Source: Rhodobacter sp. (lineage in GTDB: Bacteria > Pseudomonadota > Alphaproteobacteria > Rhodobacterales > Rhodobacteraceae). Taken from it: DNA of 64,000 bases. A program made the translations under genes and the position numbers. The notes beneath the pieces were generated by a model. The model was not told the DNA's origin and made no database searches. It was given only the letters and a program-made list of their open reading frames with translations. The stretch is taken from the NCBI GenBank assembly GCA_020250445.1, contig JADCEF010000008.1, positions 1 through 64,000 of the forward strand, in the 5' to 3' direction. Positions within the stretch are counted from its first letter, which is position 1; every line of letters begins with the position of its first letter. Positions 1 to 64,000 of this stretch are shown here, piece by piece.

Positions 1-1
1 C

Positions 2-103
2 AGCAAGGAAGCTGTGTGGAGAAAGATCGGCGACCTACTTGAACTGTTCACACCGCAGGAGTGCGAAAACTACCTCAGGAACTCAGGATATGGTTCAGTC
101 TAA
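2..103 (+). mobile_element. C-terminal end of an IS630-type transposase (truncated by window start)
   Basis: Frame 2 reads SKEAVWRKIGDLLELFTPQECENYLRNSGYGSV*, resembling the conserved C-terminus of IS630-family transposases (FTPQECxNYxRNxGY). Confidence 0.65.
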
Positions 104-279
104 AGTCATCACGCTCTAGAGACAGGCCATAACAGCGACAGCGGGCCGCTTGTCGGCGCTGAAGATGACGGCCGCGTGCCTGTGCTGCCCCGGTCGGGGA
201 CAGGACAAGGGTGGCAGTGCAAGTGGCAGGGGCCCCGGTGCATGTCTGGCGGCCGGGGCCAGCAGGACAGGCAGTCCGG

Positions 280-1035
280 TCAGATGGAACCCGCTTCGAC
301 CATGTAGCTGTTCGCGGTGCACATGGCCGCATCGTCCGAGGCCAGGAACAGGACCATCCGCGCGACATAGACCGGGTCGATCAGGTCCGGCAGGCACTGC
401 CGGTTCCGGTGCGCCGCGATGGCCTCCGGTTTTGCCCACAGCGTCTTCTGCCGTTCGGTCATGATCCAGCCCGGAACCACCGCGTTGACGCGGATGCGGT
501 GTTTTCCAAGATCCCGCGCCATGGTGCGTGTCAGGCCGTGCACCGCAGCCTTGGCGGTGGCATAGGCCGGGAAACCTCCTCCGGCCTCGAACCAGCTGTT
601 CGATCCCATGTTGATAATCGAACCGCCGCCGCCTGCGATCATGTCGGGTGCCACCGCCTGAATGGCAAAGAACTGATGCCGGAGGTTGGTATCCATCCGT
701 TCGTCCCAGTATTCGGGCGTGACATCGGTCCAGGCATGCCGGTCGTCACGGGCGGCGTTGTTGACCAGCACATCCGCCGGACCGATCCGTGATCTCAGCG
801 CGGCGAACGCTGCGCGCAGGCTTCCGATGTCGCGCAGGTCGCAGATTTCATGCGTGACATCTGCATGGGCCGCGCAAAGGGCGGCACTGCTGTTGATGTC
901 CAGATCGACAAAACCCACCCGGGCACCCTGACGGGCGAAGGCCGTCACAATCGCGGCACCTATGCCCGAGGCACCGCCTGTGACGTAAACCGTCTTTCCG
1001 GCAAGGCTGGGGTATATGGCAAAGCGGTCGGACAT
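280..1035 (-). CDS. SDR family oxidoreductase
   Basis: Rossmann TGGASGIG motif, NNAA, YATAKAA (YxxxK) catalytic motif; start taken at MSDRFAIY, upstream ATGs possible. Confidence 0.9.
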   Translation of the reverse strand: MSDRFAIYPSLAGKTVYVTGGASGIGAAIVTAFARQGARVGFVDLDINSSAALCAAHADVTHEICDLRDIGSLRAAFAALRSRIGPADVLVNNAARDDRHAWTDVTPEYWDERMDTNLRHQFFAIQAVAPDMIAGGGGSIINMGSNSWFEAGGGFPAYATAKAAVHGLTRTMARDLGKHRIRVNAVVPGWIMTERQKTLWAKPEAIAAHRNRQCLPDLIDPVYVARMVLFLASDDAAMCTANSYMVEAGSI

Positions 1036-1217
1036 GCGGGGCATCCATTCAGGCTGACGGGTCGCGGTGGCCAAGGTGGCGGCAGTGACAGGGAAGGTCA
1101 AGCATCGAAGGCGCTTGATCCTGAGCCGTCCCGCACAGCGTCCTGACCCGCGTTCGCTTTCCCGCCGACCAGCGGACCAAGGCTGTTGACTCGCGATGCT
1201 TCCACGTGCTGATCTTG

Positions 1218-1242
1218 TAAAACGGTTTAGTAAACCGATTCA
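1218..1242. promoter_or_regulatory. Putative LacI-family operator pair between divergent SDR and lacI-type genes
   Basis: TAAAACGGTTTA-G-TAAACCGATTCA: two adjacent LacI-type half-palindromes with central CG; also contains the perfect inverted repeat CGGTTTA-G-TAAACCG (1223-1237). Confidence 0.55.
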
Positions 1243-1260
1243 CTCGGGCGGGATTGACCG

Positions 1261-2277
1261 ATGTCAGTGGCAAGCCTTCGGGATGTGGCACAGGCGGCAG
1301 GGGTGTCGGTGACGACCGTCTCACGCTTCCTGAACGGAACGCTCGACCTGCCGGAACGCACGCGCACAGCGGTCGAGGCCGCGATCCTTCGGTTCAACTA
1401 CCAGCCCAACCCGCACGCCCGCAGGCTGAGCCGGGGGCGGTCTGACACGATCGGGCTGGTCATTCCCGACATCGCGACCCCGTTCTTCGCCACCCTCGTT
1501 GCCGCGGTCGAGGCCGAGGCAGACCGGCGCGGGCTTGGGCTGGCGCTGCATGCCACCCTGAACCGGGGGGAGCGTGAGCTGTCCTACCTGCAGGCGGTAC
1601 GCCGCAATCAGGTGGACGGTCTGATCTTCGTCACCAACCACCCCGATGACGGCACCCTGGCTGCGGCCATCAATGCAAGCGGTCGGGTGGTTGTTCTGGA
1701 CGAAGATGTCGCGGGAACGTCCGCCCCAAAGCTTTTCTGCGACAATCATCAGGGCGGGTATCTGGCCGGGCGGCATCTGGCCGAGGCCGGGCACCGGCGG
1801 GTCCTGTTCATCGGGGGGGCGGACGCCATGCTCAGCGGCGCGCGCCGCTTTGACGGCTTCCGGCGTGCCATGACCGAAACCTGGGGGGCCGATGCCCGGA
1901 TCGAGCGGTATGAGGGCGAGTATTCAATAGAGTTCGGCCGGCAGGCGGCAAAGCGCATGCTGGCAGCACGGCTGGACGTCAGCGCCATTTTTGCGACATC
2001 GGACGAAATCACCACGGGGGCGCTGGAGGTGCTGAATGCTGCAGGCATCCGGGTGCCCCGGGACCTTTCGCTTGTCGGGTTTGACGATGTCGGCCCGCTG
2101 CATCTTTTCGCACCGGCTGTGACAGCGGTGCGCCAGCCGGTCCGGGATCTGGGTATCCGGGCCCTGTCCTTGCTGCTGGATACCGACTGGAGTGACCCGA
2201 CCACGCTCCCGCAAGAGGAGATCATGCCTGTCACCCTGATCACGCGGAATTCCGTTGCGCCGGTGATCAGGTCATGA
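1261..2277 (+). CDS. LacI family transcriptional regulator
   Basis: N-terminal HTH 'ASLRDVAQAAGVSVTTVSRFLNG' plus periplasmic-binding-like domain. Confidence 0.95.
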   Translation: MSVASLRDVAQAAGVSVTTVSRFLNGTLDLPERTRTAVEAAILRFNYQPNPHARRLSRGRSDTIGLVIPDIATPFFATLVAAVEAEADRRGLGLALHATLNRGERELSYLQAVRRNQVDGLIFVTNHPDDGTLAAAINASGRVVVLDEDVAGTSAPKLFCDNHQGGYLAGRHLAEAGHRRVLFIGGADAMLSGARRFDGFRRAMTETWGADARIERYEGEYSIEFGRQAAKRMLAARLDVSAIFATSDEITTGALEVLNAAGIRVPRDLSLVGFDDVGPLHLFAPAVTAVRQPVRDLGIRALSLLLDTDWSDPTTLPQEEIMPVTLITRNSVAPVIRS

Positions 2278-2306
2278 ACCGCAACGTCCAACTGAGGGAA
2301 CTGACC

Positions 2307-3263
2307 ATGAACACGATGAAGATGACTGCCCTTTCGCGTCGGGGACTTGGGGTGCTGCTTGGCTCGGCTGTCATGCTGGCGGCGGTGCCGGGCATGGCGC
2401 AGGACAAGAAGAAGTTCGCCCTGGTGCAGATCAACCAACAGGCGCTGTTCTTCAACCAGATGAACGAAGGCGCGCAGAAGGCGGCGGATGCGGCCGGGGT
2501 GGAGTTGGTGATCTTCAACGCCAACAATGACCCGGCAGCGCAGAACAGCGCGATCGAGACCTATATCCAGGAAGGCGTGGATGGAATCGCCATCGTCGCC
2601 ATCGACGTGAACGGCATCATGCCGGCGGTCGATCAGGCGGCGGCAGCGGGTATTCCGGTTGTCGCCATCGACGCGATCCTGCCCGAGGACGGCAAGCAAT
2701 CGGCGGTGATCGGCGTCGACAACGGCAAGGCCGGGGCCGACCTTGGCGCCTATTTCGCAGAGTATGCCAAGGGTGCCGGCGGGGCCAAGCTGGGCATCGT
2801 CGGCGCGCTGAACTCGTTCATCCAGAACCTGCGGATGGATGGGTTCACCGGTGCCCTGGCCGGTGTCGAGGGTGTGACGATTGTCGGAACGGTCGATGGC
2901 CAGAACGTTCAGGATACCGCGCTGGCGGCGGCCGAAAACCTGATGACGGCCAATCCCGACATGACGGCGATCTATGCCACGGGCGAACCGGCCCTGCTGG
3001 GCGCGGTTGCGGCCGTGGAAAGCCAGGGGCGGCAGGCGAATGTCAAGGTGTTCGGCTGGGACCTGACGGCATCGGCCATTGCAGGCATCGACGCGGGCTA
3101 TGTCGAGGCTGTCATCCAGCAGGATCCCGCCGGCATGGGGGCCGCTGCGGTTGACGCGCTCAAGACGATCACCGAAGGCGGCACGGTCGAGCGTACCATC
3201 TCGGTCCCGGTCACGATCGTCACCAAGGCGAACGTGGACGACTTCCGGTCCATGTTCCAATGA
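2307..3263 (+). CDS. Ribose-type sugar ABC transporter substrate-binding protein
   Basis: Signal peptide (MNTMKMTALSRRGLGVLLGSAVMLAAVPGMAQ) and type-1 periplasmic binding fold (GVDNGKAGADLG...). Alternative start at 2274 overlaps the lacI-type stop. Confidence 0.92.
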   Translation: MNTMKMTALSRRGLGVLLGSAVMLAAVPGMAQDKKKFALVQINQQALFFNQMNEGAQKAADAAGVELVIFNANNDPAAQNSAIETYIQEGVDGIAIVAIDVNGIMPAVDQAAAAGIPVVAIDAILPEDGKQSAVIGVDNGKAGADLGAYFAEYAKGAGGAKLGIVGALNSFIQNLRMDGFTGALAGVEGVTIVGTVDGQNVQDTALAAAENLMTANPDMTAIYATGEPALLGAVAAVESQGRQANVKVFGWDLTASAIAGIDAGYVEAVIQQDPAGMGAAAVDALKTITEGGTVERTISVPVTIVTKANVDDFRSMFQ

Positions 3264-4054
3264 CCGGACCGACGCTTCATCCCGAAGCGTCCGCTGCGGA
3301 AGGGGGTCGCCCCCTTCCGCACATCGTGCCGCTGGTTTCCTTGCGGGGCATTTCGCTGACGTTCGGGTCGCATCAGGCGCTCCGGGGCGTTGATCTGGAT
3401 GTGATGCCGGGCGAATGTCTGGGCCTGATCGGCGACAATGCGGCGGGAAAGTCGACCCTGTCGAAGGTGATGTCGGGCACCTATATCCCGGATGCGGGGA
3501 CGATCAGCGTCGAAGGCGAGCCTGTGCGCTTCCTCGGCCCGTCCGACGCACGGGCGCGGCATATCGAGATGGTGTTCCAGGACCTCAGCCTTTGTGACCA
3601 TGTCGATGTGGTGGGCAACCTCTTTCTGGGGCGCGAACTGACGCGCGGCCCGTTTCTGGATCAGAAGCAGATGCTGACCCGGGGGCGGCAGATGCTGGAC
3701 GCGCTGGAAATCCGCATTCCGCGCCTGACGGCCAAGGTCGAAAAGCTGTCGGGCGGCCAACGCCAGGCCATAGCCATCGCGCGGGCGGCAAGCTTTCAGC
3801 CCAAGGTGCTGATCATGGATGAGCCAACCTCGGCCCTTGCAGTGGCAGAGGTTGAGGCGGTGCTGGCGCTGATCAACCGCGTCAAGGCAAAGGGCGTGGG
3901 CGTGGTCCTGATCACCCACCGCCTGCAGGACCTGTTTCGCGTCTGCGACCGGATAGCCGTGATGTATGAAGGCACGAAAGTTGCCGAACGGATGATCGGC
4001 AAGACCAACCTGCAGGAACTGGTCGATCTGATCGTCGGAAAGGGGTCGCACTGA
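3260..4054 (+). CDS. Sugar ABC transporter ATP-binding protein
   Basis: Walker A GDNAAGKST, signature LSGGQRQ, Walker B VLIMDEPT; ATGA overlap with upstream gene. Confidence 0.95.
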   Translation: MTGPTLHPEASAAEGGRPLPHIVPLVSLRGISLTFGSHQALRGVDLDVMPGECLGLIGDNAAGKSTLSKVMSGTYIPDAGTISVEGEPVRFLGPSDARARHIEMVFQDLSLCDHVDVVGNLFLGRELTRGPFLDQKQMLTRGRQMLDALEIRIPRLTAKVEKLSGGQRQAIAIARAASFQPKVLIMDEPTSALAVAEVEAVLALINRVKAKGVGVVLITHRLQDLFRVCDRIAVMYEGTKVAERMIGKTNLQELVDLIVGKGSH

Positions 4055-5055
4055 TGCCGGCGTATTCCGAACGCGCAAAGGGGTCGCCGCTGGCGGATTT
4101 CGTGGCCGAGAATGCGCAGGTGCTGTCGATTGCGGTGTTCTTCATGGCTTGCATGCTGCTGTTCAGCCTGCTGACGCCCACGTTCCTGACCGCCGGAAAC
4201 CTTCTGAACATCGTCCGTCAGGCCGCGCCGGTGCTGATCGTGGCGGTTGCCATGACGCTGGTGATCACAACGGCGGGAATCGACCTGTCGGTCGGCTCAA
4301 CCGTGGCACTGGTCAACGCTGTGGCTGCCATAGCGCTGGCGGCGGGCCTTGACTGGATCACCGTGGTTTTTCTGATGCTGGTCCTTGGCGGGGTGATCGG
4401 GGCCATCCAGGGCTGGTTCATCGCCTATCAGGGCATTCCCGCCTTCATTGTGACACTTGCGGGCCTGTCGATCCTGCGCGGCTATGCGCTGTATCTGACC
4501 GAGGGGTATTCGATCCCGATCAAGGATGTGCCCGGCTTTTTCTGGCTGGGACGCGGCACGCTGGCGGGGTTTCCGGTCCCGGCGCTGATCTCGATCCTGG
4601 TGGCGATCCTTGGCTTTGTCGTGATGCTGCGCACGCGCTATGGGCGGCAGGTTGTCGCCGTCGGCTCGAACATGGAGGCGGCGCGACGCGTCGGGATGCC
4701 GGCGCGGTGGACGGTGGCGTCAGTCTATGTGGTGTCGGGTGTGGCCTGTGCAATGGCGGGCCTGCTGATTGCGGCCCGGCTCGGGTCGGGGTCCTCGAAT
4801 GCGGCGGTCGGGTTCGAGTTGCAGGTGATCGCGGCCGTGGTTCTGGGCGGCACGTCGCTGATGGGGGGCAAGTCCAGCATGCTGGGCACTGTCCTTGGCA
4901 CCATGACCATCGCCGTCATCGGCAACGGGCTGATCCTGGTCCACATCTCGCCCTTCTTCACCCAGATCGTGACGGGGACGATCATCCTCGCCGCCATCTG
5001 GATGAACACGAAGCTTTTCAGCGGCGGCCTGCGGTTTGGAAGGAAACCGGGATGA
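4054..5055 (+). CDS. Ribose-type ABC transporter permease
   Basis: RbsC-like polytopic protein (TTAGIDLSVGS motif). Confidence 0.94.
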   Translation: MPAYSERAKGSPLADFVAENAQVLSIAVFFMACMLLFSLLTPTFLTAGNLLNIVRQAAPVLIVAVAMTLVITTAGIDLSVGSTVALVNAVAAIALAAGLDWITVVFLMLVLGGVIGAIQGWFIAYQGIPAFIVTLAGLSILRGYALYLTEGYSIPIKDVPGFFWLGRGTLAGFPVPALISILVAILGFVVMLRTRYGRQVVAVGSNMEAARRVGMPARWTVASVYVVSGVACAMAGLLIAARLGSGSSNAAVGFELQVIAAVVLGGTSLMGGKSSMLGTVLGTMTIAVIGNGLILVHISPFFTQIVTGTIILAAIWMNTKLFSGGLRFGRKPG

Positions 5056-6119
5056 CAGACGAACGGTCAAAGGCGCATGTCGGGTCAGGGCTGGTGATGA
5101 CCGTGAATGGCCCGATCAATAGCGGCGATCTGGGCGTCACGCTGATGCACGAGCATCTGCAGAATGACTGCTCCTGCTGGTGGAACCCGCCGAAGGACCC
5201 TGCCCGGCAGTACCTGGCGGAAGGCCCGGTACGGATCGAGATCCTGTCGGAACTGCGGCAGGACCCCTTCGTCAACAAGCACAACATCGCGCTGGACGAG
5301 ATGGACCTGTGCATCGAAGAGATCGGGGCCTTTGCCAGGGTCGGCGGGCGGTCGGTTGTGGACCCGACCTGCCGCGGGATCGGCCGCGATCCGGTCAAGC
5401 TGCGGCGGATCGCGGCAGAAAGCGGGCTGAACATCGTCATGGGGGCGGGGTACTATCTTGCCTCTTCGATGCCGGACGAGGTGGCACGGCTTTCCATCGA
5501 TGACATCGCCGACCAGATCGTGACCGAGGCCCTGCACGGCACCGACGGCACCGATGCAAAGATCGGCCTGATCGGCGAGATCGGCGTGTCGTCCGACTTT
5601 ACCGCAAGCGAAGAAAAATCCCTGCGCGGGGCTGCGCGGGCGCAGGTGCGCACCGGCCTGCCGCTTATGGTACATCTGCCGGGGTGGTTCCGCCTGGGCC
5701 ATCGCGTGCTGGACATCGCAGAGGCGGAGGGCGCCGACCTGTCCCACACGGTGCTGTGTCACATGAACCCGTCACATGATGACCGGGACTATCAGCGCAG
5801 CATCGCCGAACGCGGGGCTTTCGTGGAATTCGACATGATCGGCATGGACTACTTCTATGCCGACCAGCAGGTGCAATGCCCCGGTGACGACGAGGTGGCC
5901 CGCGCCATCCTGCGGCTGGCAGACGCCGGGCATCTGGACCGGGTGCTGCTGTCGCAGGATGTGTTCATCAAGATGATGCTGACGCGCTATGGCGGGAACG
6001 GCTATGCCTTTGTGCAACGGCATTTCCTGCCGCGACTTCAGCGCCACGGGATGGACGCGGCCTTGTGTGCGATGCTGATGACAACCAATCCGCGGCGCGT
6101 TTTCGACGCGTCGATCTGA
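5052..6119 (+). CDS. Phosphotriesterase (PTE/aryldialkylphosphatase) family hydrolase
   Basis: LGVTLMHEHL metal-binding motif, GLIGEIGVSS carbamoyl-/metal-ligand region, VLLSQD near C-terminus; start at MTDERSKAH overlaps permease stop (ATGA). Confidence 0.88.
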   Translation: MTDERSKAHVGSGLVMTVNGPINSGDLGVTLMHEHLQNDCSCWWNPPKDPARQYLAEGPVRIEILSELRQDPFVNKHNIALDEMDLCIEEIGAFARVGGRSVVDPTCRGIGRDPVKLRRIAAESGLNIVMGAGYYLASSMPDEVARLSIDDIADQIVTEALHGTDGTDAKIGLIGEIGVSSDFTASEEKSLRGAARAQVRTGLPLMVHLPGWFRLGHRVLDIAEAEGADLSHTVLCHMNPSHDDRDYQRSIAERGAFVEFDMIGMDYFYADQQVQCPGDDEVARAILRLADAGHLDRVLLSQDVFIKMMLTRYGGNGYAFVQRHFLPRLQRHGMDAALCAMLMTTNPRRVFDASI

Positions 6120-6134
6120 AGAAATGAGGACTGC

Positions 6135-6902
6135 ATGACAACCAAGGTGCTTCTGGTCGGCGAAAGCTGGGTTTCGGCGGCCACCCATTACAAGGGCTTT
6201 GATCAATTCGGCAGCGTCACCTTCCATCTGGGGGCAGAGCCGCTTGTGGAGGCGCTCAAAGGCTCCGGATTCGAGCTGACCTATATGACGGCGCATGACG
6301 CGGTGGAAAAGTTCCCCTTCGACATGGACGGGTTGAATGCCTACGACGTCATCATCCTGTCGGACATCGGTGCCAACTCGTTTCTGCTGCCGCCCGCCGT
6401 CTGGCTCCGGTCACAGACCGTGCCGAACCGGCTGCGATTGATCAAGGCCTGGGTCGAAGGCGGTGGCGGGCTTTTGATGGTGGGTGGTTATCTCAGCTTT
6501 CAGGGGATCGACGGTAAGGCGCGCTGGCGCAAGACCCCGGTCGAGGATGTCTTGCCCGTCACCTGCCACCCCTGGGACGACCGGGTCGAGATGCCCGAAG
6601 GCGCGGTGGCCCAGGTGCTGCAACCCGACCATCCGGTCATGTCGGGGCTGGACGGGGCCTGGCCCTTTGTTCTTGGTGTCAACGAGGTCGAGGTCCGCCC
6701 GAACGCCCAGGTTCTGGCGCGCATTCCCGAAGAACAGGGTGGCCATCCTCTGCTGGTTCTGGGCGGTTTCGGCAAGGGGCGGACGGCGGCCTGGACATCG
6801 GATATCGGGCCACACTGGCTGTCACCGGCGTTCTGCGCCTGGCAGGGGTATGGCCGGTTGTGGAAAAACCTTCTGGGATGGCTTGCGCATGACCGGGGCT
6901 GA
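6135..6902 (+). CDS. Glutamine amidotransferase-like protein (DUF1355-type, ThuA-like fold)
   Basis: MTTKVLLVGESW...HYKGFDQF... GGGGLLMVGGYLSFQG; family recognised by pattern. Confidence 0.75.
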   Translation: MTTKVLLVGESWVSAATHYKGFDQFGSVTFHLGAEPLVEALKGSGFELTYMTAHDAVEKFPFDMDGLNAYDVIILSDIGANSFLLPPAVWLRSQTVPNRLRLIKAWVEGGGGLLMVGGYLSFQGIDGKARWRKTPVEDVLPVTCHPWDDRVEMPEGAVAQVLQPDHPVMSGLDGAWPFVLGVNEVEVRPNAQVLARIPEEQGGHPLLVLGGFGKGRTAAWTSDIGPHWLSPAFCAWQGYGRLWKNLLGWLAHDRG

Positions 6903-6908
6903 CCGCCG

Positions 6909-7790
6909 TCACGGCTGCAGCAGGATTTCTGCCAGTTCAGCCCGGGTCGGAAAGGCGGAACCGGTGCCGGGGCGCGACACGGTGATGGCCGCCGCCGCTG
7001 CCGCGTGGCGCAGGGCGCGGGGATCCAGCGGCGCATCGCGCAGACCAGCCGATGCCAGGGCGGTGGCCATGAAGCAATCGCCTGCCCCGGCGGTGTCCAC
7101 AACCTTGCACGGCTGCGCCGGGACAAGGAAATCCTGTTCCGTCGTGACAAGCCGCGCGCCCTTTGCGCCCAGGGTCAGCACGACTTGCGGCACCCCGGCG
7201 GCCAGCAGTGCCCTGGTGCCGCCCAGCGCGGCTGCCTCGGTTTCGTTCAGAAAGGCGATGTCCACCAAAGGCCAGATATCCCTGAAAAAGTGGCGCAGCG
7301 GCGATGGATTGAGCGCAGTCTGCATGCCCCTTGCCCGGGCTTGGCGAAGTGCTGCAACGGTGGTGTCCGCCGAAAGGTTGCCTTGCAGAACCAGCAGATC
7401 GCCGGGCACTGCACCGGCAAGCGCCGCAGAAGCGGCTTCGGGTGTCAGCCCCGACGCCGCCGCATTGGTGGTGATGATGGCATTGTCGCCCGACGGGGTC
7501 CGAAGGATGATCGAGAAATCGCTGGCCACTCCCGCCACGCGGATAAGGTCGGCCTCAAGGGGTTCGGCCGCCAGACGCGACCGGATGTCATCGGCGCGGC
7601 TGTCCTCTCCGACGGCGGCACAAAAGCGGCAGGGCAGCCCCGCCCGACCCAGGATGATCGCCTGGTTGGCACCCTTTCCGCCAAGATCGGTCTGGCCCGC
7701 CTGCCCGTGGACCGACGCGCCGATGGCGGGCAAGCCCCGGACCGTCACGGTCTCGTCCAGGGCCACGTTGCCGATCACGAAGGCGCGCAT
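6909..7790 (-). CDS. Ribokinase / PfkB-family carbohydrate kinase
   Basis: GGKGANQA and DTAGAGDCF PfkB signatures. Confidence 0.93.
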   Translation of the reverse strand: MRAFVIGNVALDETVTVRGLPAIGASVHGQAGQTDLGGKGANQAIILGRAGLPCRFCAAVGEDSRADDIRSRLAAEPLEADLIRVAGVASDFSIILRTPSGDNAIITTNAAASGLTPEAASAALAGAVPGDLLVLQGNLSADTTVAALRQARARGMQTALNPSPLRHFFRDIWPLVDIAFLNETEAAALGGTRALLAAGVPQVVLTLGAKGARLVTTEQDFLVPAQPCKVVDTAGAGDCFMATALASAGLRDAPLDPRALRHAAAAAAITVSRPGTGSAFPTRAELAEILLQP

Positions 7791-7822
7791 GTCTTTGCCG
7801 TTTCCGATCTGAAGGTTGTCCG

Positions 7823-8659
7823 ATGCAGACCATATCCAACCGCAGCCCAGGCGCGATAGGCGAAATCTTCGGGCGCGAGAAAGCCCTGATCGGAATGATC
7901 CATTGCCCGCCCTTTCCGGGCGCGCCCCGCTATCGGGGGGCGACGATGGACAGCCTTTACGACCACTGCCTCCGCGATGCCGAGGCGTTGATTTCGGGCG
8001 GGATGCATGGGCTGATCGTGGAAAACCACGGCGACATCCCGTTTTCCAAGCCCGAGGATATCGGCCCCGAAACTCCGGCCTTCCTGTCGGTCGTCACCGA
8101 CCGGGTGCGGCGGGCCACCGGTGCGCCGGTGGGTATCAACGTGCTGGCCAACGCACCACTGGCGGCGATTGCCACGGCGGTCGCGGGTGGCGCCGACTTT
8201 GTCCGGGTCAACCAGTGGGCCAATGCCTATGTCGCCAACGAGGGCTTCATCGAAGGCCGGGCCGGCGAGGCGCTGCGGTACCGGTCGCTTCTGCGCGCGG
8301 AAAACGTGCGTATCTTTGCGGATGCCCATGTGAAACACGGCAGCCACGCCATTGTTGCGGACCGATCCGTCGCGGAACTGACCCGCGACCTGGCTTTCTT
8401 TGACGCAGACTGTGTCATCGCGACCGGCCAGCGTACGGGCCACGCGGCAAGCCCCGAGGAGATCGCCGAAATCGCAGGGGCGACGCATCTTCCGGTTCTG
8501 GTGGGATCGGGTGTCAGCGAAGACAATATCGCGGCCATCCTGTCGCGCACCAATGGCGTCATCGTCGCATCGTCCCTGAAGGTGGGCGGAGTGTGGTGGA
8601 ACCCGGTGGAACCGGAGCGTGTCAAACGATTCGTCGAACGTGCGGCGGCTGGCCTTTAG
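7823..8659 (+). CDS. BtpA/SgcQ family protein
   Basis: IGMIHCPPFPGAPRY..., GLIVENHGD, GINVLANAPLAAIATA, FVRVNQWANAYV typical of the BtpA/SgcQ TIM-barrel family. Confidence 0.88.
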   Translation: MQTISNRSPGAIGEIFGREKALIGMIHCPPFPGAPRYRGATMDSLYDHCLRDAEALISGGMHGLIVENHGDIPFSKPEDIGPETPAFLSVVTDRVRRATGAPVGINVLANAPLAAIATAVAGGADFVRVNQWANAYVANEGFIEGRAGEALRYRSLLRAENVRIFADAHVKHGSHAIVADRSVAELTRDLAFFDADCVIATGQRTGHAASPEEIAEIAGATHLPVLVGSGVSEDNIAAILSRTNGVIVASSLKVGGVWWNPVEPERVKRFVERAAAGL

Positions 8660-9325
8660 GCCGCCGCGCCCGGCCCGCCTGCCCAGCCCGAAACCGATCC
8701 CGGTCAACCCCACGGACTCTCGATTTGAATCCGGGACGACCGGGGTCGGGTCACTGATACAGACGGTCCGTTGATCTGCCTGCCAGGCAGTCCCGAGGAC
8801 GTACTTCTGCAAGTCGATATGCTTCCGTTATTTGGGGGCAGGAATGTCCGGGATCGGGATCGCGCGATGTGGCTTTGCGGCGTCGGACCCGGCGATGGCG
8901 GCGGGGCAGGGCCGCGACGCCGGGTCAGCCTGCCGCATGCCGGGTCTGGCACCTGTGCCGGGGGTTGACCGCGGGCGCGGCCCGGACCTGCGGGATGGGC
9001 CGGCAGACCCTTCGGTGAGGCGGATCAGGAAACCGTCCGGGGGACAGTTTCCCCGCCGAACGGGTTCACCGCGACACCGCGGAAGGTCCGGCGGGGCTGT
9101 CGGGCTGCTGCAAGGGGGTTCCGTGCCCGGTGCCGGCAAAGATGGCGGACGCCGCTGCCCGGATCATGGGCGGGCCGGACCCGGAGAAGGACGGGGTGGG
9201 GGGCTGGCAATGTCCTGATCAGCAGAGATCTGGGCCGCCAGTTCTGGCAACATCGGCGCATCCCCGACGTTACTGCCGGTGACCTCGGCCGCCCTGATTT
9301 CCGGCGTTTCCTCATCAATCCCGAG

Positions 9326-9790
9326 GTGGATCTTGCGCCGGTCGTTGCCGCCGTGCAGGCGATGCGCGGTGTCGGGTTCACCGTCGCGGGGACGGTGGGG
9401 GCCGGGGTCGGGGACTTCCGGCGGTTTGACACTCTGGGGCAACTGATGGCCTGGCTGGGGCTGACGCCGCCGGAGCATTCCGGCGGCGTAAGCGTGCGGC
9501 GGGGCGGGATCATCAGGGCGGAAAGCGGGCTTGCCCGGCGCGCGCTGACCGGCGGCGTCCGGCGCGACCGGATGCAGGCCCGCGTCAGCCCGAAGCTGTT
9601 TGCCAGGATCGAGGCGCTGCCGCAGGCGGTTCGTGACATCGCCTGAAAAGGGGCAGCTCAGGATGTGCCGGCGTTCCCGCCATCTTGTTGCAGCCGGGAA
9701 GGTAAAGGTGGTGGTCATAACGGCGATCACCCGTAAGATGGCCGACTTCATCCGGGCCATCGCCAGGGCAGCGACCGCCCCCCGGGCGAC
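9326..9790 (+). pseudogene. Decayed IS110/IS116/IS902-type transposase, C-terminal part, frameshifted near 9646
   Basis: VVAAVQAMRGVGFTVAGTVGAGVGDFRRFDTLGQLMAWLGLTPPEHSGGVSVRRGGIIRAESGLARRALTGG... then frame shift into KGQLRMCRRSRHLVAAGKVKVVVITAITRKMADFIRAIAR; RuvC-like N-terminal half not found. Confidence 0.82.
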
Positions 9791-10092
9791 GAAAGGGTCC
9801 GCGACGACTGAGAAGACGGAACGCCCCCGGATCGGGCCGATGCGCCGGGTTGGGGGCGGAACACGGCGGGGAACCGCCGCAGCCTTTGATGGGCCGACAG
9901 TGTCGACGCCTGATCCTTGGAGCGAGGCAGCCCCGCGACGAAACCACGGTCATGCGCCACCCAACCCGCGCATAAGGGCTTGCTCAATCGTCGTCCCGGT
10001 TCCGTCTCCTGCCTTGCGCATCCCCATCATGCCCCGCCCGGCCCCGCCGGGTCAGTTGCCATCAAGCAAGGGCGCGACTGCGATCATGAGGG

Positions 10093-10422
10093 CAGGGTGC
10101 TGAAAAGTTCCGGTCGCCTGCGTGCCGGAAGAATCCTCCCGATCCGGGGAAAGGGACTGCCCCTTTGGGCGGGACGGTGCCCCGCAGACCGGCGGGTCCG
10201 GGAACACGGCAGGCCAGCGCCCGGCCCGGCGGGTGCGAAGCGCCCGCCAGGGGTGGGGCGGGCGCTGGTTGGGGGCTTTGGCCCCCGGCTGGCGTGGGTT
10301 CAGCCTTGGCACTGCGGCCGGGGCGATGGCCCCTGCCGGGATGCATAAGGCGCGCGCAGGCGGAAGAGTTTCCCGCTTTGCGGTCAGGCAGCCGATGCGG
10401 ACAGCACTTTTTCAGCACCCTG
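10093..10422. repeat. MITE-like / decayed insertion element bounded by CAGGGTGCTGAAAA(A)GT inverted ends
   Basis: CAGGGTGCTGAAAAGTTC at 10093-10110 and CAGCACTTTTTCAGCACCCTG at 10402-10422 (reverse complement CAGGGTGCTGAAAAAGTGCTG). Confidence 0.55.
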
Positions 10423-10453
10423 TTGGGGGATGACTTGCGGATAGGGGGCAGGA

Positions 10454-10710
10454 ATGAGCGCGGAAGCCAGATTGAATGAACTGGGTATTGCCCTGCCTTT
10501 AGGGCCGGGGCCAATTGGCAGTTCTTGCGCGGCGTGTTGCACAACGGGCTGCTCCACATGTCCGGCGAAGGCCCGTTGATTGACCTGCAAACCTCTGCCA
10601 CCGGGGTGGCGGGACGGGATGTCATGGTCGCAGAGGGCCGCTTGTGCAAAACCGACGGAAGCTGCAGCGCTTTCATCGCACGCGCAGCAACCGTCATCCG
10701 TCTGAAATGA
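10454..10710 (+). pseudogene. RidA/YjgF family remnant, frameshifted and truncated
   Basis: MSAEARLNELGIALPLGPGPIG in one frame continuing as GVLHNGLLHMSGEGPLIDL...GVAGRDVMVAEG in another; matches RidA-like architecture. Confidence 0.6.
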
Positions 10711-10761
10711 ATGTCAACGGACCCCGGAAAACCCTATGCCATGACCTTTAGGTTCGGTTGG

Positions 10762-11928
10762 CTAGAACTTGAACCGCGCACCGATGAAGAAGGCTTGCGC
10801 GCTTTCGAACGACGTGTCGGTTTCCGAGTAGTCGTAGTCCCGCCAGGTCATCCAGAATTCCGTATTCCACTTCGGCACGTTCTGTACGACCGCCAGGGCC
10901 CAGCTTTCGCTGTCGGACCCTTCGGTCGCAATGTCGGACCCGCCGTAATAGTCAAACGACAGGGCGGTCTTGCCCCATGACACCAGATCACCCTGCCAGC
11001 CAAGTTTGGCATAGCCGTAGGAACCGGTCACATCCGAATTGTCCTGCGTTCCGGCCGCGACGGTGAAGTTCAGGCCGGTCGGCACATGCAGGACTGACCC
11101 CGACCCGTCGAAGATCGTGATATCGCTTCCCTTCCACGAAACGGCGGTCTGTGCGGCGACCTTGAGGTCGTTGAAGGTGCGCTCGTAGACCGCCGCAATG
11201 TCGTACAGGTCCTGCTTGCGCGTTGCCTCGCTGGTGGACAAGAGATCGCGCCCGTACGAGGTGCGCAGCCCGAACCCGGACCACGGGGGCGTGTCGTAGC
11301 GGACGCGGACCCGCCGCGACAGACCGTCATAATTGGTGAAGGCCTGCTTGATCTGGATGTTCGACAGCGTCCCGTCAGACCGGCGCAGCAGTTGCGCGCC
11401 CGCGCTGTCGGCGACGGAGGAATACGAGATCACCGTCGTGCCCGACAGATCGACCTCGGCGGTACTGTTCGACGCCATGTCACCCTGCCCAAGGTAGAAC
11501 GCGCCAAACCGGGGATTGGAAACCCTGTTGTCGATCTTGCGGATGTTTGCGTTGCTGAATTCATAGGCCGAAGCAGGCGGCGACTGCTGCAGGATGCTGG
11601 TGTTGCCGGTCGAGAATGGCGCGTACTGGATCTCCAGCGTGCCGAGATAGCTCCATTCATCGCCGAAACCCTGCGAGTAGGTCAATCCGAACCGGGTGTT
11701 CGAATTGTCGTTGTCAATCAGCCCATAGCTTTCGGACAGCAGCCCGTCATCATAGGTCAACACGCCCTTGTTGAGCTGACCATAGAAGCGCAGCGTGCCG
11801 CCGTTTGCGAACGTCGTTTCGACCTTTGGCAAATCCTGGGCTTTCGCCACCGTGCAGACTGTCGCGGCACCGATCAGCGCCAGAAGACCTGCCTGAACAA
11901 TCTGCCCTGTCCGATTTCCTGATGTCAT
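10762..11928 (-). CDS. Outer-membrane porin
   Basis: Signal peptide, FYGQLNKGVLTYDDG, alternating beta-strand pattern, C-terminal ...AFFIGARFKF. Confidence 0.82.
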   Translation of the reverse strand: MTSGNRTGQIVQAGLLALIGAATVCTVAKAQDLPKVETTFANGGTLRFYGQLNKGVLTYDDGLLSESYGLIDNDNSNTRFGLTYSQGFGDEWSYLGTLEIQYAPFSTGNTSILQQSPPASAYEFSNANIRKIDNRVSNPRFGAFYLGQGDMASNSTAEVDLSGTTVISYSSVADSAGAQLLRRSDGTLSNIQIKQAFTNYDGLSRRVRVRYDTPPWSGFGLRTSYGRDLLSTSEATRKQDLYDIAAVYERTFNDLKVAAQTAVSWKGSDITIFDGSGSVLHVPTGLNFTVAAGTQDNSDVTGSYGYAKLGWQGDLVSWGKTALSFDYYGGSDIATEGSDSESWALAVVQNVPKWNTEFWMTWRDYDYSETDTSFESAQAFFIGARFKF

Positions 11929-12141
11929 GACCGCTCTCCTGCTGCGTCACCCTGACCGGGTATCCGAAAGGCCGCCAGATCAGTCTTCACGTCCCGCGGC
12001 ATCGTTCAAAGGACCCGGGTGTTAAGCCGTGTAACGTACTTCTGCGCCTGCCTGCCCGTTCCGCATGTGGTTGCAGCGGCAGGCATTGCCGGGCACGAGC
12101 GCCTTCGGCGGTGCATGGCAGGTCTTCGGCAAGGAGGGATC

Positions 12142-13383
12142 ATGAACGACCTTGGAATGTGGCAGATCGAACTGGGCGAGCTTCAGACCATCATCATCGC
12201 GATCATCGCGCTGTTCATCGGACGATGGGTTCGCCGGTCCGTTCCGTTTCTGTCAAAGGTCGATATCCCGAACGCCGTGATCGGGGCCGCCATCGTTGCC
12301 GGACTCGTCCTGATCGGACAGGTGTATTTCAATACCGACGTGTCCTTCGGATCGAAGACCAAGGACGTTCTGCTGCTGGTGTTCTTTACCTCCATCGGGC
12401 TGTCGGCGAAACTCCATGCCCTTTTGTCCGGCGGCAAACCTTTGCTGATCCTCTGCCTGGTCACCGTCATCGTTCTGGTGGTGCAGAACCTTGGCGGGGT
12501 CGCGCTTTCGGTCGCCTGGGGCGCTCATCCTGCTTTCGGGGTGCTGGCCGGGTCACTCTCGTTCGTCGGGGGGCCGGGGACGGCCATGGCCTGGGCCAGC
12601 CAGCTTGAAGCCGAAGGACTTGCCAATGCGGCCATCGTCGGCGTCGGTGCATCCACTTTTGCCATTGTGTCAGGGGCGCTGGTGGCCGGGCCGGTGACGG
12701 GATGGATCATCCGCCGCCACAATCTGCACGGGCAGGATAAGCCGAACGATGTGACCTTCGCCGGGCCCCAGGCGTCGAAGACCCCCGATCCCGATGCGGG
12801 CAGCATCGAGCGTCTGCTGGCCGGCGTTCTGGTCATCGCGACATCGGTCTACCTGGGCGACATGATCAACGCATATGGGGCCTTCGCGGGCATCGTCCTG
12901 CCGGGTTTCCTTTCGGCCATGATTGCCGGGGTGATCGTGACCAATCTGGCCGACCTGTTCCGCTTCAGGCTGGATTTCCTGCCGATCGAAAAGGGCGGTG
13001 CGGTGGCGTTGCAGCTTTTCCTGGTGACGGCACTGATGGCGACACCGCTGATTTCGGTCGCCCAGATTATCGTGCCGCTGGCCCTGAATGTGGTGATCCA
13101 GATCGCCGTGACCGTCGGCGTCGCCTATTTCGTGCTGTTCCGGATGCTGGGCCGCGACTATGACGCCGCCGTCACGGTCGGCGGGTTTCTCGGGTTTGGC
13201 CTGGCCTCGATGCCCGTCGCGATGGGCACGATGGACGAGGTCGCCAAGCGCTACGGCCCTTCGCCCAAGGCGTTTCTGCTGATCACGCTGGCGGGGTCTT
13301 TCTTCGTCGATCTGGCGAACGCGTTCATTGCCAAGGGTTTCCTGTCGCTGCCCTTTTTCGCCATCACGCCGGTCGCGGGTTGA
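12142..13383 (+). CDS. gltS: Sodium/glutamate symporter, GltS family
   Basis: Polytopic protein with FVGGPGTAMAWAS and duplicated-fold pattern; RBS GGAGGG before ATG 12142. Confidence 0.85.
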   Translation: MNDLGMWQIELGELQTIIIAIIALFIGRWVRRSVPFLSKVDIPNAVIGAAIVAGLVLIGQVYFNTDVSFGSKTKDVLLLVFFTSIGLSAKLHALLSGGKPLLILCLVTVIVLVVQNLGGVALSVAWGAHPAFGVLAGSLSFVGGPGTAMAWASQLEAEGLANAAIVGVGASTFAIVSGALVAGPVTGWIIRRHNLHGQDKPNDVTFAGPQASKTPDPDAGSIERLLAGVLVIATSVYLGDMINAYGAFAGIVLPGFLSAMIAGVIVTNLADLFRFRLDFLPIEKGGAVALQLFLVTALMATPLISVAQIIVPLALNVVIQIAVTVGVAYFVLFRMLGRDYDAAVTVGGFLGFGLASMPVAMGTMDEVAKRYGPSPKAFLLITLAGSFFVDLANAFIAKGFLSLPFFAITPVAG

Positions 13384-13423
13384 CCGGGGCCGCCGAACAG
13401 TTAACCGGGGACCGGGCGCGACC

Positions 13424-14509
13424 ATGTCACATCTTTTCAGGATAATCCGTCAGAACAGGCTGCTTTGGCTGCTTGTGCTTGCCCCTTTGCCGCTTGTGGC
13501 CGACCAGATCGCCCCCGAAGAGCACACGCTTTTGTTCCTGCTGTCGGTCTTGGCGATCATCCCGCTTGCGGCATTGCTCAGCCTTGCGACAGAGACGGTC
13601 GCGGAAAAGACGGGCGATGCGGTTGGCGGGTTGCTGAACGCCACGCTGGGCAACCTGACCGAGTTGATCATCTGTCTGACGGCCCTTCGCGCGGGCGAGT
13701 ATGTGCTGGTCAAGGCCTCGCTTGCGGGGGCCATCGTGGCGAACACGCTGTTCATGATGGGGGCCTGTTTCCTGATCGGCGGGCTCAGGCACAAGACGCA
13801 GCAGTTCAACCTGGCCAATGCGCGCCTGCAGCTGGCGATGCTGTTCATCGCAGCCTTCGGCCTGATGGTGCCTTCGGCGATCTCGGCGGCAGACCAGGTG
13901 CAGGTGACCCAATCGCTCAGTCTTGGTGTGGCGATCCTGCTGATCGTGACCTATGGCTTTGGTCTTCTGTTCTCGCTTGGCACGCACCGCGAAGTCTTTT
14001 CGGCATCCTCGCATGTCGAAGAACATGGCGAAGCCCTGCCGGTCCCCGTCGCGCTGGCGACGCTGGCCGGGGTCACGGTGATCGTGGCGCTTGTCAGCGA
14101 GGTGTTCGTGGCCTCACTGACCGGTGCATCGCAGACCCTGGGCCTTTCCCCCGCCTTCACCGGTTTCGTCATCGTCGCCCTGGTCGGGGCCGCGGCAGAG
14201 ATGGCCACCGCCTTTTCGGCGGCAGCAAAGGACCGTCTGGACCTGAGCGTTGGAATCGCCTTCGGCAGTTCGGTCCAGATCGCCCTGTTCGTGACACCCC
14301 TGCTGGTGCTGATCAGTTACGTCATCGGGCCAACGCCCATGACCCTGCAATTCTGGCAAGGCGCTGTCGTGATGATCTTCATGGCGGTCCTTACGGCCTC
14401 GATCGTCACGGCCGGCGGGCGGTCGGCGTGGTTTCTGGGTGTGCTGATGCTCATGGTCTACAGCATCTTCGCGCTGACGCTTCTGCTGCTGCCGGCACCC
14501 GCAGGCTGA
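13424..14509 (+). CDS. Calcium/proton antiporter (CaCA, Cax/ChaA type)
   Basis: Two alpha-repeat motifs: GGLLNATLGNLTELI and GAAAEMATAFSAAAKDRLDLSVGIAFGSSVQIALF. Confidence 0.92.
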   Translation: MSHLFRIIRQNRLLWLLVLAPLPLVADQIAPEEHTLLFLLSVLAIIPLAALLSLATETVAEKTGDAVGGLLNATLGNLTELIICLTALRAGEYVLVKASLAGAIVANTLFMMGACFLIGGLRHKTQQFNLANARLQLAMLFIAAFGLMVPSAISAADQVQVTQSLSLGVAILLIVTYGFGLLFSLGTHREVFSASSHVEEHGEALPVPVALATLAGVTVIVALVSEVFVASLTGASQTLGLSPAFTGFVIVALVGAAAEMATAFSAAAKDRLDLSVGIAFGSSVQIALFVTPLLVLISYVIGPTPMTLQFWQGAVVMIFMAVLTASIVTAGGRSAWFLGVLMLMVYSIFALTLLLLPAPAG

Positions 14510-14661
14510 CCGGCCATGCACGATAACATGTTAGAAACATGGTCAAGCGTTCCTTCTGACCCCGGCCCGGTATGCTCTGTCTCGAATCGGCAGCCGCGCC
14601 CTGCGCTTTGGGCAGGCACCCGCCTCTCCGTCCCGATCACGACACAACCAAGGAGTCTGTC

Positions 14662-17364
14662 ATGACGAAACCTGACCGGATCGACAATTTCCTGGCAATG
14701 CATTCCACGCGGACGGACAGCTGGCGCAACGTGCATTCGGCGGCCAGAAGCTGGGCGGCCGGAAGCGGCAGCAAGGCCGCGACCGAGGCGGCGCTGGCAG
14801 AAATCGCGGTGATCGAGGAATTCCACGCCTTTCCGGGCATCCGGCTGATGAACCGGCTGCGCGACAGGCTGGCTGCGGGCGAGGCCGCCGTCGTGGCCGA
14901 TCTGGTGCGCCAGTACGCCGACGCGATCCTGACCGGCCGCTACACCCAGTTGACCGAGGCCGATGGCAGCGCCGAGGGAAGCGATGCCCTGCCCGAGGTT
15001 CTGCCCTCGGTCATTGCCGGGCGCGATACGCGCAGACCCTATTTCGAGGTGCTGCTGGTCAGCCCGCAACCCCCGGCGCGCTGGCCCGCGATCTGCGCCG
15101 AATTGCGCAGGCTGCGCCGCGTCGAAGACGCGTTCGTCTATGAACCGGTGATCGTGGGCAGCTTCGAGGATGCGATCTGTGCCGCCATCGTCAACCCCAA
15201 GATCCTTTCCGTCATCGCCGCCGAGGGTGCTCCGTTCCGGTCGCGGCATGACGCCCCGGTCCTGCGCCGGATCATCGAACAGACCCTGGGGACAGTGCCC
15301 CAGCACGAGTCAGCCCTGATGCTGGCCGGGGTGTTGAAGGGGATGCGGCCCGATCTGGACATCTACGTCACCTCGGACCGCGATGTGGAAACGCTCGCCT
15401 CAGACCCGAAAGCGGCCTGCGCGCGGCGTATCTTTTATGCGGTCGAGGAACTGCTGGAGCTGCATCTGGCCATTCTGGAGGGCATCCAGGAACGCTATGA
15501 GACGCCGTTCTTCAACAATCTGAAGAAATATGCGCAGCGCCCGATCGGGACGTTCCATGCCCTGCCCATCGCACGCGGCAAATCCGTCTTCCGGTCGGAC
15601 TGGATCCGCGACATGGGCGAATTCTACGGCATCAACCTGTTTCTGGCCGAAAGCAGCGCCACGACCGGCGGTCTTGACAGCCTGCTGGAGCCGACGGGCA
15701 ACATCAAGAAGGCGCAGAGCATGGCAGCCCGTGCCTTTGGCGCGGACCATGTCTTTTTCGTCACCAACGGCACCTCGACGTCAAACAAGATGGTCGTGCA
15801 GGCGCTTGTGGCACCGGGTGACATCGTGATCGTGGACCGCAACTGCCACAAGTCGCACCACTACGGCATGGTGCTGACTGGCGGCCAGCCGCTGTATGTC
15901 GAGGCTTTTCCGCTGACCGCCTATTCGATGTACGGCGCGGTGCCGCTGGCGGCGATCAAGAAGGCGCTGCTGGACCTGCGCGACGAGGGGCGGCTTGACC
16001 GCGTCAAACTGCTTGACCTGACGAACTGCACCTTTGACGGCCACATGTACAATACCCGGCGCGTGATGGAAGAATGCCTTGCCATCAAGCCCGACCTGAT
16101 CTTCTTGTGGGATGAGGCCTGGTCGGGTTTTGCCCGCTGGTCGCCGTTCCTGCGCCCGCGCACCGGCATGGGCGCGGCCGAGGCCATTGACGTCTGGCTG
16201 CACGATCCGGCGTCGGTTGCGGCCTATGAGGCGCAGCAAAAGGCGCTTGGCGACAAGCCTTCGCGCGAAACACTTATGTCCACCCGCCTGATCCCCGATC
16301 CGCGCAAGGTGCGCCTGCGGGTCTACCAGACCAATTCGACGCACAAGTCGATGTCGGCGATCCGGCAGGGGTCGATGGTGCTGGTGCGCGATGTGGACTA
16401 CGGCAAGGTCGAAAGCCAGTTCCACGAGGCCGTGTTCACCCATGCCTCGACCAGCCCGAACCAGCAGCTGATCGCCTCGCTCGACGTGGCACGGCGGCAG
16501 ATGGAGCTTGAGGGCTACGGGCTGGTGATGAACGCGATCTCGATCGCGCTGAAGATCCGCCAGATCGTCAACAACCACCCGCTGATCTCGAAATACTTCC
16601 GCATCCTGGGTGCGGACGAACTGATCCCGGCGGAATTCCGCAAATCCGGCTTCACCGACTATCTGACGCCCGGCACAAACTGGGCGGATGTGATCACCGC
16701 GATGCGCGAGGACGAGTTCTACCTTGACCCCACGCGCATGACGATGGTCTGCGGGACGGCCGGGTTCGACGGGACGCAGTTCAAGGGCATCCTTGCCGAC
16801 CGCTTCGACATCCAGGTCAACAAGACCTCGCGCAATTCGGTGCTGCTGCAATCCAACATCAACAACACCCGCAGCGACATCGCGCATCTTGTGCGGGTGC
16901 TGATGGAGATCAGCACCGAGATCGAGGGAAGACTTGCCGACAGCGGTGCTGTCGGCCAGGAGGCCTTTGCCCGGCGCACGAAAAGCCTGATGACCGACGT
17001 GCCGGACCTGCCGAACTTCAGCCGCTTTCATGACGCCTTCCGCAAGGATGCGGGCAAGCACACGCCCGAAGGCGACATGCGCAGCGCCTTCTTCGCCGCC
17101 TACAACGAGGCGGCCTGCGAATATGTCGCCCTCAACGGAGCCGAGATCGACGCGCGGCTGAAGAAGGGCCCCGACCTTGTCTCGGCCAACTTCGTCATCC
17201 CCTATCCGCCGGGCTTTCCGATCATGGTTCCGGGCCAGGTGCTGACGCAGGAAACCATTGATTTCATGCGCAAGCTCGATGTGAAGGAAATCCATGGCTA
17301 CGAGGCTGCAAAGGGGCTCAAGCTGATCCGGCCCGGGCACCTCAAGACAGCAGGCGGCAAGTAA
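14662..17364 (+). CDS. Orn/Lys/Arg-type PLP-dependent decarboxylase
   Basis: Long fold-type I decarboxylase: TNGTSTSNKMVVQALVAPGDIVIVDRNCHKSHHYG, WDEAWSGFA, QTNSTHKSMSAIRQGSM (PLP lysine). Confidence 0.9.
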   Translation: MTKPDRIDNFLAMHSTRTDSWRNVHSAARSWAAGSGSKAATEAALAEIAVIEEFHAFPGIRLMNRLRDRLAAGEAAVVADLVRQYADAILTGRYTQLTEADGSAEGSDALPEVLPSVIAGRDTRRPYFEVLLVSPQPPARWPAICAELRRLRRVEDAFVYEPVIVGSFEDAICAAIVNPKILSVIAAEGAPFRSRHDAPVLRRIIEQTLGTVPQHESALMLAGVLKGMRPDLDIYVTSDRDVETLASDPKAACARRIFYAVEELLELHLAILEGIQERYETPFFNNLKKYAQRPIGTFHALPIARGKSVFRSDWIRDMGEFYGINLFLAESSATTGGLDSLLEPTGNIKKAQSMAARAFGADHVFFVTNGTSTSNKMVVQALVAPGDIVIVDRNCHKSHHYGMVLTGGQPLYVEAFPLTAYSMYGAVPLAAIKKALLDLRDEGRLDRVKLLDLTNCTFDGHMYNTRRVMEECLAIKPDLIFLWDEAWSGFARWSPFLRPRTGMGAAEAIDVWLHDPASVAAYEAQQKALGDKPSRETLMSTRLIPDPRKVRLRVYQTNSTHKSMSAIRQGSMVLVRDVDYGKVESQFHEAVFTHASTSPNQQLIASLDVARRQMELEGYGLVMNAISIALKIRQIVNNHPLISKYFRILGADELIPAEFRKSGFTDYLTPGTNWADVITAMREDEFYLDPTRMTMVCGTAGFDGTQFKGILADRFDIQVNKTSRNSVLLQSNINNTRSDIAHLVRVLMEISTEIEGRLADSGAVGQEAFARRTKSLMTDVPDLPNFSRFHDAFRKDAGKHTPEGDMRSAFFAAYNEAACEYVALNGAEIDARLKKGPDLVSANFVIPYPPGFPIMVPGQVLTQETIDFMRKLDVKEIHGYEAAKGLKLIRPGHLKTAGGK

Positions 17365-17428
17365 TGCGGACCCTCAGTCCCGCAGGGCGCTGGTCCTGCC
17401 GGGCGTTCTCCACACAAGAGAGGCAGAG

Positions 17429-19117
17429 ATGATCACCTATGTCGTTGAGACGCTGCGCGCCAATCCGCAGCTTGCGATCTTCCTGACACTGGCCATCGGC
17501 TACTATGTCGGCGCGATCCGATTTGGCAGCTTTACCCTGGGGGCGGTCACCGGCACCCTGCTGGCAGGCATCCTGATCGGACAGCTCGGCATCGAGGTTT
17601 CGGGGCAGGTCAAGTCGGTTTTCTTCATCATGTTCCTGTTCGCGGTCGGCTTCGGGGTTGGTCCGCAGTTTGTGCGCGGGATCGCGAACGACGGGGTGCC
17701 GCAGGCGCTTTTTGCAGTCGTCGTCTGTGCCCTCTGTCTGGGATCGGTCTATTTGGCTGCTATCGTTTCGGGCTATGGTCCGGGCCTTGCTGCCGGGTTG
17801 ATTGCGGGGTCGCAGACCATTTCGGCCTCGATCGGGCTTGCGACGGATGCCATCAACACCTCGGGGTTGACCCCGGAGCAGGCCAAGGCGGAACTGGATC
17901 TGATCCCGGTGGCCTATGCCATCACCTACCTGTTCGGGACCGTGGGCACCGGTTGGATCCTCGCCTTCCTTGGGCCAAAGATCCTGAACATCGATGTCGC
18001 GGCGGAATGTGCCAGGTACGAGCGTGAAATGTCGCGCGGCGCGTCGGCTTCGGCGTTCATCAGTGCGCGTCGGGCGCGCGAACTGCGTGCCTATCGCGTC
18101 CGCGAGGGCGGCAAGGCCGTTGGCCTGACCGTCGCCCAGGCCGAACGGCTGGCGGTCGGCGAACGCATGTTCATCGAAGGGTTGCGCAGCGGCGGCGGCA
18201 TCGTGCCGGTCTCGACCGAGACGGTGCTGAAGGCCGGTGACATTGTCGCCGTCTCGGGCAAGCGCGAGGTGCTGGTGAACCTGCTTGGTGACGCAGACGA
18301 GATCGACGACCGGGAACTGCTGGATGTCCCGGTCGAGTCCGTCGATGTGCTGCTGACATCCAAGCAACTGGACGGCATGACGCTGGCCGAGGCGGGCGAA
18401 CATCCCTGTGCGCGCGGCGTATTCCTGAATTCGATCCGCCGCGGATCGGCTGCGGTGAACATCCCCGTTCTGGCGCTGACCAAGCTGAACCGGGGCGATA
18501 TCCTGCGGGTGACGGGTATCAAGTCCAACATCCAGCGCTTTGTCGATGCGGCAGGATATGCCGACCGGCCCGTGACCGTGACCAACATGGTTCTGGTGGG
18601 TCTTGCCATCTTCGTGGGGGGCCTGTTCGGGGCCTATGTCCTGCCCATCGGCGGTGTGCCGATCACGCTGTCGACCTCTGGCGGCGCGCTGATCGCGGGT
18701 ATCTTCGTGGGTTGGCTGCGCACGGTGAAGCCGCAGATCGGCAATGTGCCGCAACCGACGCTCTGGTTCATGAACTCGGTCGGCCTCAACGTGTTCATCG
18801 CGATTGTCGGCATCTCGTCCGGACCGACCTTCATCGCCGGGCTGAAGGAGGCGGGCTTTGGCATCTTCTTCTGGGGCATCTTCGCAACCGGCATGCCGAT
18901 GATCCTTGCACCTTTGGTCGGCAAGTACATCTTCCGCTTCGATCCCGCGATCAACCTTGGCTGCTGCGGCGGTGCGCGCACCTCGACCGCTTCGGTCGCC
19001 ATGGTGGGCGAGGTGGCAAAATCCGATGTGCCGATGCTGGGCTACACGGTGCCCTATGCCGTCGGAAACACCCTGCTGACGCTCTGGGGCCTTGTGATCG
19101 TGCTGCTGATCCTGTAG
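17429..19117 (+). CDS. Aspartate:alanine exchanger (AAEx/AspT) family transporter
   Basis: Two AAEx membrane repeats flanking central TrkA_C-like region; GSQTISASIG, GCCGGARTSTASV. Confidence 0.9.
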   Translation: MITYVVETLRANPQLAIFLTLAIGYYVGAIRFGSFTLGAVTGTLLAGILIGQLGIEVSGQVKSVFFIMFLFAVGFGVGPQFVRGIANDGVPQALFAVVVCALCLGSVYLAAIVSGYGPGLAAGLIAGSQTISASIGLATDAINTSGLTPEQAKAELDLIPVAYAITYLFGTVGTGWILAFLGPKILNIDVAAECARYEREMSRGASASAFISARRARELRAYRVREGGKAVGLTVAQAERLAVGERMFIEGLRSGGGIVPVSTETVLKAGDIVAVSGKREVLVNLLGDADEIDDRELLDVPVESVDVLLTSKQLDGMTLAEAGEHPCARGVFLNSIRRGSAAVNIPVLALTKLNRGDILRVTGIKSNIQRFVDAAGYADRPVTVTNMVLVGLAIFVGGLFGAYVLPIGGVPITLSTSGGALIAGIFVGWLRTVKPQIGNVPQPTLWFMNSVGLNVFIAIVGISSGPTFIAGLKEAGFGIFFWGIFATGMPMILAPLVGKYIFRFDPAINLGCCGGARTSTASVAMVGEVAKSDVPMLGYTVPYAVGNTLLTLWGLVIVLLIL

Positions 19118-19261
19118 CGGCACGTTGGGCCGGTCGGGCGTGCGGTACCCGCCACCATGTGCAACCGGGCCGATCTCCGACAACGGGGACCGGCCCCTGC
19201 GCCTGCAAGGCGGTGACGCATCCTGCTGGTCGCATGCGCGCTGCGTCATCGGACAGGCCCG

Positions 19262-19732
19262 ATGAGGTGGCCTGTTCCCTTGACGGCAGTCATTCTGGCG
19301 TTTCGCGCCGGTGTTGCCGGAACCCTTGCAACCTGGATCGCCATGGTCCTTTCGCTGCAATACCCGATCTATGCCTTCATCGCCGCCGTGATCGTGACCG
19401 ACCTGTCCCCCGCACAGTCCCGCCGCCTGGGGCTGCGCCGCATCCTTGCCACGGTCATCGGTGCGGTCTGCGGCGCTGCCCTGTCGCAGCTTCTGGGGCC
19501 GGGTCCCGTTGCCGTGGGCATCGCGGTGGTTTCGGCGATGCTGCTGGGTACGCTCCTGGGGGCCGGAGACGGGGCGCGCGTTGCCGGATACATCTGCGGG
19601 ATCGTCGTGCTCGACCATACCGCCGAGCCATGGCTGTACGCCACCCAGCGCTTTGTTGAAACTGCGCTTGGGGTGATCGTCGCCTGGGGCATCAGCTATG
19701 TGCCGAAGCTGATCGGACCTGACAGCACCTGA
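19262..19732 (+). CDS. FUSC-family-like membrane protein (short)
   Basis: FRAGVAGTLATWIAMVLSLQYPIYAFIAAVIVTDLSPAQSRRLGLRRILATVIGAV pattern. Confidence 0.7.
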   Translation: MRWPVPLTAVILAFRAGVAGTLATWIAMVLSLQYPIYAFIAAVIVTDLSPAQSRRLGLRRILATVIGAVCGAALSQLLGPGPVAVGIAVVSAMLLGTLLGAGDGARVAGYICGIVVLDHTAEPWLYATQRFVETALGVIVAWGISYVPKLIGPDST

Positions 19733-19829
19733 CGGCAAAGCCACGCCATTGTAACTGTTACGCTGCCCTGCGACGCTTGAAATGTCCCAAGGGGAAGCGG
19801 ACACTGAAAGAAAGCCGGAGGAAGGAAGA

Positions 19830-21320
19830 ATGATCCAACTTCGAAACATCGGTCCTGTAGCGTCCTTGCTGCTGGCAACTGCCCTGACGGCACCCTGTCT
19901 GCCGGCATCCCGGCTCTGGGCTCAGGAGGCTGAGGCACCGGCCGCGCCTGCTGTGTCGCCGGCGCAGGTCGTGCCAGAGGATGGCGGCCTTCTGGATGCC
20001 GGTGCGCTTGACGAGCTGTTCGCGCCGGTCGCCCTTTATCCCGATGCCCTGCTGGCGCAGGTGCTGCTGGCGGCGACCTATCCCCTTGATGTCGTCAAGG
20101 CCGACCTTTTCCTGCAGAAGAACGCGGGGAAGTCCCCCGGCGAGATGTCCGATCTGATCGTGGCACAATCCTGGCCCGAACCGGTCAAGGGGCTTGCCGC
20201 AGGGTTCCCGGACCTGATCGGTCGCATGGTCGAACATCTCGACTGGACAGAAATGGCCGGCAACGCCCTGATCGGGCAGACCGACGACAGCCTGGCCGCA
20301 CTGCAGCGGCTGCGCGCACAGGCCAGGCTGAACGGCTATCTTGAGGACAATGCCGCGATCAATGTCGAGGAATCCGAAACCGGAACGATCACGATCTCAT
20401 CGGCAGAGCCCGAAGTTGTCTACGTTCCGCAATACACCGGAACGGTCTACACCACACCTGCCCCCGCAACGCCCTACTATGTGACGGACGATGACGAATG
20501 GGATGACATCCTGTCCACCGGCGTCATCGTGCTTGCTGGTGCCGTCATCCTTGACGAAATCTTCGATGATGACTGGGACGACAACTGGAACGGCTATTGG
20601 GATGGGAACGGGCCCGGCGGCGGAAACCAGATCGACTGGAGCGGTGACATCACCATCGACAACGGGATCAGCATCGGCAACGGCCAGATCGACATAGACC
20701 GCAAGGACAGGGGGGAAGGCGGCAGGCCGGGTGACGGAACCCGGGGCGACGGCACCCGTGGAGACGGCAGCCCCGGCTCTGGCAATCCTGGCGGTGCGAT
20801 TGCGGGTGGCGCGGCTGGCGGCATCGCAGGCAGGGCCGAGAACCGCCCCCCTGACCGCCCGGCCATCGACAGTGGCCGCCTTGGGGATGTCAGCGAGGAT
20901 CAGGTTCGGAACGCCAGGGACGGCAACTTCCGCCCGTCAGACGCAAGCCAGAACGCGGCGCGCGAAAAGATCGTACGTCAGACGGCTGCGGGCGGCAGCG
21001 TGGCAACCCTTCCGGCATCTACCGGAAAGGGGGACCGCGCCGGCAAGCCTTCGCCGCGCCCGGCTGCAGGCGCTGCGCCCACGCGCACCGACCCGGCGCC
21101 AAAGCCGCAAGGCAACCGGTCCGTTGCGGCAAAGCCGAATGTTTCCAAGCCCAAGACCACAACGCGCCCGTCGGCAGCCTCTGCCAGCCGGAATTCGAGC
21201 GCCAGCCACCCGCCGTCCTACAAGCCCTCCAGCGGGTCGCGCGCCAGGGCCTCGGCTTCGCGGGGCGGTGCCAGTCGCGCGGGCGGGGGTGACTTCAGCG
21301 GCGGCGGAAGGAGGCGCTGA
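19830..21320 (+). CDS. DUF3300 domain secreted protein with low-complexity Gly/Arg/Pro-rich C-terminus
   Basis: LDELFAPVALYPDALLAQVLLAATYPLDVVKADLFL, VVYVPQYTG; C-term repeats GDGTRGDGTRGDGS. Confidence 0.85.
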   Translation: MIQLRNIGPVASLLLATALTAPCLPASRLWAQEAEAPAAPAVSPAQVVPEDGGLLDAGALDELFAPVALYPDALLAQVLLAATYPLDVVKADLFLQKNAGKSPGEMSDLIVAQSWPEPVKGLAAGFPDLIGRMVEHLDWTEMAGNALIGQTDDSLAALQRLRAQARLNGYLEDNAAINVEESETGTITISSAEPEVVYVPQYTGTVYTTPAPATPYYVTDDDEWDDILSTGVIVLAGAVILDEIFDDDWDDNWNGYWDGNGPGGGNQIDWSGDITIDNGISIGNGQIDIDRKDRGEGGRPGDGTRGDGTRGDGSPGSGNPGGAIAGGAAGGIAGRAENRPPDRPAIDSGRLGDVSEDQVRNARDGNFRPSDASQNAAREKIVRQTAAGGSVATLPASTGKGDRAGKPSPRPAAGAAPTRTDPAPKPQGNRSVAAKPNVSKPKTTTRPSAASASRNSSASHPPSYKPSSGSRARASASRGGASRAGGGDFSGGGRRR

Positions 21321-21321
21321 C

Positions 21322-22242
21322 ATGAAAACACCGTTGCTTTTGAAATCTGCGGCCCTTGCAGGCTTGCTTGCCCCCTGCGCGGCACTGGCCGAGCCTGCGA
21401 CCTATCCCTCGCCCGAGCAGGCCGTCGACTCTTTCGTCGCGGCCCTGACAGCGCGCGACCGGGCGGCCCTGCTGACCGTCTTCGGGCCAGAGTCAGACGA
21501 TCTGATCTCGTCAGGCGACGACACGGGGGATGAACAGGCGCGCAAGGAATTCCTGTCCGCCTATGCTGCGCGCGCCGAGATTGTGGATGTTTCTGAAAAC
21601 CGCAGAGAGCTTCAGGTCGGGCCTACGCGCTGGCCCTTTCCGGTGACGCTGGTTTCTGTGGACGGCGGCTGGCAATTCGATCCCGCGGAAGCGCGTGATC
21701 AGATCCTCGACCGACGCATCGGCGAAAACGAACTGGACGTCATCGCGCTCATGCGCCGCGCGGTCGAGGTTCAGGCGGCCTTTCGGCGTGTCGATTATGA
21801 CGGTGACGGCGTGATGGAATTCGCCGATGCGATCCTGTCGGACCCGGGGCTTCGCAACGGCCTTTACTGGCCCGAGGACATGGGCGAACCCCTGAGCCCG
21901 GTGGCGGGCTTCGCCGCGCAAGCCTCGGCCGACGGCATCTCGATCGACGGGGTCGACCAGCCGCCGCAGCCCTACCTGGGCTATTACTATCGCATCCTGA
22001 CGCGCCAGGGGCCAGCCGCGCCCGGCGGGGCGATGGACTACAAGGTGAACGGCAACATGGTGGCGGGCCATGCGATCCTGGCCTTTCCGGCCGTTCCGGG
22101 CGAAACCGGCGTAATGTCGTTTCTCATCGGAGAGAATGGCACCCTCTTTGAGGCAGACCTTGGTGCGGACACACTCGCCATCGCGGGCGATATCCAGACG
22201 TTCAACCCGGGCGAGCCATGGCGACCTGTCGTGGCGGACTGA
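21322..22242 (+). CDS. DUF2950 family secreted protein
   Basis: YPSPEQAVDSFVAAL, YLGYYYRILTRQGPAAPGGAMDYKVNGNMVAGHAILAFPAVPGETGVMSFLIGENG. Confidence 0.87.
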   Translation: MKTPLLLKSAALAGLLAPCAALAEPATYPSPEQAVDSFVAALTARDRAALLTVFGPESDDLISSGDDTGDEQARKEFLSAYAARAEIVDVSENRRELQVGPTRWPFPVTLVSVDGGWQFDPAEARDQILDRRIGENELDVIALMRRAVEVQAAFRRVDYDGDGVMEFADAILSDPGLRNGLYWPEDMGEPLSPVAGFAAQASADGISIDGVDQPPQPYLGYYYRILTRQGPAAPGGAMDYKVNGNMVAGHAILAFPAVPGETGVMSFLIGENGTLFEADLGADTLAIAGDIQTFNPGEPWRPVVAD

Positions 22243-22921
22243 TCTTCGGCGGGTGGATCCGCAGTTGTGGCAGGCGGTTTGCCGGTTCCGCCGCCGACTG
22301 CACCTGCAGGACCGGCCCCGGCGCGCGGTGGATGCAGCAGCCGGTCCAGTTGGTGCCCGCCCTGGTCGCGCCAACCTGCGCCGCCTGCATGAAGACGACC
22401 GGCTGCAGCGGATTGTGCGACGAAAGGGCTTTGATGATCCCCTGCATCTTGGGCGTGCGGCTGATCCTGCAGGGCTCCACCCCGGCGGCCGGGCGCGATG
22501 GGAACACCCGGTGCCGGTCGGCCCATTGCGACACGGTCAGCGCCAGGCCAGAGGCCGCTGCCCCAGACGCGCAGGACCGGGGCCTTATCCGCCATCGGGG
22601 CACAACCCCTACCGAGAAGGCAAGTGCATCGTGAGAGGATGGCACATGACGGACATATCGCCAAGGACACCCTGCTCGAACCGGAGCGCCTTGCAGAGCG
22701 TGCCAGTGATCGGGACCAAAGCGACCGCGGACGTTCATCAGGGCGCGCAGCGATCCTGCAGCAAATCAGACGCCGCATACAGGGCCGCAGCCGAAATCAC
22801 GCCAGCATCACCCGAAAAACCCTTGCCCCGCAGGAGCCATCCATACATGCATTGCATCAATCGCCTGATGAAAAGTAGGCTTCGTCGGCCGCCGCCCCCA
22901 TATCTGGCATCTGTCGCCTGA

Positions 22922-23527
22922 TCAGACCCAAGGACGCAGGGCGGACGTCCTTTTTTCGTAGGCGTCGATCGAGGCCACCTTTTCAAGCGACAGACCGATG
23001 TCATCGAGGCCGTTCATCAGGCAATGTTTGCGGAACGGGTCGACTTCGAAGGAAAAGGACCGCCCGTCGGACGCCGTGACGGTTTGTGCGCCAAGGTCCA
23101 CCGTCATGCGGGCATTGGCACCTTTCCTGGCGTCTTCCATCAGGGCTTCGACCTGCTGGGCGGGCAGGACGATCGGCAGGATGCCGTTCTTGAAGCAGTT
23201 GTTGTAGAAGATGTCGGCAAAGCTGGTGGAAATCACCGCGCGGATGCCGAAATCCAAAAGCGCCCAGGGCGCATGTTCACGGCTGGACCCGCAGCCGAAA
23301 TTGTCGCCCGCAACCAGGATCTCCGCCTTGCGATAGGCTGGCTGGTTCAGCACGAAATCGGGTATCTCGGCCCCGTCGGGCGTATAGCGCATCTCGTCGA
23401 ACAGGTTCTTGCCAAGGCCGGACCGCTTGATCGTCTTCAGGAACTGCTTGGGGATGATCATGTCGGTGTCGATATTGACCAGCGGCATGGGGGCGGCGAT
23501 GCCGGTCAGGGTGGTGAATGGGGTCAT
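22922..23527 (-). CDS. leuD: 3-isopropylmalate dehydratase small subunit
   Basis: [30 protein letters not shown]. Confidence 0.97.
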
Positions 23528-23536
23528 TTCGTCCTC

Positions 23537-24082
23537 CTACATCGCAATCAATTGTCTGATCGCAGATACTGTGTGGTGAAAACTGTCAGAGCGGTTCCGT
23601 TCCGGGTCAAGGTGCGGCGCAATGATGCTTGCCCCCGAGACTTTTCCATAGCCGGGGCACAGCCTCGAGAGTTCGCGTGAAGGCTGCACTATCTGATCCG
23701 GATCACGGGTACAAAGCCGGGCAGGTATCTTTCGGAACAGGTTTGAAGATTCCAGTGCCGTCTTGTCTCCGATAAACCATGCTTCCAGTTCCTGGCAGAC
23801 AATCCTGACCTTTGACTGCGCCCCCCGGCCGGACGCGTTGATCAGGTCAAAAAGTCTTTTCTTTCGGGCGTGGCAATCGCCATTGTCATTGTCCCTGAGT
23901 ACCAGGAACTTTGCGTTGGGATCCGTCCAACCTTTCAGCTTGCGCTGAAGCGAACGTTCCAGATGACTTACGCCCTGATGTTCGATGATCGTGACCTGAT
24001 CCAGAGACACGCCCATCTTTGGAAGAATAGCCTTCACGACTTCCTTCATCGAGGATTCTTCGGTCAGGATCACCAGCGTCAT
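23537..24082 (-). CDS. DUF4276 family protein (TOPRIM-like)
   Basis: VILTEESSMKE (acidic TOPRIM-like motif), FLVLRDNDNGDC (DxD), CQELEAWFIGD typical of DUF4276. Confidence 0.78.
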   Translation of the reverse strand: MTLVILTEESSMKEVVKAILPKMGVSLDQVTIIEHQGVSHLERSLQRKLKGWTDPNAKFLVLRDNDNGDCHARKKRLFDLINASGRGAQSKVRIVCQELEAWFIGDKTALESSNLFRKIPARLCTRDPDQIVQPSRELSRLCPGYGKVSGASIIAPHLDPERNRSDSFHHTVSAIRQLIAM

Positions 24083-25287
24083 CCGGGGTCAGCGCCCTTG
24101 AACAGGCCTTCGCGCCAAAGCCACCCCGGTTTGTCGCCCACGTCAATCAAGGCCTGCAATTGCGCGTCGTCTGCCGCGCGGTCAATCACCGAAAAGCCGT
24201 CCTTCTTGCTTATCCAATAGATCGATCCCAGCGGCACAGCGTTCAGGAAATCCGGCGAATGCGTGGTGACAAAGACCTGTGCGTTGTTCCGCCGCCTTGC
24301 GGCATAGGCGGCAAACTCTTCGGCAAGGATTGGCAGAAGCGACGGATACAACTGGTTTTCCGGTTCTTCGATGCACAGCAGCGGATGCGGGTCAGGATCG
24401 GCCAGAAGCGCCAGATAGGCGAACATCTTGATCGTTCCATCCGACACGGCCCGCGCGATGAAACCTTTGTCAAAGGCGGCATCTCGGAACCGCAGCAGAA
24501 CACGCCCGTCGCCGGTATCCTCGGGCGCGACCTCGGCAATTCCGGGAATACGTTCCGCCATCTTGCGAAGCAGATCGGCGAAGATTGCCGGATGGTTTTC
24601 GCTCAGGAACTGCGCATAAAGCGCAAGGTTGTCGCCAGTCTCGCTCAGATGCTCGGCAGGTGCGGCATCCGGTTCTATCCGGGCGTCACTGATATGAAAA
24701 TCGCTGACCGACCAGCCTTCGATCAATTCCCGCAGCTGGCTGGCCGCATCGAACCGCTTGAACTGACCAAGCCCTTTGAGGGCAAGGATATCCGGGGAGT
24801 CCAGCGCCTGATGCTCCCGCTTCAGGTCCTCTTCCCGAGTTTGCTCGGTAAACGCATCGAAGCCTTCCGGGATCGCTTCCCCGGCACCGTCCGTGAAGTC
24901 GATGAAGTTGAACGGGCGACCATAACTGCCGCGCTTCCAGCTTAACCGTTCTCTGCGGACAAGGATTTTTCTGTCCTGCTCGGCGATCTGAACCTCATAG
25001 GTCACGAGTCGCTTTTTCTTGGCGGCGAAGTCAAGTTCTACCTTCAGTTCGATCTCGATGCATTCACGCTCACGCCCGCGCGACACAAGCTGTGCAAAGC
25101 CTGCGCGCTTTTGCACTGCCGTGCGCACGTTGTGAATCAGGCTGTCGCGCAAGAAGCCGAATACATCAATGAAGGTGGTTTTTCCGGTTCCATTCGCGCC
25201 GATCAGAACTGCAAAGTTCGGAATCTCCCGCATGTGGACATCCCGCAAGGTCTTGAAGTTCCGCACCCTGACGGAATGGATGCGCAT
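24079..25287 (-). CDS. AAA family ATPase (AAA_21/OLD-SMC-like)
   Basis: VRNFKTLRDV, Walker A GANGTGKTT, SDGTIKMFAYLALL, Walker B LLCIEEPENQLYP, VTTHSPDFLN. Confidence 0.9.
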   Translation of the reverse strand: MRIHSVRVRNFKTLRDVHMREIPNFAVLIGANGTGKTTFIDVFGFLRDSLIHNVRTAVQKRAGFAQLVSRGRERECIEIELKVELDFAAKKKRLVTYEVQIAEQDRKILVRRERLSWKRGSYGRPFNFIDFTDGAGEAIPEGFDAFTEQTREEDLKREHQALDSPDILALKGLGQFKRFDAASQLRELIEGWSVSDFHISDARIEPDAAPAEHLSETGDNLALYAQFLSENHPAIFADLLRKMAERIPGIAEVAPEDTGDGRVLLRFRDAAFDKGFIARAVSDGTIKMFAYLALLADPDPHPLLCIEEPENQLYPSLLPILAEEFAAYAARRRNNAQVFVTTHSPDFLNAVPLGSIYWISKKDGFSVIDRAADDAQLQALIDVGDKPGWLWREGLFKGADPG

Positions 25288-26691
25288 TCACATCATCTCC
25301 CGCACATCCGTCAGCCGCCCCGTCACCGCCGCCGCCGCGGCCATCGCTGGCGACAAAAGGTGCGTGCGCCCGCCGCGGCCCTGACGCCCTTCGAAGTTGC
25401 GGTTGCTCGTGGCGGCGCAGCGTTCGCCGGGCGAAAGCTGATCGGGGTTCATCGCCAGGCACATCGAACAGCCCGCAAGGCGCCATTCAAAGCCCGCATC
25501 GATGAAAATCTGCGCCAGCCCTTCTTCCTCGGCCTGGGCGCGGACAAGACCCGATCCGGGCACGACCATGGCCCGCAGGCCATCCTTGATCTTCTTGCCC
25601 TTCAGGATTGCGGCCGCCGCGCGCAAATCCTCGATCCGCCCGTTGGTGCAGGACCCGATGAAGACCGTGTCGATGGCAATTTCCGCCAGCTTCTGCCCCG
25701 GCTTCAGCCCCATGTATTCCAGGCTGCGCCGCGCCGCTTCTACCTTGCCGCCGGTAAAGCTTTCGGGGTCCGGCACCACGCCGGTGATCGGCAGCACATC
25801 TTCGGGGCTGGTGCCCCAGGTCACGACGGGGGCAATATCCTCGCCCCGCAGCGTCACGACCTTGTCAAACTGCGCACCCTCGTCGGAATACAGCGTCTTC
25901 CACCAGGCAAGCGCGGCTTCCCATTGCGCCCCTTTCGGCGCATGGGGCCGACCCATGACATAGGCGAAGGTCTTTTCATCCGGCGCGATCAGACCGGCGC
26001 GGGCACCACCCTCGATCGCCATGTTGCACACCGTCATCCGCCCTTCCATCGACAGCTCGCGAATGGCCTGGCCGCAATATTCGATCACATGGCCGGTCCC
26101 GCCTGCCGTACCGGTGGCCCCGATCACCGACAGGGTGATGTCCTTGGCCGTGACACCGGGGCGCAGCGAGCCCGTGATCTCGACCTTCATGTTCTTTGAT
26201 TTCTGCTGGATCAGCGTCTGCGTCGCCAGCACATGTTCCACCTCGGATGTGCCGATGCCATGGGCCAGCGCGCCGAAGGCGCCATGCGTGGCCGTATGCG
26301 AATCGCCGCAGACCACGGTCATGCCCGGCAGGGTCCAGCCCTGTTCGGGGCCAACGATATGCACGATGCCCTGACGGATATCCGACACCGGATAGTAATT
26401 GATGCCAAAGTCGCGCGCGTTCCTGTCCAGCGCCTCAACCTGGATGCGGCTTTCCTCATTGTCGATATGGGTGTTGCGCCCGGCGGTTGTGGGCACGTTG
26501 TGGTCAGGCACGGCAATGGTCTTTTCCGGTGCCCGCACACTGCGCCCCGCCATCCGCAGCCCCTCGAAGGCCTGCGGGCTTGTCACCTCATGCACAAGGT
26601 GGCGGTCGATGTACAAAAGGCAGGTGCCGTCATCGGCCTGGTGGACGACATGGGCATCCCAGATTTTATCATAAAGCGTTTTCGGAGACAT
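25288..26691 (-). CDS. leuC: 3-isopropylmalate dehydratase large subunit
   Basis: [61 protein letters not shown]. Confidence 0.98.
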
Positions 26692-26721
26692 GGCTGCTTT
26701 CCCGAACAGAAGGTGAAGACA

Positions 26722-26844
26722 ATGGCACGGCGCGGCGGGCGCAGCCGTCAGCCGCGCGCAAGAACCGAAACGGTCGCACCGAAAAAGCGCCAGGGCATGC
26801 GCGCGCGATCATCCATGTCGAATAAACCCATCATGGCGGCATGA
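26722..26844 (+). CDS. Possible small basic protein (40 aa), divergent from leuC
   Basis: [51 protein letters not shown] upstream as possible RBS. No family recognised. Confidence 0.25.
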
Positions 26845-26923
26845 TTTACGCGCATCGCCCTTTCAAGGCAAGACAGGCCACACCACATCGCATTGCAGGG
26901 GGCGGGGATAAAGGGGGGCGTTC

Positions 26924-27541
26924 ATGCGCAGGGTGGTTGTCCTTTGCCTGGCGCTGTTGGCGATGACCCCGGCAGAGGCGCAGATGTACAAGGGCACGGA
27001 AACAGCGGCCTATACGGTAGAGCAAACCCTGGAGGGGGCCGAACTGCGCAGCTACGGCCCGCGGCTCGTTGCAGAGGTGACGGTCAGCGGCAGCCGGTCC
27101 GGGGCGGCAAACGCGGGCTTCCGGAGTCTTGCCGGATACATCTTCGGTGCAAATGCGGATGCCTCGAAGATTGCGATGACCACACCCGTTGCCCAGGTAC
27201 CGCATGCCGCCGAGGCCGCGGGCACGCCGGAATCCGGCGCGGACGGCGCGCAAAGCTGGACGGTGCGGTTCACCATGCCGGCGGACCGCAGCCTAGCGGC
27301 GCTGCCGGTGCCCGATGATCCGCGGATCCGGCTGATCGAAACCAGCCCCCAGCGCATGCTGGTGCTGCAGTTTCCGGGGCGCCCAACCGACGCGGCCCTT
27401 GCCAATGCAACGGCCTCTCTGCGCGCCATTGCGGACCGGGCCGGGCTGAAGGCGCGGGGTGAGCCGGAATTCCTGTTCTACGATTCACCCTTTACCCTGC
27501 CGTGGAACCGTCGGAACGAAGTGGCGCTTGTCTTGGACTGA
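26924..27541 (+). CDS. SOUL family heme-binding protein
   Basis: ETAAYTVEQTLEGAELRSYGPRLVAEVTV..., KIAMTTPV, MPWNRR-like 'LPWNRRNEVAL'. Confidence 0.88.
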   Translation: MRRVVVLCLALLAMTPAEAQMYKGTETAAYTVEQTLEGAELRSYGPRLVAEVTVSGSRSGAANAGFRSLAGYIFGANADASKIAMTTPVAQVPHAAEAAGTPESGADGAQSWTVRFTMPADRSLAALPVPDDPRIRLIETSPQRMLVLQFPGRPTDAALANATASLRAIADRAGLKARGEPEFLFYDSPFTLPWNRRNEVALVLD

Positions 27542-27583
27542 CGCTGTCAGGGGGGTCCCGGCCCGCCCTGCACATCCGACCTT

Positions 27584-27780
27584 CAGGGTGTCGAAAAAGT
27601 GCACCGCACCTTTCCTGTAGGGCAGGAGAATCTTCCCGATCCGGGAAAAGGGATTGCCCCTTCGACCGACGCTGCCACCAGGAGAGGCCAGCGCCCGGCC
27701 CGGCCGGGGCGAAGCGCCCGCCGGGGGCGGGGCGGGCGGAAGCTTTGCCAAATCCCGCCCCATCCCGGCCAGCCGGGCCG
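27584..27780 (+). repeat. Dispersed intergenic repeat, copy 2
   Basis: CAGGGTGTCGAAAAAGTGC...CAGGAGAATCTTCCCGATCCGGGAAAAGGGATTGCCCC...GGCCAGCGCCCGGCCCGGC..GGGCGAAGCGCCCGCC..GG..GGGGCGGGCG aligns with 10093-10290. Confidence 0.6.
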
Positions 27781-27959
27781 ACGGATGCTGTCACCTGTCG
27801 CAGCGCGGCGGCCAGCCATGGCTCAGGCCCAAGGGGCAGCCCCGAGCCCGATCGCGCAGCCAAAGTTCGCTGCCGTCCGTGATGACGGTATGGGTTGCGG
27901 CCCCACTTTCACTGCCGCCCCTTGCGGCGACGGCACGGCGGGCGCTGCACGTCCCCGCC

Positions 27960-28349
27960 TTACTGGACGCGCGTCCAGGTACCGCCATCGCGGCAGATGC
28001 CAAGCACGCAGCCCGACACCGACAACTTGTCACCGTTCAGCTTCAACTTGCCGTTATAGGTTCTGTTGCGGTCCGGGTCCCAGATCTTGCCGCTGCCGTA
28101 GGCGCCATCACCTTCGGCCACCATGTCCCAGACAATCTGCCTGCCGATGTCGGGCGAGGCAGCCTCTTCCCCCGCCGGCGTGAAGGCGCGCACCAGCACA
28201 CCGCACAAAGCAGGCCCGCAGGGCTTGATCTCGACATGACCGTAACTGCCGTCATTGAGCGGCATCGTCTGCCACGTCCCTTCCACCGGATCGGCAAATG
28301 CCGCCACAGCCGTGCAACAAACCAAAGCTGAAGCAAGAATGATCCTCAT
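27960..28349 (-). CDS. DUF2147 family secreted protein
   Basis: Signal peptide then DPVEGTWQTMP...YGHVEIKPCGPALCGVLV...GKIWDPDRNRTYNGKLKLNGDKLSVSGCVLGICRDGGTWTRVQ. Confidence 0.85.
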   Translation of the reverse strand: MRIILASALVCCTAVAAFADPVEGTWQTMPLNDGSYGHVEIKPCGPALCGVLVRAFTPAGEEAASPDIGRQIVWDMVAEGDGAYGSGKIWDPDRNRTYNGKLKLNGDKLSVSGCVLGICRDGGTWTRVQ

Positions 28350-28491
28350 GCGTCCCTCCTGAACCGAACAGGGCCGGATAATGCAGCACCGGCACCCTTT
28401 GTGGCAAGCACCCTGCTTTCCCGCACAGGGGGACCTTGCGTCTTGGCAAGGCGGCAGCGCCGTGCCAAAGACCGGCACAAGGAGCGGCCAG

Positions 28492-29211
28492 ATGATCCTC
28501 TACCCTGCGATCGACCTCAAGGACGGCCAGTGCGTGCGCCTGCTGCGCGGCGATATGGCGGCGGTGACTGTGTTCGGCGACGACCCGGCAGCGCAGGCGG
28601 CAGCCTTTGTTGCGGCGGGCTGCGACTGGCTGCATCTGGTCGATCTGAACGGGGCCTTCGCCGGGCAGCCGGTGAACGGGGCTGCGGTCGCGGCGATCCT
28701 GGCGCGTGTGGCCGTGCCCTGCCAGCTGGGCGGCGGCATCCGCGATATGGCCACCATCGAAACCTGGCTGGACCGCGGGCTGGCCCGGGTGATCCTGGGC
28801 ACCGTGGCGGTGGAAAACCCCGCGCTGGTGCGCAAGGCGGCAGGCACCTTTCCGGGGCGCATCGCCGTGGGGATCGACGCGCGGGGTGGCCGGGTCGCCA
28901 CACGGGGCTGGGCCGAGACGACCGATGTCATCGCCACAGATCTGGCGCGCCGCTTTGAAGATGCGGGGGTTGCCGCGCTGATCTACACCGATATCGACCG
29001 CGACGGCGCGATGGGGGGGCCGAACATCGCCGCAACGGTGGCGCTGGCCCGCGCCGTTGGCATTCCCGTCATCGCCTCGGGCGGGGTCGCCGCGATGGCC
29101 GACCTTCTGGCGATGCGCGACACCGGGGTGATTGCGGGTGCCATTTCGGGCCGTGCGCTGTATGATGGCACCATTGATCTTGAAGCGGCACTTCGGGCTT
29201 TGCGCGAATAG
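28492..29211 (+). CDS. hisA: Phosphoribosylformimino-5-aminoimidazole carboxamide ribotide isomerase
   Basis: [22 protein letters not shown]..., [14 protein letters not shown]. Confidence 0.97.
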
Positions 29212-29326
29212 TCCATTTTCTGTTCACAAATATCCTCGGGGGGAAGGCCGCGCAGCGGCCTCGGGGGGCGGAAAGCCCCCCTTTTCCCAGCCGTCGCAAC
29301 AGGGCAAAAGGATGGCGGAGGCGCAG

Positions 29327-30088
29327 ATGCTCAAGACCCGGATCATCCCCTGCCTGGACGTGGCCGATGGCCGCGTGGTCAAGGGCGTGAACTTTGTCGA
29401 TCTGATCGATGCGGGTGATCCCGTGGCGGCGGCGCGGGCCTATGATGCCGCCGGTGCGGACGAGCTGTGCTTTCTGGACATCCATGCCACGCATGAGAAT
29501 CGCGGCACGATGTTCGATCTGGTCACCCGCACCGCCGAGCAGTGCTTCATGCCCCTGACCGTGGGGGGCGGCGTGCGCACGCCGGGGGATGTGCGCGCGC
29601 TGCTGCTGGCCGGGGCGGACAAGGTCAGCTTCAATTCCGCCGCCGTGGCCAACCCCGATGTCGTGGCCGAAGCCGCCGACCGGTTCGGCGCGCAATGCAT
29701 TGTCGTCGCGATCGATGCCAAGACCGTGGCCCCCGGCCGGTGGGAGGTGTTCACCCATGGCGGCCGCCGCGCCACCGGCATCGACGCGGTTGGTTTTGCC
29801 CGCACCGTGGCGGCGCGGGGGGCGGGGGAAATCCTGCTGACAAGCATGGACCGCGATGGCACAAGGGCCGGGTTCAACCTGGCGCTGACGCGGGCGGTTG
29901 CCGATGCCGTCCCGGTGCCGGTGATTGCCAGCGGCGGGGTGGGCACGCTGGACCATCTGGTTGACGGCGTGATCATCGGCGGTGCCAGTGCGGTGCTGGC
30001 CGCCTCGATCTTCCACTTCGGCGATTTCACCATTGCCCAGGCCAAGGCCCATATGGCCGCCGCCGGCATACCGATGAGGCTGACATGA
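29327..30088 (+). CDS. hisF: Imidazole glycerol phosphate synthase subunit HisF
   Basis: [26 protein letters not shown]..., [15 protein letters not shown]. Confidence 0.98.
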
Positions 30089-30396
30089 CTGCACTTGACC
30101 GCCTTGCCGCGACCGTGGCCGGCCGCAAGGGGGGTGATCCGGCCCAGAGCTGGACGGCAAAGCTTCTGGCCGCCGGACCCGAGGCCTGCGCGAAGAAGTT
30201 CGGCGAAGAGGCTGTGGAAGCGGTGATCGAGGCGGTGAAGGGCGACCGCGACCGTCTGACATCGGAAGCGGCGGATGTGCTCTATCACCTTCTGGTCATG
30301 CTGGCTGCGCGCGATGTGACGCTGGATGCGGTCATGGCGGAACTGGACCGGCGCGCGGGCACCTCCGGCATCGCGGAAAAGGCAGGCCGCGGGTAG
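30085..30396 (+). CDS. hisE: Phosphoribosyl-ATP diphosphatase
   Basis: [56 protein letters not shown] overlap with hisF. Confidence 0.97.
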
Positions 30397-30408
30397 CCCG
30401 GAACAGGT

Positions 30409-30429
30409 CGAATTTTCGCAGAAAATTCG
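30409..30429. terminator. Perfect palindrome between convergent genes (putative bidirectional terminator/repeat)
   Basis: CGAATTTTC-GCA-GAAAATTCG. Confidence 0.5.
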
Positions 30430-30432
30430 GGG

Positions 30433-30855
30433 CTACAGTCCCAGGCGCGGGATTTCGATGGTAGGGCAGCGGTTCTGGACAACCGTCAGGCCGCGGGCTT
30501 CGGCAAGGGCGGCGGCTTCGGCGTTTTCGACGCCCAGTTGCATCCAGACCGTCTTCAGCCCCGGCAGGGCGGCCAGTGCCTGTTGCACCACGGGCAGAAC
30601 CGCGTCGCTGCGCCGGAAGATGTCAACCATGTCCACCGGTTCGGAAATGTCGGCCAGGCTGGCGCGGACCGTCCCGCCCAGCGCCACCTGCCCGGCCTGG
30701 CCCGGATTGACCGGAATGACGCGATAGCCGCGTGCCGCCAGAAAGCGCGCCACAGCGTGGCTGGGACGATCCGCGTTGGGCGACCAGCCGACAAGGGCAA
30801 TGGTCCGCGTTGTCCGCAGAATATGGGCAAGGTCGGCGTCATCGGGCTGTGTCAT
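30433..30855 (-). CDS. CoA-binding protein (YccU type)
   Basis: TIALVGWSPNADRPSHAVARFLAARGYRVIPVNPG, VDIFRRSDAV, VWMQLGVEN. Confidence 0.9.
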   Translation of the reverse strand: MTQPDDADLAHILRTTRTIALVGWSPNADRPSHAVARFLAARGYRVIPVNPGQAGQVALGGTVRASLADISEPVDMVDIFRRSDAVLPVVQQALAALPGLKTVWMQLGVENAEAAALAEARGLTVVQNRCPTIEIPRLGL

Positions 30856-30865
30856 GCCGGCGGCC

Positions 30866-30899
30866 CCACAAAAAAGCGCCCGGATAAGGAACCGGGCGC
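30866..30899 (-). terminator. Rho-independent terminator of rlmB
   Basis: On minus strand GCGCCCGG-TTCCTTAT-CCGGGCGC-TTTTTT. Confidence 0.8.
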
Positions 30900-30984
30900 A
30901 GTGCGGAACGAGGGACAGTGTAGACGAAACGGCGTGTTCCGGCGCGCCATTCCCACCCGAAAAGATAAGTTGCGCTCTGCCGCA

Positions 30985-31791
30985 TTAAAGAAGGGTCGCA
31001 AAGTCGTGATCCGCCGGGCGCTGCGTTGCCGCATAAAGCGCAATCGCCGCCGCATTCGAGACATTGAGCGACCCGAAGCTGCCGGCGCAGGGTATGCGCG
31101 CCAGCCGGTCGCAGCTGTCGCGCGTGCGGTCGCGCAGGCCGGGGCCTTCAGCACCCAGAACAATGCCCAGGGGCCGGGTACCCGCCGTTGCCACGGCATC
31201 GGCCAGGGTCACGGGGGCATCGCTGTCCAGGCCCAAGAGGATATAGCCCATCGATTTCAGCGCCCCCATGGCATCGGCCAGGTTCTGCACCCGCAGATAG
31301 GGCTGGCGTTCCAGCGCGCCGCTGGCGGTCTTGGCCAGTGCCCCGGTTTCGGGCGCGGAATGGCGGTGCGGGGCGATGACCGCGCGCGCGCCGAACACCT
31401 CGGCCGAGCGCAGCACGGCGCCCACGTTGTGGGGGTCCGTCACGCGGTCCAGCAGCACGACCAGAGGCGCGCCGGTGCCGCCGATGCAGACCTTTTCCAG
31501 ATCGCCCCAGTTCAGCGGGCGCGCTTCCAGCGCCGCCCCCTGATGCACCGAGTTGTCGTCGATGGGCACATCAAAGCGGCGCGGATCGACGATTTCCGGG
31601 GTCATGCCGCTGGCCGCTATGGCATCGCCCAGCTTGTCGGCGGCGTTCCTGGTCAGCACCAGACGCAGGCGGTCGCGCGCGGGGTTGCGCAGCGCATCGC
31701 GCACGGCATGCAGGCCGAACAGCCAGACGGTTTCGCGCGCCTGGCGGCTGCGGCTGCGTTCCTTTTCGATGACCCAGGCCGGTTTCTGCAT
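30985..31791 (-). CDS. rlmB: 23S rRNA 2'-O-ribose methyltransferase (TrmH/SpoU family)
   Basis: WLFGLHAVRDALRNP, LLDRVTDPHNVGAVLRSAEVFGA, LVLGAEGPGLR, SLNVSNAAAIALY. Confidence 0.93.
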   Translation of the reverse strand: MQKPAWVIEKERSRSRQARETVWLFGLHAVRDALRNPARDRLRLVLTRNAADKLGDAIAASGMTPEIVDPRRFDVPIDDNSVHQGAALEARPLNWGDLEKVCIGGTGAPLVVLLDRVTDPHNVGAVLRSAEVFGARAVIAPHRHSAPETGALAKTASGALERQPYLRVQNLADAMGALKSMGYILLGLDSDAPVTLADAVATAGTRPLGIVLGAEGPGLRDRTRDSCDRLARIPCAGSFGSLNVSNAAAIALYAATQRPADHDFATLL

Positions 31792-31882
31792 GAGGTGTTC
31801 CCTGTTGCGGGGCGCAGGATGCGGTGCCCGCCGGGCCTTCGCAAGCGGAAAGACCGGCGGGCTGTGGCAAAGACTTTCGCGC

Positions 31883-31911
31883 TTGACGCCCCATGGACCC
31901 TTCGCTATCCA
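31883..31911 (+). promoter_or_regulatory. Sigma70-type promoter driving tRNA gene
   Basis: TTGACG - 17 nt - TATCCA, 10 nt upstream of the tRNA 5' end. Confidence 0.65.
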
Positions 31912-31921
31912 CCCCCACATC

Positions 31922-32005
31922 GGGCGACGAGCTGCAAGGTGCGGCAGCGGACTGTAACTCCGCCGGGGAGACCCATGCCTGGTTCGATTCCAGGGTCGCC
32001 CACCA
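31922..32005 (+). tRNA. tRNA-Tyr (GUA), class II, encoded CCA; atypical D-arm
   Basis: GGGCGAC/GTCGCCC acceptor, GCGGA-CTGTAAC-TCCGC anticodon arm (GTA), variable arm CGGGGAGACCCATG, T-arm CCTGG-TTCGATT-CCAGG, A73, CCA. Confidence 0.8.
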
Positions 32006-32154
32006 GCCCGCAGCACGGGGCAGCGGCGCGTTCGCCGGACAGGCAAGACAGGGATGCCACCGCTGACCGCGGAAGAGACGTGGCGCGGTTTGCGCCCGCC
32101 CCTGACGCGGCGGAACCCCGCGCTATCCGTGCGAAGTCCTGTCCGGAGACCGCG

Positions 32155-32949
32155 ATGACCGACCGTTCCTTTCGCTTTACCCATGCGATCACGCGCCGTC
32201 CGGGGCACAGCATCACCGCCGGATTGCGCGCGATGGACACGGGCAGCCCCGATCTGGCGCAGATGCTGGTCGATCATGCCGAATACGTGGCCACCTTGCG
32301 CGCAACCGGCGCCACCGTGGTGGAGCTGGATCCGCTCGAGGCCTTTCCCGACAGCGTTTTTGTCGAAGATACGGCGCTTTGCCTGCCTGAAGGGGCAGTA
32401 GTGATGCGCCCCGGTGCGCCGTCGCGTCTGGGCGAGGCGGCCCGGATGGCCCCGCATCTGGCGGCGCTTTATGCCGAGGTGGTGCAGGTCAGCGGGCCGG
32501 GCTTTATCGAGGGCGGCGATATCCTTGTGACCGAACGTGAGATTCTTGTCGGACGCTCGGCCCGGACCGATGCCGACGGCATTGCGGAACTGACCCATCT
32601 GGTTGCGCCCTGGGGGCACAAAGTGCACGAGGTGATCACGCCGCCGGGTGTGCTGCATTTCAAGACCGACTGTTCGCTTCTGGATGCCGAAACGGTGCTT
32701 GCGACGGACCGGCTTGCCGCCTCGGGCTGCTTTGACGGCTACCGGGTGATCCCGGTCGCCACGGGCGAAGAGGCGGCGGCGAACACCATCCGCTTCAATG
32801 ATCTGGTGCTGATGCCTGCCGGTTTTCCGCGCACCGCCGACCGGCTGGCGGCGGCCGGATATGACCTGCGCCAGATCGGCAACAGCGAATGCGCCAAGCT
32901 GGATGGCGGCATGTCCTGCCTGTCGCTGCGCTTCACGCCCCGCGCCTGA
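32155..32949 (+). CDS. Dimethylarginine dimethylaminohydrolase / arginine deiminase-like
   Basis: FPDSVFVEDTAL, GFIEGGDILV, LHFKTDCSLLD, NSECAKLDGGMSCLSLRF. Confidence 0.9.
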   Translation: MTDRSFRFTHAITRRPGHSITAGLRAMDTGSPDLAQMLVDHAEYVATLRATGATVVELDPLEAFPDSVFVEDTALCLPEGAVVMRPGAPSRLGEAARMAPHLAALYAEVVQVSGPGFIEGGDILVTEREILVGRSARTDADGIAELTHLVAPWGHKVHEVITPPGVLHFKTDCSLLDAETVLATDRLAASGCFDGYRVIPVATGEEAAANTIRFNDLVLMPAGFPRTADRLAAAGYDLRQIGNSECAKLDGGMSCLSLRFTPRA

Positions 32950-32965
32950 AAGCCGCCGCACCCCG

Positions 32966-33559
32966 TCAGTACCACAGCACCGGGGCAAGCGACAGCACCA
33001 GCAGCCCGGCCATCGTCCAGTTGAAGATGGTCAGGCGGCGCGGATTGGTCAGAACGCGGCGCAGTTGCTGTCCGGTCAGCGTCCAAAGACTGACCGACGG
33101 CAGGTTGATCGCGCCAAAGATCAGCGCCACAAGGGCTACGGCCCAAAGGCTGCGGTCGGGCATATAAAGGGTGACGGCGTTCGTCGCCATGGCCCAGGCC
33201 TTCGGGTTGACCCATTGGAAGGCTGCCGCCTGCAGAAAGGTCATCGGGGTGCCCCCCGCCTGACGGTCTTGGGGCGCTGCGGCATGGGCGATTTTCCAGG
33301 CAAGCCACAGCATGTAGAAAACGCTGACCACCTCCATCGCCGTCCGGGTCAGGGGATAGGTCTGGAACAGACCGGCCAGACCAACGCCCACCACAAAGGT
33401 CAACAGCACGAAGCCCAGGCTGACGCCCAGCATATGGGGCACCGTGCGGCGAAAGCCGAAGTTGGCCCCCGACGCCATCAGCATCAGGTTGTTGGGGCCG
33501 GGTGTCACCGAGGTGACAAGGGCAAAAAGCGCAAGCGCAGGCAGGGTATCCAGCATCAT
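32966..33559 (-). CDS. LysE family amino-acid exporter
   Basis: SVTPGPNNLMLMASGANFGFRRTVPHMLGVSLGF. Confidence 0.93.
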   Translation of the reverse strand: MMLDTLPALALFALVTSVTPGPNNLMLMASGANFGFRRTVPHMLGVSLGFVLLTFVVGVGLAGLFQTYPLTRTAMEVVSVFYMLWLAWKIAHAAAPQDRQAGGTPMTFLQAAAFQWVNPKAWAMATNAVTLYMPDRSLWAVALVALIFGAINLPSVSLWTLTGQQLRRVLTNPRRLTIFNWTMAGLLVLSLAPVLWY

Positions 33560-33631
33560 GGCGCAATAATTGCTGCTTTCTTGCGGAAATATATTGCGAA
33601 ATGCGGCCTGAATTCAGTATGGCTGCAACAA

Positions 33632-34084
33632 ATGACGAAGATTGACGCCATCAACCACCGGATATTGCAAGAGCTGTCACGGGACGGTCGGATCAGCAAC
33701 CTTGTTCTGGCGGACCGGATCGGGCTTTCGCCCTCGGCCTGTCTGCGCCGGGTGCAGGAGCTGGAGCGTGCGGGCGTGATCACCGGCTACCGCGCGGTGC
33801 TGAACCCGGTGAAGATGGGCACGGGATTTCTGGCCTATGTCACCGTCGGGCTGTCGCAGCATACCAAGACGGCGCAGGAGGTGTTCGAACGCGCCATGGC
33901 CCATGCGCCCGAGGTGCGCGAATGCCACAATGTAACCGGGGCCATCGAGTATCTGCTGCGTGTGGAGACGGCCGATCTGGCCGCCTACAAGCATTTCCAC
34001 ACCGATGTTCTGGGAATGGTTCCGGGGGTGGGCACGATTTCCACCATGGTGGTGATGGGGTCTTCCAAGGATGCGCGGGCATGA
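33632..34084 (+). CDS. Lrp/AsnC family transcriptional regulator
   Basis: IDAINHRILQELSRDGRISNLVLADRIGLSPSACLRRVQELERAGVI. Confidence 0.95.
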   Translation: MTKIDAINHRILQELSRDGRISNLVLADRIGLSPSACLRRVQELERAGVITGYRAVLNPVKMGTGFLAYVTVGLSQHTKTAQEVFERAMAHAPEVRECHNVTGAIEYLLRVETADLAAYKHFHTDVLGMVPGVGTISTMVVMGSSKDARA

Positions 34085-34223
34085 AAGCGGCAGGGTTTGC
34101 GACCGGGGAACGGAAGGGCATTCCAAGGCAGCCCTGATAACGCCTGCTTTGTTCTCTCTTCGCCCGCTTGTCTGGCCGAAGAACGCGCCCTAGTCTCCGC
34201 CCGACCATAAGGGAGACCCGACC

Positions 34224-35510
34224 ATGACCAGAACCTTGGCTTTCGACACGCTGCAAATTCATGCCGGGGCAAAGCCCGATCCGGCAACCGGCGCGCGGCA
34301 GGTGCCGATCTATCAGACCACGGCCTATGTATTCCGCGATGCGGACCATGCCGCCATGCTGTTCAACCTGCAGGAGGTTGGATATATCTATTCGCGCCTG
34401 ACGAACCCGACCGTGTCGGCCCTGGCCGAACGTGTGGCAGCACTGGAAGGCGGCGTCGGGGCGGTGTGCTGTTCTTCCGGCCATGCGGCGCAGATCATGG
34501 CGCTGTTCCCGCTGATGCAGCCGGGTTGCAACGTGGTGGCGGCGACAAAGCTTTACGGTGGCACGATCCAGCAGTTCGGCAACACGATCCGCAAATTCGG
34601 ATGGTCGGCGAAGTTCGTGGATTTCGACGATCTGGCGGCGGTCGAGGCGGCGGTGGATGAGAATACCCGCGCGATCTTCTGCGAATCCATCGCCAACCCC
34701 GGCGGCTACATCACCGATCTGGATGCCGTTTCGGCCCTGGCCGACAGGGTGGGGCTGCCGCTGATCGTCGACAACACCACGGCCACGCCCTATCTGTGCC
34801 GGCCGATCGAACATGGCGCGACGCTGGTCGTGCATTCGGCGACGAAGTACCTGACCGGCAACGGCACGGTGACGGGCGGCATCGTGGTGGATTCGGGCAA
34901 GTTCGACTGGTCGGCCTCGGGCAAGTTCCCCAGCCTTGCCGCACCCGAACCGGCCTATCACGGGCTGAATTTCCATGCGGCCCTGGGCGGCATGGCCTTT
35001 ACCTTCCATTCCATCGCGGTCGGGCTGCGCGATCTGGGGATGACGATGAACCCGCAGGGCGCGCACTATACGCTGTTGGGGATCGAGACCCTGTCGCTGC
35101 GGATGGAACGGCATGTGGCCAACGCGGGCAAGATCGCCGCCTGGCTGGAAAAGGACCCGCGCGTGGATCACGTGACCTATGCCGGGCTGCGGTCATCCCC
35201 CTACCATTCCCGTGTGGCCAGGATCTGCCCCAGGGGTGCCGGGGCGCTGTTCACCTTTGCGGTGAAGGGCGGTTATGACGCCTGCGTGAAGCTGGTCAAC
35301 GGACTTCAGCTGTTCAGCCATGTCGCAAACCTGGGCGACACGCGCAGCCTGGTGATCCATTCCGCCTCGACCACCCACCGCCAGTTGTCACCCGAACAGC
35401 AGGTGGCGGCCGGGGCCGCGCCCAATGTGGTGCGCCTGTCGATCGGGATCGAGGATGCGGATGACCTGATTGCGGACCTTGATCAGGCGCTGGCCAAGGC
35501 CACCGCCTGA
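34224..35510 (+). CDS. O-acetylhomoserine aminocarboxypropyltransferase / Cys-Met PLP enzyme
   Basis: TLQIHAGAKPDPATGARQVPIYQTTAYVF, HSATKYLTGNGTVTGGIVVDSG; MetY type. Confidence 0.93.
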   Translation: MTRTLAFDTLQIHAGAKPDPATGARQVPIYQTTAYVFRDADHAAMLFNLQEVGYIYSRLTNPTVSALAERVAALEGGVGAVCCSSGHAAQIMALFPLMQPGCNVVAATKLYGGTIQQFGNTIRKFGWSAKFVDFDDLAAVEAAVDENTRAIFCESIANPGGYITDLDAVSALADRVGLPLIVDNTTATPYLCRPIEHGATLVVHSATKYLTGNGTVTGGIVVDSGKFDWSASGKFPSLAAPEPAYHGLNFHAALGGMAFTFHSIAVGLRDLGMTMNPQGAHYTLLGIETLSLRMERHVANAGKIAAWLEKDPRVDHVTYAGLRSSPYHSRVARICPRGAGALFTFAVKGGYDACVKLVNGLQLFSHVANLGDTRSLVIHSASTTHRQLSPEQQVAAGAAPNVVRLSIGIEDADDLIADLDQALAKATA

Positions 35511-35549
35511 CACAGCGCCCGCCCCGGCCATGCCGGGGCGGGCAGCAGA

Positions 35550-36236
35550 TTATTGGGACAGTTCAAAGACCATTGTGACGCTGGCCGAGGTGGAGATTTC
35601 GCCGGCAGCGACCGGGACCGCACGAGAGAACTCGGCGTCCGCCGCGCGGAACATCGGCATCGGGATGCCCGCACCGCCCTCGGTGATCGCAACAACGGGG
35701 CCAAGCGCCAGCCCGGCCGCTTCTGTCAGCAGCTTTGCCCGGGCCATGGCATCGGCCACGGCCAGCTTGCGCGCCTCATTCAGCGCAGGAACCGGGTCTG
35801 CCAGACCGAAGGTCAGGCCGTTGAAGGTGTTGGCCCCGTCCTGAATGGTGCGGTCAAGCACGCCGCCCAGGGCCTTAAGATCGCGGACCCGCACAGTAAG
35901 CTGGTTCATCGCAAGATAGCCCACGATGCGCGGGGTCATCTCGCCTTGGGGCTGCTGCCAGTTCGGGCTTAGCGACAGGCCGGACGTCTGAAGATCGCGC
36001 TCCTCGATACCGGCGGCGCGCAGCTGCTCCAGAACGGCCCCAAGCTGAAGCGAATTGGCGGCCATCGCCTCGGCCGCCGTGGTGCCTTCGGTGGTGACGC
36101 CCAGGTTGATCGTGGCCATGTCAGGCTTTGCCTCGACCGTGCCTTCACCGGTGACGGTAATGCGGGCCGTCTCGGACGCCACAGCGGTTGAACAAAGGAC
36201 CGACCCCAGAAGCAGGGCGGTGAACAGGGAACGCAT
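35550..36236 (-). CDS. SIMPL (DUF541) domain periplasmic protein
   Basis: Signal peptide, ITVTGEGTVEAKPDMATINLGVTTEGTTAAEAMAANS. Confidence 0.9.
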   Translation of the reverse strand: MRSLFTALLLGSVLCSTAVASETARITVTGEGTVEAKPDMATINLGVTTEGTTAAEAMAANSLQLGAVLEQLRAAGIEERDLQTSGLSLSPNWQQPQGEMTPRIVGYLAMNQLTVRVRDLKALGGVLDRTIQDGANTFNGLTFGLADPVPALNEARKLAVADAMARAKLLTEAAGLALGPVVAITEGGAGIPMPMFRAADAEFSRAVPVAAGEISTSASVTMVFELSQ

Positions 36237-36398
36237 GGCAAGACCTCCTTGTAGGACTGTGGTATTGTCTACCTGTTCCCGCGCCGGGGCGCCAGCCGTC
36301 CGGTGCCCGTCGTTCCTGTGGCAAGAAGCTGCTTCAACCTGGACCCGCTGCAAGAGGCGGACTCGCCGAGCCAGGGTAATTCGTGCTAGACTGGCATT

Positions 36399-39281
36399 AT
36401 GAGACCAAATTTCGCCCTGAATTTCGCCGATGACGCCGTCACCCTTCTGCATCGCACTGTGCGGGGCTGGACGGAAGTGGGAAGTGTTGCGTTTGACGAC
36501 CCGGAGATGGAGGCGGGGCTGGCCTTTCTGCGCGCCTCGGCCCTGGGGCTTGAACCGCGCGGCATGACCACGAAACTGGTGATTCCGAATTCCCAGATCC
36601 GCTACATGACCCTGCCCGCAGCGGGGCCGGACGCCGCAAGCCGCCACGCCCAGGTCCGCCGCGAGCTCGAGGGCAAGACACCCTACGGGGTGGACGAGCT
36701 GGTGTTCGACTGGTGGGGCACGGGCCCCGGTCTGCAGGTGGCCGTGGTGGCCCGCGAAACCCTGGCCGAGGCGGAAGCTTTTGCCACGGCACACCGGCTG
36801 AACCCGCTGTCCTTCGTGGCGATTCCGGGGGCAGGGCAATTCGGGGCCGAACCGTGGTTCGGACCGACAGTGCTGTCCGAAAGCCTGCTTGCCCCGGGCG
36901 AGAAGGTGGACCGCGACCAGGATCCGGTCCAGATCGCCGGGCATCTGCCGCGCGCGCAAGTGCCTGAAGCAACAGCATCTGCCCGGCAGGCTGACGTTTC
37001 GGTCGCCGCGGTGGATGATCCGGGACCGCTGCCTGCCGACGGGATCGCTGCAGAGGAACCGGCCAAGACGATGACGCCGCCGGATGCCGCCTTAGAGGGG
37101 CTTGCGCTGTCAGAACCGCCCGATGCTGCGGATGAACCGGCAAAGGCGATGACGCCGCAGGATGCCGCCGCAGAGGCACCTGCGGCGGCAGAACCGCCCG
37201 AAACCGGGGCACAGGCAGAATCTGCACCGGCAGCAGGTGATGCCCCCCGGATGGATGCCGGGACGTTGGAATCAGGGGTTGTCCAAGGCCCTGCCCCCGG
37301 CACCGCCCCGGTGCAGACCATCGCTGCCGAGGTTACGGCCGACAGAATCCCGGATGAGGCCGAAAGCAGCCCGCCGGTGGAACGCGCCCCGCAGATCACC
37401 CCGGCACTACCTGCGGCAAAGACCGATGCCGTGCGCATGGCCACCGATCCCCGGCCTGGCAGGAAAGCGGTCCCGCTGCCGCGCCCCGGTGCCAGACCCC
37501 CCGCGCAAAAGGAACCGGACGCAGCCCGTATCAGCGGCGCCGGACCGGCGCGGCTGGTCTCCGTTTCGGCGGGCGGCACCTACAGCGCCAGGTCGGTTGC
37601 GGCGGGCAGGGACCGGCCGGTCGAAGCGCGCGATGGTCCGGCGCGGACAGGCGCGATGATCACCGCAGCCGGGACTGCGCCGCCGCGCGAACGCAAACTG
37701 GCGGTCGTAACAAAGCGGGAGCCTGACTCAGGCCCGGACAGCGCGCGTGCCCGGACAGCGGCAAATCCGTCAGTGGCGAAGTTCGGCACTCGGGCCGTGA
37801 GTCGCGGCAGGCCCCGGTTCCTTGGCCTGATCCTGACGGGCATCCTGCTGCTGCTGCTTGTCGCTGTTGCTGCTTGGTCGTCTTACCTCATCGCCTCGAC
37901 CCTTGGCGAAGACGAGCCCGCCGTTGCGGTTGCAGCGGTCGAAGCACCGGCACCGCGTTGGGCTGCACTGGCGGCACCCGCCCTGATACGCATTCCCGCC
38001 ACGACCCCCGAGGTGCTGGCATATCTGCGCGATCCGGCAGATGTCGCAAATGCCCGGGCTGCAAGGGAAGATACCGGACCGTTTGCCGCATCTTTGCCCG
38101 AATCCGTCGGCGCGACAGCGGAGGCCGTTGCGCTGCCTGTGATTGTGGCGGCAACCATGGTGCATCCGGCCACGACAGCCGTCTACCGGCGCAACCCGGG
38201 CGCGGAACCGCAGGACGAGATTCTGCTTGCAGGGATTGACCCTGTCATTCCGAAAGGCGATGTCGCGGCTCTTGCCGCGCCAGAGACCGCGACCGACCCC
38301 GCCCCCCCGACGCAACCCGCGCCGCCGCCGTTCGGGACGCGGGATCAGGTTGATGCGGGCAGCCGGATCATGCAAACCTCGGCGGTCAGCGTGACGCCGG
38401 GGGGTGTCCTGATCATGGCCGGTCCGCCGCCGCGCACCCCGCCGCCGCGCCCCGGGGCGACGGTGCAGCCCGTGACCGACGATGCCGGGGGTATAGCGCC
38501 ATTGCCTGCAGCCGCTGGCGCTGCGGGCGCTGTGCCGGCGGTCTATGCCGACCCCGCCCTGCAAGATGCAAGGCCCCGCCTGCGCCCGGCAGATCTGGTG
38601 CCGCCTGAAATCGCACTGCCGGATGGTGCAGCAGAGGTGACGGATGCTGCGGCAGGCCCTGTGAGCAGCCTCAGGCCACGCGCCCGCCCGCCCGGGCTTC
38701 TTGCCGCAGAGGCTGTGCCGCAGGCCGACAGCGCCGCCGCTCAGGCGGCCGGGGCATCGCTTGTGGCGATGGCCGGCGGGGGTGCCGCCAGTCCGCTGGC
38801 CATCGCCGTTTCCCGCAAGCCGGCCGCGCGTCCGGCGCAGCCCGATGCCGCCATCGAAGCCGCCGTTTCCGTGGCTGCCGCCGATGCCTCTCTTGTGCCC
38901 GATACGGGAATGCTTGCGCCGGCCGTGCCCGCGCCCGAGCCGCAGCCCGAGCAGGCCGCCAGGCCGGACGCAGATGACCCCGAAGCGGCAGAGATTGACG
39001 AACCCGAGATTGCGTCAGCCGCACCTTCGGTGCCGACGCGCGCGTCTGTCGCCAAACAGGCGACCTACAGGAATTCGATCAACCTGTCGAGGATCAATCT
39101 GATCGGTGTCTATGGCAGTTCGTCCAACCGCTATGCCATGGTCCGGCAGGCCAATGGCCGCTTCGTCAGGGTCGAGGTCGGTGATCGCGTTGACGGCGGC
39201 CGTGTGGCGGCGATTTCCGAGCGCGAATTACACTACGTCAAGAACGGCACCACGCACAAGCTGGCAATGCCCAAGGGTTGA
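36399..39281 (+). CDS. Large Ala/Pro-rich single-pass membrane protein with PilM/GspL-like N-terminus and PilP/GspC-like C-terminus
   Basis: N-term ~170 aa folded region; long A/P-rich linker; TM 'FLGLILTGILLLLLVAVAAWSSYLIAS'; C-term INLSRINLIGVYGSSSNRYAMVRQANGRFVRVEVGDRVDGGRVAAISERELHYVKNGTTHKLAMPKG. Confidence 0.7.
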   Translation: MRPNFALNFADDAVTLLHRTVRGWTEVGSVAFDDPEMEAGLAFLRASALGLEPRGMTTKLVIPNSQIRYMTLPAAGPDAASRHAQVRRELEGKTPYGVDELVFDWWGTGPGLQVAVVARETLAEAEAFATAHRLNPLSFVAIPGAGQFGAEPWFGPTVLSESLLAPGEKVDRDQDPVQIAGHLPRAQVPEATASARQADVSVAAVDDPGPLPADGIAAEEPAKTMTPPDAALEGLALSEPPDAADEPAKAMTPQDAAAEAPAAAEPPETGAQAESAPAAGDAPRMDAGTLESGVVQGPAPGTAPVQTIAAEVTADRIPDEAESSPPVERAPQITPALPAAKTDAVRMATDPRPGRKAVPLPRPGARPPAQKEPDAARISGAGPARLVSVSAGGTYSARSVAAGRDRPVEARDGPARTGAMITAAGTAPPRERKLAVVTKREPDSGPDSARARTAANPSVAKFGTRAVSRGRPRFLGLILTGILLLLLVAVAAWSSYLIASTLGEDEPAVAVAAVEAPAPRWAALAAPALIRIPATTPEVLAYLRDPADVANARAAREDTGPFAASLPESVGATAEAVALPVIVAATMVHPATTAVYRRNPGAEPQDEILLAGIDPVIPKGDVAALAAPETATDPAPPTQPAPPPFGTRDQVDAGSRIMQTSAVSVTPGGVLIMAGPPPRTPPPRPGATVQPVTDDAGGIAPLPAAAGAAGAVPAVYADPALQDARPRLRPADLVPPEIALPDGAAEVTDAAAGPVSSLRPRARPPGLLAAEAVPQADSAAAQAAGASLVAMAGGGAASPLAIAVSRKPAARPAQPDAAIEAAVSVAAADASLVPDTGMLAPAVPAPEPQPEQAARPDADDPEAAEIDEPEIASAAPSVPTRASVAKQATYRNSINLSRINLIGVYGSSSNRYAMVRQANGRFVRVEVGDRVDGGRVAAISERELHYVKNGTTHKLAMPKG
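37056..37211 (+). repeat. 78-bp in-frame tandem repeat (two units) within 36399-39281
   Basis: EPAKTMTPPDAALEGLALSEPPDAAD / EPAKAMTPQDAAAEAPAAAEPPETGA. Confidence 0.75.
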
Positions 39282-39299
39282 AGCCGGGCTGTGCCGCCC

Positions 39300-40310
39300 C
39301 TATCCGGCGGCCACGCCCGCTTCGGCAAAGGTGGCCATGCCGGAATGACAGGCGACGGCCGCCTGAACCACGCCGATCGCCAGCGCTGCGCCCGATCCTT
39401 CGCCCAGCCGCAGCCCAAGCGACAGCAGCGGAACCTTGCCCAGCGCCTGCAGCAGGCGTCCATGGGCGCTTTCTGCGCTTTGATGGCCCGCGATGCAGTG
39501 ATCCAGCGCGCCCGGCACCTCTGCCTCCAGCACGCCGGCGGCGGCGCAGCAGATGAACCCGTCCAGAATGACCGGAATGCGTTCGGTCCGGGCGCGGGCA
39601 ATCGCCCCCGTCATGGCGGCAATCTCGCGCCCGCCAAGGCGGCGCAGCGCCTCCAGCGGGGTGGACCCGGCGTGCAGGGCGATGCCATCGGCGACTGCTT
39701 GCGTCTTCAGCGCCAGACCGGCGTCATCGACACCGGTCCCGCGCCCGGTCCAGTCTGCGGCAGCGCCACCGAACAGGGCACAGGCAAGGGCGGCGGCAGA
39801 GGTGGTGTTGCCGATGCCCATCTCGCCCGTCACCAGAAGATCGGCGGCCGGATCGACCGCGTTCCAGCCTGCGGCGAGGGATGCAACGACTTCGGCCCCG
39901 GTCATCGCCGCCTCTGCGGTGAAATCGGCAACGGGCCGGTCAAGGTCCAGCGCATGCACTTCCATCCGCGCCCCGAAGGTGCGGGCAAGCTGGTTGATCG
40001 CCGCCCCGCCTGCGCGGAAGTTTGCCACCATCTGCCCTGTGACCTCTGCCGGAAATGCCGAAACCCTGCGCGCGGTGATGCCGTGATTGCCGGCAAAGAC
40101 CAGGACCAGGGGGTGATCAATGCGCGGTTGCGCCCGGCCTTGCCAGGCGGCGACCCACTGCGCCACCTCCTCCAGCCGGCCAAGAGAGCCGGCGGGCTTG
40201 GTCAGTACCGCGTCGCGTGCCAGCGCCTGCGCCCGCGCCGCCGCATCCGGTTGGGGAAGCGTTTGCAGAAGGCTGCGAAAGGCGTCAAGGCTGGCAAAGG
40301 GGGCAGGCAT
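39300..40310 (-). CDS. cobT: Nicotinate-nucleotide-dimethylbenzimidazole phosphoribosyltransferase
   Basis: [53 protein letters not shown]. Confidence 0.96.
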
Positions 40311-40391
40311 GACGATATCCCTGATTGTGTTCCGGCGCGGGCCTGATTAGCGGTTGGCGGCGGCGGGGACCAGCACGGAAGGGGCATTCCT

Positions 40392-41165
40392 GTGACAAGG
40401 CGCGACAGTTGGCGGCCGCAGGTCTTTGATGTTCTTGCCGCGCTCGGGCTGCTGACCCGCCTGCCGCTGGATCTGGACGGCGCGCGGGCACAGGCGCGGG
40501 GCGCAGCGGCGGCCTGGGCCTGGCCGCTTGCCGGGGTGGCCGTGGGCCTGCTTGGTGCCGCATCGGGCGGGCTTGCGCTGTGGCTGGGTGTGGCACCGGG
40601 GGCGGCGGCGGCAATTGCGATTGCCGCCCAGATCTTTGTGACGGGTGCCCTGCATGAGGACGGCCTTGCCGACAGCGCCGACGGACTGTGGGGCGGATGG
40701 AACAAAGAGCGGCGGCTGGCAATCATGAAGGACAGCCGGATCGGAACCTTTGGGGTGCTGGCGCTTGTGCTGGTGACGCTGCTGCGCTGGGTGGCACTGG
40801 CCGGGCTGTTTGCCGCCGGCACGCCCTGGGGCGCGCTGGCAGCGGCGGGGGCGCTGTCGCGCGTGCCGATGGCGGTGCTGACGGCAGCCCTGCCCAATGC
40901 GCGCGGATCAGGCCTGGCACACAGCGTCGGTCGCCCCGAAGGGGCGGTTGTTGCCCTGTCCTGCGCCACGGGCCTGATGTGCGGGTTTCTTTCCCTGGGA
41001 CCCGCGGCGTTCGGCGCCGCCTTTTGGGTGGGGGGTGTATGCCTTGCCGTCGGCCTTGTGGCCCGGGCCAAAATTGGCGGTCAGACCGGCGACATTCTGG
41101 GCGCATCGCAGCAGATATCCGAGGCCGTCGTGCTGACCCTGATTGCGGCAAGCCTTCGGCCATGA
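40392..41165 (+). CDS. cobS: Adenosylcobinamide-GDP ribazoletransferase
   Basis: ALGLLTRLPL, GALHEDGLADSADGLWGGWNKERRLAIMKDSRIGTFGVLALV. Confidence 0.96.
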   Translation: MTRRDSWRPQVFDVLAALGLLTRLPLDLDGARAQARGAAAAWAWPLAGVAVGLLGAASGGLALWLGVAPGAAAAIAIAAQIFVTGALHEDGLADSADGLWGGWNKERRLAIMKDSRIGTFGVLALVLVTLLRWVALAGLFAAGTPWGALAAAGALSRVPMAVLTAALPNARGSGLAHSVGRPEGAVVALSCATGLMCGFLSLGPAAFGAAFWVGGVCLAVGLVARAKIGGQTGDILGASQQISEAVVLTLIAASLRP

Positions 41166-41195
41166 AAAAACCGCAGCGGCAAGGCTGCGGCTTTT
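41165..41195. terminator. Bidirectional terminator between cobS and carD
   Basis: AAAAAACCGCAG-CGGCAAGG-CTGCGGCTTTT. Confidence 0.7.
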
Positions 41196-41214
41196 CCCAC
41201 TTGCATCAGATCAA

Positions 41215-41724
41215 TCAGGCGGCGCGCGATACCAGGACATCGTCCACGGTCTTGGCGGCCCCGGCCTCGTCCACACCGCTGACGGCGGCCACCTCGCGGG
41301 TCAGGCGTTCCAGGGCGGCCTCGTAAAGCTGACGCTCGGAATAGCTTTGCTCGCGCTGGTCATCGGTGCGGTGCAGGTCACGGACCACTTCCGCGATCGA
41401 CAGCAGGTCGCCCGAATTGATCTTCTGTTCATATTCCTGCGCCCGGCGCGACCACATCGCACGCTTGACCTTGGCCCTGCCCTTGAGGGTATCCAGCGCC
41501 TTGGTCACGACATCGGGCGACGAAAGCTGACGCATGCCGATTTCGGTTGCCTTGTGGGTGGGCACCCGCAGGGTCATCTTGTCCTTTTCAAAAGAGATGA
41601 CGAAAAGTTCCAGGGTCAGTCCCGCGATCTCCTGTTCTTCGATCGAAATGATCCGGCCGACGCCATGCGCCGGGTAAACCACGAATTCGTTCGGGCGGAA
41701 TTCAGCTTTCTTGGACTTGGTCAT
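41215..41724 (-). CDS. carD: CarD family transcriptional regulator
   Basis: FRPNEFVVYPAHGVGRIISIEEQEIAGLTLELFVISFEKDKMTLRVP. Confidence 0.95.
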   Translation of the reverse strand: MTKSKKAEFRPNEFVVYPAHGVGRIISIEEQEIAGLTLELFVISFEKDKMTLRVPTHKATEIGMRQLSSPDVVTKALDTLKGRAKVKRAMWSRRAQEYEQKINSGDLLSIAEVVRDLHRTDDQREQSYSERQLYEAALERLTREVAAVSGVDEAGAAKTVDDVLVSRAA

Positions 41725-42017
41725 TCAGGTCGCTTCCTAAAGGGCACATCCATCATCCGACGACAATTTCCCTTGCCGGGGCTGCGCGCCCCGGTGAAAG
41801 AGAATATGGCAGTCGCAGGAAATCCTGCCCCCGGAGCCGCCGGTCCAAGGCCAGTGTCAGGCTTTCGTGCACGTTTATCTGGGATATATAGCACGGATTC
41901 GCCCGGATTCCAACGGTGCCAGACCGCCATAAACAGCGGAATCCCGCAGGAAAGTTCCACGGATTAAGGATTTCTTGCATCCGGGCCCGGTTGCCGCGCG
42001 AATCGCCTGCACAGACG

Positions 42018-42356
42018 TCAGCCGCCCAGCCCGGGTGCCTCGGAAAAGTGTGTCTCAAGCTTGCCGGGCTTGCCGTCCATCGCATCGGCGCCGGGCAGGG
42101 GGTCTTTGCGCGTCACGATGACAGGCCAAGCTTCGGAATACTTGCGGTTGAACGCAACCCATCTTTCCGTGTCCGGCTCCGTATCCGGCCGGATGGCGTC
42201 CGGCGGACATTCCGGTTCGCACACGCCACAGTCGATGCATTCATCCGGATGAATGACGAGCATGTTCTCGCCCTCGTAAAAGCAGTCGACCGGGCAAACC
42301 TCGACACAGTCGGTATACTTGCAGGCGATGCAGTTGTCCGTCACCACATAAGTCAT
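42018..42356 (-). CDS. fdxA: 7Fe ferredoxin
   Basis: [51 protein letters not shown]. Confidence 0.96.
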
Positions 42357-42410
42357 CGCAGGCCCAGGCTCCCTCGCAGTCACCGCGCTTTGCTAGAGCA
42401 GGTTTCTGCA

Positions 42411-42713
42411 TCATTCAAGCGGTGACGATGCCGCAACGTGTGGCAGATCAAGGTCAAGGTACAACTTCTGCGCCTCGGGGGCGGAGCCGCGCCGGGGCGC
42501 GGTCTGCAGGATGCGGATCAGCCGGATTGCGGCCCCCTGCGGAAAGGTCAGCGTATCGCCCGCGCCAACGGCATGGGCGGGCTTTGCCGTGCGCGTTCCA
42601 TTCACGCGGACATGGCCTGCGGCAACCTCGGCGGTGGCAAGGCTGCGTGTCCTGAAAAAACGCGCGTGCCACAGCCATTTGTCCAGCCGGACGGTCACGC
42701 GCGGGCCGGTCAC
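42411..42713 (-). CDS. S4 domain RNA-binding protein (Hsp15-like)
   Basis: VRLDKWLWHARFFRTRSLATAEVAAGHVRVNGTRTAKPAHAVGAGDTLTF. Confidence 0.92.
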   Translation of the reverse strand: MTGPRVTVRLDKWLWHARFFRTRSLATAEVAAGHVRVNGTRTAKPAHAVGAGDTLTFPQGAAIRLIRILQTAPRRGSAPEAQKLYLDLDLPHVAASSPLE

Positions 42714-42728
42714 GCCACCCGCCCCCGG

Positions 42729-45700
42729 TCAGATCCGGGTCCTGAGTGCCGCAAGAACGGCAAAGGGGCTGTCCGGATCAACCTTCTGCTCGCGCGGGGG
42801 GCGCGCCTCGAACACCTTGGGCTGGGCGTCGCGCGGGCGATCAGAACGTTCGGGGCGGTCGGGGCGGTCGTCCCGGTCAGCGGGCTTGCCGCCTTTTGGC
42901 CTGGGCTTGCCCTTGAAACCGTCGCCACGCCCGCGCGGGCCGTCCTTCTGCCGCTCGCCGCCCCCGGGACGGTCATTGCGGGGGCGGTCTGGGCGTGACG
43001 GGCGATCCCCCGCCGTGGCCGGTGCCGCCGCATCTTCCTGCGCCGTCGCCGGTGCCGGGGCGGCGGACTTCGGGCCATGTCCGCGCGCTTCCGGGCGCGC
43101 GCGCCGGGGGCCACGGCTTTCGCCGCCGCGCGCGCGCGGTGCCCAGACGAAGGTGTAGAAGCTTTCCATTTCCACCGCCGTTGCCGGGGCGGCATCTGCC
43201 TTACCGGGGGGCGGCGCAGCATCAGGCGCGGGAACATCTGCCCCGGCCCCATGCGGGGCCGTCGGCCCGGCGTCTGCCGCAGGCGGTGCGGCACCTGCAT
43301 CGGGACCCGCAGGATCGGGCGCAACCCCTGCGGCACCTTCGGCAGGCACATCCGCAGCAGCCGAGGGTGCGGGCACCGCAGCGGCCGCCTCGGGCCTGAC
43401 TTTCGGTCGTTCCGACCTGTCGCCGCGATAGCCAAGCCCCGCCATCAGATCGGCGAACTGATCCAGGGTCATGCCGGTGATCGACAGCATCTCGGGTGTC
43501 GCCTCAAACCCTGCGCGGCTGTCCTTTGCGCGCAGCAGGTCTGCCAGCCGTTCCAGCATGTCGATCCGGATCGCGCGGCTGCCCGCCGGGTGATAGCCCG
43601 CCAGCGTGTAGTGAGTCTTCGGAACCTCTGTCAGGTAAGGGATCGTCACCAGGCCGGGCGGCGGGCTTTCGGGAAACTCGTGCAGCCCCTTCGCCAGCGA
43701 CCACAGCACCAGGCGCAGCCGCGTCGGCGCGGGCTTGAGCAGCGGCGGCAGGAAAATCGTGAACTGGCCAAAGCGCACGCCATGCCGGCGCAGAACCGCG
43801 CGCATTTCCTGGTCAAGCGATTTCACATCACCCGCCACCTCATCGCGCGGCAAGATGCCCATGCCTTCGACAAGACGGAAGGCAAGACCACGGGCCAGAC
43901 CCTGGATGGAATCGTCCCGGCCCATCGCCAGAAGCGGTTCGAACTGTGTGGCCACCTTGCGGTCGATGAAATGCTGCAGGCGGCGACGAACCTTGTCGGC
44001 CACGTCGAACCCGGCCTCTTCATCGACAAAGGCTTCGACCTGCGGCTTCATCGCTTCGGCCCCGGCAATCAGCTTGCCCACGACCGAGGACCCCCACATC
44101 AGGCCGCCCTGTTCGGTGAAATCAAGCTCGGTATCCGGCGCGTTGTAAAAGCGGTCTGCGCGCAGATGGAATTCCGGTTTCAGCGCCTCGTAGGCCGCCT
44201 GACGCAGTGTGCGCGCCCCGTCGGGCGAGGCCGACGCATCCTGACGAAAACGGAACCCTTCCAGACGGCCCGCGAATTCGCCTTCCACCGCCACTTCGCC
44301 CTTGTCGTTCACCTCGGCCACAAGGCTCTCCTTCTGTTTCAACCGGCGCAAGAGCACACTGGTGCGCCGGTCTACAAATCTTTGGGTCAGGCGGGCGTGC
44401 AGCGCGTCCGACAAGCGGTCTTCTACCGCGCGGGTCCCGTCACGCCAATGGCTTTCATCAGCGACCCATCCCTTGCGCTGCGCGACATATGTCCAGGTGC
44501 GGATATAGGCCAGACGTTTCGAAAGGGCGTCGATATCGCCGTCGGTCTTGTCGATGCGGGCGATGTTTGCGGCAAACCAGTCGGTCGGCACCTGCCCCTT
44601 GTCGGCAAGAAAGCCGAAGATGCGCGCAAGCAGCCCCGCATGTTCGCCTTCGGAAATTGACCGGAAGTCGGGAATGCGGCAGACATCCCACAGCAGCCGT
44701 ACCGTCTGGGGGCCGCGCAGCCTGTCGCGGATCTCGGGCATCGCGGACAGGGCTTTCAGCGCCAGCACATCATCGCTGTCACGCGCCCGCGTCAGCCAGT
44801 CGTTCGAAGTGGGTGCCTCAAGGCTGCCGATCAGCCGCTCGGGCGTGCCGAAATCCGGGACATCGTTGCGCCAGTGCAGTTTCCTGACCGGTGCGAAGCG
44901 GTGGTTTTCGATGGCATCGATCAGCTCTTCGTCAAAGGGGCGCGCCTCGCCCGTGACACCGAAAGACCCGTTGTCGGTATGCCGCCCCGCCCGGCCGGCG
45001 ATCTGGCCGATCTCGTGGGGGAACAGCGGGCGCATGCGGCGGCCGTCAAACTTGGCCGTCGCGGCAAAGGCGACGTGCCGGATATCCAGATTAAGCCCCA
45101 TGCCGATGGCATCGGTGGCCACCAGATAGTCGACATCCCCGTTCTGATAAAGCGCCACCTGAGCATTGCGGGTGCGCGGCGAAAGCGCCCCCATGACCAC
45201 GGCGCAACCGCCCTTCTGGCGGCGGATCAGTTCGGCGATCGCATAGACATTCTCAACCGAAAAGCCGACGATCGCACTGCGCGGCGGCATGCGGCTTATC
45301 TTTTTTGAACCTGCCCAGCTGAGGTGCGACAAACGGTCCCGTTTGACGAAGGTCGCGTTCGGGACCAGCGCCGCAATCGCGCCGCGCATCGACTCGGACC
45401 CTAGAAACAGCGTCTCGTGCAGCCCGCGCGCCTTCAGCAGGCGGTTGGTAAAGACATGGCCCCGCTCGGGGTCTGCGCAAAGCTGTATCTCGTCGATGGC
45501 GACGAAATCCGCCCCGATTTCCAGCGGCATCGCCTCGACGGTGCAGACCCAGTACTGGGTGCGGTCGGGGACGATGCGTTCTTCGCCGGTGACCAGCGCC
45601 ACCACAGACGGCCCGCGCGCCACGACGATGCGGTCATAGACCTCACGCGCAAGCAGACGCAGCGGCAGGCCGATCACCCCGGTGCGGTGCGCCAGCATCC

Positions 45701-45773
45701 GTTCGATGGCATAATGAGTCTTGCCCGTATTCGTCGGGCCAAGGACCGCGACGACCCTCGCTGATGCGCGCAT
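42729..45773 (-). CDS. SUV3-like superfamily 2 RNA helicase with disordered basic C-terminal tail
   Basis: VLGPTNTGKTHYAIERML, DEIQLCADPERGHVFTNRLL, QIAGRAGRH; tail rich in P/A/G/R/K/D. Confidence 0.9.
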   Translation of the reverse strand: MRASARVVAVLGPTNTGKTHYAIERMLAHRTGVIGLPLRLLAREVYDRIVVARGPSVVALVTGEERIVPDRTQYWVCTVEAMPLEIGADFVAIDEIQLCADPERGHVFTNRLLKARGLHETLFLGSESMRGAIAALVPNATFVKRDRLSHLSWAGSKKISRMPPRSAIVGFSVENVYAIAELIRRQKGGCAVVMGALSPRTRNAQVALYQNGDVDYLVATDAIGMGLNLDIRHVAFAATAKFDGRRMRPLFPHEIGQIAGRAGRHTDNGSFGVTGEARPFDEELIDAIENHRFAPVRKLHWRNDVPDFGTPERLIGSLEAPTSNDWLTRARDSDDVLALKALSAMPEIRDRLRGPQTVRLLWDVCRIPDFRSISEGEHAGLLARIFGFLADKGQVPTDWFAANIARIDKTDGDIDALSKRLAYIRTWTYVAQRKGWVADESHWRDGTRAVEDRLSDALHARLTQRFVDRRTSVLLRRLKQKESLVAEVNDKGEVAVEGEFAGRLEGFRFRQDASASPDGARTLRQAAYEALKPEFHLRADRFYNAPDTELDFTEQGGLMWGSSVVGKLIAGAEAMKPQVEAFVDEEAGFDVADKVRRRLQHFIDRKVATQFEPLLAMGRDDSIQGLARGLAFRLVEGMGILPRDEVAGDVKSLDQEMRAVLRRHGVRFGQFTIFLPPLLKPAPTRLRLVLWSLAKGLHEFPESPPPGLVTIPYLTEVPKTHYTLAGYHPAGSRAIRIDMLERLADLLRAKDSRAGFEATPEMLSITGMTLDQFADLMAGLGYRGDRSERPKVRPEAAAAVPAPSAAADVPAEGAAGVAPDPAGPDAGAAPPAADAGPTAPHGAGADVPAPDAAPPPGKADAAPATAVEMESFYTFVWAPRARGGESRGPRRARPEARGHGPKSAAPAPATAQEDAAAPATAGDRPSRPDRPRNDRPGGGERQKDGPRGRGDGFKGKPRPKGGKPADRDDRPDRPERSDRPRDAQPKVFEARPPREQKVDPDSPFAVLAALRTRI

Positions 45774-45791
45774 GGGCCTGGTGCCTGTTCG

Positions 45792-46352
45792 TTAAAGTTC
45801 CTGCCCGGCCGCTTCGGCCTGAAGCCGTTCCACCGATGCTTTTACGCCCTGAAGCTGGGGATGTATAGCAAGAGCCGCCTTATAGGCGGCAAGGGCACCT
45901 TCGTTGTCGCCAAGCTCTTCAAGGATCATCCCAAGCCCCGACAAAGCCCCGAAGTGACGGGGATTGAGGGTCAGCGTCTTGCCGATATCCGTGATCGAGG
46001 GGCCGTATTCCCCCGCCTGGAAATAGGCGGTTGCCAGCGCGTTCCAGCCTTCCGCAAAGTCAGGCGCATGGTCTGTCAGGGCGGTCAGATGTTCGATGGC
46101 AGCCTGCGGATCGCCCTCGCGCAGGGCGGTGCGGCCGCGTTCCAGCAAAAGGTCCATTGCTGCAGAGCCGGATTTGGACCATTCCGCCACGATTTCCCGT
46201 TCGATCCGCTGTGCCGAGGCTTCATCAGCCGTCGACAGCGCGATGAACAGCTCGTCCAGCTTTGGTGTCTGCGCCACCGACGGGCCGCAAAGCGGCACGA
46301 TCAGCAAAAATGCCGCAACGATCCGATTGCAGAGCCATGTTCGCGCTTTCAT
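45792..46352 (-). CDS. TPR-repeat secreted/lipid-anchored protein
   Basis: Signal peptide; TPR pattern WNALATAYFQAGEYGPSITDIGKTLTLNPRHFGALSGLGMILEELGDNEGALAAYKAALAIHP. Confidence 0.85.
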   Translation of the reverse strand: MKARTWLCNRIVAAFLLIVPLCGPSVAQTPKLDELFIALSTADEASAQRIEREIVAEWSKSGSAAMDLLLERGRTALREGDPQAAIEHLTALTDHAPDFAEGWNALATAYFQAGEYGPSITDIGKTLTLNPRHFGALSGLGMILEELGDNEGALAAYKAALAIHPQLQGVKASVERLQAEAAGQEL

Positions 46353-46419
46353 AACGTCGCCACTCTAGCGCACGGCGGGAGAAGGTCCATATCCCGCACA
46401 ATCACAATCGGAGGATCGC

Positions 46420-46707
46420 ATGAGCAGTGTCATCAAGGCCGCCGTGGCCGCGTTGCAGGAAAAGGTGCCGAACGGGTTCGACGGTGTCGTCAAGTTCGTG
46501 GTGGCCGGAGAGGGCGCGATCATCATCGACCGGACCGGGGTGCGCGCCGCCGATGAAGAGGCGGGCGTGACGCTGACCGCCGACGCCGCCGTGTTCAAGG
46601 CCATTCTTGACGGGAACATGAACCCGATGACCGCCTTCATGAGCGGGAAGCTGGCTGTGGACGGATCGATGGCGCTGGCGATGAAACTCGGCTCGGTGCT
46701 GTCGTGA
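46420..46707 (+). CDS. SCP2 sterol-binding domain protein
   Basis: FVVAGEGAIIIDRTG...ADVTLTADAAVFKAILDGNMNPMTAFMSGKLAVDGSMALAMKLGSVL-type pattern. Confidence 0.92.
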   Translation: MSSVIKAAVAALQEKVPNGFDGVVKFVVAGEGAIIIDRTGVRAADEEAGVTLTADAAVFKAILDGNMNPMTAFMSGKLAVDGSMALAMKLGSVLS

Positions 46708-46711
46708 TGTC

Positions 46712-47647
46712 ATGATGCCCGCCGCCCCCTTCTTTGCCGATCTTGCCGATGGCCCGGACGGGGGGCATGCGCTTTGGCTGACGGCCGGGGACGGGGTGCG
46801 CCTGCGGGTCGCGGTCTGGCCGCAGGGCAGCAAGGGCACGGTGCTGATCCTGACCGGCCGCACGGAAAGCGTCGAAAAATACGGTCGTACCGCTGCCGAA
46901 CTGGCGCGGCGCGGTTACGCCAGCCTGGCGATTGACTGGCGTGGCCAGGGCCTTTCAGACCGGCTGACTGCAATGCCGATGGCGGGGCATGTCGCCCGGT
47001 TCAGCGACTATCAGCGCGATCTTGGCGCTGTCAGGGTGGCGCTGGATACCCTGCATCTGCCGCAGCCGCTGTTTCTGCTGGCCCATTCGATGGGTGGCAC
47101 GATTGCCCTGCGCGCCCTGATCGACGGCTTCCCGGTGCAGGCCGCCGCCTTTACCGGGCCGATGTGGGGCATCCACATCGCGCCCACGCTGCGCCCGCTG
47201 GCCTGGGCAATTGCCACTGGCGCACGCGCCGCCGGGCGCGGCCTGTCGCTTATGCCGGGGACCGGCCCGGACTGCCATCTGGTGGTGACACCCTTCGACG
47301 GCAATCTGCTGACGACGGACGCCGAAATGTACGGCTGGATGAAAAGCCATGTCCTGCGTCACCCGGAACTGGGTCTGGGCGGCCCCACCCTTCACTGGCT
47401 GCACGAGGCGCTGCTGGAGTGCCGCCGGTTGCGGGCGGCCCCGTCGCCTGCCGTGCCCGCCGTGGTGTTCCTGGGGTCAGAAGAAAGGATCGTCACCGTG
47501 AAAGAAATCTGCCGCCGCATGGGCCGCTGGCCCGGCGGCACGCTGGAGCTTGTGCCAAAGGCAGCGCATGAGGTGCTGATGGAGACGCCCGCGATCCGCG
47601 CCCGCGCCTTTGACCGGATTGCAGCCCTGTTTGACGCGCAGCGCTGA
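46712..47647 (+). CDS. Alpha/beta hydrolase (lysophospholipase-like)
   Basis: VLILTGRTESVEKYGRTAAELARRGYASLAIDWRGQGLSDR, LLAHSMGGTIALRAL. Confidence 0.92.
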   Translation: MMPAAPFFADLADGPDGGHALWLTAGDGVRLRVAVWPQGSKGTVLILTGRTESVEKYGRTAAELARRGYASLAIDWRGQGLSDRLTAMPMAGHVARFSDYQRDLGAVRVALDTLHLPQPLFLLAHSMGGTIALRALIDGFPVQAAAFTGPMWGIHIAPTLRPLAWAIATGARAAGRGLSLMPGTGPDCHLVVTPFDGNLLTTDAEMYGWMKSHVLRHPELGLGGPTLHWLHEALLECRRLRAAPSPAVPAVVFLGSEERIVTVKEICRRMGRWPGGTLELVPKAAHEVLMETPAIRARAFDRIAALFDAQR

Positions 47648-47712
47648 CAGCGCGCCGAAAGCGCATGGCCCTTTCCCGCGGGACAGGAAGATCTTCCCGA
47701 TCCTTGAAAAAT
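47648..47712 (+). repeat. Dispersed intergenic repeat, partial copy 3
   Basis: CAGCGCGCCGAAAGCGCATGGCCCTTTCCCGCGGGACAGGAAGATCTTCCCGATCC; core GGAAGATCTTCC palindrome (47686-47697). Confidence 0.45.
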
Positions 47713-48021
47713 GGAGGGGTGCCGTTCCGGGCGGACCCCGAAACGCACTGCATTTCCCCGCCCGGTCAGGGACCCCGGCGTGTTCATCACCGTCGCGCCT
47801 GCGGCCCGCGCGGGCGGCAATCGGAATATCGGCCACCCCGGTTCCATGCCCGGAGATTGCCGTGAGACCGGCAAGCGCCTGTGGCGGGACCGCCCGCCTG
47901 CGCACCGGCCGCGCCTGTGCCGGGACAGGCGCGGCCCCCAGGCCTTCGATGGTGCGGCCTGCATCGCGCGGCAGGGCAAGCGCATTATCATGCACCGGCC
48001 CTGTCACGATCGCCTGCGGCA

Positions 48022-48747
48022 TCAGAGGGGAATCCGCGTGAACCCGTCGCGCAGGGCCGTTGACCAGGCCTCGCTCATCGCCTTGAACTGCGGATCGCCC
48101 GCTTCGATCCGGCAGCGCATGGCGACACGGCACTGATCCTTTTCCACCGTCAGCAGGTCCAGAGGCATGCCGACGGACAGGTTGGAGCGCAGCGTCGAAT
48201 CCATCGACAGAAGCACGGCCTTCTGCGCGTCCGCCAGACTGGTCGAAGGCTTGACGACGCGGTCGAGAATGGGCTTGCCGTACTTGTGTTCGCCGATCTG
48301 AAGGAAGGGGGTGTCTTCGGTGGCTTCGATGAAGTTGCCTTCGGGATAGATCAGGAACATGCGCATCGCCCCGTTGCGCCGCTGGCCGGCCACGATCATC
48401 GTGGCCAGGGCACCCTGGTTCATCGGTGCCAGCTTTTCTTCGATGTCGCGGCGCACCGCCGACAGGGTGTTGCCCACCGTTTCGGCCACCTTCAGCATCG
48501 TCGGGGCCTTCATGACAGAAGTGGCTTCGGTCGCATCCGGGTCTTCGATGGCCTCGCGCAGCCGTGCCAGGGTGGTCTGCGTCACCGAAAGGCTTCCTGC
48601 GGTCAGGATGACGATCACCCTTTCGCCCGGATCCTCAAAGACGAACATCTTGCGGTAGGTCGCGATATTGTCGAGCCCCGCATTCGTGCGCGTGTCCGAC
48701 AGCAGGACCATCCCCTGGTTCAGCAGCAGTCCGACGCAATAGGTCAC
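48022..48747 (-). CDS. Anbu (ancestral beta-subunit) proteasome-type peptidase
   Basis: MTYCVGLLLNQGMVLLSDTRTNAGLDNIATYRKMFVFE - Ntn-hydrolase proteasome-type. Confidence 0.92.
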   Translation of the reverse strand: MTYCVGLLLNQGMVLLSDTRTNAGLDNIATYRKMFVFEDPGERVIVILTAGSLSVTQTTLARLREAIEDPDATEATSVMKAPTMLKVAETVGNTLSAVRRDIEEKLAPMNQGALATMIVAGQRRNGAMRMFLIYPEGNFIEATEDTPFLQIGEHKYGKPILDRVVKPSTSLADAQKAVLLSMDSTLRSNLSVGMPLDLLTVEKDQCRVAMRCRIEAGDPQFKAMSEAWSTALRDGFTRIPL

Positions 48748-48776
48748 GGTTCCATCCCCTGGCTTTGGGGCAAACC

Positions 48777-49586
48777 CTATTGCTGCACGGCCTGGACCGC
48801 AACGGCAACGTCCAGAACTTCGGCGGCCGGACCGCGGGCGGTTCCCCGGATCGGCGCCGCGTCCTGTGCATCAAGGCCGGACCCCAGCCGGATATAGCGG
48901 TCATCCGGGCAGCAGGTATTGGCCGGATCAAACCCGATCCAGCCCAGCCCCTGCACCCAGATTTCGGCCCAGGCATGGGCTGCCTCGCCCAGGCTGCCGT
49001 CGCCGCCCGACATCAGGTAGCCCGACACATAGCGTGCGGGCAGGGCGGCGTGGCGCGCTACGGCGATCAGGGCATGGGCATGGTCCTGGCAGACGCCTTC
49101 GCCCAGCGCCAGCGCTTCGGCCGCCGTCGTATGGGCCCGGGTCGCCCCGGGTTTGTAGGCAATGGCCCCGGCCACGGCGGTCGAAAGGCGGTGTGCGGCA
49201 TCCAGCGGGTCTGACGCGCCGTCGGTGCTGCGGGCCAGTTCGGCCAGGGCCGCATCAACGCGGGTCGGCGCAGTATCGTTGAGATAGGCCTCACGCGGGA
49301 TGGCTTCCCTGTGGCCCCTGAGCAGGCCGGCCAGATCCTGCGTCCTGACCGTGCCGCGGACGGTGACGGTGATCCCGCTCACCGGCCCCGGCACCGACCA
49401 GCCTTGCACCCAGTCGCCCGCCCCGTCGCGAAAGCCGCCCCCCTTCAGCCCGTCACTGACACTGACCGACCAATCAAGCGCCGTCTGTCCGTCAAAGACC
49501 GACGGCGTCAGGCGGTGGCTTTGCACCACGCCCCGCACCGGCTGGGCATAGCGGTAGCTTGTCACATGATCGACCGTCAGGATCAT
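48777..49586 (-). CDS. Transglutaminase-like family protein
   Basis: LTVDHVTSYRYAQPVRGVVQSHRLTPS, GEGVCQDHAHALIAVARHAALPARYVSGYL, HAWAEIWVQGLGWIGFDPAN. Confidence 0.95.
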   Translation of the reverse strand: MILTVDHVTSYRYAQPVRGVVQSHRLTPSVFDGQTALDWSVSVSDGLKGGGFRDGAGDWVQGWSVPGPVSGITVTVRGTVRTQDLAGLLRGHREAIPREAYLNDTAPTRVDAALAELARSTDGASDPLDAAHRLSTAVAGAIAYKPGATRAHTTAAEALALGEGVCQDHAHALIAVARHAALPARYVSGYLMSGGDGSLGEAAHAWAEIWVQGLGWIGFDPANTCCPDDRYIRLGSGLDAQDAAPIRGTARGPAAEVLDVAVAVQAVQQ

Positions 49587-50536
49587 CGCACGTCCCCGCT
49601 GAGATAGCCGTCATGCACCAGGGCCGCGACTGCGGCGATTTCGCCGATGAACCGCGTCAGAAACTCGTGCATGCCTTCGTCAAAGACGCCGTCAACGGTG
49701 CCGTCCGTCAGTTCTGCCAGAACCGCACGGGCCTTGGTCTGCGCCCTTGTGCTGCGCCCATAGCCGCGTGCCAGCCGGTCAAGATGGGTGTTCAGCCCGT
49801 CAACACAGGCAATCAGCGACCGGGGGCATTGCGGATTGAGGATCAGGAAATGGGCGATCTTGCGCGCCGTCACCTCGCCGCCATAGGCCCAATGAAAGGC
49901 GCGGTGCGCCGACATGGCGCGCAACAGCGTTGTCCACTGGTAACTGTCCAGCCCCGATCCGACATAGTCGACGCCCGGCAGCAGGACATAGTATTTCACA
50001 TCCATCAGCCGCGCCGTGTTGTCGGCCCGTTCCAGGCAATAGCCCAGATTCAGGAAATCCCAGCCGTCGTTGCGCAGAAGCGTGGCGTCGATCGCCCCGC
50101 GCAGCATCGCGGTATGGCGCATGGTCCAGTCGGTCAGCTGCGTCAGCTCCAGCTCGCTGCGCGGGCGGCGTTCAAGGCTGCGCAATTCCTGAAAGGCGGT
50201 GTTGATGGCATCCCAGACCTGCGTTGTCAGGGCGGTGCGCACGATCCGCGCGTTTTCCCGGGCGCGCAACAGGCAGGAGGCGACCGAAGACGGGTTGTCG
50301 CGGTCGAAGAACAGGTAGCTTTCGATGTTGCGCTGCACCGGATCGCCGTATTTGCGCGCAAACCCGCTGGCGGTGCCGCTGGCCTGCAGCAGGGACTCCC
50401 ATTCGCTGCGGTATCCGGTGCCCGAAGACGGCAGCAGCGCGATGCGCGATCCCACTTCCAGCAGGCGCGCCATGGTTTCGGCGCGTTCGGCATAGCGGGC
50501 GATCCAGTACAGATTGTCGGCGGTCCTGCTCAGCAT
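49583..50536 (-). CDS. Alpha-E domain protein (DUF403)
   Basis: MLSRTADNLYWIARYAERAETMARLLEV; ATGA overlap with transglutaminase. Confidence 0.95.
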   Translation of the reverse strand: MLSRTADNLYWIARYAERAETMARLLEVGSRIALLPSSGTGYRSEWESLLQASGTASGFARKYGDPVQRNIESYLFFDRDNPSSVASCLLRARENARIVRTALTTQVWDAINTAFQELRSLERRPRSELELTQLTDWTMRHTAMLRGAIDATLLRNDGWDFLNLGYCLERADNTARLMDVKYYVLLPGVDYVGSGLDSYQWTTLLRAMSAHRAFHWAYGGEVTARKIAHFLILNPQCPRSLIACVDGLNTHLDRLARGYGRSTRAQTKARAVLAELTDGTVDGVFDEGMHEFLTRFIGEIAAVAALVHDGYLSGDVR

Positions 50537-50540
50537 GGCG

Positions 50541-51932
50541 TCACTCTGCCAGCACCCAGGTGTCCTTGACCCCGCCGCCCTGCGACGAGTTCACCACCAG
50601 GCTGCCATCCTTCAGTGCCACGCGCGTCAGCCCGCCCGGCACCAGTTCGATCCGTTCGCCCACCAGACAATAGGGGCGCAGGTCGACATGGCGCGGCGCC
50701 ACGCCGTCTTCGACAAAGGTCGGCACGGTGGACAGGGCCAGCGTGGGCTGGGCGATGTAGTTGCCGGGGTCGGCCCTGATGCGCGCGGCAAAGCCCGCAA
50801 TCTGTTCGGCGGTGGACCCGGGGCCAATGAGCATGCCGTAACCGCCCGAGCCATGCACCTCTTTCACCACCAGTTCACCCAGGTTTTCCAGCACATAGGC
50901 GCAGTCATCCGCCTTGCCGCATTGCCAGGTCGGCACATTCTGCAGGATCGGCTCTTCGCCCAGGTAGAAGCGGATCATGTCGGGGACATGGGTGTAAACC
51001 GCCTTGTCATCCGCCACGCCGGCCCCCGGTGCCGAACAGATGCTGACCCCGCCCGAACGGTAGACATCCATCAGCCCCGGAATGCCAAGCATGGAATCGG
51101 GGCGGAAACACAGCGGGTCGATGAAGGCATCGTCGATCCGCCGGTAGATCACATCGACCCTGCGCGGACCTTCGGTGGTGCGCATCCAGACGAATTCACC
51201 TTCGACAAACAGGTCCTGCCCTTCGACCAGTTCCACGCCCATAAGATCGGCCAGAAAGGAATGCTCGTAATAGGCGCTGTTGAAATGGCCCGGCGTCAGG
51301 ATGACGACCGTCGGCTCGGTGTCGCATTTCACCGGTGCCACGCTGGCCAGGGTGCGGCGCAGCAGCTGCGGATAGCTGTCCACCGGTTCGATCCGGTTTT
51401 CGCGGAACAGGCCGGGGAACATGCGCATCATGATTTCCCGGTTTTCCAGCATGTAGCTGACCCCGCTGGGCGTGCGGCAGTTGTCTTCCAGCACAAAGAA
51501 GTCATCCGGGCCGGTGCGCACCAGGTCCACGCCCACGATATGGCTGTAGACCCCCTTCGGCGGGACAAAGCCCGCCACGGCCTTTTCATAGGCTTCGTTC
51601 CGGTAGACAAGGTGCGCGGGAATGCGGCCTGCCCGCACAATCTCTCCGCGCCCGTAGACATCGACCAGAAAGGCGTTCAGCGCGCGGGCACGCTGCTTGA
51701 TCCCGCGTTCCAGCCGGGCCCATTCGGCCCCGGTGAAGACACGGGGGAACATGTCGAAGGGGATCAGCCGGTCCGGATCGCCGCCCTCGCCGTAAACGGC
51801 AAAGGTGATGCCGATGCGCCGGAACAGCGCTTCGGCCTCGGCCTGCTTCATCTGCCGCAATTCGGCCGGCATCGCCTTTGTCCAGTCTTCCAGCCGGGCA
51901 TAGGGGGGGCGCACGGTGCCGTTGTGATACAT
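50541..51932 (-). CDS. Circularly permuted type 2 ATP-grasp protein
   Basis: LVYRNEAY, GVDLVRTGPDDFFVLEDNCRTPSGVSYMLENR, ELVVKEVHGSGGYGMLIGP; start uncertain (upstream GTG/TTG, VVISSFNEMYHNG, possible). Confidence 0.93.
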   Translation of the reverse strand: MYHNGTVRPPYARLEDWTKAMPAELRQMKQAEAEALFRRIGITFAVYGEGGDPDRLIPFDMFPRVFTGAEWARLERGIKQRARALNAFLVDVYGRGEIVRAGRIPAHLVYRNEAYEKAVAGFVPPKGVYSHIVGVDLVRTGPDDFFVLEDNCRTPSGVSYMLENREIMMRMFPGLFRENRIEPVDSYPQLLRRTLASVAPVKCDTEPTVVILTPGHFNSAYYEHSFLADLMGVELVEGQDLFVEGEFVWMRTTEGPRRVDVIYRRIDDAFIDPLCFRPDSMLGIPGLMDVYRSGGVSICSAPGAGVADDKAVYTHVPDMIRFYLGEEPILQNVPTWQCGKADDCAYVLENLGELVVKEVHGSGGYGMLIGPGSTAEQIAGFAARIRADPGNYIAQPTLALSTVPTFVEDGVAPRHVDLRPYCLVGERIELVPGGLTRVALKDGSLVVNSSQGGGVKDTWVLAE

Positions 51933-52115
51933 CTCGTTGAAACTGCTGATCACAACAAGGGGCTCCCCGTCACGCGGCCTGAGGGCACTTAAACAGCGGG
52001 CTTCACCCGGGGGAAGCCCTGCCGTCTGTTTCCGGGCAGGGACGATGGGCCTGTGCCCGATATTTGGGCGCATCGGTCCCGTGACCTTGGCCCGCCGGCG
52101 CGCTAGCTTGGCTGC

Positions 52116-53153
52116 ATGGCGCGTGCACCCGTCCTGACCTTTACCGACCGGGGCATCTTCTGCCCCGCCGGCGGTTTCCACATTGATCCCTGGCGCCCGG
52201 TGGACCGCGCCCTGATCACACACGGGCATTCCGACCATGCCCGCCCCGGACATGGCCGCTATCTGTGCACCCGCCAGGCCGCGCCGGTGATCCGCCACCG
52301 CCTTGGGCCGGTCCGGCTGGAGACGATCGCCTATGGCGAGACCCGCCGGATCGGCGGGGTCACCGTTTCGTTCCATCCGGCGGGGCATGTTCCGGGGTCG
52401 GCACAGATCCGGGTGGAACAGGACGGCGAGGTCTGGGTGGCCTCGGGGGATTACAAGGTCTGCGCCGACGGGCTTTGCGAACCCTTTGAGCCGGTGGCCT
52501 GCCACACGTTCATCAGCGAATGCACCTTTGGCCTGCCGGTATTCCGCTGGGAACCGCAGGAGGAGGTCCTGGCGCGGATCAACCGCTGGTGGGCCGCCAA
52601 CGCCGCCGAAGGGCGCATCTCGATCCTGGGTGCCTATGCCCTGGGCAAGGCGCAGCGCATCCTGTCGGGTCTGGACACCGGGATCGGCCCGATCCTGACC
52701 CATGGGGCAGTCGAAACCACGACCGAAATCCTGCGGAGCCAGGGCTACGTCTTGCCCGCAACCGTCGCCGTGACAGCCGGGGTCAGCGCAAAGTCACATC
52801 CGCGCGCCATCGTGATCGCCCCGCCTTCGGCACAGGCCACGCCCTGGGCGGCCCGGTTCGGCCCCACCGCCGCTGCCGCCTTCGCCTCGGGCTGGATGCG
52901 CCTGCGCGGGGTGCGCCGCAGGCGGGGGGCCGAAACCGGGTTCGTGCTGTCGGATCATGCCGACTGGCCCGGGCTGAACGCCGCGATCCGTGAAACAGGG
53001 GCCGAGCGGGTCTTTGTCACCCATGGCTACACTGCCGTCTTCCGCCGCTGGCTGGAAAGCCAGGGCTATGACGCGGGCATCGTGCAGACCGAATACCAAG
53101 GTGACGGCATTGACAGCGCACAGCCCGAAACCGAAGGGGATGCGCCCGAATGA
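52116..53153 (+). CDS. Ligase-associated DNA exonuclease (metallo-beta-lactamase fold)
   Basis: ALITHGHSDHARPGHGRYL, FHPAGHVPGSAQIRV, HTFISECTFGLPVFRW. Confidence 0.92.
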   Translation: MARAPVLTFTDRGIFCPAGGFHIDPWRPVDRALITHGHSDHARPGHGRYLCTRQAAPVIRHRLGPVRLETIAYGETRRIGGVTVSFHPAGHVPGSAQIRVEQDGEVWVASGDYKVCADGLCEPFEPVACHTFISECTFGLPVFRWEPQEEVLARINRWWAANAAEGRISILGAYALGKAQRILSGLDTGIGPILTHGAVETTTEILRSQGYVLPATVAVTAGVSAKSHPRAIVIAPPSAQATPWAARFGPTAAAAFASGWMRLRGVRRRRGAETGFVLSDHADWPGLNAAIRETGAERVFVTHGYTAVFRRWLESQGYDAGIVQTEYQGDGIDSAQPETEGDAPE

Positions 53154-53296
53154 AACACCCTGACCATGACCTGTTCGGGAATATCCCCGGGGGGGACGAG
53201 CGGTCGGAATCCCCCACCTGGCGCGTCCGGGCGAAAAGCGCCCGGCCCGTGGCCGGGCCGGGGGGGCAGACAGAACCCCGCCGGGGCCGGTCATGA
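53150..53296 (+). CDS. Possible 48-aa ORF bridging exonuclease and ligase genes
   Basis: MKHPDHDLFGNIPGGDERSESPTWRVRAKSARPVAGPGGQTEPRRGRS*; ATGA overlap at both ends, but contains a repetitive GC-rich motif. Confidence 0.25.
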   Translation: MKHPDHDLFGNIPGGDERSESPTWRVRAKSARPVAGPGGQTEPRRGRS

Positions 53297-54918
53297 ACCG
53301 CTTTGCCCGCCTCTTCGCGGCCCTCGACGGCACCACGAAGACCACGGCCAAGACCGCAGCCCTTGCCGCCTATTTTCGGGACGCCCCGGAAGAGGATCGT
53401 CTATGGACCATCGCCCTGCTGTCGGGCCGCCGGCCGAAACGCGCCGTTACCGCCACCGAACTGCGGGAATGGGCGGCAGGGGCGGCGGATTTGCCGCATT
53501 GGCTGTTTGAAGAGGCCTATTCGGTGACCGGCGATCTGGCTGAAACCATCGCGCTGGTCCTGCCGCCGCCGACGCGCGACAGCGCCGAGACGCTGGGCGG
53601 CCATATGCGCGCGCTGGTCGCGCTGGTCGGCCGCCCGGCCCCGCAGCGGCAGGCCGCGATCCTTGCGGCCTGGGACAGCCTGGGGCCGGACGAGCGGTTC
53701 CTGTTCAACAAGCTGATCACCGGCGGCTTCCGCATGGGGGTCAGCCAGGGGCTGATGACGCGGGCCCTGGCACAGGCCACGGGCCTGGAAGAGGCCACCC
53801 TGGCGCATCGCCTGATGGGCGACTGGACACCGGCAGGCACAAGTTACGCCACGCTGATCGGGTCGGACGATCCGGCGGCGGCGGGCAGGCGGCCGTATCC
53901 CTTTGCGCTGGCATCGCCTTTGGAAGACCCGCCCGAAGCGCTTGGCGACCCGGCAGACTGGCTGGCGGAATGGAAATGGGACGGAATCCGCGGCCAGCTC
54001 ATCCATCGCCCCGGTGCCTTTGCCCTGTGGTCGCGCGGCGAGGATCTGATCACGGACCGCTTTCCGGAATTTGCGCTGCTGGCAAATCTTCTGCCGCCCG
54101 GCACGGTGATCGACGGCGAGGTCGTGGCCTGGGGCGGCGACACCCCGCTGCCCTTTGCAGACCTGCAAAAGCGGATCGGACGCAAATCGGTCCCGAAAAG
54201 GCTGCTGGCCGAAGCCCCGGCGCGGCTTTTGGCCTATGATCTGCTGGAAGAAGGCGGGCAGGACCTGCGCAGCGCGCCGCTTGGCCTGCGCCGTGCCCGG
54301 CTGGAACAGCTTGTGGGTGCCTTGCCCGCCGGGGGGCTGCTGGGCCTGTCGCCAGCCCTGCCGGTCACCGGCTGGGCGGCGCTGGCAAGTCTGCGCGCCA
54401 TGGCGCGGGGGGCAGCGGCAGAGGGGCTGATGCTCAAGCGGCTGTCCTCGGCCTATCATGTCGGGCGCAAGCGGGGCGACTGGTGGAAATGGAAGCTCGA
54501 TCCCTTCACCGTCGATGCCGTGATGATCTATGCCCAGGCCGGACATGGCAGGCGCGCAACGCTTTATACCGATTTCACCTTCGCGGTGCGGGACGGCGAC
54601 GATCTGGTCCCCTTTGCCAAGGCCTATTCCGGCCTGACCGATGACGAATTCCGCAGGATCACCGACTGGGTGCGCAGGCACACGCTGGAACGGTTCGGCC
54701 CGGTGCGCCGGGTGGTGCCGGAACTGGTGTTCGAGATCGCCTTTGAAGGCATTCAGGCCAGTCCCCGGCACAGATCCGGCATTGCCTTGCGCTTTCCGCG
54801 CATGCTGCGCTGGCGCCAGGACAAGACAGTGGCCGAGATTGACACGATCCAGACGCTGCGCGTGCTGCTGGCCGGGCAGCGGGGGTTTTGCACCCCCGCC
54901 CCCCCGGAAGAAATCTGA
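53293..54918 (+). CDS. ATP-dependent DNA ligase
   Basis: WKWDGIRGQLIHR (adenylation lysine motif EWKWDGIR), DGEVVAW, EGLMLKRLSSAYHVGRKRGDWWKWK. Confidence 0.95.
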   Translation: MNRFARLFAALDGTTKTTAKTAALAAYFRDAPEEDRLWTIALLSGRRPKRAVTATELREWAAGAADLPHWLFEEAYSVTGDLAETIALVLPPPTRDSAETLGGHMRALVALVGRPAPQRQAAILAAWDSLGPDERFLFNKLITGGFRMGVSQGLMTRALAQATGLEEATLAHRLMGDWTPAGTSYATLIGSDDPAAAGRRPYPFALASPLEDPPEALGDPADWLAEWKWDGIRGQLIHRPGAFALWSRGEDLITDRFPEFALLANLLPPGTVIDGEVVAWGGDTPLPFADLQKRIGRKSVPKRLLAEAPARLLAYDLLEEGGQDLRSAPLGLRRARLEQLVGALPAGGLLGLSPALPVTGWAALASLRAMARGAAAEGLMLKRLSSAYHVGRKRGDWWKWKLDPFTVDAVMIYAQAGHGRRATLYTDFTFAVRDGDDLVPFAKAYSGLTDDEFRRITDWVRRHTLERFGPVRRVVPELVFEIAFEGIQASPRHRSGIALRFPRMLRWRQDKTVAEIDTIQTLRVLLAGQRGFCTPAPPEEI

Positions 54919-55003
54919 GAACAGGTCATGGAATGGGGCGGGATGGCTTGCGCTTGCCCCTGCCCGAGACCTACATCGGATGCACCACAGCAAGAGGTTT
55001 CCC

Positions 55004-56830
55004 ATGACGCTGCCCCTTTCCCGCCCTGTCTTTGATGCCAATGCCGCCTCGGGCGGTCTGGGCAACCTGCCGGACTGGGACCTTTCGGATCTGTACCCGG
55101 CACCCGACGCGCCCGAGGTTTCGCGCGACATGGCCTGGCTGGGCACGGCCTGCACCGGTTTTGCCGCCCGCTACGAAGGCAAGCTGGCAACGCTGGATGC
55201 CGCCGCGATGCTGGACTGCGTGAAGGCCTATGAGGCGATCGACATCGTCGCTGGCCGGCTGATGTCCTTTGCCGGGCTGCGCTATTACCAGAACACCACG
55301 GATAGCGACCGCGCCAAGTTCATGGCCGATACGCAGGACAAGGTGACAGACCACACCACCGCGCTGGTGTTCTTCAGCCTCGAGGTCAACCGCCTGGACG
55401 AAGACCGGCTTGCGCACCTGATGGCCGGGAATGCCGATCTGGCACGCTACAAGCCGGTGTTCGACCGGCTGCGGGCGATGCGGCCCTATCAGCTGTCGGA
55501 CGAGCTGGAGAAATTCCTGCACGATCAGTCAACGGTGGGTGCTGCGGCCTGGAACCGGCTGTTTGACGAAACGATGGCCGGACTGATGTTCGATGTCGCG
55601 GCCGAGGCGGAGCCGCTCAACCTGGAAGCCACGCTGAACCTGCTGACCGATGCCGATCGCAGCAGACGCGAGGCGGCGGCGCGGGCGCTGGCCGCCGTCT
55701 TTGACAGGAACATCAAGCTTTTCGCCCGGGTACACAACACTTTGGCCAAGGAAAAGGAGATTTCCGACCGCTGGCGCAAGATGCCGACCCCGCAGACGGG
55801 GCGGCACCTGTCGAACCATGTCGAGCCGGAGGTGGTCGAGGCCTTGCGCAATGCCGTGGTCGCCGCCTACCCCAGGCTGTCGCACCGCTACTACCGCTTG
55901 AAGGCAAAATGGTTGGGGCTGGACAGGCTGCAGGTGTGGGACCGCAATGCACCGCTGCCCATCGAGGTGCCAAGGACCGTGGACTGGGCCGAGGCGACCG
56001 ACACGGTGCTGGCGGCCTATGGTGCCTTCTCGCCCCGGATGGCCGAACTGGCGCAGCCCTTTTTCACCAGGGGCTGGATCGACGCGGGCGTCAAACCCGG
56101 CAAGGCCCCCGGTGCCTTCGCCCACCCGACGGTCACGACGGTGCATCCCTATGTGATGCTCAACTACCTGGGCAAGCCGCGCGATGTGATGACGCTGGCG
56201 CATGAGCTGGGTCACGGCGTGCATCAGGTGCTGGCGGCGGGCCAGGGCGAACTTCTGTCCTTCACCCCCCTGACGCTTGCGGAAACTGCCAGCGTCTTTG
56301 GGGAAATGCTGACCTTCCGCAAGCTGCTGGATGCTGCCGGGACCCCTGCCGAACGCAAGACCCTGCTGGCCGGCAAGGTCGAGGACATGATCAACACCGT
56401 GGTCCGGCAGATTGCGTTCTATGATTTCGAATGCAAGCTGCATGCCGCCCGCCGCGAGGGCGAGCTGACCCCCGATGACATCAACGCGCTGTGGATGAGC
56501 GTGCAGGCCGAAAGCCTGGGCGATGCCTTCGAATTCATGGACGGCTACGAAACCTTCTGGGCCTATATCCCGCATTTCGTGCATTCACCCTTCTACGTCT
56601 ATGCCTATGCCTTTGGCGACGGGCTGGTGAACGCACTTTATGCCGTCTATGCCGATGGCAAGCCCGGTTTTGAAGAGATGTATTTCGACATGCTGAAGGC
56701 CGGCGGATCAAAGCACCACAAGGACCTTCTGGCACCGTTCGGGCTGGACGCGAGCGACCCGGAATTCTGGGACAGGGGCCTGAGCATGATCGCCGGTTTC
56801 ATCGACGAACTTGAAGCGATGGAAGACTGA
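55004..56830 (+). CDS. M3 family oligoendopeptidase (PepF type)
   Basis: TLAHELGHGVHQVLA (HELGH zinc motif), ETASVFGEML. Confidence 0.96.
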   Translation: MTLPLSRPVFDANAASGGLGNLPDWDLSDLYPAPDAPEVSRDMAWLGTACTGFAARYEGKLATLDAAAMLDCVKAYEAIDIVAGRLMSFAGLRYYQNTTDSDRAKFMADTQDKVTDHTTALVFFSLEVNRLDEDRLAHLMAGNADLARYKPVFDRLRAMRPYQLSDELEKFLHDQSTVGAAAWNRLFDETMAGLMFDVAAEAEPLNLEATLNLLTDADRSRREAAARALAAVFDRNIKLFARVHNTLAKEKEISDRWRKMPTPQTGRHLSNHVEPEVVEALRNAVVAAYPRLSHRYYRLKAKWLGLDRLQVWDRNAPLPIEVPRTVDWAEATDTVLAAYGAFSPRMAELAQPFFTRGWIDAGVKPGKAPGAFAHPTVTTVHPYVMLNYLGKPRDVMTLAHELGHGVHQVLAAGQGELLSFTPLTLAETASVFGEMLTFRKLLDAAGTPAERKTLLAGKVEDMINTVVRQIAFYDFECKLHAARREGELTPDDINALWMSVQAESLGDAFEFMDGYETFWAYIPHFVHSPFYVYAYAFGDGLVNALYAVYADGKPGFEEMYFDMLKAGGSKHHKDLLAPFGLDASDPEFWDRGLSMIAGFIDELEAMED

Positions 56831-56840
56831 GCACGCCACA

Positions 56841-56870
56841 GCCGGGCCACCCCGCATGGGGTGGCCCGGC
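56841..56870. terminator. Bidirectional hairpin between convergent genes
   Basis: GCCGGGCCACCCC-GCAT-GGGGTGGCCCGGC perfect inverted repeat. Confidence 0.7.
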
Positions 56871-56875
56871 CCCGT

Positions 56876-57718
56876 TCAGTTCGTCATCCGCCCCGGGGCC
56901 CGGGCAGTCTCAAGATGGTTCACCATCTGGGACAGCGCCGCTTCTGCATCCCCTGCCACCCCGTCGGCATCGACCAGTGTCAGGATGTCCGGCACCAGGT
57001 CGATGATCTTGCCGCTGACCATGATCCATGCGGCGGGGCTGGTGATGCGAAGCGCCACGATCAGGCGCGCCAGCGGAAACACCATCCGTTCGCTGCCCGC
57101 AGAGACGCCGATGATCGGATAGGCAACCCCTTCGGCTGCAGAAAGCAGTTCGTGATGCGCAAGGCCCGTGCACAGATCGATCTGCCAGCCACGCCGCCGG
57201 AAGAAATCTGCAGCCATTGTCACGCCCAGCGTATGGGTTTCGCCCGGAGTGGCGGCGAACATCGCGCGCGCCGCGCCGGCGTTGGGGTATTGATCCGAGG
57301 CGAAGGCCTGCCGCAGGCCGCGCATGATGGCATAAATCCGGCCCGCTGCGACGGTCATCTGGGCCGATGTCGTGCGGTCTTCGTCCCAGCGTTCGCCCAG
57401 CCTGCGCGCCGACGCGGCCAGATAACCAAGATAGACCATGTCAATCGACATGCCGCCAAGGCGCGCGTCCAGCACCAGGTCTGCCGCCGCCTCTTCCCGG
57501 GGGGAAACAAGCGCATCACACAGCGCCTCAATGTCAGCATCGGGAGGCAGCCGTTCGACCGCCGCGCTGCCCCTGCGTTCCAGCCGGGTGATCACCTCTG
57601 CCGCCAGGGCGTGCACTGCCGTATCGGGCATGAAACCGGCGCGCTTCGTGAAAAGGCCACGCGCCTTGTCGAAAGCTTCCCTGTCTAGGCCGCCATCACC
57701 TTGGGGCTTGCGAGGCAT
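56876..57718 (-). CDS. Cobalamin (B12)-binding domain regulator, PpaA/AerR-like
   Basis: EEAAADLVLDARLGGMSIDMVYLGYLAASARRLGERWDEDRTTSAQMTVAAGRIYAIMRGL followed by B12-binding-like region (TLGVTMAADFFRRRGWQIDLCTGL). Confidence 0.75.
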   Translation of the reverse strand: MPRKPQGDGGLDREAFDKARGLFTKRAGFMPDTAVHALAAEVITRLERRGSAAVERLPPDADIEALCDALVSPREEAAADLVLDARLGGMSIDMVYLGYLAASARRLGERWDEDRTTSAQMTVAAGRIYAIMRGLRQAFASDQYPNAGAARAMFAATPGETHTLGVTMAADFFRRRGWQIDLCTGLAHHELLSAAEGVAYPIIGVSAGSERMVFPLARLIVALRITSPAAWIMVSGKIIDLVPDILTLVDADGVAGDAEAALSQMVNHLETARAPGRMTN

Positions 57719-57848
57719 GTCATCCTGCTTTCAGGGGGAGGCGTTGCGCAAAGGATTCCGCCCCAGGTGTGCTGCCTGCCTGCGAGCGAACGCCGTTTCC
57801 CGGTGGCTTCCTTTCGTGCTCCCCCCGATCACCTTAGCAAACAATCTC

Positions 57849-57866
57849 TGTCAATCAAGCCTGACA
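57849..57866. promoter_or_regulatory. PpsR/CrtJ-type palindrome
   Basis: TGTCA-ATCAAGCC-TGACA = TGT-N12-ACA consensus, upstream of the B12-binding regulator. Confidence 0.5.
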
Positions 57867-57881
57867 GTTCCTGCGGGCGTT

Positions 57882-57896
57882 TTGCAAAATTTGCAA
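57882..57896. promoter_or_regulatory. Perfect inverted repeat, unknown factor
   Basis: TTGCAAA-A-TTTGCAA, 16 nt beyond the PpsR-type site. Confidence 0.35.
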
Positions 57897-58029
57897 GCGA
57901 TTGGGGATCGTTGCGCCGGAATGCATCGGGGTCATCCGTCTGACCGCGCAGGCTGGCCTCCGGCGCGGTCACGAATTTGAGAGAATCCCCCGGCGCATCC
58001 CGCGCAAGGATTCTTTCAAAAGGGCGCGA

Positions 58030-59022
58030 TCAGATCGGCTGCGCCACCGCAAAGACCCGGTCGATCATGGCCTGGCTGGCCCTGGCCTGTTCCAGCGGCC
58101 AGGCATAGGGGGCACCGGTCAGGGCGCTGCGGCAGAAGGCTTCGACCTGAAGCTTGTAGTGGCGGGCATCGGGGAACCTTTCCACCGTGACCGACAGACC
58201 GGGCCGGTGCAGTTCCACCCGCGCCTCGCCAAAGACATTGGCGTTATAGGGGGCGGTCAGGCGGATCAGACCGGTTTCGCCCTGAAACACAATCTCCTGC
58301 CGGGGGAACAGCCGCATCGAGGTGATCGAGGAATAGGTGAACGGCCCCGCAGGCCCGTCGAACCGGCCGGTGACCTGGGCATAGACATCCACCCCGTTTT
58401 CAAACCGGATGCGCGATTGCAGGCTGTCCAGCTCCGGCTCTGCCCCGGTGACGAAACGGGCCGAGCCAAAGGTATAGACCCCGATATCAGGCAGGCTGCC
58501 CCCGCCGGTTTCGGGGCGGTTGCGGATGTTGGTCGTGTCTTTGCGGTTGTCATAGGTGAAGGCGACATCGACATGTTCGATGCGCCCGATCGCGCCGTCC
58601 TGCACCAGTTGCCTGGCACGCAGGAACTGCGGATGATGCACGATCATGAAGGCTTCGGCGGCCATCAGGCCGGTCCGGTCACGCAACGCGATCAGATCAT
58701 CAATCTCTGCCGCCGCCATGGCGATGGGCTTTTCGGTCAGCACATGCTTGCCGGCCAGCAGGGCCTTTTTCGTCCATTCGACATGCAGGGTATTGGGCAG
58801 GGGAATGTAGACGGCATCAATGGCAGGGTCCGCCAGCAGCGCGTCATAGCTGGAATGAACGCGCAGCGACGGGCAGAACGCCTGGAACCGCAGCGCCTTT
58901 TCCGGGTGCGGGGTTGCAAGGGCGGCAAGCTCCGCCCCTTCCGCCGCATGAATGGCCGGGGCCATCTGTTCCCAGGCGAAATTCGATGCCCCCAGCACAC
59001 CCCAGCGCAGAACCTTGACCAT
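58030..59022 (-). CDS. Gfo/Idh/MocA family oxidoreductase
   Basis: VLRWGVLGASNFAWEQMAPAI, HVLTEKPIAMAAAEIDDLIAL. Confidence 0.94.
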   Translation of the reverse strand: MVKVLRWGVLGASNFAWEQMAPAIHAAEGAELAALATPHPEKALRFQAFCPSLRVHSSYDALLADPAIDAVYIPLPNTLHVEWTKKALLAGKHVLTEKPIAMAAAEIDDLIALRDRTGLMAAEAFMIVHHPQFLRARQLVQDGAIGRIEHVDVAFTYDNRKDTTNIRNRPETGGGSLPDIGVYTFGSARFVTGAEPELDSLQSRIRFENGVDVYAQVTGRFDGPAGPFTYSSITSMRLFPRQEIVFQGETGLIRLTAPYNANVFGEARVELHRPGLSVTVERFPDARHYKLQVEAFCRSALTGAPYAWPLEQARASQAMIDRVFAVAQPI

Positions 59023-59104
59023 GATCCTGTCCTTCCCCGTTGTTCTGACGGGGCAAGGCTATCGCAGGGCCGGGGCAGGGGAAACGCAAAAAACAGGGCC
59101 GTGC

Positions 59105-59140
59105 GGGGCAAAAAAGAACCCCGCCGGGCGGGCGGGGTCC
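59105..59140 (-). terminator. Rho-independent terminator of rpoH
   Basis: Minus strand ACCCCGCC-CGCCC-GGCGGGGT followed by TCTTTTTT. Confidence 0.75.
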
Positions 59141-59172
59141 TGGCGACAGGCGGATTGCGGGATGCGCCGCTG

Positions 59173-60069
59173 TCAGGCGGGAATGAGCATCCCCTTGCCG
59201 CGCGCCAGTTCGCGCATGCGCGATTGCAGCTTTTCAAAGGCGCGCACCTCGATCTGGCGGATGCGTTCCCGGCTGACGCCGTAGCTTTCCGACAGTTCCT
59301 CCAGCGTTACCGGCTGATCTGACAGGCGGCGCTGCACCAGAATGTCCTTTTCGCGGTCATTCAGCGCTTCCATCGCGGTCATCAGCAACTCGCGCCGCGC
59401 GTCAAGCTCATCGCGCGCCTCGTAATCTGCGGCCTGGTCGGCTTCGGTGTCTTCCAGCCAGTCCTGCCACTGGGTCACCGAATCGCCGTCCGACCCCACC
59501 GTCGCGTTAAGCGAGGCATCGCCACCCGACAGGCGGCGGTTCATATCCACCACCTCATCCTCGGTCACGTTCAGGTCGCGGGCAATCTGGGCCACATTTT
59601 CGGGGCGCAGGTCGCCTTCTTCCAGTGCGCCCAGCTTTGCCTTGGCCTTGCGCAGGTTGAAGAACAGCTTTTTTTGCGCGCTGGTGGTGCCCAGCTTGAC
59701 CAGGCTCCAGGACCGCAGGATGTATTCCTGGATGCTGGCGCGGATCCACCACATCGCATAGGTCGCAAGGCGAAAGCCCTTTTCGGGGTCAAACCGCTTC
59801 ACCGCCTGCATCAGGCCCACGTTGGCTTCGGAAATCACCTCGGCCTGGGGCAGGCCGTAACCGCGATAGCCCATGGCGATCTTGGCCGCCAGACGCAGGT
59901 GCGAGGTGACCATCTTGTGCGCCGCCGCCGTATCCTGATGGTCGACCCAGCGCTTGGCCAGCATGTATTCCTCTTCCGGTTCCAGCAGAGGAAACTTGCG
60001 GATTTCCTGCATGTAGCGGTTCAACCCCTGCTCGGGGCTTGGTGCGGGAAGATTGGCATAGGTGCTCAT
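59173..60069 (-). CDS. rpoH: RNA polymerase sigma-32 factor
   Basis: [81 protein letters not shown]. Confidence 0.97.
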
Positions 60070-60228
60070 GTAAGACCCTCCTGGCCCGCCACGGTCAGTG
60101 CCGCAGCGGAACCCGCAATTTATGTCCCTGCCGTCTGGCGTTCAAGACCATTCTGAACTGAACGGTTCATTTATGCTACGCGCCGCCGCCGCCGGGCGAA
60201 AGCGGATGTCACCCGGCTCACGCGAATG

Positions 60229-61266
60229 TCACGGGATGCGAAGCTGCGCGATCAAATCCGCCATATCTGGCGGCAGGGCCGAGGTGAATTCCAGCATCTC
60301 GCCGGTCACCGGATGCCTGAACCCCAGTGTGGCGGCATGCAGGGCCTGGCGGGGAAAGGCGTTGGCGGCCCCGGCCCCGGTGGCCTTGCCCCCCAGCCGC
60401 CGCCGCCCGCCATAGGTCTGGTCCCCCAGCAGTGCATGGCCGACATGCGCCATATGGACCCGGATCTGATGGGTGCGGCCCGTCTCCAGCCAGCATTCCA
60501 CCAGCGCCGCCGCCGGGGGCGTGCCAAAGGCCTGCACCACCCGGACCCGCGTCACCGCATGCCGCCCGCCTTCGGCCCGCACAGCCTGCCGCTGGCGGTC
60601 GGTGCGGTGGCGCGCCAGCTGCGTGGCGATGCGCAGGATGCCCCCGGCCTCAAAGCTGACCCCGCCGATCCCCCGCAGGCGCGGGTCAGAGGCGTCGGGC
60701 ACGCCGTGGACGATGGCCAGGTAGCGGCGGTTGACGCTGTGCGCTTCGAACTGCGCGGCCAGCCCGTGATGGGCGCGGTCCGACTTGGCGACGACCAGAA
60801 GGCCCGAGGTATCCTTGTCGATCCGGTGGACGATGCCGGGGCGCTTTTCGCCGCCCACGCCCGATAGGTTGCCGCCGAAATGGTGCAGCAGCGCGTTGAC
60901 CAGCGTACCCGAATACGACCCCGGCGCAGGGTGGACCACCATGCCCACGGGCTTGTCCACCACGATCAGGTCGGCATCTTCCCACAGGACGGTCAGGGGG
61001 ATGTCTTCGGCGATGGTCGCGCTGTCTTCCGCACCGGCCACCAAAACATCCAGCACGTCGCCTGCCGCCACCCGCGCCTTGGGGTCCGTCACGACCGCCC
61101 CGTTCAGCGTCACCGCCCCGTCGGCGATCAGCCGCGCCAGCCGAGAGCGCGACAACGCCGCCTCCTCTGGCACGTCGCGGGCAAGCGCCTTATCAAGGCG
61201 TTCGGGGGGGGCCGTGCCGATGGTCACGGAAACGGTGCGGCCCGGCGGATTGGAAGGATGGCCCAT
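60229..61266 (-). CDS. RluA/RluD-family 23S rRNA pseudouridine synthase
   Basis: S4 domain LSRSRLARLIADGAVTLNG, HRIDKDTSGLLVVAKSD, GRTHQIRVHMAHVGHALLGDQTYGG. Confidence 0.94.
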   Translation of the reverse strand: MGHPSNPPGRTVSVTIGTAPPERLDKALARDVPEEAALSRSRLARLIADGAVTLNGAVVTDPKARVAAGDVLDVLVAGAEDSATIAEDIPLTVLWEDADLIVVDKPVGMVVHPAPGSYSGTLVNALLHHFGGNLSGVGGEKRPGIVHRIDKDTSGLLVVAKSDRAHHGLAAQFEAHSVNRRYLAIVHGVPDASDPRLRGIGGVSFEAGGILRIATQLARHRTDRQRQAVRAEGGRHAVTRVRVVQAFGTPPAAALVECWLETGRTHQIRVHMAHVGHALLGDQTYGGRRRLGGKATGAGAANAFPRQALHAATLGFRHPVTGEMLEFTSALPPDMADLIAQLRIP

Positions 61267-61579
61267 GAACTCGGCTCCGGCACCGGAAGGGCTTCCGCCC
61301 GGCCTGCGGTTTCTGAAATTCCTCGTGATCGTCCTGACGCTGACGATGATTGTCGGGGTCATAACCATCGTCTGGGTGATTGTCACCCGGATGCCGCAGG
61401 CAATGCAGCGGCCGGCTGACCTGCCCGACAGCATCACCCTGCCGGACGGCACCCGCGCCACGGCCTTCACCCAGGGGTCTGACTGGTATGCGGTCGTGAC
61501 CGCCGACGATCGGATCCTGATCTTTGACCGGGCGACGGGCGCCTTGCGCCAGACGGTGACATTGCGGGGCGGGACCTGA
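61265..61579 (+). CDS. Small single-pass membrane protein (conserved hypothetical)
   Basis: MNSAPAPEGLPPGLRFLKFLVIVLTLTMIVGVITIVWVIVTRMP...DDRILIFDRATGALRQTVTLRGGT; resembles a family common in Rhodobacterales. Confidence 0.75.
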   Translation: MNSAPAPEGLPPGLRFLKFLVIVLTLTMIVGVITIVWVIVTRMPQAMQRPADLPDSITLPDGTRATAFTQGSDWYAVVTADDRILIFDRATGALRQTVTLRGGT

Positions 61580-61669
61580 CAGAAGGCCTGTTTCCGACCC
61601 GCAGGGGGCGGGAACGGTGGCGCGTGGGCACCCGGCCCGCCGCAGCATGGCAGCGCAAAGGCGGAGAGG

Positions 61670-63118
61670 ATGATGACCCAGGGATACGGCGCGGATGCCA
61701 CCGAAACGGCCCGGAACATTGCGCGCGGGGATGTGTCGCCCGAAGAACTGCTGGATGCGGCCCTGGCGGCGGTTGACCGGATCAACCCGGTCCTGAACGC
61801 CGTTGTGCTGGTCCAGGAAGGTGCGGCGCGCAAAGCCATTGCCGAAGGTCTGCCGCGCGGGCCGTTCCGGGGCGTGCCGTTCCTGATCAAGGATCTGGGT
61901 TGCGAGGCGGTCGATTTCCCGTCGCACAACGGCTCGCGCCTGTTGGCCAATACCCGGTACCGGCGCGATTCGGCGATTTTCCAGCGGATGCGGGCCACGG
62001 GCGTTGTCACCTTCGGACGCACCACATCGCCCGAAGGCGGCATCGGGCCTGCGACCGAAGCCGCCGTTTACGGCGGCCCCACCCGCAACCCGTGGAACCC
62101 GGACCATACCTCGGGCGGGTCGTCCGGCGGGGCCGGGGCGGCGGTGGCGGCCGGGATCGTGCCCTTTGCGCATGGCTCGGACGGCGGCGGGTCGGTGCGC
62201 ATTCCGGCCTCGTCCTGCGGTCTGTTCGGGTTCAAGCCCACCCGTGCCCGCCTGCCGGACGGCCCCTATGCGGGCGAAGGCTGGGCGGGAATGGCGATCG
62301 ACGGGTTCCTCACCCGGTCGGTGCGCGATACTGCCATCATGCTGGATGCCTGCGAAGGGGCCGATCCGGGGGCACCCTATTGCGCGCCGCCATTGCTGCG
62401 CGGCCATGCCGATGCCATCAGCCGCCCCCCGCGCCGCCTGCGCGTGGCCCTGTGCGATACGACGCTGACCGCGGAGCCCATTCACGCGGACTGCAGGGCG
62501 GCGGTCCATCAGGCCGCCCGGCTGCTGTCGGATCTGGGGCACCATGTGGAACCGGCCCGCCCGATGGCGGACGTCGCCCGCATGATGCGCGCCTGGACCG
62601 ACATCGTCGCCTGCGGCACGGCGCTGGGCATTCATTCGGCGCTGCGCGGGCGCGCCCTGGAGGCGGGGGAAGTCGAAGGCGTCGGGCGCGGGGCCATTGC
62701 CCATGCCGCCACGCTGCCGGGGGAACGCTATCTGCAGGCAGTGGGTGAAATCCACGCCTTCGGCCGGGAAATGGCAGCCTTCTTTGACCCCGAAACGGGG
62801 CCGCCCCGGGATATCCTGCTGACGGCGACCCTGGCCGAGCCGCCCGCGAAAGTGGGGCGGTTTTCCCATGTGACCGAAGATTACGTCGCCTTCCGCACCG
62901 GCCCGGACGGGGTGTTCGCCTATTCGCCCTTCTGCGCGGCCTTCAACGCCTCGGGCCAGCCGGCCGCGTCGCTGCCGCTGCACAGAACGGCAGAGGGGCT
63001 GCCTGTCGGGGTGCATCTGGCCACCCGGTTCGGGGCGGATGAAGAACTGATCGCGCTCTGCGCCGAGATCGAGGCCGCCCGCCCCTGGATCGGGCTGCGC
63101 CCCGCGATCCACGCCTGA
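61670..63118 (+). CDS. Amidase signature family protein
   Basis: [49 protein letters not shown]. Confidence 0.94.
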
Positions 63119-63190
63119 GCGCGTGACAGGGGCTTGCATTTGCCAAACGCTGCCCCTTACGATCCGGGCAGGGCAGCGGGGGGTTGGCTT

Positions 63191-64000
63191 GTGAGCAAAG
63201 ACGTCGCGGTGGAAGTCCGCAACGCTGTAAAGGCCTTTGGCCAGGGCGACAGCGCCGTGCGGGCGCTTGACGACGTGTCGGTGGACATCCGCAAAGGCGA
63301 ATTCTTTACCCTTCTGGGGCCTTCGGGCTGCGGCAAGACGACGTTGCTGCGTCTGATCGCCGGATTCGAGACGCCCTCCTCCGGGCAAATCCTGCTGGAT
63401 GGCAAGGACATTACCCGCGATCCGCCAAACCGCCGCCCCGTCAATACCGTGTTCCAAAGCTATGCCCTGTTCCCGCATCTGACGGTGGCGCAGAACATCG
63501 GTTTCGGGCTTGAGATGCAGGGTCGCCCCAAAGCCGAAATCGCGGCCGTTACCGCAAACATGCTGGCGCTGGTGCAGCTTGGACCGATGGCGCAGCGCAA
63601 GACCAGCCAGTTGTCGGGCGGCCAGCAACAGCGTGTCGCGCTGGCCCGCGCGCTGGCACCCCGGCCCAAGGTTCTGCTGCTGGACGAGCCGCTGTCGGCG
63701 CTGGACCTGAAGCTGCGCAAGGAAATGCAGATCGAACTCAAGCGGTTGCAGCTTGAGACCGGGATCACCTTCATCTTCGTGACCCATGATCAGGAAGAAG
63801 CCCTGACGATGAGCGACCGCATCGGAGTGATGAGCGCGGGCAGGATCCGGCAGATCGGGACGCCGCGTGACATCTATACAAGGCCCGTGAACCGGTTCGT
63901 CGCCTCGTTCATCGGAGAGTCGAACTTTCTGTCCGGCGCGGTCGAAACCGGCGGCGTGCGCCTGTCCTGCGGTGATCTGGTGGAAGCGGCGGGAACCGAA
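63191..64000 (+). CDS. Spermidine/putrescine-type ABC transporter ATP-binding protein (GTG start, truncated by window end)
   Basis: [91 protein letters not shown]; absent from the supplied ORF track. Confidence 0.93.

Follow-up and report, generated by a model that had tools for sequence, protein, structure and literature searches.

What are the genes for an ABC-type ATPase and a DUF4276 protein doing between the two subunit genes of 3-isopropylmalate dehydratase in a Rhodobacter genome? In the stretch of DNA analyzed here (the window, 64 kb in length), four genes are arranged head to tail on the minus strand in the order leuC, ATPase, DUF4276 and leuD. The upstream border of this slot is leuC, which codes for the large subunit (25288..26691; Aconitase, PF00330, 5.6e-180), and the downstream border is leuD, which codes for the small subunit (22922..23527; Aconitase_C, PF00694, 1.7e-40). 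The intervening genes code for an OLD/AAA_21-type ABC ATPase of 402 aa (24079..25287) and a DUF4276 protein of 181 aa (23537..24082). The ATG of the ATPase gene directly abuts the leuC stop with zero gap (TGA|ATG), and a reading of the last codons of leuC (GGGAGATGATGTGA) reveals a Shine-Dalgarno-like GGAG 9 nt ahead of that ATG. The two inserted genes overlap each other by the four bases ATGA. At the junction with leuD (ATGTAGGAGGACGAA; 23528..23542), the TAG stop of the DUF4276 gene lies within ATGTAGGAGGACGAAATG, so that it overlaps the AGGAGG Shine-Dalgarno of leuD. The sequence-only reading of this locus had described a two-gene insert between leuC and leuD with these very junctions, and its coordinates are exact to the base.

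The insert stands out from its surroundings in base composition, with a GC content of 58.0% for the ATPase gene and 53.5% for the DUF4276 gene versus 64.1% for leuC and 60.1% for leuD. With the 64-kb window taken as the background, its GC is lowest in the two 1-kb bins that cover the insert, which agrees with the earlier impression, gained by eye, of a segment less GC-rich than its flanks. No integrase, transposase or att-like repeat was found within the cassette, and no other defense gene lies beside the pair in the slot. A consensus scan of the region's minus strand recovered nothing resembling a sigma-70 promoter; given that scans of this type cover alphaproteobacterial promoters poorly, this absence carries little weight. 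The genome from which the window derives (G000) has one leuD, a single strong match; hence, LeuD must be produced through or despite the cassette. Elsewhere in the window, ARAGORN called a tRNA-Tyr at 31922-32005, inside a long open frame and possibly false; no RNA family in the window, this call included, reached the Rfam gathering score.

Profile searches place the first protein in the AAA_21 family (5.2e-31), confirming by HMM the ATPase homology proposed from its motifs. These comprise a Walker A (GANGTGKTT), an SDGT motif (residues 282-285), a Walker B (LLCIEEPE) and an H-loop (TTHSP); the Walker A, SDGT, acidic Walker B and H-loop histidine are invariant across 11 aligned ATPases, the first three being those singled out earlier. 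When compared as a profile with solved structures, the ATPase matches OLD (6p74), PtuA and the OLD nuclease of the retron Eco8. The second protein belongs to the DUF4276 family (1.7e-17), and the acidic motif and DxD noted in it at the outset are likewise conserved: in an alignment of 11 sequences that are 28-53% identical to the window protein, E8, D64xD66 and E100 are invariant. E8, D64 and D66 correspond, by motif agreement only, to the catalytic glutamate after the first strand and the DxD of TOPRIM domains, and the arrangement of E8, D64, D66 and E100 is the one expected of a TOPRIM metal site. On this basis, the DUF4276 protein is a presumed TOPRIM-like effector nuclease. No PDB entry matches it by sequence, and its single-sequence AlphaFold model is poor (pLDDT 47), with strands and helices that alternate only through the first half; a fold search with this poor model returned nothing significant, and its top match, lumazine synthase (E ~3e-3), was set aside. 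A search across 5.39 million papers found DUF4276 named nowhere.

The best PADLOC-DB models of both cassette proteins are those of HEC-01 (Hma-embedded candidate 01), which consists of the same adjacent AAA_21/OLD ATPase and DUF4276 genes. The matches are nearly full-length: the ATPase is covered by PDLC04144 over residues 1-401 of 402 (3e-164) and the DUF4276 protein by PDLC04143 over residues 2-179 of 181 (3.3e-47). HEC-01 models are also matched by every member of the ATPase alignment (11/11) and of the DUF4276 alignment (11/11). Judged by these profile matches, the pair is a member of this known candidate defense system. The lettering within PADLOC-DB is inconsistent, with the ATPase models called both HEC-01A and HEC-01B, and the DUF4276 models too. 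The present member differs in its setting, a core biosynthetic operon in place of Hma or a defense island. In the literature that we searched, HEC-01 is mentioned only by name, among other predicted systems in a list, and the search found no defense assay for it; several Hma-embedded candidates, HEC-06 included, have been reported to be antiviral (PMC12988326).

Among characterized systems, PARIS follows the same overall plan, in which an ABC ATPase of the OLD type goes with a separately encoded partner (TOPRIM in PARIS, TOPRIM-like by motif here). In it, the ABC ATPase AriA keeps the TOPRIM tRNase AriB inactive, and sensing of a phage protein releases AriB (PMC12409363). The cassette ATPase also matches the AriA models of PADLOC-DB (7e-32); however, the partner in PARIS is the DUF4435 protein AriB, whereas here it is a DUF4276 protein with no AriB model among its matches, and we accordingly reject membership in PARIS. 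Weaker matches connect the pair with MADS: the ATPase matches mad3 at 9.8e-22 and the DUF4276 protein matches mad4 at 6.6e-06. This assignment was rejected as well: the NCBIfam MAD3 score is 101.6 against a cut-off of 420 bits, and the flanks are leu genes with no other mad genes. OLD, Gabija GajA and the retron Eco8 OLD nuclease contain the same ABC ATPase family, as the profile matches to 6p74 and Eco8 OLD indicate; yet OLD proteins combine ATPase and TOPRIM domain in a single chain, whereas the 402-aa cassette ATPase stops after the ABC head and the TOPRIM-like part is encoded by a separate gene, and we reject OLD or Gabija membership on this feature. The cassette also lacks the GajB of Gabija and the reverse transcriptase of retron Eco8.

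Using a threshold of E <= 1e-30, we found the ATPase in only 4 of the 397 family genomes, each from a different genus, and it is absent from the slot in all six congeners of the window organism. The pair is thus not a housekeeping component; its presence in all relatives would have spoken against the sequence-only reading. Searches of the genera around the other three hosts (G125, G155 and G162) yielded nothing further, as each of these genera is represented by one genome. All four copies in the family are placed between leuC and leuD. In each, the offset of the ATPase ATG from the leuC stop is 0 or -1, the gene that comes next, for DUF4276, overlaps that of the ATPase, and leuD starts 9, 187, 15 or 3 bases past the DUF4276 gene. 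In G125, the ATPase start sits exactly where, in empty sites, the leuD ATG overlaps the leuC stop (gagatgatgtaATG). The slot ATPases form a single clade (support 100/100) versus 13 relatives outside the slot, whereas a LeuC+LeuD tree with 89 genomes shows the hosts to be scattered, with four separate changes that are all forced by well supported branches. Across the four copies, the DUF4276 proteins are 47-53% identical and the ATPases 61-81%; that is, DUF4276 diverges faster. Together with the base composition, this distribution supports a sporadic, foreign-looking insert over a vertically inherited housekeeping unit.

The earlier reading had recommended a comparison of the leuC-leuD interval across related genomes for empty sites and alternative cargo, and relatives present both. 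We read 91 distinct intervals (94 rows with three repeats), of which 37 measure 40 bases or less and the others extend up to 4.9 kb; in 15 empty sites, the leuD ATG overlaps the leuC stop by one base. Two of the six congeners have an empty slot and two have a DUF3800 gene there; of the remaining two, one carries an AAA_16 ATPase and the other an insert that matches no family. At the congener loci concerned (L115, L116, L117 and L120), the AAA_16 ATPase has no PADLOC match and the family-less insert is 675 bp long. Cargo elsewhere includes DUF308 membrane proteins, a methyltransferase, an MFS transporter, HupE and patatin. Most of this other cargo (DUF308, methyltransferase, MFS) is not of a defensive kind, and the slot is therefore not defense-only. 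In a relative of Tateyamaria (L046), a patatin-like phospholipase alone in the slot matches PADLOC "Effector" phospholipase models (2.4e-42).

Two of these other cargoes, which serve as an independent test, recur in the slot as well. The nearest relative of the AAA_16 ATPase of congener G001 (71% identity), in a comparison that took in relatives from 18 family genomes, is also located between leuC and leuD (clade support 99*), and no leu genes were found in the fetched flanks of 15 other loci in the AAA_16 tree. Likewise, the nearest other-genus relative of the DUF3800 proteins (G701) is in the slot (99* support); three further DUF3800 relatives are off-slot, the flank of one of them (G090) having just weak leuC/leuD-like matches of 26-34%. 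The hosts of these slot cargoes are scattered too. Such same-slot recurrence of cassettes in scattered genera makes the slot look like a site of cassette exchange in a core operon. A literature search returned nothing relevant on a known leuC-leuD insertion site, and a family-wide cassette-bearing junction in a core operon, with three unrelated cargoes recurring in the same slot, appears to be new. What this adds to the sequence-only reading is that the interval is variable across the family and that unrelated genera share one cassette at this place. The defense hotspots of P2/P4 prophages and satellites (PMC9122126) are comparable in that a single locus hosts interchangeable cargo in related genomes; unlike them, the leuC-leuD slot is within a core operon, involves takeover of a start codon and has cargo that is only partly defense-like.

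How, then, might cassettes reach this slot? Taken 100 bases at a time, the leuC and leuD genes of the window are 88-99% identical to those of the two nearest congeners all the way to both junctions, which indicates that the insert alone is foreign; a donor-like mosaic tract in either gene was sought against the same two congeners and none was found. As the cassette has neither integrase nor transposase, homology in the flanks offers the simplest route, and recombination between matching stretches of the conserved leuC and leuD genes is the likely means of movement. Gene transfer agents (GTAs) are a possible carrier. The GTA_TIM marker is present in 8/8 genomes tested, which is not a specific test given that GTA genes are common in Rhodobacteraceae. 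The segment from leuC through leuD amounts to 3.77 kb, within the capacity of the RcGTA particle, which carries ~4.4 kb (PMC6209664). The ATPase divergence given above offers no pointer to a recent transfer. In G701 (L155), the leuC 3' end is repeated behind the DUF3800 gene with 28/30 bases matching (2965-2994 and 3959-3988), as against at most 20/30 in 60 shuffles, and on sequence grounds this repeat is probably a recombination scar. The same repeat, along with the placement of the cassette boundary exactly at the leuC stop in four genera, could instead point to a mobile element that is site-specific for the leuC 3' end and inserts cassettes there. Such an element would be hard to reconcile with a cassette devoid of integrase, transposase or att-like repeats, and no leuC-end repeat turned up in any other interval tested; with the repeat confined to one tested interval, we set this explanation aside as improbable.

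A different possibility is that the cassette is ancestral at leuC-leuD in Rhodobacteraceae, was inherited vertically and has been lost or replaced in almost every lineage. Vertical inheritance with very many losses is conceivable, since ATPases and flanks show about equal divergence; in its favor, the site is the same in all four genera and the ATPase identities to the window protein (81/69/69) roughly follow the order of the LeuC identities (89/88/86). However, retention in 4 of 397 genomes would require dozens of independent, precise losses, the six congeners all lack the pair and have other cargo or an empty slot, and the hosts are dispersed over the LeuC+LeuD tree. The ATPase tree also sets G155 outside G125, contrary to the host grouping, albeit weakly (87/88), and in the window the insert has a lower GC than its flanks. 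We regard this scenario as unlikely, while giving it more room than the other alternatives. Less likely still is that the pair acts on its own cell, as a regulator or a toxin-antitoxin-like unit tied to leucine supply, so that it recurs only in the leu operon. Its exclusive association with leuC-leuD in this family and the tight coupling of the genes would fit such a role, but the same slot is occupied by unrelated cargo, and the relatives from other taxa have no leu genes nearby. Several of these are in defense islands: a pair on a Meiothermus plasmid has hsdR to one side of it and hsdS together with DUF4433/macro (DarTG-like) genes to the opposite side, and one on the Synechocystis plasmid pSYSM is near toxin-antitoxin and phosphorothioation-associated genes. 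One chromosomal relative (L150) adjoins an HsdR-like gene, and others stand alone beside ordinary genes, such as a metH-like one in L147, these chromosomal neighbors being named by eye from the sequence. A search of the GenBank phage set for relatives gave one match, at 33%.

The reading that we favor, with a probability of about 0.6, is that a HEC-01-type pair occupies an exchange slot between leuC and leuD, is co-expressed with the leu genes, moves by way of its flanks and acts in a PARIS-like manner. The original proposal is partly supported: the HEC-01 matches of both proteins and the sporadic, foreign-looking insert uphold its defense part, for which the defense settings of the plasmid relatives speak too and which, while not proven, is the best supported account of the pair. 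The cassette has no recognizable promoter, and its ATPase start codon occupies the position of the leuD start in empty sites. Translation of the ATPase would use the Shine-Dalgarno in the last codons of leuC, and the end of the cassette would supply leuD with a new one; by this takeover, expression of the leu operon would always bring the module with it, and LeuD production would continue. With only one leuD, the cassette must let both ribosomes and polymerase pass, and the overlap of Shine-Dalgarno and stop would permit this. We infer that the position in the leu operon provides steady expression from a shared promoter. By analogy with AriA and AriB, the ATPase would assemble, keep the DUF4276 nuclease inactive and sense a phage product; once triggered, the nuclease might cut nucleic acid, be it tRNA or DNA, and abort the infection. 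Cassettes would pass between genera along with the slot through recombination in leuC and leuD, with GTAs as a possible vehicle. More tentatively, at somewhat less than even odds, the leuC-leuD junction in Rhodobacteraceae at large may be an exchange slot in which immunity and other small modules are swapped by flank recombination, perhaps GTA-borne, and borrow leu transcription and the leuD start.

Searches for defense genes usually turn to islands, prophages and plasmids. If promoterless defense cassettes sit in amino-acid operons and are exchanged by ordinary recombination, searches based on islands will miss them, and the junctions of core operons become places to look for defense genes. 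Steady expression of a cassette would then need neither its own promoter nor a mobile element, and a possible, testable job for GTAs would be to spread small modules that have core genes on either side. As for the pair, it is an uncharacterized combination of an ATPase and a TOPRIM-like protein in which the presumed effector diverges faster than the ATPase. One genome (G559; L151, 4589-12612) has a local cluster of such pairs, with three ATPase genes of this kind within ~8 kb, at least two of them with a partner gene behind.
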